DNA from: Sporocytophaga myxococcoides DSM 11118 | Lineage (GTDB): Bacteria; Bacteroidota; Bacteroidia; Cytophagales; Cytophagaceae | Assembly: GCF_000426725.1 (NCBI RefSeq) | Contig: NZ_AUFX01000005.1 | Location: 186,001 to 250,000 of the forward strand | Reading direction: 5' to 3' | Length of the DNA: 64,000 bases | Part shown: one piece after another, positions 1 to 64,000 of the stretch | Layout of the letters: each line of letters begins with the position of its first letter | Position numbering within the stretch: the stretch's first letter is position 1 | Translations under genes and position numbers: made by a program | Notes under the pieces: generated by a model | Database searches by the model: none | Told to the model about the DNA's origin: nothing | What the model saw: only the letters and a program-made list of their open reading frames with translations

Positions 1-1
1 A

Positions 2-1552
2 TGGAGCAAGCAATTTTATTACTTTAATGTAAATCAATGGCTTGAAGGTGATCCTGGCCAACCAGCACCTCCTGAAGAAAGAAAGCATAAACGAAACAGT
101 CAATGGAGGCATTTGAGTAATTCCAATATTATCTCTATGCCGGATAAATGGGAATATCCATGGTATGCTGCTTGGGATCTTGCGTTTCATTGTATTCCTC
201 TTGCGCGACTAGATCCTAATTTCGCAAAGAGACAACTGGTAGTGCTGCTGAGAGAATATTATATGCATCCAAACGGACAAATTCCTGCATATGAATGGAA
301 CTTCAGTGATGTTAACCCTCCTGTACATGCCTGGGCAGCATATAAAGTATATCAGATAGATAAAGAGTTTACCGGAAAAGGTGACTATGATTTTCTGGAG
401 AAAGTACTTCATAAACTCTTGCTTAACTTTACTTGGTGGGTAAACCAAAAAGACATTAGCGGTAACAATATCTTTGAAGGTGGTTTTCTCGGCCTGGATA
501 ATATCGGAGTGTTTGACAGAAGTCAGAAACTTCCTACCGGAGGATATCTTGAGCAAGCCGATGGCACAAGCTGGATGGCGATGTATTCATTGAACCTCCT
601 TAAGATTAGTACGGAGCTGGCTATGGAAAGGCCTGTTTATCAGGATGTGGCCACGAAATTCTTCGAACACTTTCTTTATATCGCTGGAGCCATTACCAAT
701 ATTGCTGGAAAAGGTATCAGTCTTTGGGATAATGAAGATGAGTTCTTTTATGACGTGCTTCATAAGCCTGAAGGAGAAAGCATTCCTATGAAGATCAGGT
801 CAATGGTAGGTTTGATTCCGATGTTTGCAGTGGAAACAATTGAACCGGAAATGGTATCTGAACTTCCGGATTTTAAAAGAAGATTGGAATGGGTACTGGA
901 AAATCGTCCTGATCTTTCTGTCTTGGTTTCGAGGTGGTATGAAGCAGGAAAGGGCGAGACAAGGCTACTGTCACTACTCAGAGGTTCAAGACTAAAAAAC
1001 TTGTTAAAGAGGGCTTTGGATGAAAAAGAATTCTTATCCGACTATGGTATTCGTGCCTTATCTAAGTATCATAAGGATAAGCCTTATGAAATAAAGGTCA
1101 ATGATAATTTATTCTCAGTGAGTTACCTTCCGGGTGAATCAGATTCGAAGCTGTTCGGTGGAAATTCAAACTGGAGAGGACCCATATGGTTTCCTGTGAA
1201 CTTCCTGCTGATCGAATCTCTGAATAAATTTTACCATTATTTCGGAGATGACTATAAAGTAGAATATCCGGTAGGTTCTGGAAATCTATTAAATCTTAAT
1301 GAGATCGCTCATCATCTTGGAGATCGTCTTATTAAGTTGTTTACAATGAATGCAGAAGGTAAAAGGCCTGTATTTGGGAATGTAGACAAGTTAAACAAAG
1401 ATCCTAATTTTAAAGACTACATCCTTTTTTACGAATATTTCCACGGTGATTCAGGCAAAGGACTGGGAGCTTCTCATCAGACAGGCTGGACGGGACTTGT
1501 AAGTGAATTGATATCTCAGAAATATGAATTTCTAAATCAAAAGAAAGTTTAG
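2..1552 (+). CDS. GH63-like glucosidase, C-terminal part (5' end outside window)
   Basis: The reading frame is open from base 2 with no convincing start codon, so the N-terminal part lies upstream. The visible 516 residues resemble the (alpha/alpha)6-barrel catalytic region of bacterial GH63/MGH1-like glucosidases, which hydrolyse alpha-glucosides. Family-like segments include [41 protein letters not shown] and, near the end, [19 protein letters not shown]. In GH63 an Asp and a Glu act as catalytic acids; the Asp of WNFSDVNPP and the Glu of EYFHGD are the likely candidates (inference). The family is usually about 850-900 residues, so roughly 40% is missing. No signal peptide can be judged. 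A secreted GH5 enzyme follows on the same strand but 510 bases away, so they are probably not in one operon. Confidence 0.85.
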
Positions 1553-1566
1553 ATTCTAATAATGAG

Positions 1567-1609
1567 CTTGTCCGGAAAGGAATCATCAGATTCTTGTTCT
1601 CCGGACAAG
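1567..1609. terminator. Inverted repeat downstream of the GH63-like gene
   Basis: A perfect 10-bp inverted repeat (CTTGTCCGGA / TCCGGACAAG) surrounds a 23-base loop, beginning 15 bases after the stop codon. The right arm is followed by a weak T-rich stretch (catcttttg), so it may be a poor Rho-independent terminator or an RNA-stabilising hairpin. Confidence 0.4.
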
Positions 1610-1639
1610 TCATCTTTTGTACTCTGTATTAACCTCTTT

Positions 1640-1802
1640 GAATCAAGAACCTGAGTCCAAATGAAATGTTTAACTACAACCTGTTTATAGCCTTTATACT
1701 GGTGCCAGATTTGGATTTTTTGTTGATGCCTATCCACCAATTTCGGGACAGTATATCTTAAACCGCCGACCAATATTGCCATTCATAGCTAATGAAGAGT
1801 AG
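1640..1802 (+). pseudogene. Possible decayed protein-coding remnant
   Basis: Two overlapping frames read like pieces of one protein split by a frameshift. One contains NLSPNEMFNYNL; the next contains YSLYTGARFGFFVDAY and ends at a TAG at 1800-1802. The Gly/aromatic pattern is reminiscent of an outer-membrane beta-barrel strand, but no family is recognised and no start codon or promoter fits. The rest of the 1553-2062 gap is A+T-rich and looks non-coding. Confidence 0.2.
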
Positions 1803-1980
1803 GCATAGAATTACATTAATCGAAAGGTTATACTGTTTTATAATTTTTGGAGTATTTGTATTTTGTAGATGTTTGTTATTTATTTTTTTATACAAGGTGT
1901 TTAGCATCACTAAGCTTTGTCGATTTTGATATGGTATTTTTCTTACAATAATTATATATAATATTTGATGGGTTAAGTTT

Positions 1981-2013
1981 TTTGTCGAATCAGATAAACA
2001 ATAATTGTATTTG
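1981..2013 (+). promoter_or_regulatory. Candidate Bacteroidota-type promoter for the GH5 gene
   Basis: A TTTG at 1981-1984 is followed after 21 bases by TGTATTTG at 2006-2013. This differs from the Bacteroidota -7 consensus TAnnTTTG at one position. It lies about 50 bases before the ATG of the glucanase gene, a normal leader length. Called by eye. Confidence 0.4.
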
Positions 2014-2062
2014 TAGTTTTAAATCTGGAAATTTTACAAAAAAAAATTAAAAACCTTCAATT

Positions 2063-5000
2063 ATGAAGCACTTCTCCTTCATTAGAAATATAGCTTTTCT
2101 AATATTATTTTTTTGCTGGCAGAATAGCTTTGCTCAATATCCTGCAGGTTCGCCTGTTGCCATGAATGGTAAACTTAAGGTTGTAGGATCTCAATTGACA
2201 AGTGAATGCGGGAATCCTGTACAACTTAAGGGATTCAGCACTCATGGTGTGCAATGGTTTTCTAATTGTGTGAAAACTTCAGCATTGGATGAGCTGGTCA
2301 ACAACTGGGGAATAGATATTTTCCGTCTTGCAATGTATGTGCAGGAACAAGGCTATATTACCAAACCGGATTACTGGAAATCATATATCGATACATGGGT
2401 GGATGAATGTGAGAAAAGAGGTGTTTATTGTATGATTGACTGGCATGTTCTGAATCCCGGTGATCCGAATGCTAATCTGACTGAATCTAAAGATTTCTGG
2501 ACTTACATGGCCACTAAACACGGTGGAAAGAAACACGTGCTGTTCGAAATCTGTAATGAGCCAAATGGTGTAAGCTGGTCTACAGTGAAGACCTATGCGA
2601 ACGCAGTTATTCCCGTCATCAGAGCTATTGATCCAAATACGATTATAATTGTTGGTACTCCAAACTGGAGTCAGGATGTGGACATAGCAGCAAATGATCC
2701 TTTGAATTACACTAATATAATGTATACACTACATTTTTATAGCGGTTCCCATTTTCAGTCTTTAAGAGATAAGGGGAATGCTGCAATTGCAAAGGGTAAA
2801 GCGCTTTTTGTAACTGAATGCGGTTCTTCGGATGCAAGCGGTAACGGTGGTCCTTACCTTTCAGAATTCGATAATTGGATAAGCTGGATGAATTCGAAGA
2901 AGATCAGTTGGATCAACTGGAGCTATTCTGATAAAGCGGAAAGCTCAGCTGCACTTAGTCCTGGTGCTTGTAATGCAAATGCCTGGAATAATCTTACGCA
3001 GTCTGGAACATATATGAAAGCTAAATTATCCGTTGCTGATAATTTTATTTCTTGTGTGGTAAATACTCCTCCAACAGTTTCAATAACTTCTCCTGCGAAC
3101 AATGCAACATACGCAGCTGGTGCGAGCATAACATTGACAGCAAGTGCTTCAGATGCAGATGGTCAAATCAGTAAAGTAGAATTCTATAATGGTACCACAT
3201 TGCTGGGCTCCTCAACTACTTCTCCTTATGCATATACCTGGGCCGGAGTAGCTGCAGGAACTTACACTATAACAGCAAAAGCTACCGACAATGGTGGCTC
3301 AATAACTACTTCTACTGCAATTGCTATTGTGGTAAATGCGAATAAAGTTCCCACAGTTTCAATAACAGCTCCTGTAAACAATGCAACTTTTGAAGGTGGG
3401 ACGAACATAACACTGACGGCTAGTGCAGTAGATGCAGATGGTACGGTCAGCAAGGTAGAATTTTATAATGGTACCACATTGCTGGGTTCAGCAACTACTT
3501 CTCCTTATACTTATATTTGGACAGGTGTTGCTCCTGGAAATTATTCTATAACGGCTAAGGCTACTGATGATAAAGGAGGTATTGGCAGTTCAACTGCTAT
3601 AAAGATTACTGTAACAGTCCCTCAAACTCCTTATGGCGGTAAAGTTTGGCCAATTGCAGGAAGGATAGAAGCTGAGAACTATGATCTGGGAGGAAGCGGT
3701 CTTGGGTATTCTGATTCTGATGCTGGGAATGCTGGTTCTGCTTTCAGAACAGACGATGTTGATATTGAAGCGTCAACAGATGCAGGGGGAGGTTATAATG
3801 TTGGTTGGACAGTAGCCGGCGAATGGTTGGAGTATTCTGTAAATGTGTCAGAGGCAGGAAAATATGATTTTAAGGTAAGGGTAGCTGCTGCAGCAGCAGG
3901 CAAAAGCATGCATATTGAAATGAATGGTATTAATGTTACTGGTGCAATCACAATTCCTAATACAGGTGATTTTCAAGCATGGCAGACAGTTACGATTCCC
4001 GCAATTTCTTTAACTACCGGAAATCAAATCATGAAAATTGTATTCGATTCGGATGAGATAAACCTTAATTATGTCGACGTATCTGCTGTTAATAAAGCTC
4101 CTGTTGTGAGTATTACAGCCCCTTTAAATAATACCTCTTACGTTGCAGCTGCATCATTTACAATCACAGCCAATGCGACTGATTCAGATGGAAATATTAC
4201 CAAAGTTGAGTTTTACAATGGCACTGCTTTATTAGGAAGCGATGCAACATCTCCGTTCTCCTACGACTGGAATAATGTTGCTGCTGGTACATATACTATT
4301 ACTGCAAAAGCTACAGATAATAGTGGTGCATCAACTGTAAGTTCAGTCATTACTGTTGTTGTGAATGCGAATAAACTTCCATCTGTTTCATTGACAGCTC
4401 CAGGAAATAATACAGAACTAGTTCTTGCGGCTCCAGCTTCGAATCTTTCATTGACAGCTTCTGCTTCAGATACAGATGGATCCATTGTTAAAGTTGAGTT
4501 TTATAATGGAAGCACATTGCTTGGAACAGACAATACATCTCCCTATGTTTATACATTAGCTACTTTGTCGGCAGGTACTTATACCATAACAGCGAAGGCT
4601 ACAGACGATAAAGGCGGAGTGTCAACCTCAAATGCCGTGACTCTTATTGCAAATCAGGCGCCTACAGTTTCAATTACATCCCCTTTAAACAATGTCTCTT
4701 TTGTAGCCCTTGCAGATATCACTATTACTGCGGATGCGTCTGACGCAGAAGGGATGCTTTCTAAAGTTGAGTTTTATAACGGTACCACCTTGCTTGGTTC
4801 TGATTTGACTGCTCCATATAGCTATATCTGGAACGGTGTTGCTGCTGGAACATATAATATCACAGCAAAAGCTACAGATAATTATGGAGCTACGCTCACA
4901 AGTGATGTAGTTAAAATAACTGTAAATGCAAATAAACTACCATCTGTTTTCATCACAGCACCAGTAAGTAACACAGTTCTACAGGCTCCTGCAACTAATG

Positions 5001-6313
5001 TTGTATTGTCCGCAGACGCTGCAGACTCTGACGGTACGATTACTAAAGTTGAATTTTATAATGGTAGCACACTATTAGGAGCAGATGCTTCATCTCCATA
5101 TAGTTTCACGTGGGCTTCTATAGCTGCCGGTAAATACACCATTACAGCTAAAGCAATTGATGATAAAGGAGGAGTGACAGTTTCTACTGCTGTTTTATTG
5201 GTTGTTAATAAGGCACCTTCGGCAGCAATAACATCACCATCAAACAATGCATCCTTTGTAGCTCCAGCTTTAGTTACAATAAGCGCTGATGCAAAAGATT
5301 CAGATGGTTCTGTGGCTAAAGTTGAATTTTATTCAGGGGGTACTTTAATAGGAACAGATCTTATTGCTCCTTATACCTTTACTTTATCTGATTTGCCTGT
5401 GGGTACTTATACGATCACAATCAAAGCAACAGACAATGATGGAGCAGCAACAACCAGTTCTACAGTATCATTTAAAGTGAATGAAAATCAACCTTCTGTG
5501 ATTCTGGTAAACTCTCCGGCAAATAATACTACAGTTAAAGTTGGCTCATCTGTTAATTTTGATATTTCAGTAGTTGATCCTGATGGAAGCATTGCAAAGG
5601 TTGAATATTATGATGGAACAATTTTAATAGGAACCTCAACTTCTGCTCCTTTTAATATTAACTGGACATTTACAGGAACAGGGGCGCATAACATCACTAT
5701 TAAGGTTACTGATGGCAATGGCGGGGTAACAATTTCATCTCCGATAGCATTGACAGCAGTAACTAATCAATCACCTACGGTGAAAATCACATCTCCAAAG
5801 AATAATGCTATATTACTTTCTTCTGAGGAAATAATTTTAACAGCAGATGCAGCAGATGCAGATGGAAATGTGTCAAAAGTAGAATTTTATAATGGAAGCA
5901 CTCTCTTAGGTTCCGCTTTTAACGCTCCTTACGAATTTACATGGCTAAATCCAGGTGATGGCATTTATACAATCATTGCAGTTGCGGTAGATGACAACGG
6001 AGTAAAGATGCCATCAGTTCCTGTGACCATTAATGTGGCTCCGGTAATATCTGGAATTCACTCCGGAACATCATTGTCACAATTAAAATTATATCCTAAT
6101 CCTAGTTATACAGATTTCAAATTTGTAGTAAATGAAGACATCGAAAGTTATTCGGTTGTAAATCTTCTGGGAGAAACGGTTTCTTCAGAAGGAAGAGTTT
6201 CCGGCGGACAGGAAATAACTTTGGGAGAGGATCTGGCGCAGGGAGCATATGTTTTAAAAGTAATCTATGCTTCTGGTAAAAAGGAGGCTGTAAGGATGAT
6301 TAAGATAAAGTAA
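2063..6313 (+). CDS. Secreted modular GH5 endoglucanase with Ig-like repeats, CBM6 and T9SS sorting domain
   Basis: This 1416-residue protein is probably an extracellular beta-glucanase (cellulase type). Residues 1-24 are a signal peptide ending NSFA. The GH5 catalytic domain covers about 30-325, with the acid/base Glu166 in EICNEPNG and the likely nucleophile Glu252 in VTECGSS. Two Big_7-type Ig-like repeats (335-525) precede a CBM6 module (about 526-676, with RIEAENYD and AGEWLEYSV). Seven more Ig-like repeats run to about 1335, each carrying a KVEFYNGxTLLG-like core. The last 75 residues (LKLYPNPS...YVLKVIYASGKKEAVRMIK) form a T9SS type A sorting domain, so export through the Por system and surface attachment or release is expected. 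Substrate preference cannot be fixed from sequence. Internal repeat homogeneity suggests duplication. Confidence 0.93.
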   Translation: MKHFSFIRNIAFLILFFCWQNSFAQYPAGSPVAMNGKLKVVGSQLTSECGNPVQLKGFSTHGVQWFSNCVKTSALDELVNNWGIDIFRLAMYVQEQGYITKPDYWKSYIDTWVDECEKRGVYCMIDWHVLNPGDPNANLTESKDFWTYMATKHGGKKHVLFEICNEPNGVSWSTVKTYANAVIPVIRAIDPNTIIIVGTPNWSQDVDIAANDPLNYTNIMYTLHFYSGSHFQSLRDKGNAAIAKGKALFVTECGSSDASGNGGPYLSEFDNWISWMNSKKISWINWSYSDKAESSAALSPGACNANAWNNLTQSGTYMKAKLSVADNFISCVVNTPPTVSITSPANNATYAAGASITLTASASDADGQISKVEFYNGTTLLGSSTTSPYAYTWAGVAAGTYTITAKATDNGGSITTSTAIAIVVNANKVPTVSITAPVNNATFEGGTNITLTASAVDADGTVSKVEFYNGTTLLGSATTSPYTYIWTGVAPGNYSITAKATDDKGGIGSSTAIKITVTVPQTPYGGKVWPIAGRIEAENYDLGGSGLGYSDSDAGNAGSAFRTDDVDIEASTDAGGGYNVGWTVAGEWLEYSVNVSEAGKYDFKVRVAAAAAGKSMHIEMNGINVTGAITIPNTGDFQAWQTVTIPAISLTTGNQIMKIVFDSDEINLNYVDVSAVNKAPVVSITAPLNNTSYVAAASFTITANATDSDGNITKVEFYNGTALLGSDATSPFSYDWNNVAAGTYTITAKATDNSGASTVSSVITVVVNANKLPSVSLTAPGNNTELVLAAPASNLSLTASASDTDGSIVKVEFYNGSTLLGTDNTSPYVYTLATLSAGTYTITAKATDDKGGVSTSNAVTLIANQAPTVSITSPLNNVSFVALADITITADASDAEGMLSKVEFYNGTTLLGSDLTAPYSYIWNGVAAGTYNITAKATDNYGATLTSDVVKITVNANKLPSVFITAPVSNTVLQAPATNVVLSADAADSDGTITKVEFYNGSTLLGADASSPYSFTWASIAAGKYTITAKAIDDKGGVTVSTAVLLVVNKAPSAAITSPSNNASFVAPALVTISADAKDSDGSVAKVEFYSGGTLIGTDLIAPYTFTLSDLPVGTYTITIKATDNDGAATTSSTVSFKVNENQPSVILVNSPANNTTVKVGSSVNFDISVVDPDGSIAKVEYYDGTILIGTSTSAPFNINWTFTGTGAHNITIKVTDGNGGVTISSPIALTAVTNQSPTVKITSPKNNAILLSSEEIILTADAADADGNVSKVEFYNGSTLLGSAFNAPYEFTWLNPGDGIYTIIAVAVDDNGVKMPSVPVTINVAPVISGIHSGTSLSQLKLYPNPSYTDFKFVVNEDIESYSVVNLLGETVSSEGRVSGGQEITLGEDLAQGAYVLKVIYASGKKEAVRMIKIK
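3065..6040 (+). repeat. Nine tandem Ig-like domain repeats within the GH5 gene
   Basis: Nine units of about 270 bases encode Ig-like domains recognisable by KVEFYNG-(T/S)-LLG followed by SPYxYxW and GTYTITAKATD. Two units lie before the CBM6 (3065-3630) and seven after it (about 4100-6040). DNA identity is visible between units, for example the recurring gttgagttttataatgg. Confidence 0.9.
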
Positions 6314-6335
6314 AAATATAGGTAGTTCCATTTAT

Positions 6336-6375
6336 AAAAAAAGCGGATCGTACAAAGTATGGTCCGCTTTTTTTT
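6336..6375. terminator. Bidirectional Rho-independent terminator
   Basis: An A-tract, an 11-bp stem (GCGGATCGTAC / GTATGGTCCGC, with two G-T pairs), an AAA loop and an eight-base T-tract sit between the convergent GH5 gene and the gene ending at 6410. The A and T tracts make it usable on both strands. Confidence 0.9.
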
Positions 6376-6409
6376 GTAATGAATAAAAACTGTTGGTTGA
6401 ATCTCTTAA

Positions 6410-6946
6410 TTATTCTTTTCCTTTCTCTCCAACAAACACCTGTGATGAATTTTTAAATAATATATTGAATGTTGTTAAAGAACCGTAGATACGAGTGATA
6501 TACTGCTGCATATCTACTTTTTCATTATCCGTCATGACAGGGTGGGCATTAATCTTTTGTTCCAGAACTCTTAATCGGTCCCTAAGCATTACGATTTTAT
6601 GAAAGAAAGTATCAAGAGGTACTTCTTTTGGCTTTACTGAATCATCATAGGATTTAATAATCAATGTGCCTTTTTTCCATTTGTCCGCAATATGTACTAC
6701 TTCCGAAAGATCTGACCATTTTCTGAGAATGCCAATCAAGGTAGTTTCAACATCATCAGTGCTTATCATTCGTTCTTCCGGAGCAAGCAGTTCCAGTACT
6801 TCTATTTCTTCGGTATCTTTAGGAATTTCAATGATGCCTTTGCCAAAAAAGCTGATCCTGTAATTTCCCAGTTTTGTTCCGGCAACTATTCCCTCGCCGA
6901 ATCTATTGTGATTAATTCTGGAACCAACGCCTAGTATTCTTTCCAT
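6410..6946 (-). CDS. Conserved Bacteroidota protein with Tudor/KOW-like N-terminus
   Basis: A 178-residue cytoplasmic protein with no signal peptide or membrane segment. Residues 4-45 (GVGSRINHNRFGEGIV and the following beta-rich stretch) resemble the small SH3/Tudor-like barrel found at the C-terminus of UvrD/PcrA helicases and in CarD-like proteins, which bind RNA polymerase or nucleic acid. The remainder is charged and helical (RDRLRVLEQKINAHPVM). The function is unknown; an RNAP- or DNA-associated role is only a suggestion. It is convergent with the GH5 gene and its own upstream region is long and A+T-rich. Confidence 0.7.
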   Translation of the reverse strand: MERILGVGSRINHNRFGEGIVAGTKLGNYRISFFGKGIIEIPKDTEEIEVLELLAPEERMISTDDVETTLIGILRKWSDLSEVVHIADKWKKGTLIIKSYDDSVKPKEVPLDTFFHKIVMLRDRLRVLEQKINAHPVMTDNEKVDMQQYITRIYGSLTTFNILFKNSSQVFVGEKGKE

Positions 6947-7242
6947 TTTTTGTAAAATATTGTTTGAAGATTGTTAAGGTAAAACAAGAGTTATTAAAAA
7001 TCAAATTTTTAAAATTAACGTCACAGATTATACCTTTTGCTTTGAATCCTTAAGTTGCTTTTAATAATTATTTCAATTTCTGAACCATCAACTTTTTCGT
7101 TTAATGTTAACTTTAAATTACCTACAAATGCACCTTTTGTTAGGAAACTGAAAGAAGTTTTTTGGGGATTATATAGATGTATAATATTTATGATGGGATA
7201 ATAAATTTGGTAAATTGTTAAATCTATAATAAGTATTCTAAT

Positions 7243-7310
7243 CTATATAATTCCTGAAGCCATGGCTTTCTTTAGCAGGTCACCAGATCTTTTACACTCA
7301 TCTTCCTTTT
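7243..7310 (-). pseudogene. C-terminal scrap of a third LuxR-type regulator
   Basis: Read on the minus strand, about 20 codons give KRSGDLLKKAMASGII followed by TAG (7243-7245). This matches the extreme C-terminus of the intact regulator at 7458-8261 (VKRSGDLMKAAIKAGLL) and of the broken copy at 8721 (VKRSGDLLKKALSAGIV). Upstream the frame quickly loses similarity, so only the tail of a former paralogue remains. The rest of the 6947-7457 gap shows nothing else recognisable. Confidence 0.7.
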
Positions 7311-7457
7311 TTTTATTGCTTTTTAGTATAGATCCTTTTTCAGAAAGAGGAGAAGGGCTTTTGTTTACCTAAAAAAATAGGTTGCTCAATGAATTACTTG
7401 ATGCGTAATCTAAAAAATGAAAGAAGATGTTGAAAGCCTTGGAAAAGCAGAGATTCT

Positions 7458-8261
7458 TTATAATAATCCTGCTTTAATTGCTGCTTTCATCAAATCTCCG
7501 GATCTTTTTACATCCATTTTCTTTAACATATTTTTTCTGTGCTTATACACGGTATGCAGGCTGATGAAAAGAGCATCTGCAATTTCTCTGCTTGAAAACC
7601 CCTGACTCATGAGGTGTAAAATTTCAATTTCCCTTTCTGTCAAATTGGTTGATTCCTCATCACATAGGAAGGACTCTTTGTATATATTGTGATAAATGCC
7701 ATCTTGATTTTTTTGAGCAATCACAAAGGTGATAAAATTGTCATTTTTGAAATCATGAATGTCTGTCACCTGTTTTAGCAGCCAGTGTGGATTATTATCT
7801 TCATTTTGTCTCACAACAGTGATTTGATTCAGATACCACCTTTGAGAGCCATCTTTGTGGCTCATTAATGCAGAGAATGAGATTTTCAGATCCATTAGTG
7901 TTCCCGAATGTTTATGCTGGTTAAAAAACTTAAACATTGTAGGGAATATTTTATCCAGTATTATTTTAAGCTGATTGGGCGCAAATAAAGAGAAAGTTTT
8001 TCTGAAACCTTCTTTATATATATCAGATGGCTCATGGCCTAGAATAGCAAGGATATTGTCACTTACAAATAGATATTCCTGAGTTAAAATATCTATAACA
8101 CAAATTATGTTAGGGGAATGTTTCAGATGTGGATATATCTCCTGAAGCCTTTTTATTTTTTCAATATGATAATATATATCAGGCTCATTTGCCAAAGAAG
8201 CAATCTCGTCATTGATCACATTCAGTTCAGTATATCTTTTCTGCAAGTTTGTAACACCCAT
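7458..8261 (-). CDS. PAS-domain LuxR-type transcriptional regulator
   Basis: A 267-residue regulator. About 45-190 forms a PAS-like sensor region (SPNIICVIDILTQEYLFVS through WLLKQVTDIHDFKND). Residues 207-255 form a LuxR/FixJ-type helix-turn-helix (LTEREIEILHLMSQGFSSRE then HTVYKHRKNMLKKM). It lacks a receiver domain, so its signal is presumably a ligand or partner sensed by the PAS fold. It is the only intact member of a local family of three. A duplicated RNA-like module and a 20-bp palindrome lie 120-270 bases upstream, and related palindromes lie near 9.93 and 10.23 kb. LuxR-type regulators bind such palindromes, so this protein is the natural candidate to act on them (inference). Confidence 0.88.
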   Translation of the reverse strand: MGVTNLQKRYTELNVINDEIASLANEPDIYYHIEKIKRLQEIYPHLKHSPNIICVIDILTQEYLFVSDNILAILGHEPSDIYKEGFRKTFSLFAPNQLKIILDKIFPTMFKFFNQHKHSGTLMDLKISFSALMSHKDGSQRWYLNQITVVRQNEDNNPHWLLKQVTDIHDFKNDNFITFVIAQKNQDGIYHNIYKESFLCDEESTNLTEREIEILHLMSQGFSSREIADALFISLHTVYKHRKNMLKKMDVKRSGDLMKAAIKAGLL

Positions 8262-8377
8262 AGAAGAATAAGTTTAGTTATAAAAAAGGTTTTGTAAAAA
8301 AATAGATTGAACAGTGAAAAGGTACGATATATTAGGTGATAATAATAATAAATTTGCTGGAATTCTTTAGGGTTAGC

Positions 8378-8479
8378 AAAAAAAAAACGGCAGATTCAAA
8401 TAAATGAATCTACCGTTTAGTTTAGTCGAGTTTAAAAAAATAGCTGATTGAACTTCCCAAGTATTACTTAATAATCACA
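8378..8479 (-). ncRNA. Putative small RNA, copy A
   Basis: A stretch of about 100 bases on the minus strand begins just after a -7-like element and ends in a 12-bp hairpin with one mismatch (8387-8416) followed by ten T residues. It is closely matched by copy B at 10096-10192. Shared blocks include (A/G)TGATTATTAAGTAA at the predicted 5' end and TTCAATCAGCTATTT in the middle. The terminator stems differ in sequence but stay paired, with one G-C to A-T covarying pair. No convincing ORF is present; a conserved four-codon frame followed by TAA begins at the 5' end. It could instead be an attenuator leader for the LuxR gene starting at 8261. Confidence 0.5.
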
Positions 8480-8482
8480 ATA

Positions 8483-8531
8483 CAAAAATTGTAAAATATT
8501 GATCTTAGGTCAATAACCATTAGTGGTTATT
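8483..8531 (-). promoter_or_regulatory. Palindromic operator with abutting promoter, site A
   Basis: The palindrome AATAACCA-N4-TGGTTATT occupies 8512-8531. On the minus strand its last two bases begin a TTG (8513-8511). Exactly 20 bases further is AATTTTTG (8490-8483), one mismatch from TAnnTTTG. The same geometry is seen at sites B and C. Confidence 0.6.
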
Positions 8532-8633
8532 TTTAATGATAGACTGAGCAATTCGAAAAGGATTTATTAAAAAACTTTTAAAGTAGGAGAACTCTGTTGA
8601 TTTTTAGAAGAAGGATAATAATTGAAAGTTTGA

Positions 8634-8677
8634 TTCACGAGTATTGATGAATCTTATCATTCATCAATACTCGTGAA
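8634..8677. repeat. Perfect 19-bp inverted repeat
   Basis: Two perfect 19-bp arms (8634-8652 and 8659-8677) flank a six-base loop, CTTATC. It lies 44 bases after the stop of the LuxR pseudogene. There is no T-tract on the minus strand, so it is not a standard terminator. It may be an RNA-stabilising hairpin or the remains of a mobile element end. Confidence 0.75.
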
Positions 8678-8720
8678 AGGAATATAAAAAAATGGTTTTA
8701 CAAAAGCGGAATTGTTGTTA

Positions 8721-9175
8721 TCAAACAATACCTGCACTTAAAGCTTTCTTTAATAGATCTCCTGATCTTTTAACATTCAATTTTTTTAACATATTTTTTC
8801 TATGTTTATAATAGTATGCTCGCTGACAAATAAGTAGCCTGCAATTTCTTTACTGGTGAGGCCTTGTCCCATAAGATTCAGTACTTCAACTTCTCTTTCA
8901 GAAAGAATATTTTTTTGATCTCCACATAAAAAGGTCCTCTTCATGATATTTATATAAACTCCCTTCTTATCTTTTTTGTGAACAGAAAAGGTGATATTTT
9001 CATCATTTTTGAATTGATGGATATCAGTCATTTGATTTATTAAAATGCGGGCATTGTTGTTCTAATCTCTTGATATAACCGTTACTTGATGATGGAACTA
9101 TCTTTGAGAGCCGTCTTTATGATTGAGTTTGATGCTGTATGTGGATTTTATATCTTCAATTTCGCTACCTCAGAC
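8721..9175 (-). pseudogene. Broken PAS-LuxR regulator paralogue
   Basis: The minus strand carries a degraded copy of the 7458-8261 gene. The C-terminal frame ends with KRSGDLLKKALSAGIV and TGA at 8721-8723. A one-base deletion near 8812 (within SEHTI/YKHRKNM) separates it from the upstream HTH frame (ILSEREVEVLNLMGQGLTSK). Further upstream are two in-frame stops: one replaces the Trp of GSQRWY, the other follows the VTVISRD segment. Similarity begins abruptly near 9175, so roughly the first 120 residues are absent. Several independent lesions mean this is a decayed gene and not a sequencing slip. Confidence 0.85.
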
Positions 9176-9182
9176 GTACCTG

Positions 9183-9861
9183 TCAAAAGTCATTGGCATC
9201 GTGGTAGGTAGATGGGGTTAAAGTGAATGGTCTAGGATTAACATTGACAATCGCATAATTTGATTTAGTTGTTCCACAAACATCAGTGGCTGTTACTGTG
9301 TATGATGTAGTATTTAAGAGCATTACTGTCATTGAGGAACCTGTGGAAGCGTTAGATTTCCATTTATATTTCAGGTCCAGGTTTGATGAAGCATTAAGTG
9401 TTGTTTTGGTGCCGCAGGTTAACGAGGTATTCCCAGAAATATTTATTGGCCAGTCATTAACCCGATAAACACCTTCTCCAGAATTCCCATGAAGGGTGCT
9501 TATATAGCTACATGCTTCATGACTGCCTTTAATTTTTTCAAATTTTGCTACAACCGCATATTGCAAAATATCTCTGTTATTGGGTATCGAGACAGTAAAT
9601 GTATTGTTCACGTTTTCACTTTTTACTATGGCTTTATTTATGTCATATTCCCCAGTCATAGATTCACAAAGATACCATTTCCAATAAGAGTTAACTCAGT
9701 CTGTAAATTCCGTGTCATATTAAAATCTGTAAAAGCGAGGGCTGTAAATGTTTGAGTTTTGCCTTTGCAAAGATTGGTCAGAGAGTTTTTTATTAAAACA
9801 TTTGCTTCGGATTTGAATGCAAATAATGCATGGAAAAAAATAGGGACATTAGCTTTTTCAT
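9183..9861 (-). pseudogene. Broken Ig/PKD-like surface protein
   Basis: Starting at the ATG at 9861, a signal peptide (MKKLMSLFF then, after a shift in a T-run near 9835, ALFAFKSEA) leads into SLTNLCKGKTQTFTALAF. A second shift near 9685 joins to SYWKWYLCESMTGEYD. The last frame contains a repeat-type segment, YKWKSNASTGSSMTV then TSYTVTATDVCGTTKSNYAI, typical of Ig/PKD-like modules in Bacteroidota surface proteins. It stops at 9183, directly against the LuxR pseudogene, and lacks any sorting domain. The gene is therefore frameshifted twice and truncated at its 3' end. Confidence 0.75.
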
Positions 9862-9897
9862 AAAGATTTTGTTTTTATAAGATGAAAAATTATAGTG

Positions 9898-9946
9898 CAA
9901 TTTTATGATCTAGAGTTACCTTACTCAATTACCAATATTGGTTATT
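9898..9946 (-). promoter_or_regulatory. Palindromic operator with abutting promoter, site C
   Basis: The palindrome is 9927-9946 (AATTACCA-ATAT-TGGTTATT on the plus strand). On the minus strand TTG (9928-9926) is followed after exactly 20 bases by TAAAATTG (9905-9898), one mismatch from TAnnTTTG. It lies about 37 bases before the start codon of the broken surface-protein gene and probably drove it. Confidence 0.6.
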
Positions 9947-10095
9947 TAATGATGAAAATGTTAGTATTCTCCAGAGCAGTTTGGGCAGATTATGAATCTC
10001 GAGAATTAATATTAGGTTGATTAATTCTTAGAACACATTTGTTGATGAAAATATTGAAGTTGAATAATGGTTAAAATATAATTTGAGCCTAGTTC

Positions 10096-10192
10096 AAAAA
10101 AAAACGACAACTTCAAAAATTGAAATTGCCGTTTTTAGTTTTAGAATAAATAGCTGATTGAATTACCCAAATATTGTTACTTAATAATCATG
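10096..10192 (-). ncRNA. Putative small RNA, copy B
   Basis: Homologue of copy A (8378-8479), with the same predicted 5' block ATGATTATTAAGTAA, the shared TTCAATCAGCTATTTA block and a terminal hairpin (10103-10133) followed by nine T residues on the minus strand. No intact gene follows within 230 bases. This makes an attenuator role less likely for this copy and favours a self-contained transcript. Similarity to copy A also extends upstream of the promoter, to about 10300. Confidence 0.5.
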
Positions 10193-10195
10193 TTG

Positions 10196-10244
10196 CAATT
10201 ATTGCCAAAAAATGAGTAGAGGTCAATAACCATAAATGGTTATT
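10196..10244 (-). promoter_or_regulatory. Palindromic operator with abutting promoter, site B
   Basis: The palindrome AATAACCA-TAAA-TGGTTATT lies at 10225-10244. On the minus strand the overlapping TTG (10226-10224) is followed after exactly 20 bases by AATAATTG (10203-10196), two mismatches from TAnnTTTG. The half-sites are identical to site A while the spacer differs. Confidence 0.6.
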
Positions 10245-10309
10245 TGGTAGTGTGAATAAGAATATGAAGCAGGAGGAGACTCGATAGAATTTAGAAATTG
10301 AAAATGAAT

Positions 10310-10340
10310 AAAAAAAGCCCCGATATTCAGGGCTTTTTTT
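10310..10340. terminator. Rho-independent terminator of the Sus-like operon
   Basis: AAAAAAAGCCC / GGGCTTTTTTT arms (10310-10320 and 10330-10340) surround a nine-base loop. It lies 20 bases beyond the stop of the lipoprotein gene on the minus strand. Confidence 0.9.
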
Positions 10341-10360
10341 ATTGATCTTTTAAGAAATCA

Positions 10361-11506
10361 TTATTTTTTAGGCACTAGCGTAAAATATCTAGCTCCACCA
10401 TCATCAACTGGCTTAGTATTAGTACTGTCAGAGTAGTGATGTCTGATAAATAGCGTATCTGCAGATATCTTCACTATCTCATGATTATATCTTCTATCAT
10501 AGTAGCCAAGGTAACTTCCGTTTGTGAAATCAAGAGTGTAACCAGTACCTGCTCCATTTGCCTTTCTAATTATGAATGGAGCTTGCTTGTGCTTAGGATC
10601 TGAATAGAAACCATCATCATATGTTCCTCTTTTAACTCCAGTAAGTTCTTTAGCGAAGTTCCAATGTACAGTTACGTTACCATTTTTAGGAATATATTGG
10701 TATTGACGAATATTGAATGTAAACTCGTTGGTTAGCATTCCTTTTTCCCATGCAGGACCTGTAAATCCATCAGGTTGATTCCACCAATCAGGAGTTAATG
10801 TTCCAAGTGGACCAACTCCACCACTTTTACCATTAGGTATCATTACCCAGGTCTTTCCATTTGCTGCAGCAAGTCCACCTGTCAAAGCCAATACTACAGG
10901 ATCATTAAGATCTGGGTTTGTAGGATCGTAATCTTCTGTAACTTCAACTGGTTTAGTAATAGAAGAAATACCTTTAACAGTTTTTACTTTTAAAGTAATG
11001 TTGTAATTCCCTTTAAAAGGAAAATATACTTCAGAAACTTGAGCCTTTGAACTATCACCATTTGCATAGGTGAATGTCATATCTATTGGATCTGGTACAG
11101 TTGAAGTAACTTTAAACTTGAAATCTCCAACTTTTTCAATTTCAAAATCTGCGGCATATGGACTGTTCTCCGGAATGACAAGATCTTTAGTAATTGTAGT
11201 TGTACCACCTTTAGATGTCGCAAGTAACTTTATTTTATAGGTCCCTTTATATCCAAAGAATACAGTTTCATTTGATGCAGAAGATTTAGCAATACCTCCA
11301 AAATCCCATGAAGTTATAAATGCCCCTGGGGTAGTGTTCTTAAATGTGAATGTATTTTTATCACTTGGATCATTCGTGTTTTGAACTATTTCAAAATCAG
11401 CTACAGAAGGAGCAGGGAGTTCTTCATCCTTTCCTTTCTTAGGTTGGCAACTTACAACTATAAGAGCTGTAAGTACCATATTTATAAGAATATTAAATCG
11501 TTTCAT
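10361..11506 (-). CDS. PKD-domain surface lipoprotein of a SusCD locus
   Basis: A 381-residue lipoprotein with a signal peptide and lipobox ending at Cys20 (LIVVSC). Two PKD/Ig-like domains are visible at about 35-110 (TFTFKNTTPGAFITSWDFG) and 115-190. The C-terminal half (about 205-381) is rich in Trp and Gly (WWNQPDGFTGPAWEKGM, GYYDRRYNHEIV) and may bind glycan. Its position after SusC and SusD is that of SusE/SusF-like surface glycan-binding proteins, which present oligosaccharide to the SusCD transporter. Only 19 bases separate it from susD. It is not clearly homologous to SusE itself, so the role is inferred from context. Confidence 0.8.
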   Translation of the reverse strand: MKRFNILINMVLTALIVVSCQPKKGKDEELPAPSVADFEIVQNTNDPSDKNTFTFKNTTPGAFITSWDFGGIAKSSASNETVFFGYKGTYKIKLLATSKGGTTTITKDLVIPENSPYAADFEIEKVGDFKFKVTSTVPDPIDMTFTYANGDSSKAQVSEVYFPFKGNYNITLKVKTVKGISSITKPVEVTEDYDPTNPDLNDPVVLALTGGLAAANGKTWVMIPNGKSGGVGPLGTLTPDWWNQPDGFTGPAWEKGMLTNEFTFNIRQYQYIPKNGNVTVHWNFAKELTGVKRGTYDDGFYSDPKHKQAPFIIRKANGAGTGYTLDFTNGSYLGYYDRRYNHEIVKISADTLFIRHHYSDSTNTKPVDDGGARYFTLVPKK

Positions 11507-11525
11507 GTTCGATAAATTTTTACTA

Positions 11526-13061
11526 TTAAAAATAACCCTTGTTTTGAGAGATTTTACCTTTAGATAATTGAACTTCTTGTAAAGGAATAGGGAAAATTTC
11601 GTGAATTCCTTCTTTAAATTTCCCTCCTTCAGGTGTAGCCTTCATCACTGAAGCAGCTCTTCCTTGTCTAACCAGATCAAAGAATCTATGTCCTTCTAAA
11701 GCTAGCTCTACTCTTCTTTCTCTCCATATTATATCTCTAAGTAATTCCTTATTGGTTTCGGTTTTATCCGCCATGTTTACTCTTGATCTTACTCTATTAA
11801 GATATTTTAGAGCATTTTCCGTTTGTCCAAGTTCATTGGCAGCTTCAGCAGCCATTAAAAGGACATCTGCAAATCTTATGATACGGTAGTTAGACGGACC
11901 ATCACTAGGATTAAGAAGAGAAAGTTTATCAGATTCTACATATTTTCTGCAATATGTTCCTGTGAAAGGATAATTGGCAGCACTAGCTTTATATACTTCT
12001 GTGCCAACTAAGTCACCATCCTGGATTATCGTAGCTTTCAAGCGAGGATCTTCCTTATCATCCTTAGTTTTCTCTTTCTTGAATTCGTCTAGAAGGCTTT
12101 TGGTTGGGCAGTTAAATCCCCATCCACCATTATCTCTTCCTCTTGTCATTACGTTAAAGAAAGTTCCTTCATTACCGCTTCCCCAGTTAGAGTTATTGTC
12201 ACCACCTCTTCCTGCAACTCCTGCTGTAAACTGAATCTCAAATACTGATTCAATTCCATTTTCTTTAGCCAAAGAATGTATTGTAGAGTAATCTGACTCT
12301 AAGTCATAAATGCCAGAGTTAATAACAGATTCAGCATTTTTTAATACTTCACTCCATTTTGCAGCATTGTCACGGGTCTGATACAATTGAACTCTAGCAA
12401 GAAGAGCTAATGCAGCACCTTTGGTAGCTCTTCCAAGTTCAATTTGTCCTTTATTAGGTAATACTAATGCTTCAGTAAGGTCAGCTTCTATTTGTTTGTA
12501 AACATCAGCTTTAGGACTTTTTTCAAGCGTATATTCATCCGGGTTTAAGACTTTGGTTACAACAGGTACATCACCAAACATTTTTACAAGTTCAAAATGA
12601 TAGTACGCTCTTAGGAACTTAGCCTCTGCCATAACACGATTCTTAATTGTTTCGCTGGCATTTGATTTTGGGGCGAATTGCAATACAAGGTTTGATCTGT
12701 AGATTCCGGTATAGTTTTTCTGCCATACTAGGAGTACTTCCGGGAAGCTAGATTTCGCATCAAATTTTTCAAAGTAATCGAAATTTACCTGATCCGGATC
12801 TCCACTACCTCCTTTTAATGCATCATCAGAAACGACATCTCCAAATAGAAAAGGTAGACAGAACTGTTGCCCCAATCTGTCAGATTCCATAGTCAATGGA
12901 TCATATGCTGCATTGATAGCCGCAATCATATCCTGATCAGTTTTGTAAAAGTTTTCGTCAACTACTGATACCTGAGGCTTTTTATCAAGGAATTCTTTTT
13001 TGCAGCTACTAAATAAAGAAGCAGCAAAAATTAAATATATAAGATTAGCTTTTTTTAGCAT
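11526..13061 (-). CDS. SusD/RagB-family nutrient-binding lipoprotein
   Basis: A 511-residue surface lipoprotein with a lipobox at Cys20 (SLFSSC), followed by LDKKPQVSV, the usual SusD N-terminus. The TPR-like helical scaffold is visible in the N-terminal half (AKFLRAYYHFELVKMFGDVP). The conserved C-terminal part contains YRIIRFADVLLMAAEAANE and WRERRVELALEGHRFFDLVR. SusD proteins form the lid over the SusC channel and bind the incoming oligosaccharide. It is 21 bases downstream of susC in the same operon. The substrate cannot be read from sequence. Confidence 0.95.
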   Translation of the reverse strand: MLKKANLIYLIFAASLFSSCKKEFLDKKPQVSVVDENFYKTDQDMIAAINAAYDPLTMESDRLGQQFCLPFLFGDVVSDDALKGGSGDPDQVNFDYFEKFDAKSSFPEVLLVWQKNYTGIYRSNLVLQFAPKSNASETIKNRVMAEAKFLRAYYHFELVKMFGDVPVVTKVLNPDEYTLEKSPKADVYKQIEADLTEALVLPNKGQIELGRATKGAALALLARVQLYQTRDNAAKWSEVLKNAESVINSGIYDLESDYSTIHSLAKENGIESVFEIQFTAGVAGRGGDNNSNWGSGNEGTFFNVMTRGRDNGGWGFNCPTKSLLDEFKKEKTKDDKEDPRLKATIIQDGDLVGTEVYKASAANYPFTGTYCRKYVESDKLSLLNPSDGPSNYRIIRFADVLLMAAEAANELGQTENALKYLNRVRSRVNMADKTETNKELLRDIIWRERRVELALEGHRFFDLVRQGRAASVMKATPEGGKFKEGIHEIFPIPLQEVQLSKGKISQNKGYF

Positions 13062-13082
13062 TTTTTTAGCAGTTTAATTTGA

Positions 13083-16000
13083 TTAAAATGTAGCGCTTAC
13101 ACCAACCATCCATGTTCTCGCTTGAGGATAAGTACCTCCTTTGTCAACTCCTACATCCAGGAAGGATCTTGTACGGGCGAAATCAGGAGTATATGTTCCG
13201 ATTTCCGGATCAAGGCCAGTATATTTTGTAAACGTATACAGATTTTGAGCCATGATATAAACTCTTAACTTTTCAAGTTTTACCAGTTTTGAATATGTTG
13301 CTGGTAGAGTATAGCCAAGCTGAGCAGATCTGATTCTCAGGAAAGATCCATTTTCAATGTAGTAATTAGAGATTTTTCTGTTGTCATTTGGGTCTGCGAA
13401 TGTTACTCTTGGTACATCATTTGATGTTCCCGGACCAGTCCATCTGTTAAGCATTTCTTCTGAGAAATTTGAGTAAGGAACTCCACCTTCAAGCGTATAC
13501 TTGTTACCATTAAAGATTTTGTTTCCATAAGATCCCTGGAAGAATATAGAAAGATCAAATCCTTTATATTCTACATCACCGTTGAAACCATAAATGAATT
13601 TAGGAAGTGGGCTTCCAAGTGTTGTTCTGTCGTTAGGAGTAATCTTTCCATCTCCATCGCGATCTTTAAATTTGAAGTCTCCAGGACGAACACCTTCTTG
13701 CACAGTTTGAAGGGCTGCTGCTTCCTCTGCTGTCTGAACAATTCCATCAGTTTCCAATCCGTAAAACTGAGCCATTGAAGCTCCCTGCTGAGTGATGTTT
13801 GTAAAGAAAGTTCTGAATTGACCATCGTAAATTGGATCGTCAAGTTTGGTTATTTTGTTCTTGATAGCAGTAAAGTTTCCACCAACTCTATAGTTTACTT
13901 TTCCTATGTTATTTTTGTATTCTGCAGATAATTCAACCCCTTTATTAGTCATTGCTCCAGCATTTACAAACGGAGGCTCTTCAACTCCTGAATATCCGGG
14001 AATTCTTCTTTTGTAAATCATGTCTGATGTATTCTTGATGAAATAATCAGCAGAGAAAGTAATTCTGTTGTTTAAGAAACCAAATTCAGCTCCAAAGTTA
14101 GACGTTGTTACAGTTTCCCATTTGATGTTTTTGTTACCTGCCCCAAGTGGTGTGCTACCAAATGCAGATGAATTATTAAATGAGTAGTTATATCCTTGGT
14201 TGATATTGGTAGTATAAGGATAGTCATTACCTGGGATATTCTGGTTACCTAATTTACCCCAGCTCGCTCTTAATTTTAAGAAATTTACAATGCTTCTGAT
14301 TGGTTGCATGAAGCTTTCTTCTGAAACAGTCCATCCTGCAGCAAAAGATGGAAAAATACCCCATCTGTTTTCTTTGGTGAATCTTGAAGATCCATCAAGC
14401 CTGGTATTTGCTTGTAACTGGTATTTTTCCTTATAAGAATAGTTGATTCTGCCTACATAAGAGAATAAGGCTGATTCCGTACCTTCGCCTTGAGCATTAG
14501 CGTTAACTGATGCAGAAGTAAGATATTGCTGACTTGGGTCATTGCTGAAGGTTCCGTCTTTAGATGCTCTGTAGTAATCGAATCTGGTGTTTTGCATTCC
14601 TACGAGGAACAATCCTTCAATTTTATGATTTTCAGCAAGTGTTTTTGTGTAATTTAATGAGTTTTCCCAAACATAGGTTCTTGTTTGATTTTGCTGAAAA
14701 ACAACCTGAGCATTATCTAGCTTTTCGCTATTAGATACATAGTACTTTCCATTAAATTGGTTTTGTGTAAAGCGGTTTGAAGTATAGCCAAGGTTTGATT
14801 TAACTTTCAACCCTTTTATGATTTGATATTCGGCAAACCAGCTTCCTATGAAGTTCATCCCTTTATACTTATTGTGGTTGTAAGTTAGACGAGCCAATGG
14901 ATTTGGAATATCAGTTCTAGGAATACCTGATGCATATAGAGAATCTCCTCCACGGCCTGAATATATGTTTGTAACAGGATCCATGTTAAGAGCTCCTGAA
15001 ATAACAGAGTTAAAAGGATCTGAATCGTATAACTGAGATCTGTTAAAAGAGGATACGTTCATAAAAGTACCCACTTTTAAGTTATTAAGCAGCTGATAAT
15101 CGATCTTAGTGTTAAAGTTTAATCTGTTATAATCAGAATTTTTCATAATACCTTCCTGTTGAAGATAGCTTCCAGAAAGATAGTAATTGAGTTTTTCAGT
15201 TCCGCCAGAAGCACTAAGTGAGTAGTTTTGCATGATGGCTTTTCTGAAAATTTGATCTTGCCAATCAGTTCCACCTCCGATAGTATCTGTATTGTATTTG
15301 ATTGTTCCGTTGTCAGCCATTGAAGCTTCATTGGCTAATGTGGCCCACTCTTTTGCATCTAATAAATTATATCTTTTCCATTCACTTGATACACCAGTAA
15401 GAGCATTGAATTCATAAGAAGTTTTTCTGTTTGCTCCTGTTTTGGTTGTAACCAGCACAACTCCGTTTGCAGCACGAGCTCCATAAACAGCAGCCGCAGA
15501 CGCATCTTTAAGAATGTTGACTGATTCTATATCACTTGAATTGATAAAACTTAAATCAGGAACTGGAACACCGTTTACCAGATATAGAGGGTCACTGTTG
15601 TTGATCGTACCGACACCCCTTATACGCACGGATAGTGGCGCTCCCGGAGCTCCTGTGTTTTGTGTTACGCTAACACCGGTAACTCTACCTTGTATCGATT
15701 GTACAGGATCTACAGATACCACTTTAGTAACATCAGAACCTTTTACTGAGGAGATTGAACCTGTTACATCAGTCTTTTTCTGTGTTCCATAACCAACGAC
15801 AACAACTTCGTCAAGTTTGTTATCTGCTGGCAGTTTCACATTTACAACTGTCTGACTTCCTACTTTTACTTCTTGTGTTACAAAGCCAATGTAGCTTACA
15901 ACAAGCACTGCATTACTATCCGGCACCGAAATAGAGAAATCTCCGTTCTCGTCGGTGATTGTTCCTGCTGAAGTTCCTTTGATGGCAATTGTAACTCCAG

Positions 16001-16175
16001 GTATACTTTCCCCATCATCAGATACTATTCGTCCTGTGATAGGAATTGCATTTTGTGCCATTGCCTGCATGAAGCCGACTAAAATGACAGCGAGTGTTAA
16101 CGCAATCTTAAAAATTCTCGGAGATGTAATAAAATTACTTCCCCGAGAGATTTTCGGTGGTAGCTTTTTTCTCAT
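13083..16175 (-). CDS. SusC/RagA-family TonB-dependent outer-membrane transporter
   Basis: A 1030-residue outer-membrane receptor that imports large glycans or peptides using TonB energy. The signal peptide ends near residue 40 (MQAMA). A carboxypeptidase-regulatory-like domain (about 45-115, ITGRIVSDDGESIPGVTIAI) is followed by the TonB-box region DEVVVVGYG at 122-130. A plug domain (about 135-250, with the SusC-type signature GVGTINNSDPLYLVNGVPV) and a C-terminal beta-barrel complete it. It is the first gene of a three-gene operon with SusD and a PKD lipoprotein. No ECF sigma/anti-sigma pair or hybrid regulator lies beside it, so its control is not apparent locally. Confidence 0.96.
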   Translation of the reverse strand: MRKKLPPKISRGSNFITSPRIFKIALTLAVILVGFMQAMAQNAIPITGRIVSDDGESIPGVTIAIKGTSAGTITDENGDFSISVPDSNAVLVVSYIGFVTQEVKVGSQTVVNVKLPADNKLDEVVVVGYGTQKKTDVTGSISSVKGSDVTKVVSVDPVQSIQGRVTGVSVTQNTGAPGAPLSVRIRGVGTINNSDPLYLVNGVPVPDLSFINSSDIESVNILKDASAAAVYGARAANGVVLVTTKTGANRKTSYEFNALTGVSSEWKRYNLLDAKEWATLANEASMADNGTIKYNTDTIGGGTDWQDQIFRKAIMQNYSLSASGGTEKLNYYLSGSYLQQEGIMKNSDYNRLNFNTKIDYQLLNNLKVGTFMNVSSFNRSQLYDSDPFNSVISGALNMDPVTNIYSGRGGDSLYASGIPRTDIPNPLARLTYNHNKYKGMNFIGSWFAEYQIIKGLKVKSNLGYTSNRFTQNQFNGKYYVSNSEKLDNAQVVFQQNQTRTYVWENSLNYTKTLAENHKIEGLFLVGMQNTRFDYYRASKDGTFSNDPSQQYLTSASVNANAQGEGTESALFSYVGRINYSYKEKYQLQANTRLDGSSRFTKENRWGIFPSFAAGWTVSEESFMQPIRSIVNFLKLRASWGKLGNQNIPGNDYPYTTNINQGYNYSFNNSSAFGSTPLGAGNKNIKWETVTTSNFGAEFGFLNNRITFSADYFIKNTSDMIYKRRIPGYSGVEEPPFVNAGAMTNKGVELSAEYKNNIGKVNYRVGGNFTAIKNKITKLDDPIYDGQFRTFFTNITQQGASMAQFYGLETDGIVQTAEEAAALQTVQEGVRPGDFKFKDRDGDGKITPNDRTTLGSPLPKFIYGFNGDVEYKGFDLSIFFQGSYGNKIFNGNKYTLEGGVPYSNFSEEMLNRWTGPGTSNDVPRVTFADPNDNRKISNYYIENGSFLRIRSAQLGYTLPATYSKLVKLEKLRVYIMAQNLYTFTKYTGLDPEIGTYTPDFARTRSFLDVGVDKGGTYPQARTWMVGVSATF

Positions 16176-16614
16176 GTTTAAGTGTGATTATTTGGTTAAA
16201 TAGTTTGAATTTTTTTTGACGAATCTGCGAGAATACAAAGAAAAAAAATAGTAGGCAAACAAAACCCCCTTAAATTCGTTGGACATCAGTTGTATGTTAC
16301 TACATTTAAAAAAGGTTACATGTTTTAGATGGAAAAGCTTTTTTTTCAGGCTAAAATTTATTATTCTGCATTTTGGCATTATTTAAATAATAAATTAAAC
16401 TTATCTGATGTGCAGGCTCTGGCTGAGAAATTAATTTTGTGTATTATTTTACAAGATTTTTACCATTTGATGATTTATGTGGGAGATAAAATTTGATTTT
16501 TTACTCATGAGTATTTGGGCAAAGACATGAAAATCATTTCTAAAAGATAAAAGGTATAAGAGGATATGAATTTATGAGAGTGTCAATGGATAAAGCCGAA
16601 TAAAAGGGGGAATA
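16176..16614. other. Intergenic region upstream of susC
   Basis: About 440 A+T-rich bases between susC and the prfB terminator. No gene with coding character was seen. The promoter of the Sus-like operon must lie here on the minus strand, but no element matches the -33/-7 consensus well enough to call. Confidence 0.5.
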
Positions 16615-16642
16615 AAAAGCCCCGACTTTTGTCGAGGCTTTT
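16615..16642 (-). terminator. Rho-independent terminator of prfB
   Basis: The arms AAAAGCCCCGAC and GTCGAGGCTTTT pair over 12 positions with one mismatch around a TTTT loop. It lies immediately after the prfB stop codon. Confidence 0.9.
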
Positions 16643-16648
16643 CTAAGT

Positions 16649-17726
16649 TTATGCTTCCATTAAAAATCCTTTAATATATTCGTCAAGATCTCCGTCCAGC
16701 ACATTTTGAACATCTGTGCGCTCTATGCCAGTTCTTAAGTCTTTAACAAGTTTGTACGGATGCAATACATAGTTGCGTATCTGTGATCCGAAATCAATTC
16801 GCTTCTTTGTGCTTTCTACGGCTGCTCTTGCTTCGTTTTTCTTGTCTACTTCTATTTGATATAGCCTTGATTTTAAAAGTTTCAAAGCCTTGTCTTTGTT
16901 TTGGAGCTGAGAACGTTCTTGTTGACACTCAATAATAAGCCCAGAGGGTTTGTGTCTCAATCGTACTGCAGTTTCTACCTTATTCACGTTCTGACCTCCT
17001 GCACCTCCAGCTCTGAATGTATCCCATTCAATATCTGCCGGGTTAATATCGATTTCAATCGTATCATCTACTACAGGATAAGCAAAAACACTGGCGAAGG
17101 AGGTGTGTCTTCTTCCCCCTGAATCAAAAGGGGAGACTCTAACCAGTCTGTGTACTCCAATTTCAGATTTCAAGTATCCGTAAGCAAAATCACCAGTAAT
17201 TTCCAATGTAACGGATTTTACTCCGGCAACCTCACCGGCTTGATAATTGACTTCTTTTACACCAAATTTATGAGCTTCAGCCCACATAATATACATTCTC
17301 ATAAGCATCCCAGCCCAGTCATTACTTTCTGTTCCTCCTGCACCAGGATTGATTTCAATAATAGCGCTTAACTGATCTTCCTCTCCACTAAGCATTTTTT
17401 TGAATTCAAGTCCTTCTACATCTTTTGAAACTTTAGTGAATTCTTTGTCTATCTCGGCTTCTTCCACATCACCAGCTTCATAGAACTCATAAAGGGTTTC
17501 AAAATCATTGAACGTATCTTCAATTTGTTTATAATAATCCGTCCAGACCTTTAGTGACTTAATGGATTTAAGCGTTACTTCAGCCTCTTTGGGATTATCC
17601 CAGAAATTGGCTGCAGTTGTAATTTTTTCTGATTCTGCTATCTGTTCTACTTTGTTGTCGTAGTCAAAGATACCTCCTCAAAGCAGCAACTCTGCCTTTT
17701 AGATCTTTGTATTGTTCGTTGGTCAT
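16649..17726 (-). CDS. prfB: Peptide chain release factor 2, with programmed +1 frameshift
   Basis: RF2 recognises UAA and UGA and triggers peptide release at the ribosome. Translation starts at ATG 17726 ([13 protein letters not shown]), reaches CTT-TGA at 17669-17664 and must slip +1 to continue as [14 protein letters not shown] through to the stop at 16649, giving about 358 residues, a normal RF2 length. The peptidyl-hydrolysis motif GGQ is in [16 protein letters not shown]. The PCRF domain includes [18 protein letters not shown]. Reading the gene without the slip gives either a 20-residue peptide or a false start inside the gene. A cobalamin adenosyltransferase and a TPR membrane protein lie upstream on the same strand, 52 bases away. 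Confidence 0.96.
17663..17678 (-). promoter_or_regulatory. prfB autoregulatory frameshift site
   Basis: On the minus strand the sequence is AGGAGG-TAT-CTT-TGA-C. The internal Shine-Dalgarno element (17678-17673), the slippery CTT codon and the TGA stop have the same spacing as in the classical RF2 frameshift site of E. coli. When RF2 is scarce, the ribosome pauses at UGA and shifts to the GAC frame, so RF2 controls its own synthesis. Confidence 0.96.
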
Positions 17727-17778
17727 ATTTATTTATATATGTATTAAAAAGATATTAACAAAATTTAAATCTGGCTGT

Positions 17779-18330
17779 TCACGCTTTTCGGCCTTTCCAA
17801 ACGTGCTCTTCTATGCCCAGCTCATGAGACATTTTTCTCGCAAGAACAAATAGGTAGTCAGAAAGACGATTTAGATAGATAACTATAATGTCGTTTACCG
17901 GATGTTGTTCATGCAAGGCAATCACAAGCCTTTCAGCCCTACGGCAAATACACCTTGTAATATGTGTATAGGAAACAGAGGGATGGCCTCCTGGTAGAAT
18001 AAAGTTTTTCAAAGGAGGCAATTCTGCTTCCATAATATCGATTGCGGCTTCCAATTTTTCCACGTCTTCATTTAATACCTGGGGCAATTTCATTCTTTCA
18101 GGATCTTTTCCTGCTGCCAAAATTGCACCTATAACAAAGAGCTTTTCCTGAATCTCTTCAAGAAGGCCGGTCCTTACTTTATTCACCTCCTGATCTCTCA
18201 CCAATCCAAGATAAGAGTTCAGCTCGTCAACTGTGCCATAAGCTTCTATTCTTATGTCAGATTTGGAAACTCTTCCTCCAGATAAAAGACTTGTCTGGCC
18301 CTGATCTCCTGTCTTGGTATATATTTTCAT
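17779..18330 (-). CDS. PduO-type cob(I)alamin adenosyltransferase
   Basis: This enzyme transfers the adenosyl group of ATP to cob(I)alamin, making coenzyme B12. The 183-residue protein has the PduO-family N-terminus MKIYTKTGDQGQTSLLSGGR (ATP-binding), then the VDELNSYLGL segment and the C-terminal signature THITRCICRRAERL and YLNRLSDYLFVLAR. It is cytoplasmic and close to the usual length of about 190. Its start is one base from the stop of the upstream TPR protein, so the two are probably co-transcribed. Confidence 0.93.
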   Translation of the reverse strand: MKIYTKTGDQGQTSLLSGGRVSKSDIRIEAYGTVDELNSYLGLVRDQEVNKVRTGLLEEIQEKLFVIGAILAAGKDPERMKLPQVLNEDVEKLEAAIDIMEAELPPLKNFILPGGHPSVSYTHITRCICRRAERLVIALHEQHPVNDIIVIYLNRLSDYLFVLARKMSHELGIEEHVWKGRKA

Positions 18331-18331
18331 A

Positions 18332-21300
18332 TTATTCAGCGTCTTGGTTTTTCTTAACCTCTTCCTGAAAAGTTTTTAGGAATTGTGAGAATTCTGTAGG
18401 ACTCACATATAGTTTAAGGTCCTCAAGAATGCTTTCTCCGTAGGAAACCAGGTTTATTCTTACTGCTTGCAGGGCGTAGGCTTTAATAAGTTGAACACTG
18501 TATTTATTGATATCGATCCCTTTTAGAAGAATGTCATAAGCCTTTTCTCCCTGAGCATTCTTTTGAAAGAAAAGAGCTGCAGCAATGCGTACTCCTTCAT
18601 TGAATGGATTTAGCTGCAATGCTTTGTTAAAATTTAACATTGCATTTTTTGTATTGTTCCTGGCTTCATCATACAAGGCAGAAAAGAAAGGCTTAAGCTT
18701 GGAATCATCCACATTCAGGTAAACTTTGGTGATCTGCTTGTTGAGTTCCTCATATTCACCTTTGTGTGCCAGGTATTTCAGATATGTCCTGTTTAAAAAG
18801 CTTTGAGCATCATTTTCTTCTTTCTCAATTACTCCCAGAGCGCCAAAGAAATAATCAGCCTCCTGAATTTTATTTTGAGAAAGATAAAACTCCATGAGAT
18901 CTGCTGTGACTTCTATCTTTGCGTTTCCACGTGACATAGAGCTAAATAGCTCTTTTATTTGTTCAGTGGTTAAAGAGCCTTTTTTATAATGGATGAACTG
19001 AAGCTTCAACTCATCACTCCAGGTTTTAACTTCTCCAATCGCAGAGGTATTAATGATTTGAAGCAGATTCTCAGTAATTTTGTTTATGTTCTTGTCGGGA
19101 ACAGAACTTAATTGCATCAGTATTATTTTGCTACCTTCAAAATCTCCAGTTTCCATAAGGGAAATGGCATAATAAAGAATATTGGAGCTTTTAAGTTCTG
19201 CCTTACTTTGTGAGAAGTAGTCGATAGCCACCCTATAAAGATCGTGTTGCATCATCCAAAGACCAAGAACAGAATTGTAAGTAGGAGCAAAAGAAGAATT
19301 TAATCTGATGTTGTCTAGTATTTCCTTCCCTTTCAAACCTTCATTATTGTAATAGTAATATAATGCGGTTAAATAAGTGAGTTGTTCCTTATATTCTTCA
19401 TTTCCCTGCCATTTTACAAATGATTTGATGTGATCAAGAATCTCTTTGTTGCCATCTTTAAGATGGTTTAATGTTATATTGTTCAGGTAGGAGTAAGATT
19501 CGAGAGATAAAATACTGTCTTTGATAAAATCTTTTTTTAATCCCGACTGATATTTTTTGCCATTGAAATTGAGGATAGAAAGTTTATTTGTCTGATACGC
19601 AATCGCATCTTCAAAAAGCCCTTGACTGCTGATGGAGTCTGCTTCTGTTGTAAGTCCTTTTCTGGTAAGGAAATTCAAAATGTTGCCAGCAGCCACAGAC
19701 TTATTTTCTTTAAGATTTTTCTCACTTTGCGTCAAATGAAAATAGGTGGAGTCTGACATGCTTTTGTTCATATATAGCACACCAAGATTGTTTTGAATCA
19801 TGCCATTATCTGGGAACTTCTGTAAACCTTCCTGAAGTGTAAAAAGCGCAGGGAAGAACATGTTTTCCTGAAAATATATTCTGCTGAGATTTACGTAAGC
19901 CTCTGCCATCGGTCTTTTCACACTGGCAGAAGCAAAATAGTCCACAGCTTCTCTTCTGTTGTTTTCTTTTTCAGCAATCACTCCCAGTGAGTAGTTACTG
20001 CGATGATTCTGAAAGTCATTAATGACACCCTCTCTATAATAATGTTTGGCTAGAAGAATATTTTGTTCGTGAAGATAAACATCACCTATTCCATTATTAT
20101 ACCCAGACAGGCACAAGTAGAAAGCAAATCTGTTTGAATATAAAAAGAGCGCTAACACCACGACAAATCCAATACCTCTTACCATAAAGAATGGCAGCCT
20201 TTTAGGCTGGTAAACGACATCATAGACCTTAACATTTCTTGGAAAAAGGTCATAGAAATTATAGATAATATATAGAAAATATGTGGCGCCTATACCGAGA
20301 TGCGAATATATAATGGCATATTCGATAGACTCCTTAAGTGGATCATTTGCGGAAATGAGTGCATAACCGCAGACAGAAAGGGAGACAATTGCCAACCCTA
20401 CATAAAAGTACGCTCCGAAAGGGCGAAACGGGATAATATCATAGAAAAGAGGAGCTCTTTTTTTGTACCCCCAAAGTCCGACAATAGCGGAGATCAGAAA
20501 TATCCAGAATGCATTTAAGATCAGGCTGTCCCATTGAATAATCAACATCTTCTTGAGCAGCAGTAGTAACAGGTTGCCCAGATATAAAGAAGTTATGATG
20601 ATGAAATTTAAAATAGAATTTTTGCCTGCCATGTTTTTGGAACCGGCAGTTAGAAATACAAAACTGTTAATAATTTCAAAGGAGATCAGAAATAGAAATA
20701 GCATTGTAAGGGCTATTGGAACAGCTATTCCGAAATTGGCCATATAATAAAATGGCGTACTTACTTCACTGAATTTTCCTATAATAATGCCAAGAATAAG
20801 AGTGATAATTGTAAATACACTCAGTCTTATAGAAAATGCAGTATCTTTTTTAAATGCCTGAAAATAATAACTGGGGATAAGGTAAATCACGAGCATGCCA
20901 GCCAGAAATTGATTCCCATATATTTTAAAAACTCCAATTAAATCTGTCTTAAGAGTTGATAAAAATAAGGTGAAGACAAGCATTGCAGCTCCATACCAGA
21001 TAAGGTCCAGATATGTAAAGGTCGTTAATAGTAATATTATCGCCGCCACGGAAAGAGCAAAGTAAATGTAGGATGTCAAGGGATAGAGATGAAGACTACT
21101 TCCCTTGAAAGTCTGGGATAGGAGATAGCTATCAGACTCAACAGTGTATTTAAAAAGGTGTTTAACGAACGTGTCAACTGGAGTATTTAATGTTTCAGCA
21201 TTAGAATCAACTTCCCATTGGATGACCAGTTTGTTCTCTAGATACCATCCGGCAAAGAAGTATATCAAAGCCAGAACAGACAGGCCAATTGCTGAAATAA

Positions 21301-21352
21301 AAACTATCTTTTGACTTTTTTTCCAGGAGTTCCAGAAATAAATACTATTCAT
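18332..21352 (-). CDS. Large polytopic membrane protein with C-terminal TPR region
   Basis: A 1006-residue protein of unknown function. The first 420 residues hold about eleven hydrophobic segments (for example IVFISAIGLSVLALIYFFAG and PFFMVRGIGFVVVLALFLYS). The remaining 580 residues are helical and TPR-like (HRSNYSLGVIAEKENNRREA, AYVNLSRIYFQENMFFPALF, NGMIQNNLGVLYMN), probably facing the periplasm or cytoplasm as one scaffold. This membrane-plus-TPR layout recurs in Bacteroidota envelope proteins, but no enzyme domain is seen. It lies directly upstream of the PduO-type gene with one base between them. Confidence 0.75.
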   Translation of the reverse strand: MNSIYFWNSWKKSQKIVFISAIGLSVLALIYFFAGWYLENKLVIQWEVDSNAETLNTPVDTFVKHLFKYTVESDSYLLSQTFKGSSLHLYPLTSYIYFALSVAAIILLLTTFTYLDLIWYGAAMLVFTLFLSTLKTDLIGVFKIYGNQFLAGMLVIYLIPSYYFQAFKKDTAFSIRLSVFTIITLILGIIIGKFSEVSTPFYYMANFGIAVPIALTMLFLFLISFEIINSFVFLTAGSKNMAGKNSILNFIIITSLYLGNLLLLLLKKMLIIQWDSLILNAFWIFLISAIVGLWGYKKRAPLFYDIIPFRPFGAYFYVGLAIVSLSVCGYALISANDPLKESIEYAIIYSHLGIGATYFLYIIYNFYDLFPRNVKVYDVVYQPKRLPFFMVRGIGFVVVLALFLYSNRFAFYLCLSGYNNGIGDVYLHEQNILLAKHYYREGVINDFQNHRSNYSLGVIAEKENNRREAVDYFASASVKRPMAEAYVNLSRIYFQENMFFPALFTLQEGLQKFPDNGMIQNNLGVLYMNKSMSDSTYFHLTQSEKNLKENKSVAAGNILNFLTRKGLTTEADSISSQGLFEDAIAYQTNKLSILNFNGKKYQSGLKKDFIKDSILSLESYSYLNNITLNHLKDGNKEILDHIKSFVKWQGNEEYKEQLTYLTALYYYYNNEGLKGKEILDNIRLNSSFAPTYNSVLGLWMMQHDLYRVAIDYFSQSKAELKSSNILYYAISLMETGDFEGSKIILMQLSSVPDKNINKITENLLQIINTSAIGEVKTWSDELKLQFIHYKKGSLTTEQIKELFSSMSRGNAKIEVTADLMEFYLSQNKIQEADYFFGALGVIEKEENDAQSFLNRTYLKYLAHKGEYEELNKQITKVYLNVDDSKLKPFFSALYDEARNNTKNAMLNFNKALQLNPFNEGVRIAAALFFQKNAQGEKAYDILLKGIDINKYSVQLIKAYALQAVRINLVSYGESILEDLKLYVSPTEFSQFLKTFQEEVKKNQDAE

Positions 21353-21862
21353 CTTACCTCACATTATAATTAATTGGCAAACTTAAATCTTTAATCGGGT
21401 AAATAAAAATTGCCCCCATTGGAGAATGGTAAATAGTTGTAAGTGGTTAAAGCTGAAAGTTTAAAGTTGAGTTTTAAACATAAGAAATCTCTTCAAGCCC
21501 GGGAGGTAGGTATTCTTGCAAATGCATTTAGATGATGTTTTGTTGGGTAAATAGGATTTGCCGGATAAATGTTTTAAACTTATTGGTAGGTTTTATGTAG
21601 TTTATCCAATCATCAGTACTAGATTTTTTAGGAGTATTAAAATCCTTCTCCTTCAGGAGAAGAATTTAGGATGAATCTTTTTTAGGACTTTCAGAAAAAA
21701 CAAAGGTTTGAAAATCTTGATGGTCTGAAAAAATATTGTTTTTTTGGAAAATAATTGAGGGAGGAAGTTGAGTAATTATAATATTGTGAAATAACCCACA
21801 GCATTTGTGACTGAACTTGATCTTAATTTTATAAGTAACTTTTAAAATATTAAATCTAAAAT
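21353..21862. other. Divergent intergenic region
   Basis: About 510 A+T-rich bases separate the TPR membrane protein (minus) from the MFS transporter (plus). The only clear structure is a short hairpin at 21645-21662 (CTTCTCC-TTCA-GGAGAAG). No ORF here has coding character. Promoters for both flanking genes are expected but none was convincing. Confidence 0.5.
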
Positions 21863-23224
21863 ATGGCCACATTCGGCAAAGATTCCAGACCCGCTCAGAT
21901 TTCGGGAAATGAAAATACCAATTACGGCGTACCATTGGCGCTTATGGTATCACTGTTTTTTATGATTGGTTTCATCACCGTAATGAACGATGTTCTGATT
22001 CCGAGTTTAAAAGGGTTGTTTAACCTTAAAACCTGGCAGGCAATGCTTATCCAGTTTTGTTTTTTCGGAGCATATTTTATCATGTCAGTACCATCGGGAT
22101 ATCTTATACAAAAGATAGGATATAAAAAAGGGTTGGCTATTTCTCTTTCAGTTATGGGTAGTGGTTTGTTGTTGTTTGTGCCAGCAAGTATCATTATTTC
22201 ATATCCTTTTTTCTTGTTAGCTCTATTTATTGTAGCCGTAGGTTTGACCATTTTACAGGTCGCAATTAATCCATACATCGTTGCTCTTGGGCCTGAGGAA
22301 ACAGGTGCATCCAGGTTAAATCTTGGAGGAGCTCTCAATTCTACAGCTACATTTATTGGTCCCATCATTGGAAGTGCGTTTATTCTGAATCCAGACCTTA
22401 ATAATACAGTTGAAAAGGCAGCTGCGGTGAGAGGTCCATACATTGCCCTTGCTCTCTTGACCTTTGGAATAGGTGTAATTCTGTATTTTTTGAATCTTCC
22501 CAAAATAAAGTCTGAGGTGGAGAAAGGAGATATGCTGGAGGGAAGCATTTTTGATTTCAATCACTTGTTTGCGGGAGCAGGAGCTATATTTTTCTATGTG
22601 GGAGCTGAGGTGTCCATTGGAAGTATTCTGATCCTGTATATTGTAGAAGATAATTTAATAAAAGCATCCCCAACCATTTTTGCTAAATTCAATGAAGAAA
22701 CTCTTGCTTCTTCTCTTTTAGCCTATTATTGGGGCAGTGCCATGGTTGGAAGGCTAATTGGAAGTTTTATTGGCCAAAAAGTAAGAGCAGAAATCATGTT
22801 ACGTGTTGTAGCTTTTTTAGCAGTTCTGTTTGTAGGGGCAAGTATGACTGGTTTATTGGATTCCTACTTTGTGGGGATCAGACTAATGGTACTTGATTTT
22901 GATCAGGGGTTGCCGAAGATTGAGATTCCGGCTTCCATCTTGTTGCTTGTTCTTGTCGGGCTGCTTAACTCTGTAATGTGGCCGTGTATTTTCCCTCTTT
23001 CACTAAATGGCCTTGGGAAATTTACAAGTAAAGGTTCTGGTTTACTCGTTACAATGGTAGTAGGGGGAGCTTTAATTCCTTTGATACAAGCAGGGATAGC
23101 CGAAAAAACTGGATATACTTCAAGTTTCTGGGTAGTTCTTTTATGTTATATCTATATCTTATATTTCTCAGTAAGAGGCTATAAAAGCAAAAGGACGCTC
23201 ACATCTAATGATGACTTAAAATAA
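21863..23224 (+). CDS. FucP/GluP-type sugar:H+ symporter (MFS)
   Basis: A 453-residue inner-membrane permease with about twelve hydrophobic segments. The N-terminal half shows the fucose/glucose-galactose symporter pattern: FFMIGFITVMNDVLIPSLKG, then SGYLIQKIGYKKGLAI and QVAINPYIVALGPEETGASR. Relatives import hexoses such as glucose, galactose or fucose with protons. The sugar is not determined by sequence. Genes for acetyl-CoA synthetase and glucosamine-6-phosphate deaminase follow on the same strand, suggesting a link to amino-sugar use, but the gaps (over 50 bases) leave operon membership uncertain. Confidence 0.9.
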   Translation: MATFGKDSRPAQISGNENTNYGVPLALMVSLFFMIGFITVMNDVLIPSLKGLFNLKTWQAMLIQFCFFGAYFIMSVPSGYLIQKIGYKKGLAISLSVMGSGLLLFVPASIIISYPFFLLALFIVAVGLTILQVAINPYIVALGPEETGASRLNLGGALNSTATFIGPIIGSAFILNPDLNNTVEKAAAVRGPYIALALLTFGIGVILYFLNLPKIKSEVEKGDMLEGSIFDFNHLFAGAGAIFFYVGAEVSIGSILILYIVEDNLIKASPTIFAKFNEETLASSLLAYYWGSAMVGRLIGSFIGQKVRAEIMLRVVAFLAVLFVGASMTGLLDSYFVGIRLMVLDFDQGLPKIEIPASILLLVLVGLLNSVMWPCIFPLSLNGLGKFTSKGSGLLVTMVVGGALIPLIQAGIAEKTGYTSSFWVVLLCYIYILYFSVRGYKSKRTLTSNDDLK

Positions 23225-23275
23225 TTTTCTTGAATTAATACCTAGTAAAAACAAACCTAAATTTTTATTCAGTTT

Positions 23276-25186
23276 ATGGCATATAAAATCAACAATCTGC
23301 AAGAATACCAGGCAGAGTATGCTGCAAGTGTTAAGGATCCGGAAGCATTCTGGGCAAAGCAGGCAGACAGGTTTCAATGGAAGAAAAAATGAGATAGGGT
23401 GCTGGACTGGAATTTCTCTGAGCCTGATGTAAAATGGTTTTCAGGAGGGCAACTTAATATCTCTGAAAACTGTCTTGACAGACATTTAAAGGAAAACGGT
23501 GATAAAGTGGCCTTTTATTGGGAACCTAATGAGTCTTCGGAAGCCAGACGTACAATTACCTATAACCAATTGCATACTGAAGTTTGTAAGTTCTCGAATG
23601 TGCTGAAGTCATTAGGTGCAAAAAAAGGAGAGAGAATTTGCATATACATGCCAATGATCCCTGAAGTGGTCGTGGCAGTGCTTGCATGTGCCCGTATTGG
23701 TGCTATCCATTCAGTAGTATTTGCTGGTTTTAGTGCAACCTCTCTATCTGACAGAATAAACGATGCAAAAGCTGATTTAGTCATAACATCAGACGGTTCA
23801 TTCCGAGGCAATAAAACCATAGCAATCAAAGACATTGTAGATGAAGCTCTGAAGAATAGCCCTGGAGTAAAGAATGTAATAGTTTACAAGCGTACTGGAC
23901 AGCCTGTAAAAATGAAATCTCCAAGAGACCTCTGGTGGAATGAGTTAATGGAGAAAGCTAGCCCTCTGAATGAGGCCGTAGCTGTGGAAAGCGAAGATCC
24001 ATTATTTATCTTATACACATCAGGTTCTACAGGTAAGCCGAAAGGTGTTGTTCATACAACGGCAGGCTACATGATATTTTCTGAATACTCTTTCAGTAAT
24101 GTATTTCAATGCGAAAAAGATAGTATTTATTGGAGTACAGCAGATATTGGCTGGATTACAGGACATAGCTATATTGTTTACGGACCTCTCCTGGCCGGGG
24201 TAACAAGCGTACTATTTGAAGGCATTCCTACATATCCCTCTCCTGGAAGGTTCTGGGAAGTGGTAGATAAATATAAGGTAACGCATTTTTATACAGCTCC
24301 GACGGCTATAAGATCATTAATGGCTTGTGGTCTGGAGCACGTTACTCCTCACAATCTTGGAAGCTTAAAAGTGCTTGGTTCCGTAGGTGAACCAATAAAC
24401 GAAGAAGCATGGCACTGGTATGATGATCATGTGGGAAAAAACAATTGCCCTATTGTCGATACCTGGTGGCAGACAGAAACAGGCGGAATTCTTATTTCTC
24501 CTTTAGCCGGAATTACTAAAACAAAGCCATCTTATGCAACCCTTCCATTACCGGGTATACAGCCTGTAATTGTTGATAGTGAAGGTAAGGAGCTTGAGGG
24601 TAATGACGTTGAGGGAAATCTTTGTATTAAATTTCCATGGCCTTCAATTATAAGAACAACCTATGGAGACCATGAACGTTGCCGACAGACGTACTTTTCA
24701 ACCTATAAAAATCTTTACTTCACTGGCGACGGATGCCGCCGAGACGAAGATGGTTATTATAGAATACTAGGTCGTGTGGATGATGTGATAAATGTTTCTG
24801 GTCACAGAATGGGAACTGCAGAGGTGGAAAATGCAATCAATGAAGATGAAGCAGTTATTGAATCTGCTGTAGTTGGATATCCTCATGACATTAAAGGACA
24901 GGGCATTTATGCTTTTGTGATTTGTGAGGATGTTGATAAAGATCATGAGAAAATCAGACAAAGTATTCTTGCAACAGTAACCAGAATTATAGGCCCTATT
25001 GCTAAACCTGATAAAATTCAGATAGTAAGTGGATTACCGAAGACCAGATCTGGAAAGATAATGAGAAGGATTCTGAGAAAAATTTCTGAAGGTGATGTTT
25101 CAAACTTAGGAGATATATCCACTTTGCTAGATCCGGGAGTAGTAGAAGAAATTAAAAAGGGAGCTTTAGTGCCATTAAAAAGCTAA
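23276..25186 (+). pseudogene. acs: Acetyl-CoA synthetase gene with in-frame TGA near the N-terminus
   Basis: The enzyme activates acetate to acetyl-CoA through acetyl-AMP. The natural start is ATG 23276 (MAYKINNLQEYQAEYAASV), giving an expected length of 636. Codon 39 is TGA (23390-23392), in FQWKKK-stop-DRVLDWNF, where homologues typically carry a Trp (WDKVLDW-like). The rest is intact: P-loop LYTSGSTGKPKGVVHTT, the WWQTETGG core, the GDGCRRDEDGYY hinge and the C-terminal acetylation Lys in KTRSGKIMRRILRK. Rescue by initiation at GTG 23399 would give a 595-residue protein lacking part of the N-terminal region. Only one lesion is seen, so a recent mutation, readthrough or sequencing error are all possible. 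Confidence 0.85.
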
Positions 25187-25276
25187 GGGGAAACTCCCTG
25201 CAAATGTATTCGTAAAGAGCAAACTAAAATTAAAGAATACGGTTCAAATAGAATAAGGAAAAACAGGTATTGATAT

Positions 25277-27280
25277 ATGAGAGAGGCTTCAGTAAAAGGA
25301 TCTACAATAAGTTCGGAAAATGGTATCCTGAACAGTAATGATAAAATGGCTGTCTTAATACCTGATTCAGAACTGTCTAAACGATTTGAAAAGGTTCCAA
25401 CGGAAATTTTTTCAAATGCAGGAATTGCATCAAAAGTTGTAGCTATAGAAATAGCACAGATTATAAGAAGCAAGCAGATGTTGAATAAGCCATGCATACT
25501 TGGGTTGGCGACCGGTTCTACACCCAAGGGGGTCTACAAGGAGCTTATTCGTATGCATAAGGAAGAGGGGTTAAGTTTTAAAAATGTGATTACATTTAAT
25601 CTTGATGAATATTATCCAATGCAGCCTGATTCTTTGTATAGCTATGTGAGGTTTATGAAAGAGCAACTGTTCAACCATGTAGATATACTTCCTGAAAATT
25701 ACCATATTCCTGATGGTACTCTTAGCAAAGAACGGATAGCCTCATTTTGCCGGGACTATGAAAGCAGAATAGAAATGCATGGAGGTATTGATTTCCAGTT
25801 ATTGGGAATTGGGGGAAATGGTCACATTGGATTTAATGAACCTGGTTCAACTTCCAACAGCAAAACGAGATTGGTAGCTTTAGATCACAGCACACGAGCT
25901 GCAGCTTCTCAGGAGTTCAATGGATTGCATAATGTCCCAAGGACCGCTATTACTCTTGGCGTATCTGCTATACTTCATGCAAAAAGAGTAGTTCTCATGG
26001 CGCTTGGAGAACATAAAAGCAGAATTGTTAAAGCATCTATAGAAGGTCCGGTTTCTGAGCACGTGCCAGCTTCTTATCTCCAAAATCACCCTAATGCAAC
26101 TTTTATTCTGGACGAAGCCTCTGCGGCGGAACTTACTCGTGTTAAGACTCCATGGCTTGTTGATACATTTACCTGGGATAAAAAGCTTATTAAAAAAGCT
26201 GTAACAGGTCTTGCTGTATCTTTGAAAAAGCCTGTGTTAAAGCTGACAGACAAAGATTACAATGATAACGGAATGGGAGAGCTTGTAGCTCAACATGGTC
26301 CTGCTTATGATATTAATCTTGAAGTATTTAATCAGTTGCAGAATACAATTACTGGTTGGCCTGGAGGTAAACCAAATGCAGATGACAGTAAGAGACCGGA
26401 GAGGGCATTACCTGCAGTTAAAAGGGTATTGATTTTTAGTCCGCACCCCGATGATGATATTATCTCTATGGGGGGAACGTTTATGAGGCTTCAGGACCAA
26501 GGACACGATGTCCATGTGGCATATCAGACTTCCGGAAATATAGCTGTTTCAGATGAAGAGGCGCTGAGATATGCTGATTTTGTTACTGGCTTTGATCAGA
26601 AGTTTGGTTTGAACAACTCTGAGATAGATGCTATTTATCAAAATGCAAGAGAGTTCTTGAAGAATAAAAAACAAAGCGAAAAAGATATTGACGAAGTGCG
26701 CCAGATAAAGGGGTTGATAAGGGTTTCTGAAGCCAAAGCAACTTGCCGGTTTGTTGGTATTCCAGATAATAACGTGCATTTTATGAATCTTCCTTTTTAT
26801 GAAACAGGAATGGTTCAGAAGAAACCTTTGGGCGAAGAGGACATACAGCTAACGGTAGATTTGATCAAGCAAATCAAGCCCCATCAGATATATGCAGCTG
26901 GAGATCTAGCAGATCCGCATGGCACACACAAAGTCTGTCTCGATGCTGTATTTGAAGCTCTAAAAAGATTAAAAAATGACCCTGAAAATCAGGAATGGAT
27001 TAAAGATTGTTGGTTGTGGCTATACAGAGGAGCATGGCAGGAGTGGGATGTACATCAGATAGAAATGGCAGTTCCAATGAGCCCTGATCAGGTATTGAGA
27101 AAGAGATACGGAATATTCAAACATCAGTCGCAGAAAGATGGTGTAGTATTTCAAGGATCTGATTCAAGAGAGTTCTGGCAGAGGGCAGAAGAAAGAAATA
27201 AAGCAACAGCAGATCTGTATAACAAATTAGGCTTACCTGAATATGAAGCTATTGAGGCTTTTGTAAGGTATTTATATTAA
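25277..27280 (+). CDS. nagB: NagB-like glucosamine-6-phosphate deaminase fused to a PIG-L/LmbE deacetylase-like domain
   Basis: A 667-residue two-domain protein. The N-terminal part (about 35-300) is a glucosamine-6-phosphate deaminase, converting GlcN-6-P to fructose-6-P and ammonia, with LGLATGSTPKGVYKEL, FNLDEYYPM and GIGGNGHIGFNEPGS. The C-terminal part (about 385-650) is PIG-L/LmbE-like, a family of zinc-dependent deacetylases, with the metal motif PHPDDDIISMGG and the later DPHGTHKVC. The fusion is known among Bacteroidota and suggests linked deacetylation and deamination of amino sugars (inference). ATG 25277 is used as start; an alternative lies at residue 28. Confidence 0.92.
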   Translation: MREASVKGSTISSENGILNSNDKMAVLIPDSELSKRFEKVPTEIFSNAGIASKVVAIEIAQIIRSKQMLNKPCILGLATGSTPKGVYKELIRMHKEEGLSFKNVITFNLDEYYPMQPDSLYSYVRFMKEQLFNHVDILPENYHIPDGTLSKERIASFCRDYESRIEMHGGIDFQLLGIGGNGHIGFNEPGSTSNSKTRLVALDHSTRAAASQEFNGLHNVPRTAITLGVSAILHAKRVVLMALGEHKSRIVKASIEGPVSEHVPASYLQNHPNATFILDEASAAELTRVKTPWLVDTFTWDKKLIKKAVTGLAVSLKKPVLKLTDKDYNDNGMGELVAQHGPAYDINLEVFNQLQNTITGWPGGKPNADDSKRPERALPAVKRVLIFSPHPDDDIISMGGTFMRLQDQGHDVHVAYQTSGNIAVSDEEALRYADFVTGFDQKFGLNNSEIDAIYQNAREFLKNKKQSEKDIDEVRQIKGLIRVSEAKATCRFVGIPDNNVHFMNLPFYETGMVQKKPLGEEDIQLTVDLIKQIKPHQIYAAGDLADPHGTHKVCLDAVFEALKRLKNDPENQEWIKDCWLWLYRGAWQEWDVHQIEMAVPMSPDQVLRKRYGIFKHQSQKDGVVFQGSDSREFWQRAEERNKATADLYNKLGLPEYEAIEAFVRYLY

Positions 27281-27294
27281 AATCTTTTTGAATA

Positions 27295-27338
27295 AAGAAG
27301 TCATTCATAATTTTAATTTTTCTGATGAATGACTTCTT
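27295..27338. terminator. Convergent terminator, 14-bp stem
   Basis: Perfect arms AAGAAGTCATTCAT and ATGAATGACTTCTT flank a 16-base loop containing a T-rich stretch. The right arm encodes the last codons of the convergent histidine kinase, so both genes end inside one hairpin. Confidence 0.75.
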
Positions 27339-29433
27339 CATATTCAGCAGATTTATATACATTTTTTTGACTAGGTATCACAACAGAAAAGCAGGATCCT
27401 TTTCCCGGTTCACTTAATAATGTAATCTTTCCATTAAGCTTCTCCAAAGCTATCTTCACAATATAAAGTCCTAATCCTGTTCCATTTGAGTTCTCATTTG
27501 CTTTGCAAAACATTTCAAAGATCTTGGTATGATACTCATTGGCTATTCCTAATCCATTATCTGTAAATACCAGTCTGGCTTCCTCATTATCGCAGTTTAT
27601 TTCTATTTTCAGAAAACTTTCTGGTTTGTCGCAATCTCTGTATTTAATTGGGTTTTCAATAAGATTTTGAATGATAGATTTAATTAAATTTTTATCCGAA
27701 TAAAATTTCACTGTTTCATTTATCTGTATATCAAATGTCATAAATGGAAATTCCGGAAAATTTTTAAAACTTGATAGCGCATCTGCCACCATTAGTCTAA
27801 AGTCTATCGCTTCATAGGAAAGATTTGTTTTCTTTACTTTTGTGATTGAAAGAAGATCATATAAAAGCTTGTCAAGTTTCTCTGAACTCTTAAGTATGTG
27901 CTGCATGTACGGCTCTGCGGAAGGATCCTGTATGTCTTTTATTCCTATTTTTGTCAAAGCAATAATTGACTTTAAAGGTCCTTTAATGTCATGAGAAGCT
28001 TTGAATACAAAGGTATCAAGCTCGATATTTTTTTCCTGAAGTTCTCTGGTCCTCTCTGCAACCTGTGCTTCCAGTTCTTTAGTGATTTTTTCATTCAATG
28101 CTTCATTCTTTTTGTATTCAAGAATGAGCTGATCTTTCAAGACCTGGTTTTCTTTCAGCTCTTGAATCATTGATTTTTGTGCGCGTTCCTTTTCTCTTTT
28201 AATTGTGCGGAACCTGTCTGCAAGAGCAAAAGAAAGCAACACGACTTCAAACGTGATGCCATAATTGAAGCTATAGGTCGTGAGTATATTGGGTTTTACA
28301 ATAGATAGAACTTGAAGTATTTTGATAATGATACTCACACAAATGAATGTATAAGCAATAATAAATATTCTTGCAGGATAATAGCCTCTTATAGCCATGT
28401 AGAGCGTGCAACAAAGCACAACTAGGAATGGAATTGCATAAAATATGTAGGAAGGGAAATTGAATTTTATGTAAATGAAGTTCAAGGAAAAGAAAAGAAA
28501 ATAAATAGCAACTGTTCCGAAAACCACAAGCCTAATCGCTGGAAATCTCCTTTTTAATCCCATAAAGGAATCAAAATAGAATACAGAACTGCAAAGAAAT
28601 AATGAAGGGGCTATATACTTATACAAGTAAGGTATGACTTCAGGATAGTTCTTCCAGATAAATTGAAATCCAAAGCCATCTTCTGTGAGAGATAGGAGTA
28701 TAGCGGTGAATACGTAGATCACATAATACAAATAAACCTTCTCTTTAGTGCTGGTATAAATCAATGCATTGTATAAAGTTATTATAAGTAAAATTCCATA
28801 ATAAATACCTAGATACAGATATTCATGGGTAGAATAATATGAAAAATGCTGTTGGCTCCTGATTTTAAACTGAAAAGGCACATGATGCTGAGACTTTAGC
28901 CTTAATAAGAGTTTGTAGTTATGGTTTGGTTTTAATGGAAGATCAAAAATGATATTTTTGGTTGGATAGTCTCTTTCATAAAATGAATACTTTTCGCCTG
29001 TTTTTCTGAATTCTGTTAGCTTCCCATCTTCAAAAAGATAGAGATCAACTTCTTCGGTATGTATTGCCAGGAGTTCCAATATCCATTTGTTTTTCTGATA
29101 GGCTTTAAAATGGATATCTGTGTTAATCCAGTATGCAGATGTAGGATTATAATTATACAGTTTTTGATTTTTGGTAGTTGTTAGAAGAGAAGATTTGGCT
29201 TGGTCTGTAAAGTCTTCATAGGTAAAGCGATCTGAAGGATCTTCTGTAATTGAAAAATATCTTTCGGATATTGAATAATCGAACCTGTTATCTGTAATAA
29301 CAACTGGATTTTTAGAGCTTGCATATAAATTGCTGGTAAAGCAAATTACAGCTAATAGCCCTGAAAGTAATTTTCGGGTTGCTGATAATGCTGTTTTTTT
29401 AAAATATTCAAGTAAAAATTGTCTCTCCCACAT
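27313..29433 (-). CDS. 7TMR-DISM sensor histidine kinase
   Basis: A 706-residue membrane kinase. A signal peptide (1-40) is followed by a periplasmic 7TMR-DISMED2 jelly-roll domain (about 50-195), seven membrane helices (about 203-405) and a coiled coil (410-470). The HisKA domain has phospho-acceptor His481 in KASHDIKGPLK. The ATPase domain has an N-box near 590 (NLIENPIKYR), DNGLGIA near 625 and GTGLGLYIVK. The sensory domain type is associated with carbohydrate or small-molecule ligands. No response regulator is adjacent, so its partner is elsewhere. It has its own leader of about 120 bases before idi. Confidence 0.93.
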   Translation of the reverse strand: MWERQFLLEYFKKTALSATRKLLSGLLAVICFTSNLYASSKNPVVITDNRFDYSISERYFSITEDPSDRFTYEDFTDQAKSSLLTTTKNQKLYNYNPTSAYWINTDIHFKAYQKNKWILELLAIHTEEVDLYLFEDGKLTEFRKTGEKYSFYERDYPTKNIIFDLPLKPNHNYKLLLRLKSQHHVPFQFKIRSQQHFSYYSTHEYLYLGIYYGILLIITLYNALIYTSTKEKVYLYYVIYVFTAILLSLTEDGFGFQFIWKNYPEVIPYLYKYIAPSLFLCSSVFYFDSFMGLKRRFPAIRLVVFGTVAIYFLFFSLNFIYIKFNFPSYIFYAIPFLVVLCCTLYMAIRGYYPARIFIIAYTFICVSIIIKILQVLSIVKPNILTTYSFNYGITFEVVLLSFALADRFRTIKREKERAQKSMIQELKENQVLKDQLILEYKKNEALNEKITKELEAQVAERTRELQEKNIELDTFVFKASHDIKGPLKSIIALTKIGIKDIQDPSAEPYMQHILKSSEKLDKLLYDLLSITKVKKTNLSYEAIDFRLMVADALSSFKNFPEFPFMTFDIQINETVKFYSDKNLIKSIIQNLIENPIKYRDCDKPESFLKIEINCDNEEARLVFTDNGLGIANEYHTKIFEMFCKANENSNGTGLGLYIVKIALEKLNGKITLLSEPGKGSCFSVVIPSQKNVYKSAEYEEVIHQKN

Positions 29434-29556
29434 AAAAGTGTTGTACTGGATAGATAGATTGATTGTGGTTCTCTATATATAGAAGAACTAATCATAACAC
29501 TTATCAGGAAGAAATGTTTAAAAAATAATGAGGATTTAATTTGGGGTGTGGTGTAA

Positions 29557-30081
29557 TTACCTATTTTCTTTTACATACTGTTCAATTTTAGGAAAGCAAA
29601 TCAAAAACCATTTAGTATATCTCTCCGGATGCTCAATAATGTCCAGTTTCAGATCTTCAAGTTTTATAAATTTCCAATCTTCAACTTCTTCAGAATTTAT
29701 ATTGGGATGGCCATCATATAAACCTGTAAAAACATGGTCAAATTCATATTCTGTGAGCCCGTTGTCGAGTTCTGCTTTGTATATGAATGAAAAGATTTTA
29801 CGAAGGCTGGTGGTAAATCCCATTTCTTCAAAAAGCCTTTTCTCCGCTTCCTCAGAAATAAGGGTTCCAGGAGCAGGATGACTACAGCATGTGTTGGTCC
29901 ACAAACCTCCGGAGTGATATTTCGAAGTCGCCCTTTTTTGTAAAAGGAGTTCATTGGTTGAGTTAAAAATAAAAATGGAGAAAGCTCTGTGCAACTCACC
30001 TTTTTGGTGGGCTTCCATTTTTTCCATTAATCCTTTTTCAGAATCATTTTTATCTACCAATATAACAAAGCTGTTTGTCAA
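29557..30081 (-). CDS. idi: Isopentenyl-diphosphate delta-isomerase, type 1
   Basis: This enzyme interconverts isopentenyl and dimethylallyl diphosphate, feeding carotenoid and quinone synthesis. The 174-residue Nudix-fold protein has GELHRAFSIFIF, the catalytic Cys region TNTCCSHPAPG, and the acidic Nudix-like segment EEAEKRLFEEMGF. The C-terminal EVEDWKFIKLEDLK is also typical. It is close to the family length of about 175-180. It is 11 bases downstream of a CrtB-like gene and is probably co-transcribed with it, as is common in carotenoid clusters. Confidence 0.95.
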   Translation of the reverse strand: MTNSFVILVDKNDSEKGLMEKMEAHQKGELHRAFSIFIFNSTNELLLQKRATSKYHSGGLWTNTCCSHPAPGTLISEEAEKRLFEEMGFTTSLRKIFSFIYKAELDNGLTEYEFDHVFTGLYDGHPNINSEEVEDWKFIKLEDLKLDIIEHPERYTKWFLICFPKIEQYVKENR

Positions 30082-30092
30082 GCGGATATAGT

Positions 30093-30929
30093 TTAAAGTA
30101 AGTTCAACCTCTGTTTTATTAGAGAATCAAGGGCCAATATAATTTTTCTGTTATATGAAATCCCAATTTTGTTCATTAATATTTTTTCAAGGGAAAGTTT
30201 TCTAATCTTTTTTAATAAAGTATTGTAATATGCGAATACAATATAAATTGCTCTTCGACTGCCTTGAGGAAGTTTCTTTATGTTGCATTTTACTGCTTTA
30301 AGGTCAGCTTCTATTGATAGTTCCATAGCTAATTTCACTTCTTCTGAAAGCCCTTCAGAATGGATTCCGATCGCTGACCCTGTGTTATATTGATGCTTTG
30401 ATGAATTTTTCAACTTATTGAGCTTTAAGATTGCAGAAGAAAACTTTTTAGCTGGTGTTTCAAGTGTTTCATATAATTGGTGATTGCCATCACATAAAAC
30501 TTTTAAAACCATTAAACCCAGAGCTTCCGAGGGGCCTGCAGCATATAGTTCGAAATTTTTTAAATCGGCAGGTAGGTGATAGATATTTAATTCAATACCT
30601 TTTAAAAACTTGCTTACCAGAGCTGTATCAATTCGGAATTTGTTTATTACAAATTGAAAACTATTGAGAATAGGATTCAAGCTGAACCTCTTTTCAATAG
30701 CTTTATAAGTTTCATTACTATAGTCTAAAAGTAATTCTTTTTTGTCTCTGTTTTCAAGGCTGTTCGCTATTTCTTCTGCTAAGGTAGCGAATGCATAGAT
30801 GCTATATATGTTCTCCCTGAATTGCGGCCTTAATGCGTGGATCCCAATAGAAAAGCCAGATCTATAAGTCTTAGAAAGATCTTTGCTGCAATTCAATGAG
30901 ACTTGATTAAATAGATTACTCATCGTCAA
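30093..30929 (-). CDS. CrtB/phytoene-synthase-like protein lacking catalytic aspartates
   Basis: A 278-residue member of the squalene/phytoene synthase fold. The N-terminus (LFNQVSLNCSKDLSKTYRSG), SIYAFATLAEEI and the C-terminal GISYNRKIILALDSLIKQ align by eye with Bacteroidota phytoene synthases. Active enzymes carry two Asp motifs that bind Mg-diphosphate. Here the first, usually ADEIVD, reads AEEIAN, and the second, usually LRDLNAD-like, reads LKNSSKH. Both lose their aspartates, so head-to-head condensation activity is doubtful. The reading frame is otherwise intact. It precedes idi by 11 bases. It could be a non-catalytic paralogue or a gene in early decay. MSNLFNQV at residue 3 is an equally good start. 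Confidence 0.85.
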   Translation of the reverse strand: MTMSNLFNQVSLNCSKDLSKTYRSGFSIGIHALRPQFRENIYSIYAFATLAEEIANSLENRDKKELLLDYSNETYKAIEKRFSLNPILNSFQFVINKFRIDTALVSKFLKGIELNIYHLPADLKNFELYAAGPSEALGLMVLKVLCDGNHQLYETLETPAKKFSSAILKLNKLKNSSKHQYNTGSAIGIHSEGLSEEVKLAMELSIEADLKAVKCNIKKLPQGSRRAIYIVFAYYNTLLKKIRKLSLEKILMNKIGISYNRKIILALDSLIKQRLNLL

Positions 30930-31175
30930 AGTCTTTATTTATGCCTGTTTTGGATTATAATCAAATAGATTTAAAAATGGATATCAATTATTCTATATGA
31001 GAGATAAGAAGGCAAACCGTAAGGAGGAAAAATTGTTCTGTGTTCTTTATTAAGGCTTCTCTCACATAAGTATTATAGGAGTATTTTGAATATTATTTGT
31101 TTTAAGTACCAGAATTTCTTCTTAATTTTCAAACTGTTAAATACTTTTTCTTATTGCTTAATTAAGTACAAATTT

Positions 31176-32735
31176 ATGACTAAATTATCCATAATCGCAG
31201 CGATTGCTAGTTTAAGCTCCTTTTGTGCATTGGCTCAAGTACCATCATATGAAGGAAAAATTTATAATATGCAAGGTAAAAGTGCAGCTGCTTGGGACTT
31301 CAAAAACGATAAACAGAAGTTTTTATCGGACAGCGATTCTGAAAAAGATCTTGTAAATCTTACTGATAGTATTGACCTGCCTGCTTTTAAACTAAACTTT
31401 ACAAGTAAAAATCAAACCTCTTTTGTAGCAGCAGAGATAGCTAGCCCTGCTTCCGTTTCTTTTGCCGAAATACAAAAGATTTATTCAGCTGGAAAAGCAA
31501 CGGCTTTAGTTAAAGAGATTAAGAGCCATAGTTATTATGTAGCAAGGCTAAGAGGAGGTGAAGAATATATGGTACTTCGTTTTGATAATATATCTGATGA
31601 TAATAAATCTTTGGCTACAGGTGGTGATAATCTTGATTATATCAGTTTTACATATTGGAAAGGCTATTTAAGTTCCCAGCAACTCAGTGATTTAAAAAAG
31701 GAAGCTTTGGAAGAGCTGAAAAAGGGTAATTATATGTTAGCCCTGCAAAAAGCGGAATCTTTGGCAAAGAATGATAAAGAGAACTATGAAGCCTTTTATG
31801 TATCTGCTATAGCAAAGTCTGAATTAGGTGATATAGAGGGTGCAATAGAGGATTTTAATAATTGTATTCGTCTTAAACCAGACTATACAGAAGCGTATAT
31901 CAAAAAAGGTATAGCGGAAAGCAAAAGTGGAATGAGGTCTGAAGCGATTGAAGATTTTACTGCTGCTTTAAAGCAGGACTCTTCCCGAGTGGAAGCGCTT
32001 ATCCACAGAGGTCATGAATATTATCTTTATAGCAGATATTCTGATGCTATCGCTGATTTCTCCAAAGTGATATCCAAAGATCCTCAGAATTTCCAGGCAT
32101 ATTATCAAAGAGGTTTAGCGAGAAACGAATATGGAAAATACGAAGAGGCCATAACTGATTTTACTAAGACAGTGGAGTTGTATCCTAAGTACAACTATGC
32201 ATTTTTTTATCGAGGGTTTGCAAAGAGTGCTTTGTACCGATTTGCTGAAGCATCTGCAGATTATGATAAAGTAATAGAGTTGGATCCTAATGATAAAGTA
32301 AGCTATTTTAACAGAGGTAATTGTAAAAGGGAATTGAAGGATTTTACTGCTGCTATTGCTGATTATAATAAAGCTATTGAACTTGATCCTAAGTTTAATG
32401 ATGCTTATTTTGAAAAAGCTCATTCAAAATTTTTATCCGGCGATGTAAAATCAGCTGTTTCAGAGTATAACAATATCATAGAAAAGTTTCCAAATAACAG
32501 TCAGGCTTATTTCAACAGGGGATTGTTTCATCTTCAGTTAAAGAAAGATCAGGAAGCTTTATCGGATTTTACAAAAGCAATAGAGTTAAATCCAAAAGAT
32601 GGTGAAGCGTTCCATAACAGGGCTGTTGCCAAAGAGCAACTAGGAGATGATAGTGCATGCGTCGATGCTAAAAAAGCCGTAGAGCTTGGAGATAAAGAAG
32701 CGGCAGATTTGGTTAAGTCTATATGTGGTAAATAA
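31176..32735 (+). CDS. Periplasmic TPR-repeat protein
   Basis: A 519-residue exported protein. The ATG at 31176 is preferred because it begins a signal peptide (MTKLSIIAAIASLSSFCALA); extending upstream would bury it behind a hydrophobic non-signal stretch starting at a TTG. After a unique N-terminal region of about 175 residues come roughly nine TPRs with canonical 34-residue spacing, for example AYYQRGLARNEYGKYEEAIT and SYFNRGNCKRELKDFTAAIA. TPR arrays mediate protein-protein contacts; no enzyme domain is present. It stands alone, ending at a strong terminator. Confidence 0.85.
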   Translation: MTKLSIIAAIASLSSFCALAQVPSYEGKIYNMQGKSAAAWDFKNDKQKFLSDSDSEKDLVNLTDSIDLPAFKLNFTSKNQTSFVAAEIASPASVSFAEIQKIYSAGKATALVKEIKSHSYYVARLRGGEEYMVLRFDNISDDNKSLATGGDNLDYISFTYWKGYLSSQQLSDLKKEALEELKKGNYMLALQKAESLAKNDKENYEAFYVSAIAKSELGDIEGAIEDFNNCIRLKPDYTEAYIKKGIAESKSGMRSEAIEDFTAALKQDSSRVEALIHRGHEYYLYSRYSDAIADFSKVISKDPQNFQAYYQRGLARNEYGKYEEAITDFTKTVELYPKYNYAFFYRGFAKSALYRFAEASADYDKVIELDPNDKVSYFNRGNCKRELKDFTAAIADYNKAIELDPKFNDAYFEKAHSKFLSGDVKSAVSEYNNIIEKFPNNSQAYFNRGLFHLQLKKDQEALSDFTKAIELNPKDGEAFHNRAVAKEQLGDDSACVDAKKAVELGDKEAADLVKSICGK

Positions 32736-32756
32736 TAATAAGTTATAAGTTATAAG

Positions 32757-32785
32757 AAAAAGAGGCGGTATATCCGCCTCTTTTT
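32757..32785 (+). terminator. Rho-independent terminator
   Basis: AAAAAGAGGCGG and CCGCCTCTTTTT arms, a perfect 12-bp stem with a TATAT loop, lie 22 bases after the TPR gene. Confidence 0.95.
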
Positions 32786-32841
32786 GTTTCAGCATATATA
32801 AACATCATTTTGCTTGAAATGTATATATATAAATTTAAGAT

Positions 32842-33822
32842 ATGCTGATTAAAATCTTTATTTCTCTACTGCTTGTTTCAGTATGTTTATGCTCTGTAAG
32901 CTTTAAAAATAGTTGGCCGGAAGAATATCAGGTATACTTTGCAGTCTATAAACCTGATTGGAAATCAGAGAAGAAACTCATTCTGCGGAAATTTCTACTG
33001 GAGGGAAAAGGATATTTTTTAATAGTCGATCCCAATACATTGAATACGGGCATAATCTTAGCTCCAGAGGGATCTACTCAAAAGCTCTCCTGGGAATCAG
33101 TGAATCGGGAATTTAAAGATTCACCTTATATCAGATTAATCAATCGTTCAATTAAAAACAGCAGTAATCTTCAGGATGCAGGTATCACACACGTAATGCC
33201 TGACCAGAAAGGTATTGATCTTACCATTGATCTCTGTCCTTCTCACTTGCCTCTTGATAAAAGAATATTTACTTCAATAATATCAGAATTTGAGAAATTT
33301 GATCATCCTGTTCCCCTTGCTATTTCTGTCTCTGGTTTATGGATGGAGAAACACCATGAAGATCTCGAATGGCTCAAGAGGCTGGTAAGGGAGAAGAAGA
33401 TGACAGTGGAATGGATCAACCACAGCTTTCATCATAGGGTAAGTTTAAGAGAACCACTTAAGGAAAATTTCCTATTGGAGAAGAGTACAAACATAAGTGA
33501 AGAAATACTCGATACAGAAAGGGAAATGATTGAAGAAGGACTGGTACCTTCCTGTATGTTTAGGTTTCCTGGTCTTGTTTCCGATAAATCCCTATATGAA
33601 AAAGTAACAACATTTGGGCTTTTACCTATTGGCACAGACGCATGGCTTGCTAAGGGACAGAAAGCCTATGATGGAAGTATTGTATTGATTCATGGAAATG
33701 GAAATGAGCCTGTAGGTGTAAAGGATTTTTTAAATCTTATAAAAAACGAAGGCCCCAAGGTGAAGGAAGGAGATTGGTTGCTCTTTGATCTAAGGCAAAG
33801 TTTGACCAATGAAATCCGGTGA
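32842..33822 (+). CDS. Exported polysaccharide-deacetylase-like protein
   Basis: A 326-residue protein with an N-terminal signal or anchor (IFISLLLVSVCLCSVSF). It has CE4/NodB-like motifs: LTIDLCPSH in place of the usual TFDD, HSFHH fitting the H(S/T)xxH zinc pair, RFPG for the RxPxG motif, and a late LIHGNG. The first catalytic Asp is kept but the second Asp (a metal ligand in classical CE4) is replaced by Leu, so the activity may differ. Substrates could be cell-wall or secreted glycans. The first 110 residues before the catalytic domain are unassigned. Confidence 0.75.
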   Translation: MLIKIFISLLLVSVCLCSVSFKNSWPEEYQVYFAVYKPDWKSEKKLILRKFLLEGKGYFLIVDPNTLNTGIILAPEGSTQKLSWESVNREFKDSPYIRLINRSIKNSSNLQDAGITHVMPDQKGIDLTIDLCPSHLPLDKRIFTSIISEFEKFDHPVPLAISVSGLWMEKHHEDLEWLKRLVREKKMTVEWINHSFHHRVSLREPLKENFLLEKSTNISEEILDTEREMIEEGLVPSCMFRFPGLVSDKSLYEKVTTFGLLPIGTDAWLAKGQKAYDGSIVLIHGNGNEPVGVKDFLNLIKNEGPKVKEGDWLLFDLRQSLTNEIR

Positions 33823-33997
33823 TAACATTAAAGTAATGTGGATTGTTAGTCAAAATATTTAATTTAATCTGATTTTAATTTATTCATTACCAGGCCTCTG
33901 TGGAGTTATTTTTCAATCTTTTCAAAACTCAGTAAGAAATGCGGAGCTTCATCCTATATCCTAATTAACAAATGGTATTTTAATATTCTTATTATTA

Positions 33998-34762
33998 ATG
34001 ATGAGAGTTTTAATGAAAGGAGGGTTGATGAAAAGGGTTATTAAAGCTTATCTTCAAAAACTACTGGGATTCAGATATTATCTACACCTGTTTTCCTTAT
34101 ATAAAATCTATTCGCTAAGGGTAGATAAAGCGGAGAAAGATTTTCTTCACTTTGTCAAGCTTATCCCTAAGGATGGAATTATACTGGATATAGGTGCTAA
34201 TATCGGACTCATGACAGTAACACTTGCTAAAAAATTTCCAGAATCTACTGTTTATTCATTTGAGCCGATACCATATAATCTGGGAACATTGAATCAGAAT
34301 ATCGAGTTGTTTAAACTTGATAATGTTGAAGTGTTTCCAATGGCTTTGGGAAATGAAGATAGTGAAATCGACATGGTAATGCCGGTTGTAAATTCTGTAA
34401 AGATGCAGGGATTATGTCACGTAATCCATGATGCTATTCCGAAAAGCAGTGAAGGGGAAACCTTTTCAGTGCCGCTTAGAAAGCTGGATAGTATCAAACA
34501 TCTCAAACATGCTTCTCAAGACATTGTGGCTATTAAGCTGGATGTAGAGCATTTTGAATGGGCAGTTCTTGAAGGAGCTCGCGAGATATTAGACAAATAC
34601 AAGCCCGTCATCTATTGTGAGTTGGGCGAAAACGAAAATAGAACCAAAAGTATGGAAGTATTATGCGGACTCGGATACAAGGCAAAAATTGTTGAAGGTA
34701 ATGACCTGGTTGATTTTGACCAGGAGATACATAAAGCTACAAACTTTATCTTTGTGCATTAG
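33998..34762 (+). CDS. FkbM-family methyltransferase
   Basis: A 254-residue SAM-dependent methyltransferase of the FkbM family. The SAM-binding motif is IILDIGANIGLMTVTLAKKF, followed by YSFEPIPYN (motif II) and the family-typical IKLDVEHFEWAVLEGAREIL. FkbM proteins O-methylate sugars, polyketides or other hydroxyl groups. No biosynthetic cluster surrounds it, so the substrate is unknown. An ATG at 34028 follows AAAGGAGGG and may be the real start. Confidence 0.9.
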   Translation: MMRVLMKGGLMKRVIKAYLQKLLGFRYYLHLFSLYKIYSLRVDKAEKDFLHFVKLIPKDGIILDIGANIGLMTVTLAKKFPESTVYSFEPIPYNLGTLNQNIELFKLDNVEVFPMALGNEDSEIDMVMPVVNSVKMQGLCHVIHDAIPKSSEGETFSVPLRKLDSIKHLKHASQDIVAIKLDVEHFEWAVLEGAREILDKYKPVIYCELGENENRTKSMEVLCGLGYKAKIVEGNDLVDFDQEIHKATNFIFVH

Positions 34763-34782
34763 CATATGAAATAGTTTGCTGC

Positions 34783-34818
34783 AAAAAGGGCAGGGCTTTT
34801 AAAGCCTTGCCCTTTTTT
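34783..34818. terminator. Bidirectional terminator
   Basis: A-tract, GGGCAGGGCTT / AAGCCTTGCCC stem with one G-T pair, and six T residues. It separates the FkbM gene from the convergent gene ending at 34831. Confidence 0.9.
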
Positions 34819-34830
34819 GTCTTCAGAGAT

Positions 34831-35202
34831 TTATTTTTTTAAGATCTTCTGCTTCACTTCCCTTACTTTTTGTAATACACCTTTTTCTTCCAGGTAAGTC
34901 ATTGTATTACGGTAGTATACAGGTCCATGGGTTTGTAATTTTTCCTTAAGTATTTTTTCAAATATTTCGAATACGATAAAACCTATTAATATCGATGCAA
35001 CCCATTCAAGCTCGGAAAAAGCGGATTTGCTGATGATTGTTTTTTTTGCTCTCAATCCCCAAAGGTTTTTAAAGCTTTTGGTTTCAAAGAAATGAGAGAC
35101 TAATGTACTCGCCCAGGTTCCGACTACAAAACCAAGTAGCCTTCCTGAAAGAATTCCATATAAGTAGTTTAGCAGTACGTCTTTGGAAAAGTATTTTTTC
35201 AT
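34831..35202 (-). CDS. Small conserved membrane protein
   Basis: A 123-residue protein with two hydrophobic segments (LLGFVVGTWASTLVSHFF and WVASILIGFIVFEIFEKIL) and a basic C-terminus ending VREVKQKILKK. No family is recognised. It is followed upstream by a short A+T-rich gap and the Cys-rich protein on the same strand. Confidence 0.6.
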   Translation of the reverse strand: MKKYFSKDVLLNYLYGILSGRLLGFVVGTWASTLVSHFFETKSFKNLWGLRAKKTIISKSAFSELEWVASILIGFIVFEIFEKILKEKLQTHGPVYYRNTMTYLEEKGVLQKVREVKQKILKK

Positions 35203-35336
35203 AGGTATTTAATTCAGAGTCAAGTCGGTCTATTCTGAAACGACAGAATCTAACACTTGTTTCACCTAAATAAAATTGGTTTTTTTGAAAATGGGAAATC
35301 TTCTTAGGGGAATTTGAAAATAAAAAGTATACTATT

Positions 35337-35675
35337 TTATATTGAGTGCTGATGCGCATAGCTTTCACAAGCTATCTGGCAATCATGGCAGATATGAGCG
35401 CAACTCTTGCAAAGTGAAATCTCAGGATGTCTTTCACACTCAGCAGCACAAAGCCTGCAGATATCAATACATACATCCAATTGTTTGTCGAGAACTAATG
35501 ATCCTCTTACTGATAATTCTCCAGTCAGATTTGTAATACCAGCACAGTCAAGAGTCAGTTTGGCGCAGATAGAATACTTTTCAAAGTTGTTTTCTACCAA
35601 ACATGCTGCTGCACATTTTTTACATACTACAGAACATGCTGAAAGTATCTCAATAAGTTCATCCTGACTAACCAT
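35337..35675 (-). CDS. Cys-rich four-helix-bundle protein (Csp/DUF326-like)
   Basis: A 112-residue protein with fifteen cysteines spaced as in DUF326/Csp copper-storage proteins: CSVVCKKCAAAC, CIDICRLCAAEC and CKSCAHICHDCQIAC, arranged three or four residues apart so that they face the core of a helical bundle. Such proteins bind many Cu(I) ions. There is no signal peptide, so storage would be cytosolic. It is near a CPA2 antiporter on the same strand with a 60-base gap. Copper binding is inferred from the family. Confidence 0.85.
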   Translation of the reverse strand: MVSQDELIEILSACSVVCKKCAAACLVENNFEKYSICAKLTLDCAGITNLTGELSVRGSLVLDKQLDVCIDICRLCAAECERHPEISLCKSCAHICHDCQIACESYAHQHSI

Positions 35676-35735
35676 ATTTTAACTCTTTTGGTTATCAGTA
35701 CAACTGGCTTGATGCTGCTATTGTTATTTTATAAT

Positions 35736-37163
35736 TTAGCCAATAGAATTAACAGTCTTTTCATTCTCTACAAGCTCATGGTCAGGAATGTTTTTCGTTA
35801 TAAAATTCAGGAAGGGACCTGTCATAAATGTGGTAACGAGTGCCATAATCACCATGATGGTGAATATCTCCGTGCTGAGCACTCCCAAATCATAGCCAAT
35901 ATTAAGGACCACTAGTTCCATAAGGCCTCTGGTATTCATTAAAACACCTATAGATAAAGATCTTTTCCAGGAAAGCCCGGTAATCCTTGCAGCTAGTGCG
36001 CTACCCACAAGTTTTCCGAGAACTGCCAGGACTATAATGCCCAGGCAAACGATCCATAATTGGGGATTATTCAAAAGATTCACATGTGTTCTCAATCCAG
36101 TGAATACAAAGAATAGAGGGAGTAACAAAACAAGGGCTACATCTTCAATTTTTTCGGAAATAATTTTCTTCAGATTAAGCTCTTCAGGCATAATTACTCC
36201 GGCTATGAATGCTCCGAATAGGGCGTGGATCCCAATGATTTCGCAGATATAAGAAGATAATAGGAGTACGAGAAAAATAATTCCTGTTAATGACTTACTA
36301 ATATCTCCATTTTGTGCTTTCACAGTAAAAAGCTTCTTAAGTCCTGGTTTTATAACATACAGCATGAATAAAAGATATGCAATAGCAAGAACTATCGTGA
36401 GCAATGCAGAAAGAATAGTAGTTGCTTTTACAATTGCTATTACCGCAGCCAATACGCACCAGGCAGTAACATCATCTGCTGCTGCACATGTAAGGGAAAC
36501 CATCCCTATAGGATGTTTGCTCAGTCCTTTTTCATGAACTATCCTTGCCAATACAGGAAAGGCTGTGATACTCATCGCAATTCCCATAAATAGCGCGAAG
36601 GCCACGAAAGGAATTGTAGGTGGAGCAAAAGTGCTGTAAAGAAAGAATGAACTTACAACTCCGAGAAAAAAAGGAAATATAATACTTGCATGGCTTATGA
36701 TTACTGCCTGATGAGCCTGATTCTTAATCGTAGCCCCGTCAATCTCCATTCCAACAATAAACATAAACAGAATAAGCCCGATCTGACTTAAAAACTGAAT
36801 GTTGCCTAAAGAAGCTGCAGGAAAAATGAATGAAGACGCTTCTGGAAAGTATAAACCTAAAAGAGAGGGACCTAATACTATCCCGGCGATTATTTCTCCC
36901 ACTACTGAAGGTTGTCCGGCTTTTTGGAACAGATAGCCCAGTATTCTTGCAACTACCAGGATAATAGTTATTTGTAGTATTAATGTACTGAGAGGATTAT
37001 GCACATTACTGTTCAGACCAGAGAATATAGAGTCATTTTGGGTTGATGCCAATTGTGGCAATATTCTTTGTGCCTCCAGGTGTTTACCGTTATTAAGCAA
37101 AAACCAAATTAACAAAGAAAAGCCGCCGGTAAAGAGGGTATAGAAAATCAGATTTTTTTTCAT
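35736..37163 (-). CDS. CPA2-family cation:proton antiporter
   Basis: A 475-residue inner-membrane antiporter exchanging Na+ or K+ for protons. About twelve or thirteen hydrophobic segments follow an N-terminal membrane anchor and a polar linker. Conserved stretches include GYLFQKAGQPSVVGEIIAGI, the GLILFMFIVGMEID segment, and ALFMGIAMSITAFPVLARIV. The conserved Asp pair is in CAAADDVTAW. No TrkA or Usp domain is attached, although a small cytoplasmic tail remains. The next gene upstream is an FAD protein 140 bases away. Confidence 0.92.
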   Translation of the reverse strand: MKKNLIFYTLFTGGFSLLIWFLLNNGKHLEAQRILPQLASTQNDSIFSGLNSNVHNPLSTLILQITIILVVARILGYLFQKAGQPSVVGEIIAGIVLGPSLLGLYFPEASSFIFPAASLGNIQFLSQIGLILFMFIVGMEIDGATIKNQAHQAVIISHASIIFPFFLGVVSSFFLYSTFAPPTIPFVAFALFMGIAMSITAFPVLARIVHEKGLSKHPIGMVSLTCAAADDVTAWCVLAAVIAIVKATTILSALLTIVLAIAYLLFMLYVIKPGLKKLFTVKAQNGDISKSLTGIIFLVLLLSSYICEIIGIHALFGAFIAGVIMPEELNLKKIISEKIEDVALVLLLPLFFVFTGLRTHVNLLNNPQLWIVCLGIIVLAVLGKLVGSALAARITGLSWKRSLSIGVLMNTRGLMELVVLNIGYDLGVLSTEIFTIMVIMALVTTFMTGPFLNFITKNIPDHELVENEKTVNSIG

Positions 37164-37303
37164 AAAAGATTGTTAAATCAAGACAGCTGAAAATGTATTT
37201 CCATGATGATTTCCAGCTTAATTGGCTGCTGTCTGATTACGCAAATTTACAAAAAATATTATTTTTGAATGGCTTTTAGATTTTAAAATACCACTGTGAA
37301 AAG

Positions 37304-38686
37304 TCAATACGTTTTTTGTTCAACAGGAAGGTCTGAGAATAATAAAATATCTGCCAGAACTTCGGCTTGTAATCGTAATTCCGGTACTGCGGTTGATTCA
37401 AACAATACTCCTGTAAGGGGAGAGCCAAGAGCATAAATGATATTTTCATTGTAATGATTTTTTACTTTGCCGTCAGCAGAAGCATCCACGCCCAAATTGA
37501 GAGGACCTGGGTGAATTAATCCTTTTTGAAACATGCTTTGAATCAAGGGATCTTGTAATTTCAGATAGTTTAATTGGGGTCCTGTACAATTGATTACTCT
37601 ATGTACACTAATTGTTGTTGGTTGTTCATGCTTATTTTTTCTGATTGTTATATTTAATTTTCTGCCATTTTTTTCAAGCGTTTCTATTGTACCTGAATGA
37701 ATTTCAAGCATATTATTCTTTAGTAATTCATTAATGGTTATTTGATATTCTTGCGGTATCCTATGTCTGGAAATACTCCATAACCTGTTTAATTTTTTTA
37801 AGAAAAGCGCCTTGTCTTTAGCGGAAAAACTCATCCAGATTTTCTGGTTAAATGGTCTTAAACTTTCGATAATATCTCTCCAGTCTCCTCCTTGCTGTTT
37901 GTGGCTCCGCAAATGTTTTTTTACTATGGAGAAAACTTCAGTTAATGAGCTTGCCTTTTGGATTTCATTGTAAAAGGGAGGATAGAAATTCACAGGTTTA
38001 TGCACCGCTGGTAAAAAGCCATGTCTGCTATAAGTATATATTTTTCCTTTGTGAGAATTGTAGAATAATGTTGTGCATAAATCTATCATTGTTAAGCCGC
38101 TTCCAAGAATAAGTATGTCTTCTTCTTTATGTATTTTATCAATGATCGTTTTATGGTCCCAGGGATTTGTAAAATATATCCCATCATTAATGTACTTTTC
38201 AAAAGGATCATTGTCTGATTGAGGAGGAAAGTTTCCAGGGGCAAGGACTACTTTATCGCTGATAATTTTTTTTCCACTTTCAAGCAGTAGAATTGCTTTA
38301 TCATTATCCAATGTGAGGTCAATAGCCTCTTCGGTATGGATGTCAATAGCATCAAGGTTCTCGTTTAATTCACGGTAAAGGAGACTGGAAAGGTAATTCC
38401 CATAAAGCTTTCTGGGGACATAGTCCTCATGGTTATATGGATATTTATTTTCTTTCAGCCAGTTAATAAAATTGTCTTCATCAGATTGGAAAGCACTCAT
38501 TTTGCCAGCATTTACATTCAGCAAATGAAAGTTGAATTCGGTTGAGTATGCTGCTCCTCTACACAGTTTTTCAGACTTTTCAATAAGATGTATTTTTATT
38601 TGAGAATGTCTTTTTTTAAATAAGTGCAATGTGAGCATGCATCCGCAGAATCCACCGCCAACAATACTGATAGTCTTCATAGCCAT
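37304..38686 (-). CDS. FAD/NAD(P)-binding protein (NAD_binding_9 type)
   Basis: A 460-residue flavoprotein-like enzyme. The N-terminal dinucleotide-binding fold (ISIVGGGFCGCML) is followed by RGAAYSTEFNFHLLNVNAGKM, a hallmark of the FAD-NAD(P)-binding family PF13454. A second nucleotide motif, DILILGSGLTMIDL, lies near residue 200. Members occur beside metabolic or siderophore-related genes but their reaction is generally undefined. It is cytoplasmic. The sequence starts MAMKTIS; the third residue is an equally likely start. Confidence 0.85.
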   Translation of the reverse strand: MAMKTISIVGGGFCGCMLTLHLFKKRHSQIKIHLIEKSEKLCRGAAYSTEFNFHLLNVNAGKMSAFQSDEDNFINWLKENKYPYNHEDYVPRKLYGNYLSSLLYRELNENLDAIDIHTEEAIDLTLDNDKAILLLESGKKIISDKVVLAPGNFPPQSDNDPFEKYINDGIYFTNPWDHKTIIDKIHKEEDILILGSGLTMIDLCTTLFYNSHKGKIYTYSRHGFLPAVHKPVNFYPPFYNEIQKASSLTEVFSIVKKHLRSHKQQGGDWRDIIESLRPFNQKIWMSFSAKDKALFLKKLNRLWSISRHRIPQEYQITINELLKNNMLEIHSGTIETLEKNGRKLNITIRKNKHEQPTTISVHRVINCTGPQLNYLKLQDPLIQSMFQKGLIHPGPLNLGVDASADGKVKNHYNENIIYALGSPLTGVLFESTAVPELRLQAEVLADILLFSDLPVEQKTY

Positions 38687-38808
38687 TAACCTGTAAAAAG
38701 AACTGCCAGCAAAAGGGATATGTTTAATCCTTACAGTTATGGTTTGTGTATGAAGTAGTAAGGGGACTTTTCTTTATAAAAAAAATGCTGAACTCGTAAA
38801 AAAATCTT

Positions 38809-38855
38809 AAGTAAATAATAGAAATGAAGGAGGTCTTCATTTCTATTATTTACTT
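38809..38855 (-). terminator. Exceptionally long perfect hairpin terminator
   Basis: Two perfect 21-bp arms (38809-38829 and 38835-38855) flank a five-base loop. On the minus strand the stem is followed by AAGATTTTTTT, so it can end transcription of the beta-barrel gene whose stop is at 38868. A perfect stem of this length is unusual. Confidence 0.85.
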
Positions 38856-38867
38856 ACAAAGGTGTAA

Positions 38868-39485
38868 TTATTTTTCAATAGAAAAAGATAGTCCGAAATT
38901 AAGTTCGAAGTAGTTCAGACTGCTGAATTCCTGATAGGAATATGCAGCATAGTTATATCTTCCGGAAACAATAAGGCCCAAACCGTTTTTTAACTTTATT
39001 AGAGTACCGATCTCAGGACGTAAGCCAAAGCAGGTTTTGGTATGTTTTGATTCTAAAGTCGAATAAAACTTCTGATAATTACTTACATATGCACCCACTC
39101 CGATACCTGCGTATGGCTTGAATGCTGATATTGAGTTAAGATAATAGAAGCCTGTTGCCAGCACAGGTACTGTATTAAAGTATCTTGTCTGAACAGCGGA
39201 AATATTCCCACTACCTGTAGAATAAACTTCTCTGTCAAAATATTTTCTGAAATCATTATATCCGAGATTCAAACCAACAGATATATTTTTATTGATAAAA
39301 TATCTGCCTTCTATGGAAAAACCATCAAATAATTTTTTGTCTATATAGGACTTTAAATCGCCTGTAGCAAAGCCTAATCCATAGTTGTAGGAGAATAAGG
39401 TTTTTATATTATCCTGAGCATTGCAAGTGCTTTGAACTGATAAAAGTATTATGGCTATTAAGACCGGTAAAATATATTTTCTCAT
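38868..39485 (-). CDS. Outer-membrane beta-barrel protein
   Basis: A 205-residue protein with a signal peptide (ILPVLIAIILLSVQSTCNA). Alternating aromatic and polar residues, together with GLGFATGDLKSYID, GINKNISVGLNLG-like strands and a C-terminal LNFGLSFSIEK, fit an eight-stranded OmpA-like or OmpW-like barrel. The ligand is unknown. It lies 34 bases downstream of a DUF4136 lipoprotein and probably shares its operon. Confidence 0.8.
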   Translation of the reverse strand: MRKYILPVLIAIILLSVQSTCNAQDNIKTLFSYNYGLGFATGDLKSYIDKKLFDGFSIEGRYFINKNISVGLNLGYNDFRKYFDREVYSTGSGNISAVQTRYFNTVPVLATGFYYLNSISAFKPYAGIGVGAYVSNYQKFYSTLESKHTKTCFGLRPEIGTLIKLKNGLGLIVSGRYNYAAYSYQEFSSLNYFELNFGLSFSIEK

Positions 39486-39518
39486 TTTGAGTATTATGTC
39501 TGTTTGTGTTTATTGAAT

Positions 39519-40157
39519 TTATTGTCCTGCAAATAGATAAGGTGACTGGTTGAATAGACTATTGATACCATCTTTTGTCCTTTGCTCAGTCCCGGGAAAT
39601 GGACTTGTCAAGGCGCCAACAACAATTCCATTCCATACAATATTTAGAGAGTCGGTTGATGTTTTTACATTGACCATATCTATTGATAAACTTCCACTAA
39701 CTACTGCTGGATTATTGAAGTCTGAAGGTACTGAGAACGGTTTTGGGAAAAGAATTGTATCCGGATTTGCAAGTCCGGCGTAAGTCCCCCTATTGATGTA
39801 AGAAAAGTCATTTCCACCTGTGTAAAACAGCAAGCGAGAAACAATTACTATAAGATCAGGATTTGCATTTTTATCTACTCTTATAAATCCTCTTTGTGCA
39901 AGATTCGTATTTATAAGAGAAATAAAAGCAGTGTCTGAGATATTTGGGATTGCAGTTTCAGTAAGGAGATTTACAGGAGAAACTGAATTTCTGATAGAAT
40001 AAGTTTTTACTGTATTGAAATCAAAGTTTTTGTCATGATTGGTTACATAAACATCCTGTTCCTCAAATGAAAGGTCATTAGAAGGGTCAACCTTCTGGCA
40101 GGAAAAAGCTATTGCTAAGAAAAGAATGCCTGTCAGAAACAAATTTATTTTAGACAT
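39519..40157 (-). CDS. DUF4136-domain lipoprotein
   Basis: A 212-residue lipoprotein with a lipobox at Cys20 (FLAIAFSC). The DUF4136 domain is visible from FDFNTVKTYSI through ISLINTNLAQRGFIRVDKNA and PDLIVIVSRL. DUF4136 proteins are envelope lipoproteins of unknown role. It lies first in a two-gene unit with the beta-barrel protein, suggesting that the two act at the outer membrane together. Confidence 0.85.
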   Translation of the reverse strand: MSKINLFLTGILFLAIAFSCQKVDPSNDLSFEEQDVYVTNHDKNFDFNTVKTYSIRNSVSPVNLLTETAIPNISDTAFISLINTNLAQRGFIRVDKNANPDLIVIVSRLLFYTGGNDFSYINRGTYAGLANPDTILFPKPFSVPSDFNNPAVVSGSLSIDMVNVKTSTDSLNIVWNGIVVGALTSPFPGTEQRTKDGINSLFNQSPYLFAGQ

Positions 40158-40328
40158 TGATAAGTGGATTTATTTGAAAATTTAATTTCACAAAAATGAT
40201 AAAATAAGTTTAAAATGACAAAGGAATGATAAGGCAAGAGGGATAAGTGATTAGTTAGGGAAGTAATATTTCTTGAAGAATACCAACTCTGGAAACAATT
40301 ATAGCTGATTTTAATTAATTCCTTGATA

Positions 40329-40919
40329 ATGAAGTTGAAGGTCTATTTTTGGCTGATTGGGGTAACCTTATTTTCCTGCCGGGGAAATCAGGAACAATAT
40401 TTTACTTTCTCTGAAATACCTGAAAGTCTGGAACAGGTGTTACATTATAATGATGTGACGTTTGATGTTTCAGTAAAAGGGACAAGCAGTTTGAAAAAGT
40501 TAACTATCATCATAAAATCACCAGAGCTTAATGATACTTTGATAAGGATAGTCAACGGAAAAGTTTATGGAGTAAAAACTGGTGACCTCAACAATAATAA
40601 TCTTCCCGAAATTTATGTTTTTGTAATAGGCAGAGGCAATAATGCCAAAGGGAGTTTTATTGGCTTTGAATTTGGCAGTGACGAGGTCGTTCAGCTTGCC
40701 TTTCCTGAACCGAACCCAAAGATTATGGAAGGATATATCGGGCAAGATTCTCTTTTTATTCAGGGAAAACACCTGGTCAGGCAATTTCCAGTCTATAATG
40801 ATTCTGATTTAAGTTTAACCCCCACTGCAAATACCCGAGTAATAGAATATTCGCTCGATGACTCTCATCCCTATAAAGATATTCGCCTTCTGAATCTGGA
40901 AAATAGTTATGTGAAATAG
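40329..40919 (+). CDS. PliI-like (I-type lysozyme inhibitor-like) lipoprotein
   Basis: A 196-residue lipoprotein starting at ATG 40329 (MKLKVYFWLIGVTLFSC, lipobox Cys17). An upstream TTG at 40323 adds only two residues. The C-terminal half matches the PliI pattern by eye: GDLNNNNLPEIYVFV, GYIGQDSLFIQGKHLVRQFP and ANTRVIEYSL. PliI proteins bind invertebrate-type lysozymes and protect peptidoglycan. Placement in the outer membrane by a lipid anchor is unlike the free periplasmic proteobacterial form. It is followed 74 bases later by another exported protein. Confidence 0.7.
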   Translation: MKLKVYFWLIGVTLFSCRGNQEQYFTFSEIPESLEQVLHYNDVTFDVSVKGTSSLKKLTIIIKSPELNDTLIRIVNGKVYGVKTGDLNNNNLPEIYVFVIGRGNNAKGSFIGFEFGSDEVVQLAFPEPNPKIMEGYIGQDSLFIQGKHLVRQFPVYNDSDLSLTPTANTRVIEYSLDDSHPYKDIRLLNLENSYVK

Positions 40920-40993
40920 GGGTAAAAAATAATTTAATCTTTTTGGTTTCGTTAGCTTTTACCAACCAGCCAATGGAATAATTTGATTGAATT

Positions 40994-41674
40994 ATGAAGA
41001 GTACCTTACTAGCTATTTTAGTCTTAATCAGCCTGAACGTTATGGGGCAGGATAGCATTTGTGTAAATGCTGATCCAGCAGATTCTCTGGTAGTTTACAC
41101 ACCTGAGTTTAAATTCAAAAGGGGGATTTACCTTACTTATGAAGATTTTAAGAATAATTCACCCTTGCCGCTTTCTGCTGTTAAAACTGATCTGGATTCG
41201 AATTCCGTTCATTTTTTTAAAGACTTATTAAGCCATAAAAAAATTTACATCTATGATAACGGTCAGTTGAGGCTGCTGAAAAATACAGAATACTGGGGGT
41301 ATTCAGATGGGAGAAGGGTTTATTGCAACTCATACGGTCGTTTTTCAAGACTTGATATTATAGGCAGTATATGCTTTTTTGTAAAGATTTCTCCTATGCT
41401 GGATTTGAATGATGCTTTTTATTCTCATGCATACACCAACATTACGAGAAAAAACATGATGGATCCGGGAAGAAAAACTCAGGCTGATAAATACATTATG
41501 AATTTTGAAAATGGAGAGGTGTTTTTGCTTAATAAAAAACAGCTTGTAAGTCTGCTTTCAAAAGATGCCGAGCTATTAAATGATTATAATAAATATAAAG
41601 GAAAGAAGGATGTTAAGACTTTTATGTTTATCATGAAATACAATCAAAAGCATCCTATATCGTTTCTAAAATAG
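40994..41674 (+). CDS. Exported protein of unknown function
   Basis: A 226-residue protein with a signal peptide (LLAILVLISLNVMG). Notable segments are FKFKRGIYLTYEDFKNNSP, TEYWGYSDGRRVYCN and a C-terminal GEVFLLNKKQLVSLLSKD. No family is assigned. It shares a strand and short gap with the PliI-like gene and ends at a terminator. Confidence 0.7.
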   Translation: MKSTLLAILVLISLNVMGQDSICVNADPADSLVVYTPEFKFKRGIYLTYEDFKNNSPLPLSAVKTDLDSNSVHFFKDLLSHKKIYIYDNGQLRLLKNTEYWGYSDGRRVYCNSYGRFSRLDIIGSICFFVKISPMLDLNDAFYSHAYTNITRKNMMDPGRKTQADKYIMNFENGEVFLLNKKQLVSLLSKDAELLNDYNKYKGKKDVKTFMFIMKYNQKHPISFLK

Positions 41675-41701
41675 TATCGTTTAGTTTAATTTTCCTTATA
41701 G

Positions 41702-41724
41702 CCCTTTTCCTTATTGGAAAAGGG
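41702..41724. terminator. Terminator between convergent genes
   Basis: A perfect nine-bp stem, CCCTTTTCC / GGAAAAGGG, with a TTATT loop. It is followed by TTT on the plus strand and preceded by an A+T-rich stretch, between genes ending at 41674 and 41747. Confidence 0.7.
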
Positions 41725-41746
41725 TTTAAAAGGAAAATGATAATTT

Positions 41747-42472
41747 TTAAAATTTACTCAAAGCAGCACTTACCCAGTCTTCCGGAAGATTTTTCAAAGC
41801 CGCTCTCAACTCTTCTTCCCATTTTGCTGAAATGTAGTAAAGGTCATCTTTTTCATATCGATGCTCTACCATATTAAAGGTATCAGGCTTATACAATACT
41901 ACATCCAGAGGAAAATCAACATCGTTGGCACTTACTCTTGTTGAATCGAAGGATAGGAAACCAGCTTTTAAAGCTTCATTAAAATCTGTTTCATAAGTTA
42001 GAATTCTGTTGAGAATAGGTTTCCCATAACCTGAGTTACCTATTATCACGAAAGGGGTGCTGGTAGAGATTTCTATCCAGTTACCCTCAGGGTAAAGTAA
42101 AAATAGCTTATGCTCTTCATCGTCTTCAAGCTGCCCTCCAACTATGGTAAACAAGTTTATAAACAGTCCGGATCTTTCAAGTGAGCTCCTGTCTTCGTCG
42201 GCTACCCTCCTTAATTGAGAACCAAAAGCATTAACAACTTTATATAATTTGTCGAAGTTTTTGCCTTCGTTTTCTTCTATTACTTCTTTAAAGTAGGTAA
42301 GGGCTTTATCTCTCACTGATCTCAGACCGCTTGTCATAATGAACACAGCGTGTCTTTCTTTTTGATAAACATATACTTTTTTTGCAGTAGTAGTTTCTGA
42401 TCCTGAAGTTATTCTTGTGTCTGATAATGCAACAAGTCCTGATTTTAATTTAATTCCTAAACAATAGGTCAT
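41747..42472 (-). CDS. Anbu-type proteasome-like peptidase
   Basis: Anbu is a bacterial relative of the proteasome beta-subunit and HslV. The 241-residue protein begins MTYCLGIKLKSGLVALSDTR, in which Thr2, exposed by Met removal, is the expected N-terminal nucleophile. The GLRSVRDKAL segment and the later FVIIGNSGYGKPIL are also family-like. Anbu assembles into rings or helices but its substrates are not known. It is the last gene of a four-gene operon in which a transglutaminase-like protein, an alpha-E protein and a circularly permuted ATP-grasp protein precede it, all on the minus strand. Confidence 0.93.
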   Translation of the reverse strand: MTYCLGIKLKSGLVALSDTRITSGSETTTAKKVYVYQKERHAVFIMTSGLRSVRDKALTYFKEVIEENEGKNFDKLYKVVNAFGSQLRRVADEDRSSLERSGLFINLFTIVGGQLEDDEEHKLFLLYPEGNWIEISTSTPFVIIGNSGYGKPILNRILTYETDFNEALKAGFLSFDSTRVSANDVDFPLDVVLYKPDTFNMVEHRYEKDDLYYISAKWEEELRAALKNLPEDWVSAALSKF

Positions 42473-42517
42473 ATAATGTAATAAACAAAATTTTATAATT
42501 TATTCTAAATTCTAATA

Positions 42518-43372
42518 TTATTGCTGTTGCTGGCTTACCTGTACAATATGGTATGTTTTATTTTCTCCAATAGAAAGCAGCACTCCTTTAATCGGGCTGC
42601 AATCATTATAATCTCTTCCATGGGCTACTTTTATATAATGAATATTTACACGGCAGTTATTGGTAGGGTCAAATCCTGTCCAGCCCATACCGGGGATATA
42701 AACTTCTGCCCAAGCATGCATCCCTGCTGAACCAGTATAGGATGATCCTTGGTCAAGATACCCTGATATATAGCGACAGGCAAGTCCGTTGCTTCTGGCC
42801 ATTGCGAGGAACAAATGTGTATAATCCTGACAAACTCCTTTCTTTAACAGTATAACATCTGCAGCTGTGGTGTTTACATCGGTTACTTCCTTTTCGTAGG
42901 ACAAAAGATTATGTATATGAGTGTTTAATTCCAGGGAATAATCAAGCAGGTCTGAACTCCTTCTATAAATTAGTACTTCATTCTGATTTTCTTTGGGGAT
43001 AATTGTGAGAGGGGAAGTGTGGAGATAAAGAAAATTTTCTATGTAAAAGTTTGTAGAGTTTATTTCAGCCCACTGTTCATGAGCTGAAGGTCTAACGTTA
43101 TCAATATTATTAAGTTCTTCTTTTCTGACCTTTGCAGAATATTCCAATTTAAAATTTTTGAAATATCCTGCAGGTCTTATTCTTATCTGATTAAATCCTA
43201 AACTGTTTTTAGTACTGAAAATATCTTGTCCTGTAGAAACTTTTATCTGGAATTCAATCAATGACTGATACTCGCATTCGCAAGGCGAGATCATGAACTC
43301 GAAAAAAGCTTCCTTAACAGGATATTCATATTCGCTGATGGACTGATATACAATGTCAAAATACGTAGACAT
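42518..43372 (-). CDS. Transglutaminase-like protease/amidase of the Anbu operon
   Basis: A 284-residue protein with an N-terminal bacterial transglutaminase-like region (Bact_transglu_N, about 1-150) and a papain-like core. The triad is Cys181 in KKGVCQDYTHLFLA, His219 in GMHAWAEVYIPG and Asp235 in GFDPTN. Members of this family hydrolyse or ligate peptide amide bonds. It has no signal peptide, so it acts in the cytoplasm. The start is nine bases from the stop of the alpha-E gene, consistent with co-transcription. Confidence 0.92.
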   Translation of the reverse strand: MSTYFDIVYQSISEYEYPVKEAFFEFMISPCECEYQSLIEFQIKVSTGQDIFSTKNSLGFNQIRIRPAGYFKNFKLEYSAKVRKEELNNIDNVRPSAHEQWAEINSTNFYIENFLYLHTSPLTIIPKENQNEVLIYRRSSDLLDYSLELNTHIHNLLSYEKEVTDVNTTAADVILLKKGVCQDYTHLFLAMARSNGLACRYISGYLDQGSSYTGSAGMHAWAEVYIPGMGWTGFDPTNNCRVNIHYIKVAHGRDYNDCSPIKGVLLSIGENKTYHIVQVSQQQQ

Positions 43373-43381
43373 ATTTTTATG

Positions 43382-44323
43382 TTAAGAAATTTTCTGGTCC
43401 ACCAGCGATCCCAGTTTATATAAATTATCAAGTGTTTTCTCAAGAAAGGGTAGTATCTGGTCCTGAATTTCTTCTATAGTGAGGTAACTATATGAAGCCT
43501 GAAGTTTTCCCGCAAAGAATTCCACAGAACCTTTTTCTTCACCTTTCACAAGACTGATTTTCTGGAGACAATTATTCACTGCTTCCAGGTTAAAGATAAT
43601 GGATCTTGGGAAATCTTTATTAAGAATAAGAAACTCTAGAGCTTTTTTCAGATTTGGTACCGATTTATAATGGACCCTACTCATATCATATCCTTCCGCA
43701 CTTTTTAGCATTGCAATACACTGATAAGTTTCCATAGCTTTCCCGAGCTTCAACTGTTCTGTTTTTTCAATGTCACGAACCTTTGCTATCAGCATACGTG
43801 TAAGTTGTCCAGCGGCTTCAGTATGAATGCCCAATTGTATAAGCGACCATGTCTCATCATGGAGGAGGCTGTGATCAATATAACCATTTACAATAGCGCA
43901 CTGATGCACGACCATTTCAGTAAAGCTAAGTATCTCTTCTTCAGTAAGTGTCTTGCCTTGATATGCATTTGCACTATGGTAAAACTTATTGATAGATTCC
44001 CAAAGCTCTGAAGAGAGAATATCTCTGGCTCCTCTGGCATTCTCTCTTGCATTGTTGATAAAAGATTTGATGGAAACCGGATTGGTCTCATCAAGGGTAA
44101 TCTTATAGATAAGATTCTGATCTTCGAGGTTAAGAATATCTTCATCGTATTCATAACTGAGGCCTGTCATGCATGAAATGGAATCCAGAACATATTCCTT
44201 TTTGGAAAGATTAGGAGCATCCAAAGCAGAAAAATAATGAACATTAACATAACGGGCAGTATGTTGAGCTCTCTCAAGGTAACGTCCCATCCAGAGCAGG
44301 CTATTTGCGATTCTTGATAGCAT
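43382..44323 (-). CDS. Alpha-E domain protein (DUF403)
   Basis: A 313-residue, all-helical protein of the alpha-E (DUF403) family, recognised from MLSRIANSLLWMGRYLERAQ and the repeated helical segments such as SELWESINKFYHSANAYQGK. Alpha-E proteins accompany circularly permuted ATP-grasp ligases and are thought to cooperate with them. The biochemical role is not established. It is seven bases downstream of the ATP-grasp gene. Confidence 0.92.
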   Translation of the reverse strand: MLSRIANSLLWMGRYLERAQHTARYVNVHYFSALDAPNLSKKEYVLDSISCMTGLSYEYDEDILNLEDQNLIYKITLDETNPVSIKSFINNARENARGARDILSSELWESINKFYHSANAYQGKTLTEEEILSFTEMVVHQCAIVNGYIDHSLLHDETWSLIQLGIHTEAAGQLTRMLIAKVRDIEKTEQLKLGKAMETYQCIAMLKSAEGYDMSRVHYKSVPNLKKALEFLILNKDFPRSIIFNLEAVNNCLQKISLVKGEEKGSVEFFAGKLQASYSYLTIEEIQDQILPFLEKTLDNLYKLGSLVDQKIS

Positions 44324-44330
44324 ATGATAA

Positions 44331-45809
44331 CTAACCTTCTAATACCCAAGTATCTTTAGATCCCCCGCCCTGAGAGGAGTTTACAATAAGGCTTCCCTTT
44401 TTTAAAGCTACTCTTGATAACCCGCCCTTAAGAACAAAGTCTTTATTTTTACCCATCAGGCAAAAGCTTCTTAAATCGATATGTCTTGGTTCAAAAAACT
44501 CAGATTCTTCAATGAAGGTCGAATGTACGGACAAAGACATGATAGGCTGAGCGATATATTTTCTGGGGTTGCTTTTAATTCTATCCTGAAACTCTTTTCT
44601 CTGCTCAGCTGTAGATTTATGTCCCATGAATATGCCATATCCTCCCGATTCGTCTACTGGTTTTACGACAAGGTTTTCCATGTTTTCCATTACATACTTT
44701 AGGTCATCTTCCAGCTCACAGCGATAGGTGTGTACATTTTTCAATATTGGTTCTTCTGAAAGATAATATTTAATAATGTCAGGAATGTAGGTGTAGACAG
44801 CTTTATCATCCACAGCTCCAGTGCCAGGTGCGTTGATGAGAGTCACATTTCCTTCTCTGTAGCAGCCCATTAATCCAGGGATGCCAAGTACGGAATCTGC
44901 TTTGAAGCATAACGGATCAATAAAGTCATCATCTACACGTCTGTAAATTACGTCCACTCTTTTAGCTCCGTGAAGGGTTTTCATGTAGACAAAATTTTTG
45001 TCGACATACAGATCCCTTCCTTCCACAAGTTGAATACCCATGCTTTGTGCAAGAAATGAATGTTCATAGTATGCAGAATTATACATTCCAGGAGTGAGTA
45101 CGACACATGTCGGATTATCTACTCCCTCCGGTGCTACGGATTGAATCATGGATAACAGCTGCTCCGGATAATCATGGACTGGTTTTATGTTGTAGCTTGA
45201 AAATACTTTCGATAAAGTTCTTTTCATCGCTTCTCTATTAGAAAGCACATAGCTTACACCTGAAGGACAACGAAGATTGTCTTCCAGTACATAATATTCT
45301 CCATCTTTGTGCTTAATCAGGTCTGTTCCGGAAATGTGTGTATAGACTTTGCCAGGAGGAGTGAAGCCAATCATTTCCTTCAGGTAATAATTGGATGAAA
45401 ATATAAGTTCAGAGGGGACGATTTTATCTTTTAAAACCTTCCTGTCATGGTATATATCATAAAGAAACATATTGATTGCTCTGTTTCTTTGAATAATGCC
45501 TTTCTCCAGGTTTTCCCATTCTTTTAACGGGATAATTCTTGGGAATAAGTCAAAAGGGAAGATCCGCTCAACACCTTTCAAATTATCCGAATAGACAGCA
45601 AATGTAACTCCCTGGTTGAAAAAGGAAGCCCTTGCAAATTCATTCAGCTTCTTTAAGTCTTGTAATGTAAGTTTGTTGAATAAAGATAAAACTTTCTGGT
45701 AGTACTTTTTTACCTTACCGGTTTGGTCGAAGACCTCATCATAAAGGTTTTTCTCCGAATCGTAGGAGGAGAAAATTGAATTGCCATTGAGTTGGATGCT
45801 GTCTTTCAT
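44331..45809 (-). CDS. Circularly permuted ATP-grasp protein
   Basis: A 492-residue protein of the CP_ATPgrasp (DUF404/407) family, predicted to form peptide or amide bonds using ATP. Family features are FLYDIYHDRKVLKDKIVPSE, HISGTDLIKHKDGEYYVLED, CVVLTPGMYNSAYYEHSF and the ATP-binding VVKPVDESGGYGIFMG. The C-terminal SSQGGGSKDTWVLEG is also characteristic. It is first in the operon with alpha-E, transglutaminase-like and Anbu genes, which suggests peptide tagging or synthesis coupled to turnover (prediction from published gene-neighbourhood work). Confidence 0.93.
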   Translation of the reverse strand: MKDSIQLNGNSIFSSYDSEKNLYDEVFDQTGKVKKYYQKVLSLFNKLTLQDLKKLNEFARASFFNQGVTFAVYSDNLKGVERIFPFDLFPRIIPLKEWENLEKGIIQRNRAINMFLYDIYHDRKVLKDKIVPSELIFSSNYYLKEMIGFTPPGKVYTHISGTDLIKHKDGEYYVLEDNLRCPSGVSYVLSNREAMKRTLSKVFSSYNIKPVHDYPEQLLSMIQSVAPEGVDNPTCVVLTPGMYNSAYYEHSFLAQSMGIQLVEGRDLYVDKNFVYMKTLHGAKRVDVIYRRVDDDFIDPLCFKADSVLGIPGLMGCYREGNVTLINAPGTGAVDDKAVYTYIPDIIKYYLSEEPILKNVHTYRCELEDDLKYVMENMENLVVKPVDESGGYGIFMGHKSTAEQRKEFQDRIKSNPRKYIAQPIMSLSVHSTFIEESEFFEPRHIDLRSFCLMGKNKDFVLKGGLSRVALKKGSLIVNSSQGGGSKDTWVLEG

Positions 45810-46227
45810 AAAAATATTAATTTTCTAATAATTTAATTTTAGCCATTATGGATAATATATCCTAATTTTTTTGGAGTTTTTTTATTATTATCCCCCAATA
45901 AACTTGTTAATCAATTATTTGTTTTATATTATTTATATGGATTATTACTTTTGTCAGATTTGGTATTTATATAATAATAGTAATAATTGTGTTAGTTTTT
46001 AATGAAAAAATTATATTTTATTTTATTAGGTCTTAATTTTAAGTGTAGTTATTTAAAAAGTTATTAATTGAGTTTATTTATGTTAAAATTATAACTTAAA
46101 AACTGTAAAAATCTATAAATATGTGAAAGTATAGTTAATAAGTTAGTATTACATCTCTTTATTGTTTTAGCGTTTTTAAGGCAAAAAATTTTGGGGATTA
46201 AGAATAGAATTTGTTCCTTGGAAATTA
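45810..46227. other. A+T-rich divergent promoter region
   Basis: About 420 very A+T-rich bases between the Anbu operon (minus) and the Crp-like gene (plus). No ORF or strong inverted repeat was seen. Promoters for both directions should lie here; a TAGAATTTG-like element near 46205 is only a weak match. Confidence 0.5.
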
Positions 46228-46797
46228 ATGGAGAGTTTAATAAAGTTTTTCGATCAGGTCGAGCCTCTGAGTGAAAATAGTAAAGATATTTTACGGAGTT
46301 TTTTATATACAGAAAAATTAAAAAAAGGTAACTTTTTTCTGGAGTTGGGTACCATCTGTAATAAGATAGGTTTTGTTAAGTCGGGAATAATCAGAGTACA
46401 GTTTTTTAATGAGATGGGTGAAGAATTTACCAGGTATTTTATTGGTGAAGGACATTTTGCTGTTGATCTGACAAGTTTTAATGATAAAACTCCATCAAAA
46501 GAATACCTTCAAGCTCTTACAGATATGGAGCTGGTTATGATCACAAGAGAAGCAATGGAGTGTTTTGCTGCCAATATTTCAAACTGGAATAGTATTATAA
46601 GAAAGCTCACAGAGAAAGCGCTTTTAGAGAAACTAAAACTAAGTAATGAAATGGTGCTGGATGATGCCTATACCAGATATCAGAAGCTTATGGAAAGACA
46701 GCCAGAAATTGTGCAAAGGATTCCCTTGAATATTATCGCGTCTTACCTGGGGGTTAGTCAATATACATTAAGTCGGATAAGAAAGCGATATAGGTGA
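46228..46797 (+). CDS. Crp/Fnr-family transcriptional regulator
   Basis: A 189-residue regulator with a cyclic-nucleotide-binding-like beta-roll (about 10-120, KKGNFFLELGTICNKIGFVK and EEFTRYFIGEGHF). The C-terminal HTH is short (IPLNIIASYLGVSQYTLSRI). It lacks the Arg/Ser phosphate-binding signature of classical Crp (no RSAT-like motif), so cAMP binding is doubtful; many Bacteroidota members are like this. An SDR enzyme gene begins 70 bases downstream and is a likely target. Confidence 0.88.
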   Translation: MESLIKFFDQVEPLSENSKDILRSFLYTEKLKKGNFFLELGTICNKIGFVKSGIIRVQFFNEMGEEFTRYFIGEGHFAVDLTSFNDKTPSKEYLQALTDMELVMITREAMECFAANISNWNSIIRKLTEKALLEKLKLSNEMVLDDAYTRYQKLMERQPEIVQRIPLNIIASYLGVSQYTLSRIRKRYR

Positions 46798-46867
46798 GTT
46801 TTTGCTAAAAGGCAAAATTTTTTCAGGGTACTTTCTTTTACTTTGCCTTAAATCAAAATTAATAGCA

Positions 46868-47716
46868 ATGACTCAAAAAACGGTTGTGATTACCGGCGTT
46901 TCTTCCGGTATTGGAAACGCTACTGCCAGACTTTATTTATCGAAGGGATATAGAGTGTTTGGATCTGTAAGAAATGTCAATGATGCTCAAAGCCTGAAAG
47001 CCTTATTCGGTCTTAATTTTTACCCTTTAGTAATGGATGTCTGTAAATGGGATGAAATTGAAAAGTGTTCGGAATTTGTAAGGAAAGAACTGAACGGTCG
47101 CCCACTTGATTGTCTGATTAATAATGCTGGAATGGCCTTGGCTGGTCCTCTTGAATATCAGGATATTCAGGAGATACAGAATATATTTGATGTAAATGTA
47201 ATAGGGCTGATCAAGGTAACAAGGGCTTTTTTGCCAATGCTGAAAGTAAAAGACCTGAGCTCAAATAGATCGGGAAAAATAATTAACATCAGTTCTGTTG
47301 CCGGGAAAATATCAGCACCATTTCTAGGTGCATATGCTTCGTCCAAACATGCCGTTGAGGCAATATCTGCAAGTTTCAGAAGGGAGCTTATGCCTTATGG
47401 AATAGATGTTATTATCATTGGCCCGGGTAATGTGCGTACTCCTATTTGGAGTAAAGCTGCAAGGTTGAACGCATTTGATCATACCGGCTATAAAAAGGCA
47501 TACAGAAATTTTATTGATTATGCACTGACAGAGGAAAAAAAAGGGATGGCTCCTGAGGAGATTGCTGAAGTGATATTGAAAGCCAGCGAGACAGGACAGG
47601 CCTCTGTGAGGTATGCCCCAGTAGCACAGAAAGTAATTAACTGGATTTTGCCAAGGTCATTGTCTGATCGGACTTTAGATAAAATTTTCTACAAAAATTT
47701 TAAAATGGGAGTTTGA
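46868..47716 (+). CDS. Short-chain dehydrogenase/reductase
   Basis: A 282-residue NAD(P)-dependent oxidoreductase. ATG 46868 is chosen because the cofactor motif TGVSSGIG follows within the first 15 residues, as is usual. Further motifs are NNAG, the catalytic Ser in ISSVAGKIS and YASSK with catalytic Tyr and Lys. The C-terminus contains GPGNVRTPIW. The substrate is not determined. It follows a Crp/Fnr-type regulator by 70 bases. Confidence 0.92.
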   Translation: MTQKTVVITGVSSGIGNATARLYLSKGYRVFGSVRNVNDAQSLKALFGLNFYPLVMDVCKWDEIEKCSEFVRKELNGRPLDCLINNAGMALAGPLEYQDIQEIQNIFDVNVIGLIKVTRAFLPMLKVKDLSSNRSGKIINISSVAGKISAPFLGAYASSKHAVEAISASFRRELMPYGIDVIIIGPGNVRTPIWSKAARLNAFDHTGYKKAYRNFIDYALTEEKKGMAPEEIAEVILKASETGQASVRYAPVAQKVINWILPRSLSDRTLDKIFYKNFKMGV

Positions 47717-47742
47717 TGCAAGCTATGAAATGAGAAAGCTTA

Positions 47743-48516
47743 CTATAAATGTTTTATATGGTCAGCTTTCTCTTCTTCAAGTGTGGCTTGTCTTATAAGA
47801 AAAGGTTTAGGATTAGTTGCAAAGATTAATAACTTAGTCTCTTCTCTGTTCAGCCTTTCATTGATATAGATGATTCCCTGATTTACATCAAAATCAATTA
47901 ATCCATTTTCACTGAGTGATGACAACTGATTCCATGCGCAGGTTTGCGAATCTTTTACTTCAATACGTTTAAGGGCATAGTTGCTGATGGCAAGTTCAAA
48001 TAGTTTTATAGTGTTTTCCAGTGCTTCTTTTTCTGAATGATAATACCATTTTGAAGCAATATCCGGCATACGAAAAACTTTGCCACTGTTGTAAAAAGTA
48101 ATATCAGGATTTCTTTCAACGGTAAATAAAGGAGGTGTACCTGCAAATTCAAATAATAGATGTGTTCTTATTTTTCCTTTATTAATGAGTTCGAGAATTT
48201 GTTTGTCTGTGGCAGATACTGGAAGTTGAAATTCGAGAGGGTCAAATAAATATTCAATATCCCCATCCGGATGTTCCTTAAAAAGTGCCTTCCCAAATTG
48301 ATCAGAGAAGTATTCATTAACCATTAAAATTCTTTCATCTGAAAGAGTCAGTAGTAGGTCGTAAAGGTGGCTTTCTCTGACTTTTAGAATCCGTAATTCA
48401 TTAAATTTTCTTTCTGCCGTTAGCTTATCTTCACACTCAAACAGGATACGGCCGGGGCCAAGCTCGGCTTTTTCCCTTAAGATTTCACGGATAATAAATT
48501 TATTTTGTTTGTCCAA
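47743..48516 (-). CDS. Conserved protein of unknown function
   Basis: A 257-residue soluble protein, convergent with the SDR gene. It starts MDKQNKFIIREILREKAELG and has mixed helical and beta character without a signal peptide or membrane segment. No motif is recognised. The next small gene lies 50 bases further upstream on the same strand. Confidence 0.6.
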   Translation of the reverse strand: MDKQNKFIIREILREKAELGPGRILFECEDKLTAERKFNELRILKVRESHLYDLLLTLSDERILMVNEYFSDQFGKALFKEHPDGDIEYLFDPLEFQLPVSATDKQILELINKGKIRTHLLFEFAGTPPLFTVERNPDITFYNSGKVFRMPDIASKWYYHSEKEALENTIKLFELAISNYALKRIEVKDSQTCAWNQLSSLSENGLIDFDVNQGIIYINERLNREETKLLIFATNPKPFLIRQATLEEEKADHIKHL

Positions 48517-48566
48517 TTTCTCTATTGTTGTTCATCGGACTAAGATAAAATTATCAAATGTTTTAA

Positions 48567-48749
48567 TTAAATATTTTTTGCTTTAAAAGGAGCTTTTTGA
48601 GGTTCCAACTGATTTTTTGATGGGTGTAAAATCAATTTTGCCATGTGATATATTGATAATACTTCTGATATAATTACTGATAAGCAGTAAATTACAGCGA
48701 ATAGCACACATCTGATTATAATTGAAATAATTCTGAAAACCACTTTCAT
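48567..48749 (-). CDS. Small membrane protein
   Basis: A 60-residue candidate: a hydrophobic stretch (IISIIIRCVLFAVIYCLSVI) followed by a basic, polar tail (LILHPSKNQLEPQKAPFKAK). Its length is marginal, but it is on the same strand as its neighbour and the hydrophobic-then-basic pattern is plausible for a real protein. Confidence 0.45.
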   Translation of the reverse strand: MKVVFRIISIIIRCVLFAVIYCLSVIISEVLSIYHMAKLILHPSKNQLEPQKAPFKAKNI

Positions 48750-48899
48750 AAGTTATTACGTTTAGGCGTGAAAAATTATATGTGATATAGGAACAACCCG
48801 GGAACTTCTTAATTGTTCTGAAGTCTGTAAATATGCTATGGAATTTAGAACAATTCTATAGTTTTATTACTTTTAGAAGTAGAAGCAAAAAGGAGAGAA

Positions 48900-49259
48900 A
48901 TGGAAAAGCATATCCCAAAGATCGAGACAAGATATGATGACATGGCGGGGGCTGTATCATTGAATTTTAATGAAACAATGGATTTTAATGCCTTTTCCGA
49001 ATCTGTAATGGGGATTAATCTTCTTCAATACGAACCTGTTTCTTTGAGGATCTATCTGAATCATAAAGACATGGTAGTTACAGTTTATGCAGTTGATAAA
49101 AAGTTATTAATTACAGAACCTCAGCATGCAGGTAAAATCCGTGTTAAGAAGTTTAAAAAGGAGGTGTCTCCGGAAATTCTTTTTTCCTATATCAGGCAAA
49201 TTGATTTAACTCTTGTAAACGGTGATTTTGACATCGAATCTTTTGAAGTAGTGAATTAA
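48900..49259 (+). CDS. Small soluble protein of unknown function
   Basis: A 119-residue protein (MEKHIPKIETRYDDMAGAV) preceded by an AGGAGAG purine run just before the ATG. No signal peptide, membrane segment or known motif is seen. Composition and codon use look like a normal gene. Confidence 0.65.
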   Translation: MEKHIPKIETRYDDMAGAVSLNFNETMDFNAFSESVMGINLLQYEPVSLRIYLNHKDMVVTVYAVDKKLLITEPQHAGKIRVKKFKKEVSPEILFSYIRQIDLTLVNGDFDIESFEVVN

Positions 49260-49331
49260 TTTAGTTTGTTTTATTGAAATTCCTTACAACAATTATTTTT
49301 AAGAGATTTATTTTTATTATTTGTTTATTAT

Positions 49332-50108
49332 ATGAAAAAGAACATCATTTATTTTTTGTCATTAATCTTATTATTGTCTTGCAGGCCAGATCGTGATCCT
49401 GATCCGGTTAATCAAATTATCGGTTATGCAGACGGATATGATGAATTTGGAAATGACCTCCCTAGTGGTCATAGATTATTTGCTACAGTGAACGGTTCTA
49501 ATTCAAGTGCTGTCGCAGATACTTCTGGTAAGTTTGTTCTCTATAATTATACAACTGCAGGCTCAATAAATATCTTATTTAGTGGTGATGGCTTTAATGT
49601 AATAAGGTATTATGTGCCTAATGTGAGCAGCGGAAATATGCCATTTTATCTTAATAATAAAGATCAGAAATTTAAGTTGTGCCAGCCGTCTACTACAGCT
49701 ATACAAATGTTTACATTCACAACAAATTCTTCTCTTTCAGAAATTAAGGTTTCAGGAAAACTTTCACCTGCAGGTACTCCTGAGCAACCTCGTGGATATT
49801 TGATTTTTGCCAGCAAATCATCAAAGGTATCTTATGAAAATTATGATAAGGTCTTTGGTGTAAATGACAAGTATTTTTACTTTACTAATGAAGCGGGCGA
49901 GGGCTTATATGCTTCAGAAAGTGAAACTTTTACCAAGAGCATTAGAGACATACAGAAATATGGCTTTAAAAAAGGATCAATTGTATACCTTAGAGCTTAT
50001 GGAAGTTCAATTTTTACAAATGCTTATACAGATTTAGAAACTGGGAAACTTGCTTTTCCTAATCTTAACTTATTAGGATCCAATGTAATTGCTGTTCAGG
50101 TTCCTTGA
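49332..50108 (+). CDS. Lipoprotein of unknown function
   Basis: A 258-residue lipoprotein with a lipobox at Cys17 (FLSLILLLSC). The mature part begins with Asp/Pro-rich RPDRDPDPVN and then an Ig-like or carboxypeptidase-regulatory-like stretch (GHRLFATVNGSNSSAVADTS, GKFVLYNYTTAGSINILFSG). No enzymatic motif is present. It is located between an unknown small protein and a histidine kinase. Confidence 0.7.
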   Translation: MKKNIIYFLSLILLLSCRPDRDPDPVNQIIGYADGYDEFGNDLPSGHRLFATVNGSNSSAVADTSGKFVLYNYTTAGSINILFSGDGFNVIRYYVPNVSSGNMPFYLNNKDQKFKLCQPSTTAIQMFTFTTNSSLSEIKVSGKLSPAGTPEQPRGYLIFASKSSKVSYENYDKVFGVNDKYFYFTNEAGEGLYASESETFTKSIRDIQKYGFKKGSIVYLRAYGSSIFTNAYTDLETGKLAFPNLNLLGSNVIAVQVP

Positions 50109-50208
50109 ATGTCATTTAATTATTGGATTAATTTTATTAATATTAGATAGATATCGTTGGTATAACTTTCTGAGTATTTTTTAATTTTAATCAAGTAACG
50201 CAAAATCA

Positions 50209-51840
50209 ATGGCAACCAAACCTTCGCCGGATAAAAAATCTAAACACTCAGGCTTTCTTTCCGGGGAAGGGGAAATGGTATCCCTCATCAGAAAATTTGA
50301 TTGGTCTAAAACCTCGGTAGGGCCAATAGAACAGTGGCCTCAGAGTCTCAAAACTATGGTGTCTATGATACTGTCGTCTAAGTTTCCCATGTTCATTTGG
50401 TGGGGAGAAGATCTTATACAGTTTTATAATGATGCTTATCGCCCTAGTTTAGGTAATAATGGAAAACATCCTCTTGCGCTTGGACAAAAAGGAAAGAACT
50501 GCTGGCAGGAAATCTGGACGATAATCTATCCGCTCATTACTCAGGTGATGACTATGGGAGAAGCCACCTGGAGTGAAGATCAACTTATCCCAATTTACAG
50601 AAATGGAAAATTAGAAGATGTTTACTGGACATTTGGGTATAGTCCTATAATAGGTGATTCTGGGGAAATAAGTGGAGTATTGGTTGTCTGTAATGAAACT
50701 ACTGAAAAGGTTCTTAATTCGATAAACCTTAAAGAAAGTAAGGATCAGCTTCATTTTGCAATAGAGTCTGCTGAGCTAGCAACCTGGGAGTACAATCCTG
50801 TTACTAACGTTTTTAAAAGTAATAAGAGATTAAAAGAATGGATTGGTATCCCTTTGAATACAGAAACAAATCTGGAAGACGCTATTAATAACGTTGTAAG
50901 CTCTGAACGAGAGGCTGTCAGAGAGGCAATAAAGCAATCCTTTGAATATAGCTCTGGAGGGGCATTTAATATCGTTTGCACTATACTCCATCCGATAACA
51001 GGGGTGGAACGCATGGTAAGAGCAAAGGGCAGAACTTATTTTGATCTGAAAGGTGAACCGTACCGATTCAGTGGAATTATTCAGGATATATCTGAAGAAG
51101 AAATCGCTAAAAAAGAACTTGCAGATAGTCGGAAAAGTCTTGAGTTAAGAAATGTGGAATTGTTAAAGATTAATAATGATCTTGATAATTTTATTTACAC
51201 AGCATCTCATGATCTTAAAGCTCCGATATCAAACATTGAAGGTCTTCTGCATGCATATATGATGGATGGGTCATTTGACGAAGAGCAGCAGTCTTTAATT
51301 GATATGATGCTTTTCTCAATTGAAAGATTTAAAACAACAATTAAGGATTTGACAGAAATAAGCAAAGTACAAAGGGGTCTTAATATAGAGCCGGAAGTGC
51401 TTACTTTTTCCGAAATTTATAATGAAGTTATTCTTGATATAAGTGAGCTTATAAAGATTAGTAATGATCCTCTTATTGTAACAGATTTTAAAATTGATAC
51501 CATAAAATATTCCAGGAAAAACTTAAGGAGTATAATTTATAATCTGCTTTCGAATGCATTGAAGTACTCTTCCTCTAAGCGAAGGCCAGAGATACATTTA
51601 TCCACTGAATCTACGGATGACTTTGTGTTATTTACTATTTCAGATAATGGTTTGGGGATTAGTCCGGAAAATCAGCATAAAATTTTTAATATGTTTGAAC
51701 GGGCTCATCAGCATGTGGAGGGCAGTGGAATTGGTTTGTATATCATCAAAAGGATTATAGAGAATTCTGGCGGCAAAATTGAACTTCAAAGCACAGAGGG
51801 AGTTGGTACCACCTTTAAAGTGTATCTTAAAAATTTATAA
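50209..51840 (+). CDS. PAS-domain sensor histidine kinase
   Basis: A 543-residue soluble kinase with no membrane segment. Two PAS domains cover about 50-165 (FPMFIWWGEDLIQFYNDAYR) and 175-300 (LHFAIESAELATWEYNPVTN). HisKA has the phospho-acceptor His334 in TASHDLKAPISN. The ATPase domain contains NLLSNALKYSS, DNGLGIS and GSGIGLYIIKRII. No response regulator follows, so it is an orphan kinase in this window. It ends at a terminator shared with the convergent DUF2238 gene. Confidence 0.92.
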   Translation: MATKPSPDKKSKHSGFLSGEGEMVSLIRKFDWSKTSVGPIEQWPQSLKTMVSMILSSKFPMFIWWGEDLIQFYNDAYRPSLGNNGKHPLALGQKGKNCWQEIWTIIYPLITQVMTMGEATWSEDQLIPIYRNGKLEDVYWTFGYSPIIGDSGEISGVLVVCNETTEKVLNSINLKESKDQLHFAIESAELATWEYNPVTNVFKSNKRLKEWIGIPLNTETNLEDAINNVVSSEREAVREAIKQSFEYSSGGAFNIVCTILHPITGVERMVRAKGRTYFDLKGEPYRFSGIIQDISEEEIAKKELADSRKSLELRNVELLKINNDLDNFIYTASHDLKAPISNIEGLLHAYMMDGSFDEEQQSLIDMMLFSIERFKTTIKDLTEISKVQRGLNIEPEVLTFSEIYNEVILDISELIKISNDPLIVTDFKIDTIKYSRKNLRSIIYNLLSNALKYSSSKRRPEIHLSTESTDDFVLFTISDNGLGISPENQHKIFNMFERAHQHVEGSGIGLYIIKRIIENSGGKIELQSTEGVGTTFKVYLKNL

Positions 51841-51843
51841 TAA

Positions 51844-51876
51844 AAAAGCCAAAACAGCTGATCTCTTTTGGCTTTT
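51844..51876. terminator. Bidirectional terminator
   Basis: Perfect 11-bp arms, AAAAGCCAAAA / TTTTGGCTTTT, separated by 11 bases, between the convergent histidine kinase and DUF2238 genes. Confidence 0.9.
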
Positions 51877-51894
51877 ATACTATAGGTTAAAATT

Positions 51895-52551
51895 TTACGA
51901 ATGTTGCTTTGAGGCACCACCAAATATTTTTTGACAAATGAATACTATTAACAAAATAAGAATAGCTCCGGTGAAAGCAAGTCCCATGTCTTTCTGAGCA
52001 TCCCATATATCTCCTTGTGAACCTAAATAGGCAGCTCCCTGAGAAGGAAATAAAAGATCTGCGACAGCCCATTCTATTAGCTCATACATTGCACTAAAGG
52101 ATAATGTGATCTCAGCAGGAAGCAGCCAGCAGTATTTGTCAGGAAATTCAAATGTATTTTTGAACAGATCTCGCATAGGGTATGCAAGTAAGAAACCAAA
52201 GCTAAAATGAACGATTCTATCATAATGGTTTCTTGATGTATGCAAAATTTCCTGAAGCCAGAAGCCGAAGGGATTTTCGGCATAGGTATATTTTGCTCCG
52301 TAAACGTGAAGGTTAAGATATATAAAAATAAATGTATAGCTAAGATCAGAAAGTCTATATTTTTTGTATGTAAGAAGCAGTGTAGTACCGAATATGAAGG
52401 TCAGAGTATTTTCAAGAAACCAATTGTTTATATCTGAGGTGTCTACCAAAGTCCATAGCCATACTCCCATAAATAACAGGAAGAGTACTAATGGAAATGC
52501 ATTTGATTTTTCTTCCGAGAACTTTAAACTTGAAGCAGTAGTGTAATTCAT
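51895..52551 (-). CDS. DUF2238 (YjdF-like) membrane protein
   Basis: A 218-residue inner-membrane protein with about six hydrophobic segments. The DUF2238 pattern is seen in SRNHYDRIVHFSFGFLLAYP and in the ELIEWAVADLLFPSQG segment, followed by GSQGDIWDAQKDMGLAFTGA. The conserved His and Asp residues in the membrane suggest a metal or proton role, but the function is unknown. It stands alone between a histidine kinase and a trehalose synthase. Confidence 0.88.
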   Translation of the reverse strand: MNYTTASSLKFSEEKSNAFPLVLFLLFMGVWLWTLVDTSDINNWFLENTLTFIFGTTLLLTYKKYRLSDLSYTFIFIYLNLHVYGAKYTYAENPFGFWLQEILHTSRNHYDRIVHFSFGFLLAYPMRDLFKNTFEFPDKYCWLLPAEITLSFSAMYELIEWAVADLLFPSQGAAYLGSQGDIWDAQKDMGLAFTGAILILLIVFICQKIFGGASKQHS

Positions 52552-52711
52552 AATTCAGATTTTCTATGTAACGATTTGGTTATGATAGTATTTCGCAATT
52601 TATATTTTTTTATTTACTGATATACGTATTTTCGGAGAAACTGATTGCTAAACATTTGAATAGCCGTGGGGTATTTTACAGATAAAGGAGAATTTCCGCA
52701 TTACTATTCAG

Positions 52712-54166
52712 ATGATAAAAACGATTGATGTTAATATAGGGGTAAAGCTGGATGATTACGACTTATATGCAACACTCTCTCCCGGATTAAGGGCGTTGCA
52801 AAGTGAAGCTTGCGTATTGGTACCAAAACTGAAAGGAAAGAAAGTCTGGATGATCAATTCGACAGCCCAGGGCGGGGGAGTTGCAGAGATGATGCCTCGA
52901 CTTATAAGTTTGTTTAGGCAGATCGGTATTGATACAGATTGGATTGTTACAGAATCTGATAAAAAGGAGTTCTTTAATATTACCAAAAAGCTTCATAATC
53001 TTATTCACGGGGTTTGTTGTGACTTTGTTTATGAAGAAGAAAGAGCATTGTACGAGCAAGTAAATAAAGAGAATGCAGAAGCTTTGCTCAAATTATTAAA
53101 ACCCCATGATATTGTGGTGATTCATGATCCGCAGCCTGCTGGTATGATAAAATTTTTGAAAGGACAACTTCCTTTGAAGTTTATCTGGAGATGTCATATA
53201 GGAATAGATGAGCATACAGAGCAAACAAAAAATGCCTGGGACTTCCTTCATCCATATACTGAACTTTATAACTTTAATGTGTTTTCTGCTACAGCATATA
53301 TTCCTGGTCATTTAACTGGGAGAGCTTCAGTGATGCACCCCACAATTGATCCTTTGGATCATAAAAACAGATATCTTTCAATTCACAAAACCGTTGGTAT
53401 TCTTAGTAATTCAGGATTGGCAAGGCCTTATCAAGCAGTTCTTACACCACCTTTCGGTAATATGGTTAAAAGACTTCACCCTGATGGAATCTTTTCCAGA
53501 CCATTTACACCCTCTGATCCTGGTTTATTGTATAAGCCATTTGCGTTGCAGGTAGGTCGGTGGGACAGACTAAAGGGATTTATGGAATTGATAAAGGGTT
53601 TTGAATTGATTAAGACTAATGGTGCATATCATTTCAATCACAGACATAGCAAACGATTGGAGATGCTTAAGCTAGTATTGGCAGGTCCTGATCCGACTTA
53701 TGTTTCTGATGATCCGGAAGGTGAAGAGGTACTGGATGAACTTATTGATTATTATAAAAGTCTTTCTCCTGCACTTCAAAGGGATATTGTAATCTTGAAT
53801 TTGCCAATGGAGTCGAGAAAACAAAACCATCTTATTGTTAATGCCCTTCAACTTTGCGCTTCTGTAGTTGTTCAGAACTCGATCAGAGAGGGATTTGGAT
53901 TAACTGTAACAGAAGCAATGTGGAAGAAAAAGCCTGTAATCGGAGGGTATACCTGTGGTATTAATGAGCAGATTATGGATGATATCCAGGGGAAAATTAT
54001 TAAAAACCCAAGGGATCCTGAGGATGTAGCATACGTTTTGAATACTCTGCTTAAAGAGCCTAAAAAAAGAGAAGTCTTAGGGCACAGAGCTCAGAAAACT
54101 GTAATAGATCATTTTTTAATTTTCAAACAGATCCTGCAATGGATACATTTGTTTGATAAGTTTTAA
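52712..54166 (+). CDS. Trehalose synthase-like GT4 glycosyltransferase (TreT family)
   Basis: A 484-residue GT-B-fold enzyme related to trehalose glycosyltransferring synthase, which joins NDP-glucose and glucose to trehalose (or trehalose phosphorylases, which do the reverse). Family features are MINSTAQGGGVAEMM, HDPQPAGMIKFL, RCHIGID and the donor-site motif SIREGFGLTVTEAMWKKKP. The enzyme is cytoplasmic. The neighbouring UspA gene converges eight bases away. Trehalose accumulation would fit a stress-related block. Confidence 0.88.
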   Translation: MIKTIDVNIGVKLDDYDLYATLSPGLRALQSEACVLVPKLKGKKVWMINSTAQGGGVAEMMPRLISLFRQIGIDTDWIVTESDKKEFFNITKKLHNLIHGVCCDFVYEEERALYEQVNKENAEALLKLLKPHDIVVIHDPQPAGMIKFLKGQLPLKFIWRCHIGIDEHTEQTKNAWDFLHPYTELYNFNVFSATAYIPGHLTGRASVMHPTIDPLDHKNRYLSIHKTVGILSNSGLARPYQAVLTPPFGNMVKRLHPDGIFSRPFTPSDPGLLYKPFALQVGRWDRLKGFMELIKGFELIKTNGAYHFNHRHSKRLEMLKLVLAGPDPTYVSDDPEGEEVLDELIDYYKSLSPALQRDIVILNLPMESRKQNHLIVNALQLCASVVVQNSIREGFGLTVTEAMWKKKPVIGGYTCGINEQIMDDIQGKIIKNPRDPEDVAYVLNTLLKEPKKREVLGHRAQKTVIDHFLIFKQILQWIHLFDKF

Positions 54167-54173
54167 CTGCTAA

Positions 54174-54932
54174 TCATATTGTAGGAACTATCAGAATAGG
54201 TGTATCAGTACAACAAGGCATTTTGTCAATATTATCCTGTTCAATGATCATCTGAAATATTCTGCTTGATTTTTCAATACAGATTACATCAGCCCTTTGT
54301 TCTCTTGCAAAGGTTTCCAAACGTATGAGTACATTTCTGCAGTCATTAATGTGAACGTCAATAGGAGGAGTTTTCAGAGAGTGATGAAGACTTTCAAAGT
54401 TTGCTACTACCTCTTTTTTTTCATACCACTTAAGCCTTTCTTCGGAAAAATATAATACTTCAAACCTTCCTGAGTAGGGACGAATAAATTCTGCAATCCA
54501 TCGGAAGCTAAGATAGTTCTGATCCTTTAAATGACTGACAAATAAGAATCTGTTAAAGCTTTGGAAATTAGCATCAGGTGGAATAATTAAAATAGGGAAA
54601 CTAGACTGATTTACGATCGACAAGGTAACTTTACTGATAAAGAAATTTTCTTCTTTATTTTTTCCTAAGCTACTTATTCCAACTATATCTGCATGAGTTT
54701 TAGTAATTTCGTTTACGATTTCATCTGTTACATTTCCCCAAAGTACCAACTTTTCATGTTTAATGTTTTGAAGTAAATCATCTGTTTCTGCTGAGAATGG
54801 ATGGGGTATGGGTGTCTGAACATGTACAATCTCAATATTAGCATTGCTTAATGCAGCAAGGTCTTTTAGATACTTGATAGCATTCAGTGAATTGTCGGAA
54901 TAGTCAGTAGGGCAAACAATCTTGCGGATCAT
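54174..54932 (-). CDS. Tandem UspA universal stress protein
   Basis: A 252-residue protein with two Usp folds. The first (about 1-118) starts MIRKIVCPTDYSDNSLNAIK and has VGISSLGKNKEENFFISKVT. The second half (about 128-252) is more divergent and ends PCCTDTPILIVPTI. The ATP-binding GxxGxxxxGxxS pattern is not fully present, so nucleotide binding is uncertain. Its 3' end almost touches the trehalose synthase gene on the other strand. Confidence 0.85.
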   Translation of the reverse strand: MIRKIVCPTDYSDNSLNAIKYLKDLAALSNANIEIVHVQTPIPHPFSAETDDLLQNIKHEKLVLWGNVTDEIVNEITKTHADIVGISSLGKNKEENFFISKVTLSIVNQSSFPILIIPPDANFQSFNRFLFVSHLKDQNYLSFRWIAEFIRPYSGRFEVLYFSEERLKWYEKKEVVANFESLHHSLKTPPIDVHINDCRNVLIRLETFAREQRADVICIEKSSRIFQMIIEQDNIDKMPCCTDTPILIVPTI

Positions 54933-55020
54933 AATGCTAATAGTTTAAAGTCTATAACACAACCTTATACAGGAACAAGTGTTAATGAAAAGGCAGGATA
55001 AATATACCCTGCCTAAGATT

Positions 55021-55599
55021 TTAACTGAATGTATTTTTAGCGAAAACTAGTTCAAGTGTGTCAAACCCCTGTTGGGTTGCTTTCTCCACCAAGCTTTTAG
55101 TTGTTTCAAGATCAAGTTCAGGCTTCCTGCTCAGTATCCATAAGTATTTCCTTGATTCAGTACCAACCAGGGCATACTGATAATCGGGATCTACTTCAAT
55201 GATGTTATAGTCAGCTGTAAATGGCCAGAAGAATTGAACTTTTAATCTTGCATTATCAGATGGATCCTTAGGCCATGCGATGCCCTCTTCAGATTTACTC
55301 TCACCAGTAGATTCAACCTTGCAGCTATTTACTACTTTAATGGATCCGTCTTCATTGATTGAATAGCTGGCTTTTGATGAATAACAATTCTTTTCAAATC
55401 TATTCGGGAGTCGGGCAATTTCATACCAGTCTCCGGAATATTTTTGAAGGTCTACATTGGTAGCTACATCGAGTGGAGGCGAATGCTCAGCATTTTTCTT
55501 GTATAAGTATACAAGGCCTGCAGTTACCCCTGCAGCAGCTACTGCCCCCAAACTCAGCGTCAAGGTTTCTTTTACCTGTTGTTTTTTTCGTCTGTTCAT
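55021..55599 (-). CDS. Blc-type bacterial lipocalin
   Basis: A 192-residue protein. An N-terminal membrane anchor (TLSLGAVAAAGVTAGLVYLY) replaces the usual lipoprotein signal. The lipocalin fold follows: VDLQKYSGDWYEIARLPNRF (GxW motif), KNCYSSKASYS and the C-terminal YLWILSRKPELD. Blc lipocalins bind lipids or fatty acids at the outer membrane and are often induced by stress. The cysteine-free anchor implies inner-membrane tethering (inference). Confidence 0.9.
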   Translation of the reverse strand: MNRRKKQQVKETLTLSLGAVAAAGVTAGLVYLYKKNAEHSPPLDVATNVDLQKYSGDWYEIARLPNRFEKNCYSSKASYSINEDGSIKVVNSCKVESTGESKSEEGIAWPKDPSDNARLKVQFFWPFTADYNIIEVDPDYQYALVGTESRKYLWILSRKPELDLETTKSLVEKATQQGFDTLELVFAKNTFS

Positions 55600-55679
55600 C
55601 TATCCCTCATTTACTATTTAAAACATTAATAGGAATCAGGAAGGTTTCTGATTAAAGAAACCAAAAGATTACCAGTGAA

Positions 55680-56552
55680 TTAGTTGTTTTTGCCAAACAA
55701 GCGAATAATCCAGCTATTTCGTACTCGGCAACTTGTGAGACCAACATCATCGGCAACTGTATTTATCTTACCCATGGTTTTGTCCACATTCTGAGCCATT
55801 ACAGTATCTGCAATGAATTTGCCCAATGTGCTACTGTCATTATCCAGCTTTTGGGAGAATGAAACAATATTAGATGACGCAGTTATAGCATTGCCACTGG
55901 CAATTTTAAGACTATCCGTCAATTGTATCATATTCTCAGAAGCTCGTTTGGTTTTTTTTCCTGTTTGCTCAAATGCAAGTACCATTTCCTGGACCTGATT
56001 CAATAGTTCTTTATTTGTAAGCAATGTTCCAAGAGTTCCTTCACCATTATTTATCCTTTCGGTTATGGTGTTAATATTATTAGTAATATGTTTGGCATTG
56101 GTCCCTGTTTGATTTAGCTCAGCCAGAAGCCGGTCAAGATCTAAGGGTTCAGTGGTCGAAATTTCTTCATCACTGCTAAGGCTTACCTCTTCAGGAGTCC
56201 CTGCAGATATCTTTACATATTTGGTTCCTAATAACCCTTCATTACTTATGCTGGCCTGGGAATCCTTTTTAATAAATTCAGAGGAATTCTTTTCGACCAT
56301 CATAGTAACGCGAATGTTTGAATCTGATATAATCTGGATGGACTCAACTGCACCTATTTCCACTCCGGAGTATCTTACAGCATTGCCTTCCTTCAATCCA
56401 CTTACATTCTTAAAGTTTGCTATAAGTTTTCTTTTGGTTCCGAACATTTGCTGATTGGAACCAATATAAAAGATTAGTACAGTAAGCAGCACAATCCCCA
56501 GCAACATAAAAACCCCTAACTTTATTCTGTCTAATATCCTTTTCTTTTTCAT
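55680..56552 (-). CDS. MlaD/MCE-family substrate-binding protein
   Basis: A 290-residue protein with an N-terminal anchor helix (LGVFMLLGIVLLTVLIFYIG), an MCE domain at about 37-115 (LIANFKNVSGLKEGNAVRYS and GVEIGAVESIQI) and a long helical tail. MCE proteins form hexameric rings that shuttle phospholipids between inner and outer membranes. It lies five bases downstream of an ABC ATPase gene and completes an Mla-type transporter. Confidence 0.92.
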   Translation of the reverse strand: MKKKRILDRIKLGVFMLLGIVLLTVLIFYIGSNQQMFGTKRKLIANFKNVSGLKEGNAVRYSGVEIGAVESIQIISDSNIRVTMMVEKNSSEFIKKDSQASISNEGLLGTKYVKISAGTPEEVSLSSDEEISTTEPLDLDRLLAELNQTGTNAKHITNNINTITERINNGEGTLGTLLTNKELLNQVQEMVLAFEQTGKKTKRASENMIQLTDSLKIASGNAITASSNIVSFSQKLDNDSSTLGKFIADTVMAQNVDKTMGKINTVADDVGLTSCRVRNSWIIRLFGKNN

Positions 56553-56557
56553 CTTCT

Positions 56558-57289
56558 CTATTCAAAGAAAGCCCTTACCCACTCTTGATCTGATCTCTTC
56601 AACTCATCAAAGGATCCTTCCACATCCATCTTACCATTATTCAGGAGTAATATCCTGTCAGCAGTAAGTCTTGCACAATACATATCATGTGTCACTATGA
56701 TAGCCGAAATTCCATTTGTGGCCCTCATCTCTAATATTAACTCTATTATTTCTTTAGATGTTACAGGGTCGAGTCCAGTGGTGGGTTCATCATATAAAAT
56801 TACCTCAGGTTCAAGAATTAATGTACGTGCCAGTGCTATCCTTTTCTTCATTCCTCCGGAAAGTTCCTGTGGCATTTTATTAATGGAACTTAATAATCCT
56901 ACTCTCTGAAGTGCAAGGCGCACTGCTGCTTTGATTTCTTTATGTGATTTAGGGTGAGGTTGTCTTTTCAGAGGAAAGGCAAGGTTTTCTTCTACATTCA
57001 TAGAGTCATAAAGTGCTCCTTCCTGAAATAAATACCCAACTTTTTTGCGCAACGAAATGACTTCTTCTTCATGTAAATCATCCAGGTTTTTTCCGAAAAC
57101 ACTGATATATCCTGAATCTGGTTCAAACAATCCAATAATAGAGCGGAGTAGAACTGATTTTCCAGATCCGGATTTTCCAATGATACATAAATTTTCTTTT
57201 CTCTTTAAGCTAATATTAATCCCGTCAAGAACCATCTTTCCCTTAAATGACTTATACAGGTCTTTCACTTCAATGACATTCTCTATCAT
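56558..57289 (-). CDS. MlaF-type ABC transporter ATPase
   Basis: A 243-residue ATPase. The Walker A motif is GKSGSGKSVLLRS, the ABC signature is LSGGMKKR and the Walker B is VILYDEPTTGLDP. The MKKR after the signature is typical of MlaF. The gene overlaps the upstream permease by four bases (57286-57289), implying translational coupling, and precedes the MlaD gene by five bases. Confidence 0.94.
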   Translation of the reverse strand: MIENVIEVKDLYKSFKGKMVLDGINISLKRKENLCIIGKSGSGKSVLLRSIIGLFEPDSGYISVFGKNLDDLHEEEVISLRKKVGYLFQEGALYDSMNVEENLAFPLKRQPHPKSHKEIKAAVRLALQRVGLLSSINKMPQELSGGMKKRIALARTLILEPEVILYDEPTTGLDPVTSKEIIELILEMRATNGISAIIVTHDMYCARLTADRILLLNNGKMDVEGSFDELKRSDQEWVRAFFE

Positions 57290-58101
57290 ACAAAATTGCT
57301 TTGGTAATAATGCGACAACTGAGCTGCCAGCATGTCAAGAAAAAAGATTATCAATGAAGAAATGACAACCGAAGCATTAGCAGCTTTCCCTACACCGACA
57401 GTTCCATAGTCAGCTCTGTAACCATAGAAACACGAAACCATAGCTATAGTAAATCCAAAGAAAAACGCTTTAAAAATCGATGGAACAAAGTCATAGAAGT
57501 ACATGTAGTCAAATGCAGAGTTAATATACATTGTGACACTCATGTCATCTGTTATGTTTACAGCCACATATGATCCTATAAGGGATAGTCCTGCAGAATA
57601 GATTACAAGGAAAGGCATTGTTATAGTCATTGCCAATACTCTAGTTACTACAAGATATTTATAGGGGTCAACTCCTGATATAGACATAGCGTCTATCTGA
57701 TCTGTAACTTTCATGGATCCTATCTCAGCACCAATTCCGGATCCTGTTTTGCCTGCGCAGATAAGGCCTGTAAGCACAGGTCCGATTTCCCTGATAACAG
57801 CAATAGCAACCATGTTGGGTATCAGATCTTCTGCACCAAAGGTCTTCATGGAAGGGTATAGCTGCAATGACATTACAAATCCAATAATAAAGGCTGTTGT
57901 ACTCACCAGGAAAAGGGACTTATATCCAAGCCTGAAGATTTGAGTGAATAATTCATCAATCTCATAAGGAGGATACCATACCAGTGCAAAGAAACGAGAG
58001 CTGAATACTGTTAATTCTCCAAGTGTACGAAAGAAATTTCCACTCTTTTTTTCGCTCTTTTCAGGGATGTTTTCCTCAGGTTGTTCGTTATCTTTTTTCA
58101 T
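57286..58101 (-). CDS. MlaE-type ABC transporter permease
   Basis: A 271-residue permease of the MlaE family with about five or six membrane segments. Start is set at ATG 58101 (MKKDNEQPEENIPEK); an upstream ATG at 58170 is possible but adds a less typical stretch. Family motifs are SLQLYPSMKTFGAEDLIPN, AGKTGSGIGAEIGSMKVTDQ and the C-terminal SCFYGYRADYGTVGVGKA. It is the first gene of the MlaE-MlaF-MlaD operon that moves phospholipids across the envelope. Confidence 0.93.
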   Translation of the reverse strand: MKKDNEQPEENIPEKSEKKSGNFFRTLGELTVFSSRFFALVWYPPYEIDELFTQIFRLGYKSLFLVSTTAFIIGFVMSLQLYPSMKTFGAEDLIPNMVAIAVIREIGPVLTGLICAGKTGSGIGAEIGSMKVTDQIDAMSISGVDPYKYLVVTRVLAMTITMPFLVIYSAGLSLIGSYVAVNITDDMSVTMYINSAFDYMYFYDFVPSIFKAFFFGFTIAMVSCFYGYRADYGTVGVGKAANASVVISSLIIFFLDMLAAQLSHYYQSNFV

Positions 58102-58260
58102 GCCGTAAAACGCTCCCTCTGTTCTTCCGGGAGTATATTTCAATAACATGTTAGAACAGAAAATGGCCAAATAAAGAATAAAAAAAAATCTGGAAGCCTT
58201 ATTATCAACATCTTTTGGTAAAAGATTTATACGAATTTTTAATGTATGTGAAGAAGTTGG

Positions 58261-58614
58261 ATGGTGAAGTTTATTGTATATATTTGTATAGTCATCATTT
58301 CTTCTGACTGCTTGGAAAAATTTCTTAAATATAAAGTTCTTCCTCTATTGATCCTGATAAGCATATTGTTTACTCAGGTAGCAGTTAATTATTTCCATCA
58401 TCATAGTGAAAAATCTTCAAAGGAACTTAGCATAGAAGTTTCTAAGGAAAAATGTAAAGTCTGTTCAATTGATCTGTATCATGATGTTTTCTATCAGGAT
58501 ATTCATACTTTGTCATTCCTGCATAGGCATCTTGATTTAAAGGGAGACTTTATTGTTTTTTCCTTTGATAAAGCCACTTTTTTTAGATCAGGTAGAGCTC
58601 CTCCTGTTTGCTGA
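58261..58614 (+). CDS. Small exported His/Cys-containing protein upstream of TonB receptor
   Basis: A 117-residue protein with one hydrophobic segment (VLPLLILISILFTQVAVNYF) and then His and Cys residues (HHHSEKSSKEL, KEKCKVCSIDLYH). It ends SGRAPPVC, a terminal motif seen in short proteins near metal-related TonB receptors (DUF2946-like tail). The role may be to bind a metal ion, but this is inference from composition and neighbours. Confidence 0.65.
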   Translation: MVKFIVYICIVIISSDCLEKFLKYKVLPLLILISILFTQVAVNYFHHHSEKSSKELSIEVSKEKCKVCSIDLYHDVFYQDIHTLSFLHRHLDLKGDFIVFSFDKATFFRSGRAPPVC

Positions 58615-58696
58615 TTTACTTTTCTATATTTTGAATACCTGGTACATGGGTATTTAATTCTTTTAATTTTATTCTATTTTATAATCATTAAGGAAA

Positions 58697-61066
58697 ATGA
58701 AAGTACAGATACTTTTGGTATTTGGTCTTTTACTGTTTTCCTCAATAACCTATGCCCAGGGAGATTCAACTGTTGCGAATACCTGCAGGTATAGGCTTGA
58801 GGGAGATGTTAAAGACGGAGAAACCAATGCTATATTGCCTGGTGCCATGATTGTAATTGATGGCGGTGCTGGAACTGTTTCTGATGATGCAGGTCATTTC
58901 CATCTCACAAACCTTTGTAAGGGGAAGTATAAGATTACTGTTACTTTTCTTGGCTATAAGACGATCGTTCAAACCCTCGACATGAATGAGAATCTTTATA
59001 AAACATTTATCCTTCACTCAGATTCGTGTTTGCTGGAATCTATAATAGTAACATCATCCAGGCCTGTTTATGAAAGCAGTCTAAGTGTTCAGGAGGTTGC
59101 AGGAAGGGCGCTTGACAGAACCAGAGGTTTTTCTTTAGGTGAATCTCTTAAGGGGATAGCAGGAGTTAATACTTTGCAAACCGGCCCATCTATTTTCAAG
59201 CCTGTTATTCAGGGGATGTATGGAAACAGAGTGCTGATTCTGAATAATGGTGTAAGGCAGGAAGGACAGCAATGGGGCTCCGAGCATGCACCGGAGATAG
59301 ATCCATTTATAGCTGATAAGATTAAGGTCGTTAAAGGCGCTTCAGGAGTTCTATATGGCTCTGACGCAATTGGCGGTGTAATACTTGTGGAGCCAAGGCC
59401 TCTGCGAACTAAAAGCGGGGTAGGAGGTGAATTCAACCTTGCCGGATTTTCAAATAACAGAGAAGGTGTTGTTTCTGGTATTATTGATTATAGCGTAAGA
59501 CAATTAAAGGGCCTCAGCTTCAGACTTCAAGGGACCTTAAAACAGGCTGGCAATTCAAAAACTCCCGACTATTATATGAAAAATACAGCGTTCAGAGAAC
59601 AGAACTTCTCCTGGGCTGCCGGTTATAAAAGGGAGGAATGGGGCGTAGATGTTTTCTATAGTCAGTTTAATTCGAATATAGGAATACTTTCAGCTTCTCA
59701 TATTGGAAACCTTACCGATCTGAAGAGGGCAATTGAAAGTCCTGTTCCTCTTGAAACTTCGGGATTTAGTTATGTTGTTGACAGACCTTATCAAAAGGTC
59801 TTTCATGAACTCGGAAGATTACATGCTTTTCGAAAGTTCCATAATAAAAGTAGTTTGGAATTGATTCTGGCCCGTCAGTTTAACGACAGATCAGAATATG
59901 ATAAGCACAGACCTTATAAGGATCAATTTAAAGATGGTCCTCAATCAAGATTTAAAATCACGACCTATACCGGAACACTCTATCTGAATCAGAATTATTT
60001 TAAAAAGTATTCTGGCACCTGGGGGCTTAGTTTTATTCAACAAGCAAATACAACACGTGGATCTTTCATTCCTAATTTTAAAAGCTATGCCGGAGGTGTC
60101 TTTCTAACAGAAAGAAGAAAGATAGAAAGTCTGGAGATAGAAGGTGGTCTACGCTATGATTATAAATGGATGCGTGTTTATAAATATGAAAATGGAATTA
60201 TTATTTCTCCTTCGTTTATATTCTCTAACATCTCCGGAACACTAGGAGCTGTTAAAACAATTAACGAACATCTGAAAGTGAAATTGAATGTTGGTTCATG
60301 TTTCAGACCTCCTGCTGTTAATGAACTGTTCAGCGATGGTTTGCACCACGGCACTTCGAGAATTGAAAAGGGAGATAAAAAGCTTAATTCAGAATATGCA
60401 TATAACACTTCTCTTACATTTGATTATAAGATTAAGAAAATTTATGGAGAAGTTAATTTATATAACAATTATATAATGGATTATATCTATCTGGTTCCAG
60501 GTCGTGTTCTTGATACTTTATCATACAATTATGTATTCGAATATGAGCAAACGATAAGAGGGACTTTCCCTGTATTCAGGTATCTGCAGACAAATGCCAT
60601 ATTTACAGGAGCAGATTTAACTTTTAACGATTCATTGAGCAGACATTTTATATTCAGCACAAGGTTGTCTTTACTTAGGGCTTATAACACTAAAGCTCAT
60701 GAAGGTATTATTTTGACTCCTCCTGCTAACATGGAAAATGGGCTGAAGTATTCTTTTAACTTCATTCATTCCTTAAAAGAAAGCTATTTCAAAGTAGGAA
60801 ATACAATAGTTCTTCAAAAGAAAAATGTTCCTTCCAACCAGGATATTAAGGCTGCACCCAAAGGATATGTGCTATGGTCACTGGAAACAGGCTTTGGAGT
60901 GATGGCAGGTAAACAAGAGCTCTATTTTACATTTACTGTTTATAATCTTCTCAACAAAAAGTACAGGGATTATCTGGATGCTTTCAGATACTTTACTGAT
61001 GAACCTGGAAGAAACTTTGTGGTCAGGTTAAAAGTCCCTTTCGATTTATCTAAAAATAATTTCTAA
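58697..61066 (+). CDS. TonB-dependent outer-membrane receptor, metal-type
   Basis: A 789-residue receptor with a signal peptide (LLVFGLLLFSSITYA). A carboxypeptidase-regulatory-like domain occupies about 32-110 (GDVKDGETNAILPGAMIVID). A plug domain follows (about 120-235) with VNTLQTGPSIFKPVIQGMYG and QQWGSEHAPEIDPF, reminiscent of ZnuD-like metal receptors. The remainder is a 22-stranded barrel ending DEPGRNFVVRLKVPF. It is in line with a small exported protein, a lipoprotein and a CzcA-type pump, suggesting import of a metal or metal chelate. The metal itself is not shown. Confidence 0.9.
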   Translation: MKVQILLVFGLLLFSSITYAQGDSTVANTCRYRLEGDVKDGETNAILPGAMIVIDGGAGTVSDDAGHFHLTNLCKGKYKITVTFLGYKTIVQTLDMNENLYKTFILHSDSCLLESIIVTSSRPVYESSLSVQEVAGRALDRTRGFSLGESLKGIAGVNTLQTGPSIFKPVIQGMYGNRVLILNNGVRQEGQQWGSEHAPEIDPFIADKIKVVKGASGVLYGSDAIGGVILVEPRPLRTKSGVGGEFNLAGFSNNREGVVSGIIDYSVRQLKGLSFRLQGTLKQAGNSKTPDYYMKNTAFREQNFSWAAGYKREEWGVDVFYSQFNSNIGILSASHIGNLTDLKRAIESPVPLETSGFSYVVDRPYQKVFHELGRLHAFRKFHNKSSLELILARQFNDRSEYDKHRPYKDQFKDGPQSRFKITTYTGTLYLNQNYFKKYSGTWGLSFIQQANTTRGSFIPNFKSYAGGVFLTERRKIESLEIEGGLRYDYKWMRVYKYENGIIISPSFIFSNISGTLGAVKTINEHLKVKLNVGSCFRPPAVNELFSDGLHHGTSRIEKGDKKLNSEYAYNTSLTFDYKIKKIYGEVNLYNNYIMDYIYLVPGRVLDTLSYNYVFEYEQTIRGTFPVFRYLQTNAIFTGADLTFNDSLSRHFIFSTRLSLLRAYNTKAHEGIILTPPANMENGLKYSFNFIHSLKESYFKVGNTIVLQKKNVPSNQDIKAAPKGYVLWSLETGFGVMAGKQELYFTFTVYNLLNKKYRDYLDAFRYFTDEPGRNFVVRLKVPFDLSKNNF

Positions 61067-61079
61067 ACCTTTAAAATTT

Positions 61080-61652
61080 ATGAACTTTAATAATCTTATA
61101 ATTCTGTTGTTTCTAAGCACTGTTTTATCTTTTACTGCTTGTAAAAAGGATGATGATAATGTTGCTAATCCTGAGAATCCTAATGAAAATGAAATGATCA
61201 CCACAGTGCAGGTAATGCTAATTAATACTGCGGATCCTGCAGATCAGATCAAAGTTACTTACAGACAGATTCAGGGACTTAGAAATTCACTTTCTCCATT
61301 TGTAGAGTCAATGAAGTTAAAAGCAAATACAACCTATTCAGCAGAAATACTTTTGCTGGATGAATCAAAAACTCCAGCAGATACTATTTCCAATGAAGTT
61401 AGAGAAGAAGGAGATGCACACCAGTTTTTCTATAAAGTTCAGGATGCAAATCTTACTGTTTCATATGATGATGCGGATGAAAATGGAGTGCCTATAGGGT
61501 TAAAAAGCATAGTCAAGACGGGGGAGCCAAGCACAGGAAGCCTTGAAGTAATTCTGAAGCATCAGGGAGAAGAAAAGCCAAAATCAGGAAATGGAAATGA
61601 ACTGCTTGGTTCAACTGATGTGGAAGTTACCTTTACAGTAGAAATTGAATAA
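61080..61652 (+). CDS. Lipoprotein partner of the TonB receptor
   Basis: A 190-residue lipoprotein with a lipobox at Cys21 (STVLSFTAC) and then a polar KKDDDN linker. The mature part is beta-rich with EEGDAHQFFYKVQDANLTVS, a pattern repeatedly found beside this type of TonB receptor in Bacteroidota. It starts 13 bases after the receptor stop, so it is probably translated from the same transcript. Its biochemical role is unknown. Confidence 0.82.
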   Translation: MNFNNLIILLFLSTVLSFTACKKDDDNVANPENPNENEMITTVQVMLINTADPADQIKVTYRQIQGLRNSLSPFVESMKLKANTTYSAEILLLDESKTPADTISNEVREEGDAHQFFYKVQDANLTVSYDDADENGVPIGLKSIVKTGEPSTGSLEVILKHQGEEKPKSGNGNELLGSTDVEVTFTVEIE

Positions 61653-61678
61653 TATTCTTAATTTGAAATATTAATAGT

Positions 61679-61713
61679 AAAGGCTCTTTGCAAAAGCATT
61701 GAGCCTTTTTTTT
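61679..61713 (+). terminator. Rho-independent terminator
   Basis: AAAGGCTC / GAGCCTTT arms with a 14-base loop and an eight-base T-tract, 27 bases after the lipoprotein gene. Confidence 0.85.
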
Positions 61714-61825
61714 AATATTTTTCTTAGAGTTTGATTATGAAATGATTGTGTAATTGTGAACATGAATGTCTGAAACTAGTTTGAAAAAATGATTTCCTGA
61801 GTATTAAAAAAAATATCTTATTTTT

Positions 61826-62203
61826 ATGGAAATGAAATCATTTATATCCATAACCATGGCAATGCTTCTTTTCTTAGGAGGATTGTTTTGCAATGATATG
61901 GAGGAAGTTTTTAAAGTGCCCTCTTTGATAAGTCATTATCTGGAACACAAGAAAACAGCCTCTGGTGATTTCAGTTTTGTGGATTTTTTGAAAATGCATT
62001 ATGGAAGCAGCCATGCGCATGATGCCAATAATCCGGATCTGCCGTTTTACCATCACAATTATCCTCCGTTAACTTTTACTATTACCTTTCCTTTTGAATT
62101 GAATTTTAGGACTTTCAAAAAGGAAACATTCTATTTCTCTTTTTATAAAAGGGATTATTTTTTAGAAGTATCACTTTCTACCTTTAAACCACCTAAGGTT
62201 TAA
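61826..62203 (+). CDS. Small exported His-rich protein upstream of the RND pump
   Basis: A 125-residue protein with a signal peptide (SFISITMAMLLFLGGLFC). The middle is His-rich (MHYGSSHAHDANNPDLPFYH) and the C-terminus ends FKPPKV, reminiscent of the small protein at 58261 ending RAPPVC. The spacing just before the CzcA-type gene suggests a metal-binding or pump-accessory role (inference). Confidence 0.7.
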   Translation: MEMKSFISITMAMLLFLGGLFCNDMEEVFKVPSLISHYLEHKKTASGDFSFVDFLKMHYGSSHAHDANNPDLPFYHHNYPPLTFTITFPFELNFRTFKKETFYFSFYKRDYFLEVSLSTFKPPKV

Positions 62204-62293
62204 TCCTTTCCCATCTTTATAAGTTTTGTTGCTTCTGTCACCCTAGATCCAGGTGGTGATGGTAGCTTTTATTTCATTAAGTAATAGATTATT

Positions 62294-64000
62294 ATGATTA
62301 ATAAGATCATTCGATTTAGTATTCAGAATAAATTGATTGTCGGGTTTTTTATAGCCATTTTATTGGCTTTTGGAGGGTATTCCCTTAAAAACCTTCCGAT
62401 CGATGCCGTACCTGATATTACCAATAATCAGGTACAGGTAATTACATTTTCCCCAACGTTGGCTGCAGAGGAAATAGAACGATTTATAACCTATCCGGTC
62501 GAGCTGCAAATGGCAACGATACCAGGTGTTATTGAAATCAGGTCTGTTTCCAGGTTCGGTCTTTCAGTAATTACCATTGTTTTTAAAGATGAAGTGGAAA
62601 TGCTTGCTGCCCGTCAGATGGTGGGAGAAAGGATTACAATGGCTCAGGGAGAAATTCCCCAAGGGTTAGGTAATCCGGAAATGGCTCCTGTAACTACGGG
62701 GCTGGGAGAAATATTCCAATATATTGTGAGAGCTAAACCTGGCTATGAGAATAAATACTCTGCCATGGATCTCAGAACCATTCAAGATTGGATTGTAAAG
62801 CGCCAATTGCTGGGAACCAAAGGGGTGGCGGAAGTGAGCTCTTTTGGCGGCTTCGTAAAACAGTATGAAGTTGCCATGAATCCGGAAAAGCTACGCGGAA
62901 TGAATGTTACCATTTCGGAAATTTTCAAAGCACTACAGTTAAACAATCAGAATACAGGAGGGGCATATATCGATAAAAAGCCTACAGCCTATTTTATTAG
63001 AGGCGTAGGACTTATTGAAGATACAACTGATATTGATGAAATCGTTGTTAAAAACGTCAATGGTATACCTGTATTAATGAGGGATGTTGCAGAAGTGAGA
63101 ATGGGGTTTGCAAACAGGTATGGTGCTATGACCTACAACGACAAAGGAGAAGTAGTAGGGGCGATAGTATTGATGCTGAAAGGAGAAAACTCTGCTGAAG
63201 TAGTAGGAAATGTAAAGGAACGCATAGCAAAGATATCCAAATCACTTCCTGAAGGTATTGAGATAGTGCCCTTCCTTGACAGGTCCGACCTAGTTGATCG
63301 AGCTATTAAAACAGTTTCAAAAAATCTTATAGAAGGAGCCTTAATAGTCATTTTTGTACTGGTTGTATTTCTTGGAAATATCAGAGCAGGATTGATAGTT
63401 GCATCGGTAATCCCTCTATCGATGCTTTTTGCGATAAGCATGATGTACCTTTTTGGCGTATCTGGTAATCTCATGAGTCTTGGTGCTATCGATTTCGGCC
63501 TTATTGTAGATGGTGCAGTAATCATAGTTGAAAGTGTTATTCATAACCTTGTATTGAAGCACCCATCCCTCAACAGAAGACTTACTCAGAATGAAATGAA
63601 TGAGGAAATATATGGCTCTGCAACCAAGATGATGAATTCTGCAGCATTTGGACAGATTATTATTCTTATTGTTTATCTCCCTATTCTGGCTCTTGTTGGT
63701 ATAGAAGGAAAAATGTTCAGACCAATGGCCCAGGCGGTTTCATTCGCAATTCTTGGAGCACTTATACTATGTGTTACCTATGTGCCTATGATGGCTTCTT
63801 TGTTTTTGAGTAAAAAGATATCTCAGCATAAAAACTTTTCTGATAAAATAATGGAAGCGTTGCAAAAAGTTTATCACCCTGTCATTAAAGCTGCACTGAA
63901 TGCGAGAATATTTATCGTAAGTATTGCAATAGCATTACTTGGGATAAGCGTCTTGCTTTTTATAAATATGGGCGGTGAGTTTCTTCCAACTCTTGAAGAA
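62294..64000 (+). CDS. CzcA/CusA-type heavy-metal RND efflux pump, N-terminal part
   Basis: The frame from ATG 62294 is open to the window end (569 codons), so the C-terminal half is missing. The start MINKIIRFSIQNKLIVGFFI leads into the first membrane helix. The proton-relay segment of the heavy-metal RND family appears as GAIDFGLIVDGAVIIVESV, with the DFG-xxxDG aspartates of TM4. HME-RND pumps export Zn, Co, Cd, Cu or Ag with a membrane-fusion protein and outer-membrane channel, which should lie beyond the window. Which metal is moved cannot be decided here. Confidence 0.93.
   Translation, partial: MINKIIRFSIQNKLIVGFFIAILLAFGGYSLKNLPIDAVPDITNNQVQVITFSPTLAAEEIERFITYPVELQMATIPGVIEIRSVSRFGLSVITIVFKDEVEMLAARQMVGERITMAQGEIPQGLGNPEMAPVTTGLGEIFQYIVRAKPGYENKYSAMDLRTIQDWIVKRQLLGTKGVAEVSSFGGFVKQYEVAMNPEKLRGMNVTISEIFKALQLNNQNTGGAYIDKKPTAYFIRGVGLIEDTTDIDEIVVKNVNGIPVLMRDVAEVRMGFANRYGAMTYNDKGEVVGAIVLMLKGENSAEVVGNVKERIAKISKSLPEGIEIVPFLDRSDLVDRAIKTVSKNLIEGALIVIFVLVVFLGNIRAGLIVASVIPLSMLFAISMMYLFGVSGNLMSLGAIDFGLIVDGAVIIVESVIHNLVLKHPSLNRRLTQNEMNEEIYGSATKMMNSAAFGQIIILIVYLPILALVGIEGKMFRPMAQAVSFAILGALILCVTYVPMMASLFLSKKISQHKNFSDKIMEALQKVYHPVIKAALNARIFIVSIAIALLGISVLLFINMGGEFLPTLEE

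Follow-up and report, generated by a model that had tools for sequence, protein, structure and literature searches.

Twin small-RNA-like genes beside a LuxR-type regulator in Sporocytophaga as candidate sponges of a multi-copy RNA family

Two short intergenic genes of Sporocytophaga myxococcoides DSM 11118, called here copy A and copy B, carry a conserved core whose sequence is the antisense of CAUAGCUGGUUGAA, found at the 5' end of the members of T, a multi-copy small-RNA-like family. They lie in a window of 64,000 nucleotides (the whole stretch of DNA that was analysed, taken from contig NZ_AUFX01000005.1). We propose that A and B are stand-alone sibling small RNAs controlled by a LuxR-type regulator and acting as sponges (anti-sRNAs) of the T family, and we put the probability of this reading at roughly 0.55. 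Each of them would start at its own promoter and end at an intrinsic terminator. A palindrome centred at -42.5 would be bound by a dimer of a LuxR-type regulator, for which the neighbouring LuxR1, or paralogues of it that were lost or have decayed, are the likeliest candidates. The functional part would be a mostly unpaired core of 12-15 nt, (G)UUCAAYCAGCUA(UG), pairing with the invariant CAUAGCUGGUUGAA of T1 to T5; with the regulator active, A and B would occupy the T seeds and thereby relieve whatever T controls. The copies and their conservation, the promoter and palindrome geometry, the covariation of the terminators, the complementarity in the four genus genomes and the order-wide, multi-copy T motif were all computed; we infer transcription of A, B and T, binding of LuxR1, formation of the duplex in cells and an effect directed from A/B onto T. 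The antisense relation between the internal block of A/B and an order-wide family is new; an earlier sequence-only reading of this DNA gave the two copies no function.

Structure and conservation of copies A and B

Both copies are encoded on the minus strand, A at 8378-8479 (about 100 nt, from the predicted start at 8479 to the end of the T-tract) and B at 10096-10192 (about 97 nt). They were found where the sequence-only reading had placed them, with the 5' block, the internal block and the T-tracts in common (10 T residues in A, 9 in B). The predicted start also falls on the first conserved block as claimed: with +1 at 8479 and 10192, TTTG in A and ATTG in B occupy positions -7 to -4. The conserved parts are the palindrome with TTGAC, a -7-like box, the 5' block, TTGG..AGTTCAAYCAGCTA and the terminator, so that each copy has Bacteroidota-type promoter-like boxes and an intrinsic terminator, without a conserved ORF. 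The core, UUCAAYCAGCUA in the alignment, is located in the mostly unpaired part of the RNA (TTCAATCAGCTA at 8441-8452 in A and at 10151-10162 in B, minus strand) and is complementary to the 5' ends of the T family. Similarity had been said to continue upstream to about 8620 and 10300; by blastn it stops at about 8532 and 10245, just beyond the palindrome. A long perfect inverted repeat with 17-bp arms and a 10-nt loop was seen upstream of copy A (8634-8677), and its arm sequence is absent from loci L015, L016 and L017.

The terminator hairpins, at 8385-8418 in A (T-tract running to 8378) and 10102-10134 in B (T-tract running to 10096), both on the minus strand, have diverged and remain paired, and the G-C to A-T change reported earlier was seen again. 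Across the eight copies of four genomes, a two-sided change was present in 5 of the 14 pairs and 97.3% of the cells could pair, compared with at most 58% in slid alignments used as a control. The hairpin was present in the lowest-energy and centroid folds of all eight copies. A protein-coding reading of A and B was rejected, as the longest frames are not conserved and a 4-codon GTG/ATG frame is lost in copy B of both G001 and G003.

In the 6.34-Mb genome of DSM 11118 (G000), A matched only itself and B (E = 1.8e-13, 78% identity). When 59 genomes were searched at the DNA level, both copies were present in all four Sporocytophaga genomes, one pair per genome, with B of G003 partly decayed in its 5' block and T-tract and intact in its core. 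The other matches were four segments of 29-46 bp in members of the order (E from 2e-6 to 1e-3). A covariance-model search, also suggested by the sequence-only reading, was run on 19 genomes of the family and 390 of the order. It gave eight matches of at least 88 bits, all of them the known copies in the four genus genomes, with no conserved ORF. Nothing comparable was found outside the genus in these genomes, the next score being 46.3 bits, and the matches at or below that score include antisense ones on palindromic terminators. Neither A/B nor the window as a whole gave an Rfam match at the gathering score. Pairwise identities, calculated without a tree, were 87-95% between A copies, 77-86% between B copies and 70-76% between A and B. 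Copies of one type are thus closer to each other than A is to B, which suggests that the duplication is older than the split of these species. Two paralogues per genome have been kept across species in all four genomes, the pattern looked for in sibling small RNAs.

A family of elements complementary to the core

The T family was found by searching the complement of the core, TAGCTGRTTGAAC (a 13-mer), in the four genomes. Apart from A and B, five exact matches were obtained, T1 in each of the four genomes and T2 in G002; the other sites had one mismatch. T1 is an intergenic element of about 75 nt with -33 and -7 boxes and a terminator, and about 140 bp around it are 93-96% identical in the four genomes, while an alignment of the sequence directly beside this stretch fails between the two genome pairs. 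Its layout is a -33 TTG, 19 bp, TAACTTTG, (U)UCACCAUAGCUGGUUGAAC..., a C-rich loop and the terminator. Collecting the TAGCTGRTTGAAN sites gave a family composed of T1 (four genomes), T4 (four), T3 (three), T2 (two) and T5 (three copies in G003), all members having CCATAGCTGGTTGAA at or near the predicted 5' end. The exact 14-mer CATAGCTGGTTGAA occurs 16 times in the four genus genomes (3+4+4+5), every time in a T-type element, where base composition predicts 0.05 per genome. Bacteroidota-type -7 boxes are located just upstream of the motif in T1, T2, T3 and T5, and the neighbourhood of T1 and T4 is unchanged across the four genomes. Some members are less tidy: no clear -7 box is seen in T4, which also runs into the end of an opposite ORF, and a clean terminator is missing from T5a. 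Rfam gave no match for 11 T loci (none at all for seven T loci, and nothing at the gathering score for the four T1 loci and part of L142), the sub-threshold matches falling outside T. The T elements are predicted to be small RNAs.

Predicted pairing between A/B and T

Each of the 12 core positions is able to pair with its counterpart in the T seed in all eight A/B copies (96/96 cells, in cores located by a pattern that permits only pairing letters). The two variable columns of the core keep the pairing by means of G-U, C/U facing G and A/G facing U, and the continuous pairing extends over 12-15 bp. Cofolding of A or B with T gave a gain of -12.1 to -22.9 kcal/mol in all 30 same-genome pairs, which included 15 of the 16 T elements (T5a was left out), and in each pair none of 60 shuffles reached it. 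Because T was found via complementarity, the shuffle test is a gauge of pairing strength and not of the odds of discovery, and one exact 13-mer match per genome is not rare by chance. More independent support comes from the presence of T in genera without A/B, from the position of the motif at the 5' end and from the pairing that is kept despite substitutions. In all four genus genomes, the conserved region of A/B is antisense to the seed of T, itself a putative small RNA. Tandem pairs of ATTCAAYCAGCTAACCTTTA were also observed outside long ORFs in G002 (L132, 1501 and 1557) and G001 (L138, 1501 and 1664), possibly in another RNA, one with two T-binding sites.

Possible targets of T and of A/B

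T seed matches were not commoner at gene starts than inside genes in a 0.8-Mb sample of 557 genes: the lowest threshold gave 19 in start regions and 22 in the coding control, the next one 6 and 12, and 12 shuffled seeds gave a mean of 11.7 and a maximum of 22. General start-site targeting by T, first suggested by sites before the L093, L134 and recQ-like genes, was not supported by this comparison. The recQ-like mRNA (L100, L130 and L095, about 1501-1520, in G000, G002 and G003) carries UUCAACCAGCUA, the complement of the T seed, which begins about 20 nt upstream of the start codon, and is a candidate target of T. For SusC targeting of the kind known for FopS, four SusC start regions were compared with T1, which showed no gain over shuffles in three and a weak one in L170 (-10.3 kcal/mol, with 3 of 100 shuffles as good).

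The complementarity could be explained differently, if A and B were trans-acting small RNAs aimed at mRNAs, or if T repressed A/B, the match to T reflecting a shared target logic with no sponging. Sites other than T do exist, for example the one 20 nt before the recQ-like ATG in three genomes, and the sponge direction is itself a proposal. Against this, 5/5 exact core-complement matches besides A/B are T elements (T1 in four genomes and T2 in G002), and among the one-mismatch sites, viewed at 21 loci, no mRNA match kept in all four genomes was noticed. We consider this reading unlikely.

A link of A/B and T to glycan uptake is circumstantial: of only four SusC genes above the cut-off, one is next to A/B and another is about 0.6 kb from T1, in divergent orientation. 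The cellulose-uptake cluster chu_1276-1280 of Cytophaga (PMC12016534) was considered as context. Hfq was found in none of the four genus genomes and in 5 of 14 controls, which raises the question of what mediates pairing between A/B and T.

The locus, its palindromes and probable LuxR-type control

The order on the minus strand is SusC (13083-16175), a SusD-like protein (11526-13061), a lipoprotein-like protein with a PKD domain (10361-11506), copy B, broken remnants of a secreted-protein gene and of luxR, copy A, LuxR1 and a remnant of LuxR2. The first three form a glycan-uptake group (10361-16175) located just upstream of copy B; SusD and lipoprotein are putative labels given from the protein sequences. 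LuxR1 (7458-8261, 267 aa) has a GerE HTH domain and a sub-threshold PAS match and is the probable regulator acting at the palindromes. Between B and A there is a remnant of a second LuxR-type gene with internal stops (8742-9205, bounds approximate), and a 3'-end remnant of LuxR2 is present at 7231-7305 (86-88% identity), LuxR2 being intact in G001 and G003. All of these are on the minus strand.

Copy A terminates 116 nt ahead of luxR1 on the same strand, and a broken luxR separates B from A in G000 and G002. A, and formerly B, could then be the 5' leader or attenuator of a downstream luxR, with the hairpin controlling read-through. In G001 and G003, however, B precedes A with no luxR, nor any ORF of at least 60 aa, between them, and the conserved TATCG[TA]ACCTTTT between the terminator and luxR1 could be the promoter of luxR1 itself. 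The terminator is formed in every copy by both folding measures, and the core matches a trans RNA-like family, both of which also speak against attenuation, so that we regard a leader function as improbable. The sequence-only reading had argued for an independent transcript from the lack of an intact gene after copy B. No intact gene is indeed found there, and this by itself is no evidence for such a transcript because luxR-type remnants (about 8742-9205) lie downstream of B; the arrangement in G001 and G003 is the better argument that the genes may stand alone.

A 20-bp palindrome, AATAACCA-N4-TGGTTATT, abuts the -33 element of A (8512-8531) and of B (10225-10244), with its centre at -42.5 from the predicted start. 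A third perfect palindrome (9927-9946) has the same 21-bp spacing to a TAAAATTG box and is located before the broken secreted-protein and luxR remnants. These three are the only perfect AATWACCA-N4-TGGTWATT sites in the DSM 11118 genome, all inside a 1.75-kb stretch of this locus. In the four genomes together there are 13 perfect sites, 11 of them at the A/B locus, and a reversed palindrome gave 0-1 matches per genome with up to one mismatch allowed. From palindrome to -7-like box the distance is 21 bp in A and B, at the third site and also in the two LuxR2 promoters (G001 and G003). The near-restriction of perfect palindromes to this locus suggests control by a LuxR-type regulator. A position of -42.5 is that of the lux box of a class II activator, and a 20-bp dyad is found there in both the A and B promoters relative to a start that is predicted, not mapped. 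This geometry is compatible with an activating dimer of a GerE-domain protein; LuxR1 would be the simplest candidate, its binding being proposed from adjacency and geometry. In known LuxR-type class II operators, a 20-bp palindrome at -42.5 likewise overlaps the -33/-35 element; here, by contrast, the protein has a GerE domain with a weak PAS match and belongs to the Bacteroidota, and binding by LuxR1 is a prediction. Comparison thus bears out the earlier suggestion, an undescribed pair of small regulatory RNAs next to a LuxR regulator, as far as promoter, operator-like palindrome, core and terminator are kept in the four genus genomes; transcription and LuxR control would be its inferred part, and the copy B argument its weak one.

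Several further features were observed around these palindromes. A secreted-looking protein and then a luxR gene follow the third site of the window as remnants (9183-9893). In G001 and G003 what follows the third-site palindrome and promoter is LuxR2 and another stretch, closed by a terminator-like hairpin. One further palindrome lies elsewhere in each of G001 (L064 1501-1520, C3:242909) and G003 (L066 1501-1520, C2:746395), with similar downstream sequence and a different next gene (transposase-like in G003).

The T motif in the order and the phylum

The exact 14-mer T motif was found in 106 of 390 genomes of the order, compared with 11 of 390 for the reversed control, and reached up to 19 exact copies in one genome. 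Over a phylum-wide sample it was at background (10/395, the DSM 11118 genome included, vs 9/395 for the control). The motif extends to genera in which no A/B were detected, and T is therefore probably the older of the two. Five genomes of one family (G063, G114, G150, G168 and G048, family f15) contain 6 to 19 exact motifs, vs 3 to 5 in Sporocytophaga. Thirty T-motif loci from the order, many of them from close relatives, were folded. A fold of -16 kcal/mol or lower was present within 55 nt 3' of the motif in 27 of the 30 and absent in three. A z below -3 was obtained downstream of the motif at 17/30 loci and upstream at 10/30, so that structure upstream of the motif is also common outside the genus.

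The T elements are located after DEAD-box-helicase-like genes, between NifU-like and UbiA-like genes (names given from the sequences) and across the 3' ends of ORFs that converge. In order relatives (L139-L143) T was seen to overlap the 3' end of convergent ORFs and to code for FNQLWK or QPAMER according to frame. Because the overlapped ORFs read the motif in different frames, the constraint on T looks to act on DNA or RNA and not on protein. Carriage by phages was set aside, as 35 exact 15-mers in viral contigs are at the chance level by a rough estimate. That the complementarity is a coincidence and T a set of REP-like or other hairpin-bearing intergenic repeats, as its copy number (up to 19 exact motifs per genome), associated hairpins and position over convergent ORF ends in some genomes might suggest, is very improbable in view of the -7 boxes just upstream of the motif in T1, T2, T3 and T5, the constant neighbourhood of T1 and T4 in four genomes and a core in which every position is still pairable despite substitutions.

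Significance and comparison with known systems

Sequence alone leads to the prediction of one more multi-copy RNA family, spread across an order of Bacteroidota, a phylum whose small RNAs are known, in the literature examined, mainly from gut Bacteroides. In one cellulose-digesting genus it also predicts two antisense RNAs against the shared seed of that family, with a probable regulator alongside, and the prediction is precise to the base pair. The sponge reading of A and B can be extended to a bolder scheme, which we offer as a tentative possibility and consider somewhat more doubtful than not: T would be a core multi-copy regulon in much of the order, with one invariant 14-nt seed, and in Sporocytophaga the twin LuxR-inducible sponge by the glycan-uptake operon would silence the whole T family, as an Hfq-independent RNA-on-RNA master switch.

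No open-literature title describing A/B or T was found among the top-ranked titles, and the motif string matched no paper there. A transcriptome paper on Sporocytophaga CX11 (PMC10992098) mentions neither LuxR nor small RNA.

The systems most like T are FopS and GibS of Bacteroides thetaiotaomicron (PMC11697453, PMC7366714). Like FopS, T is multi-copy, about 60-80 nt long, has a shared 5' seed, includes intergenic and 3'-UTR-like members and has Bacteroidota promoters. The word 'sponge' is absent from PMC11697453, and in PMC7366714 sRNA sponges come up a single time, as a class in general. T appears to differ from FopS in that its exact motif is at background in the phylum-wide sample (10/395 vs 9/395) and in that pairing with SusC starts finds no support in three of the four genes and weak support in the other.

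Small-RNA sponges are known from Proteobacteria, e.g. SroC and RbsZ. As in these, a conserved part of a non-coding RNA is antisense to the seed of another small RNA; unlike them, A and B are intergenic twins carrying an operator of the LuxR type, the four genus genomes gave no Hfq match, and the seed of a whole family appears to be targeted. With the sibling small RNAs Qrr and OmrA/B they have in common two close paralogues at one locus, with a common core and promoter logic. They differ from these siblings in that their target appears to be other small RNAs and in that the regulator gene adjoins them.
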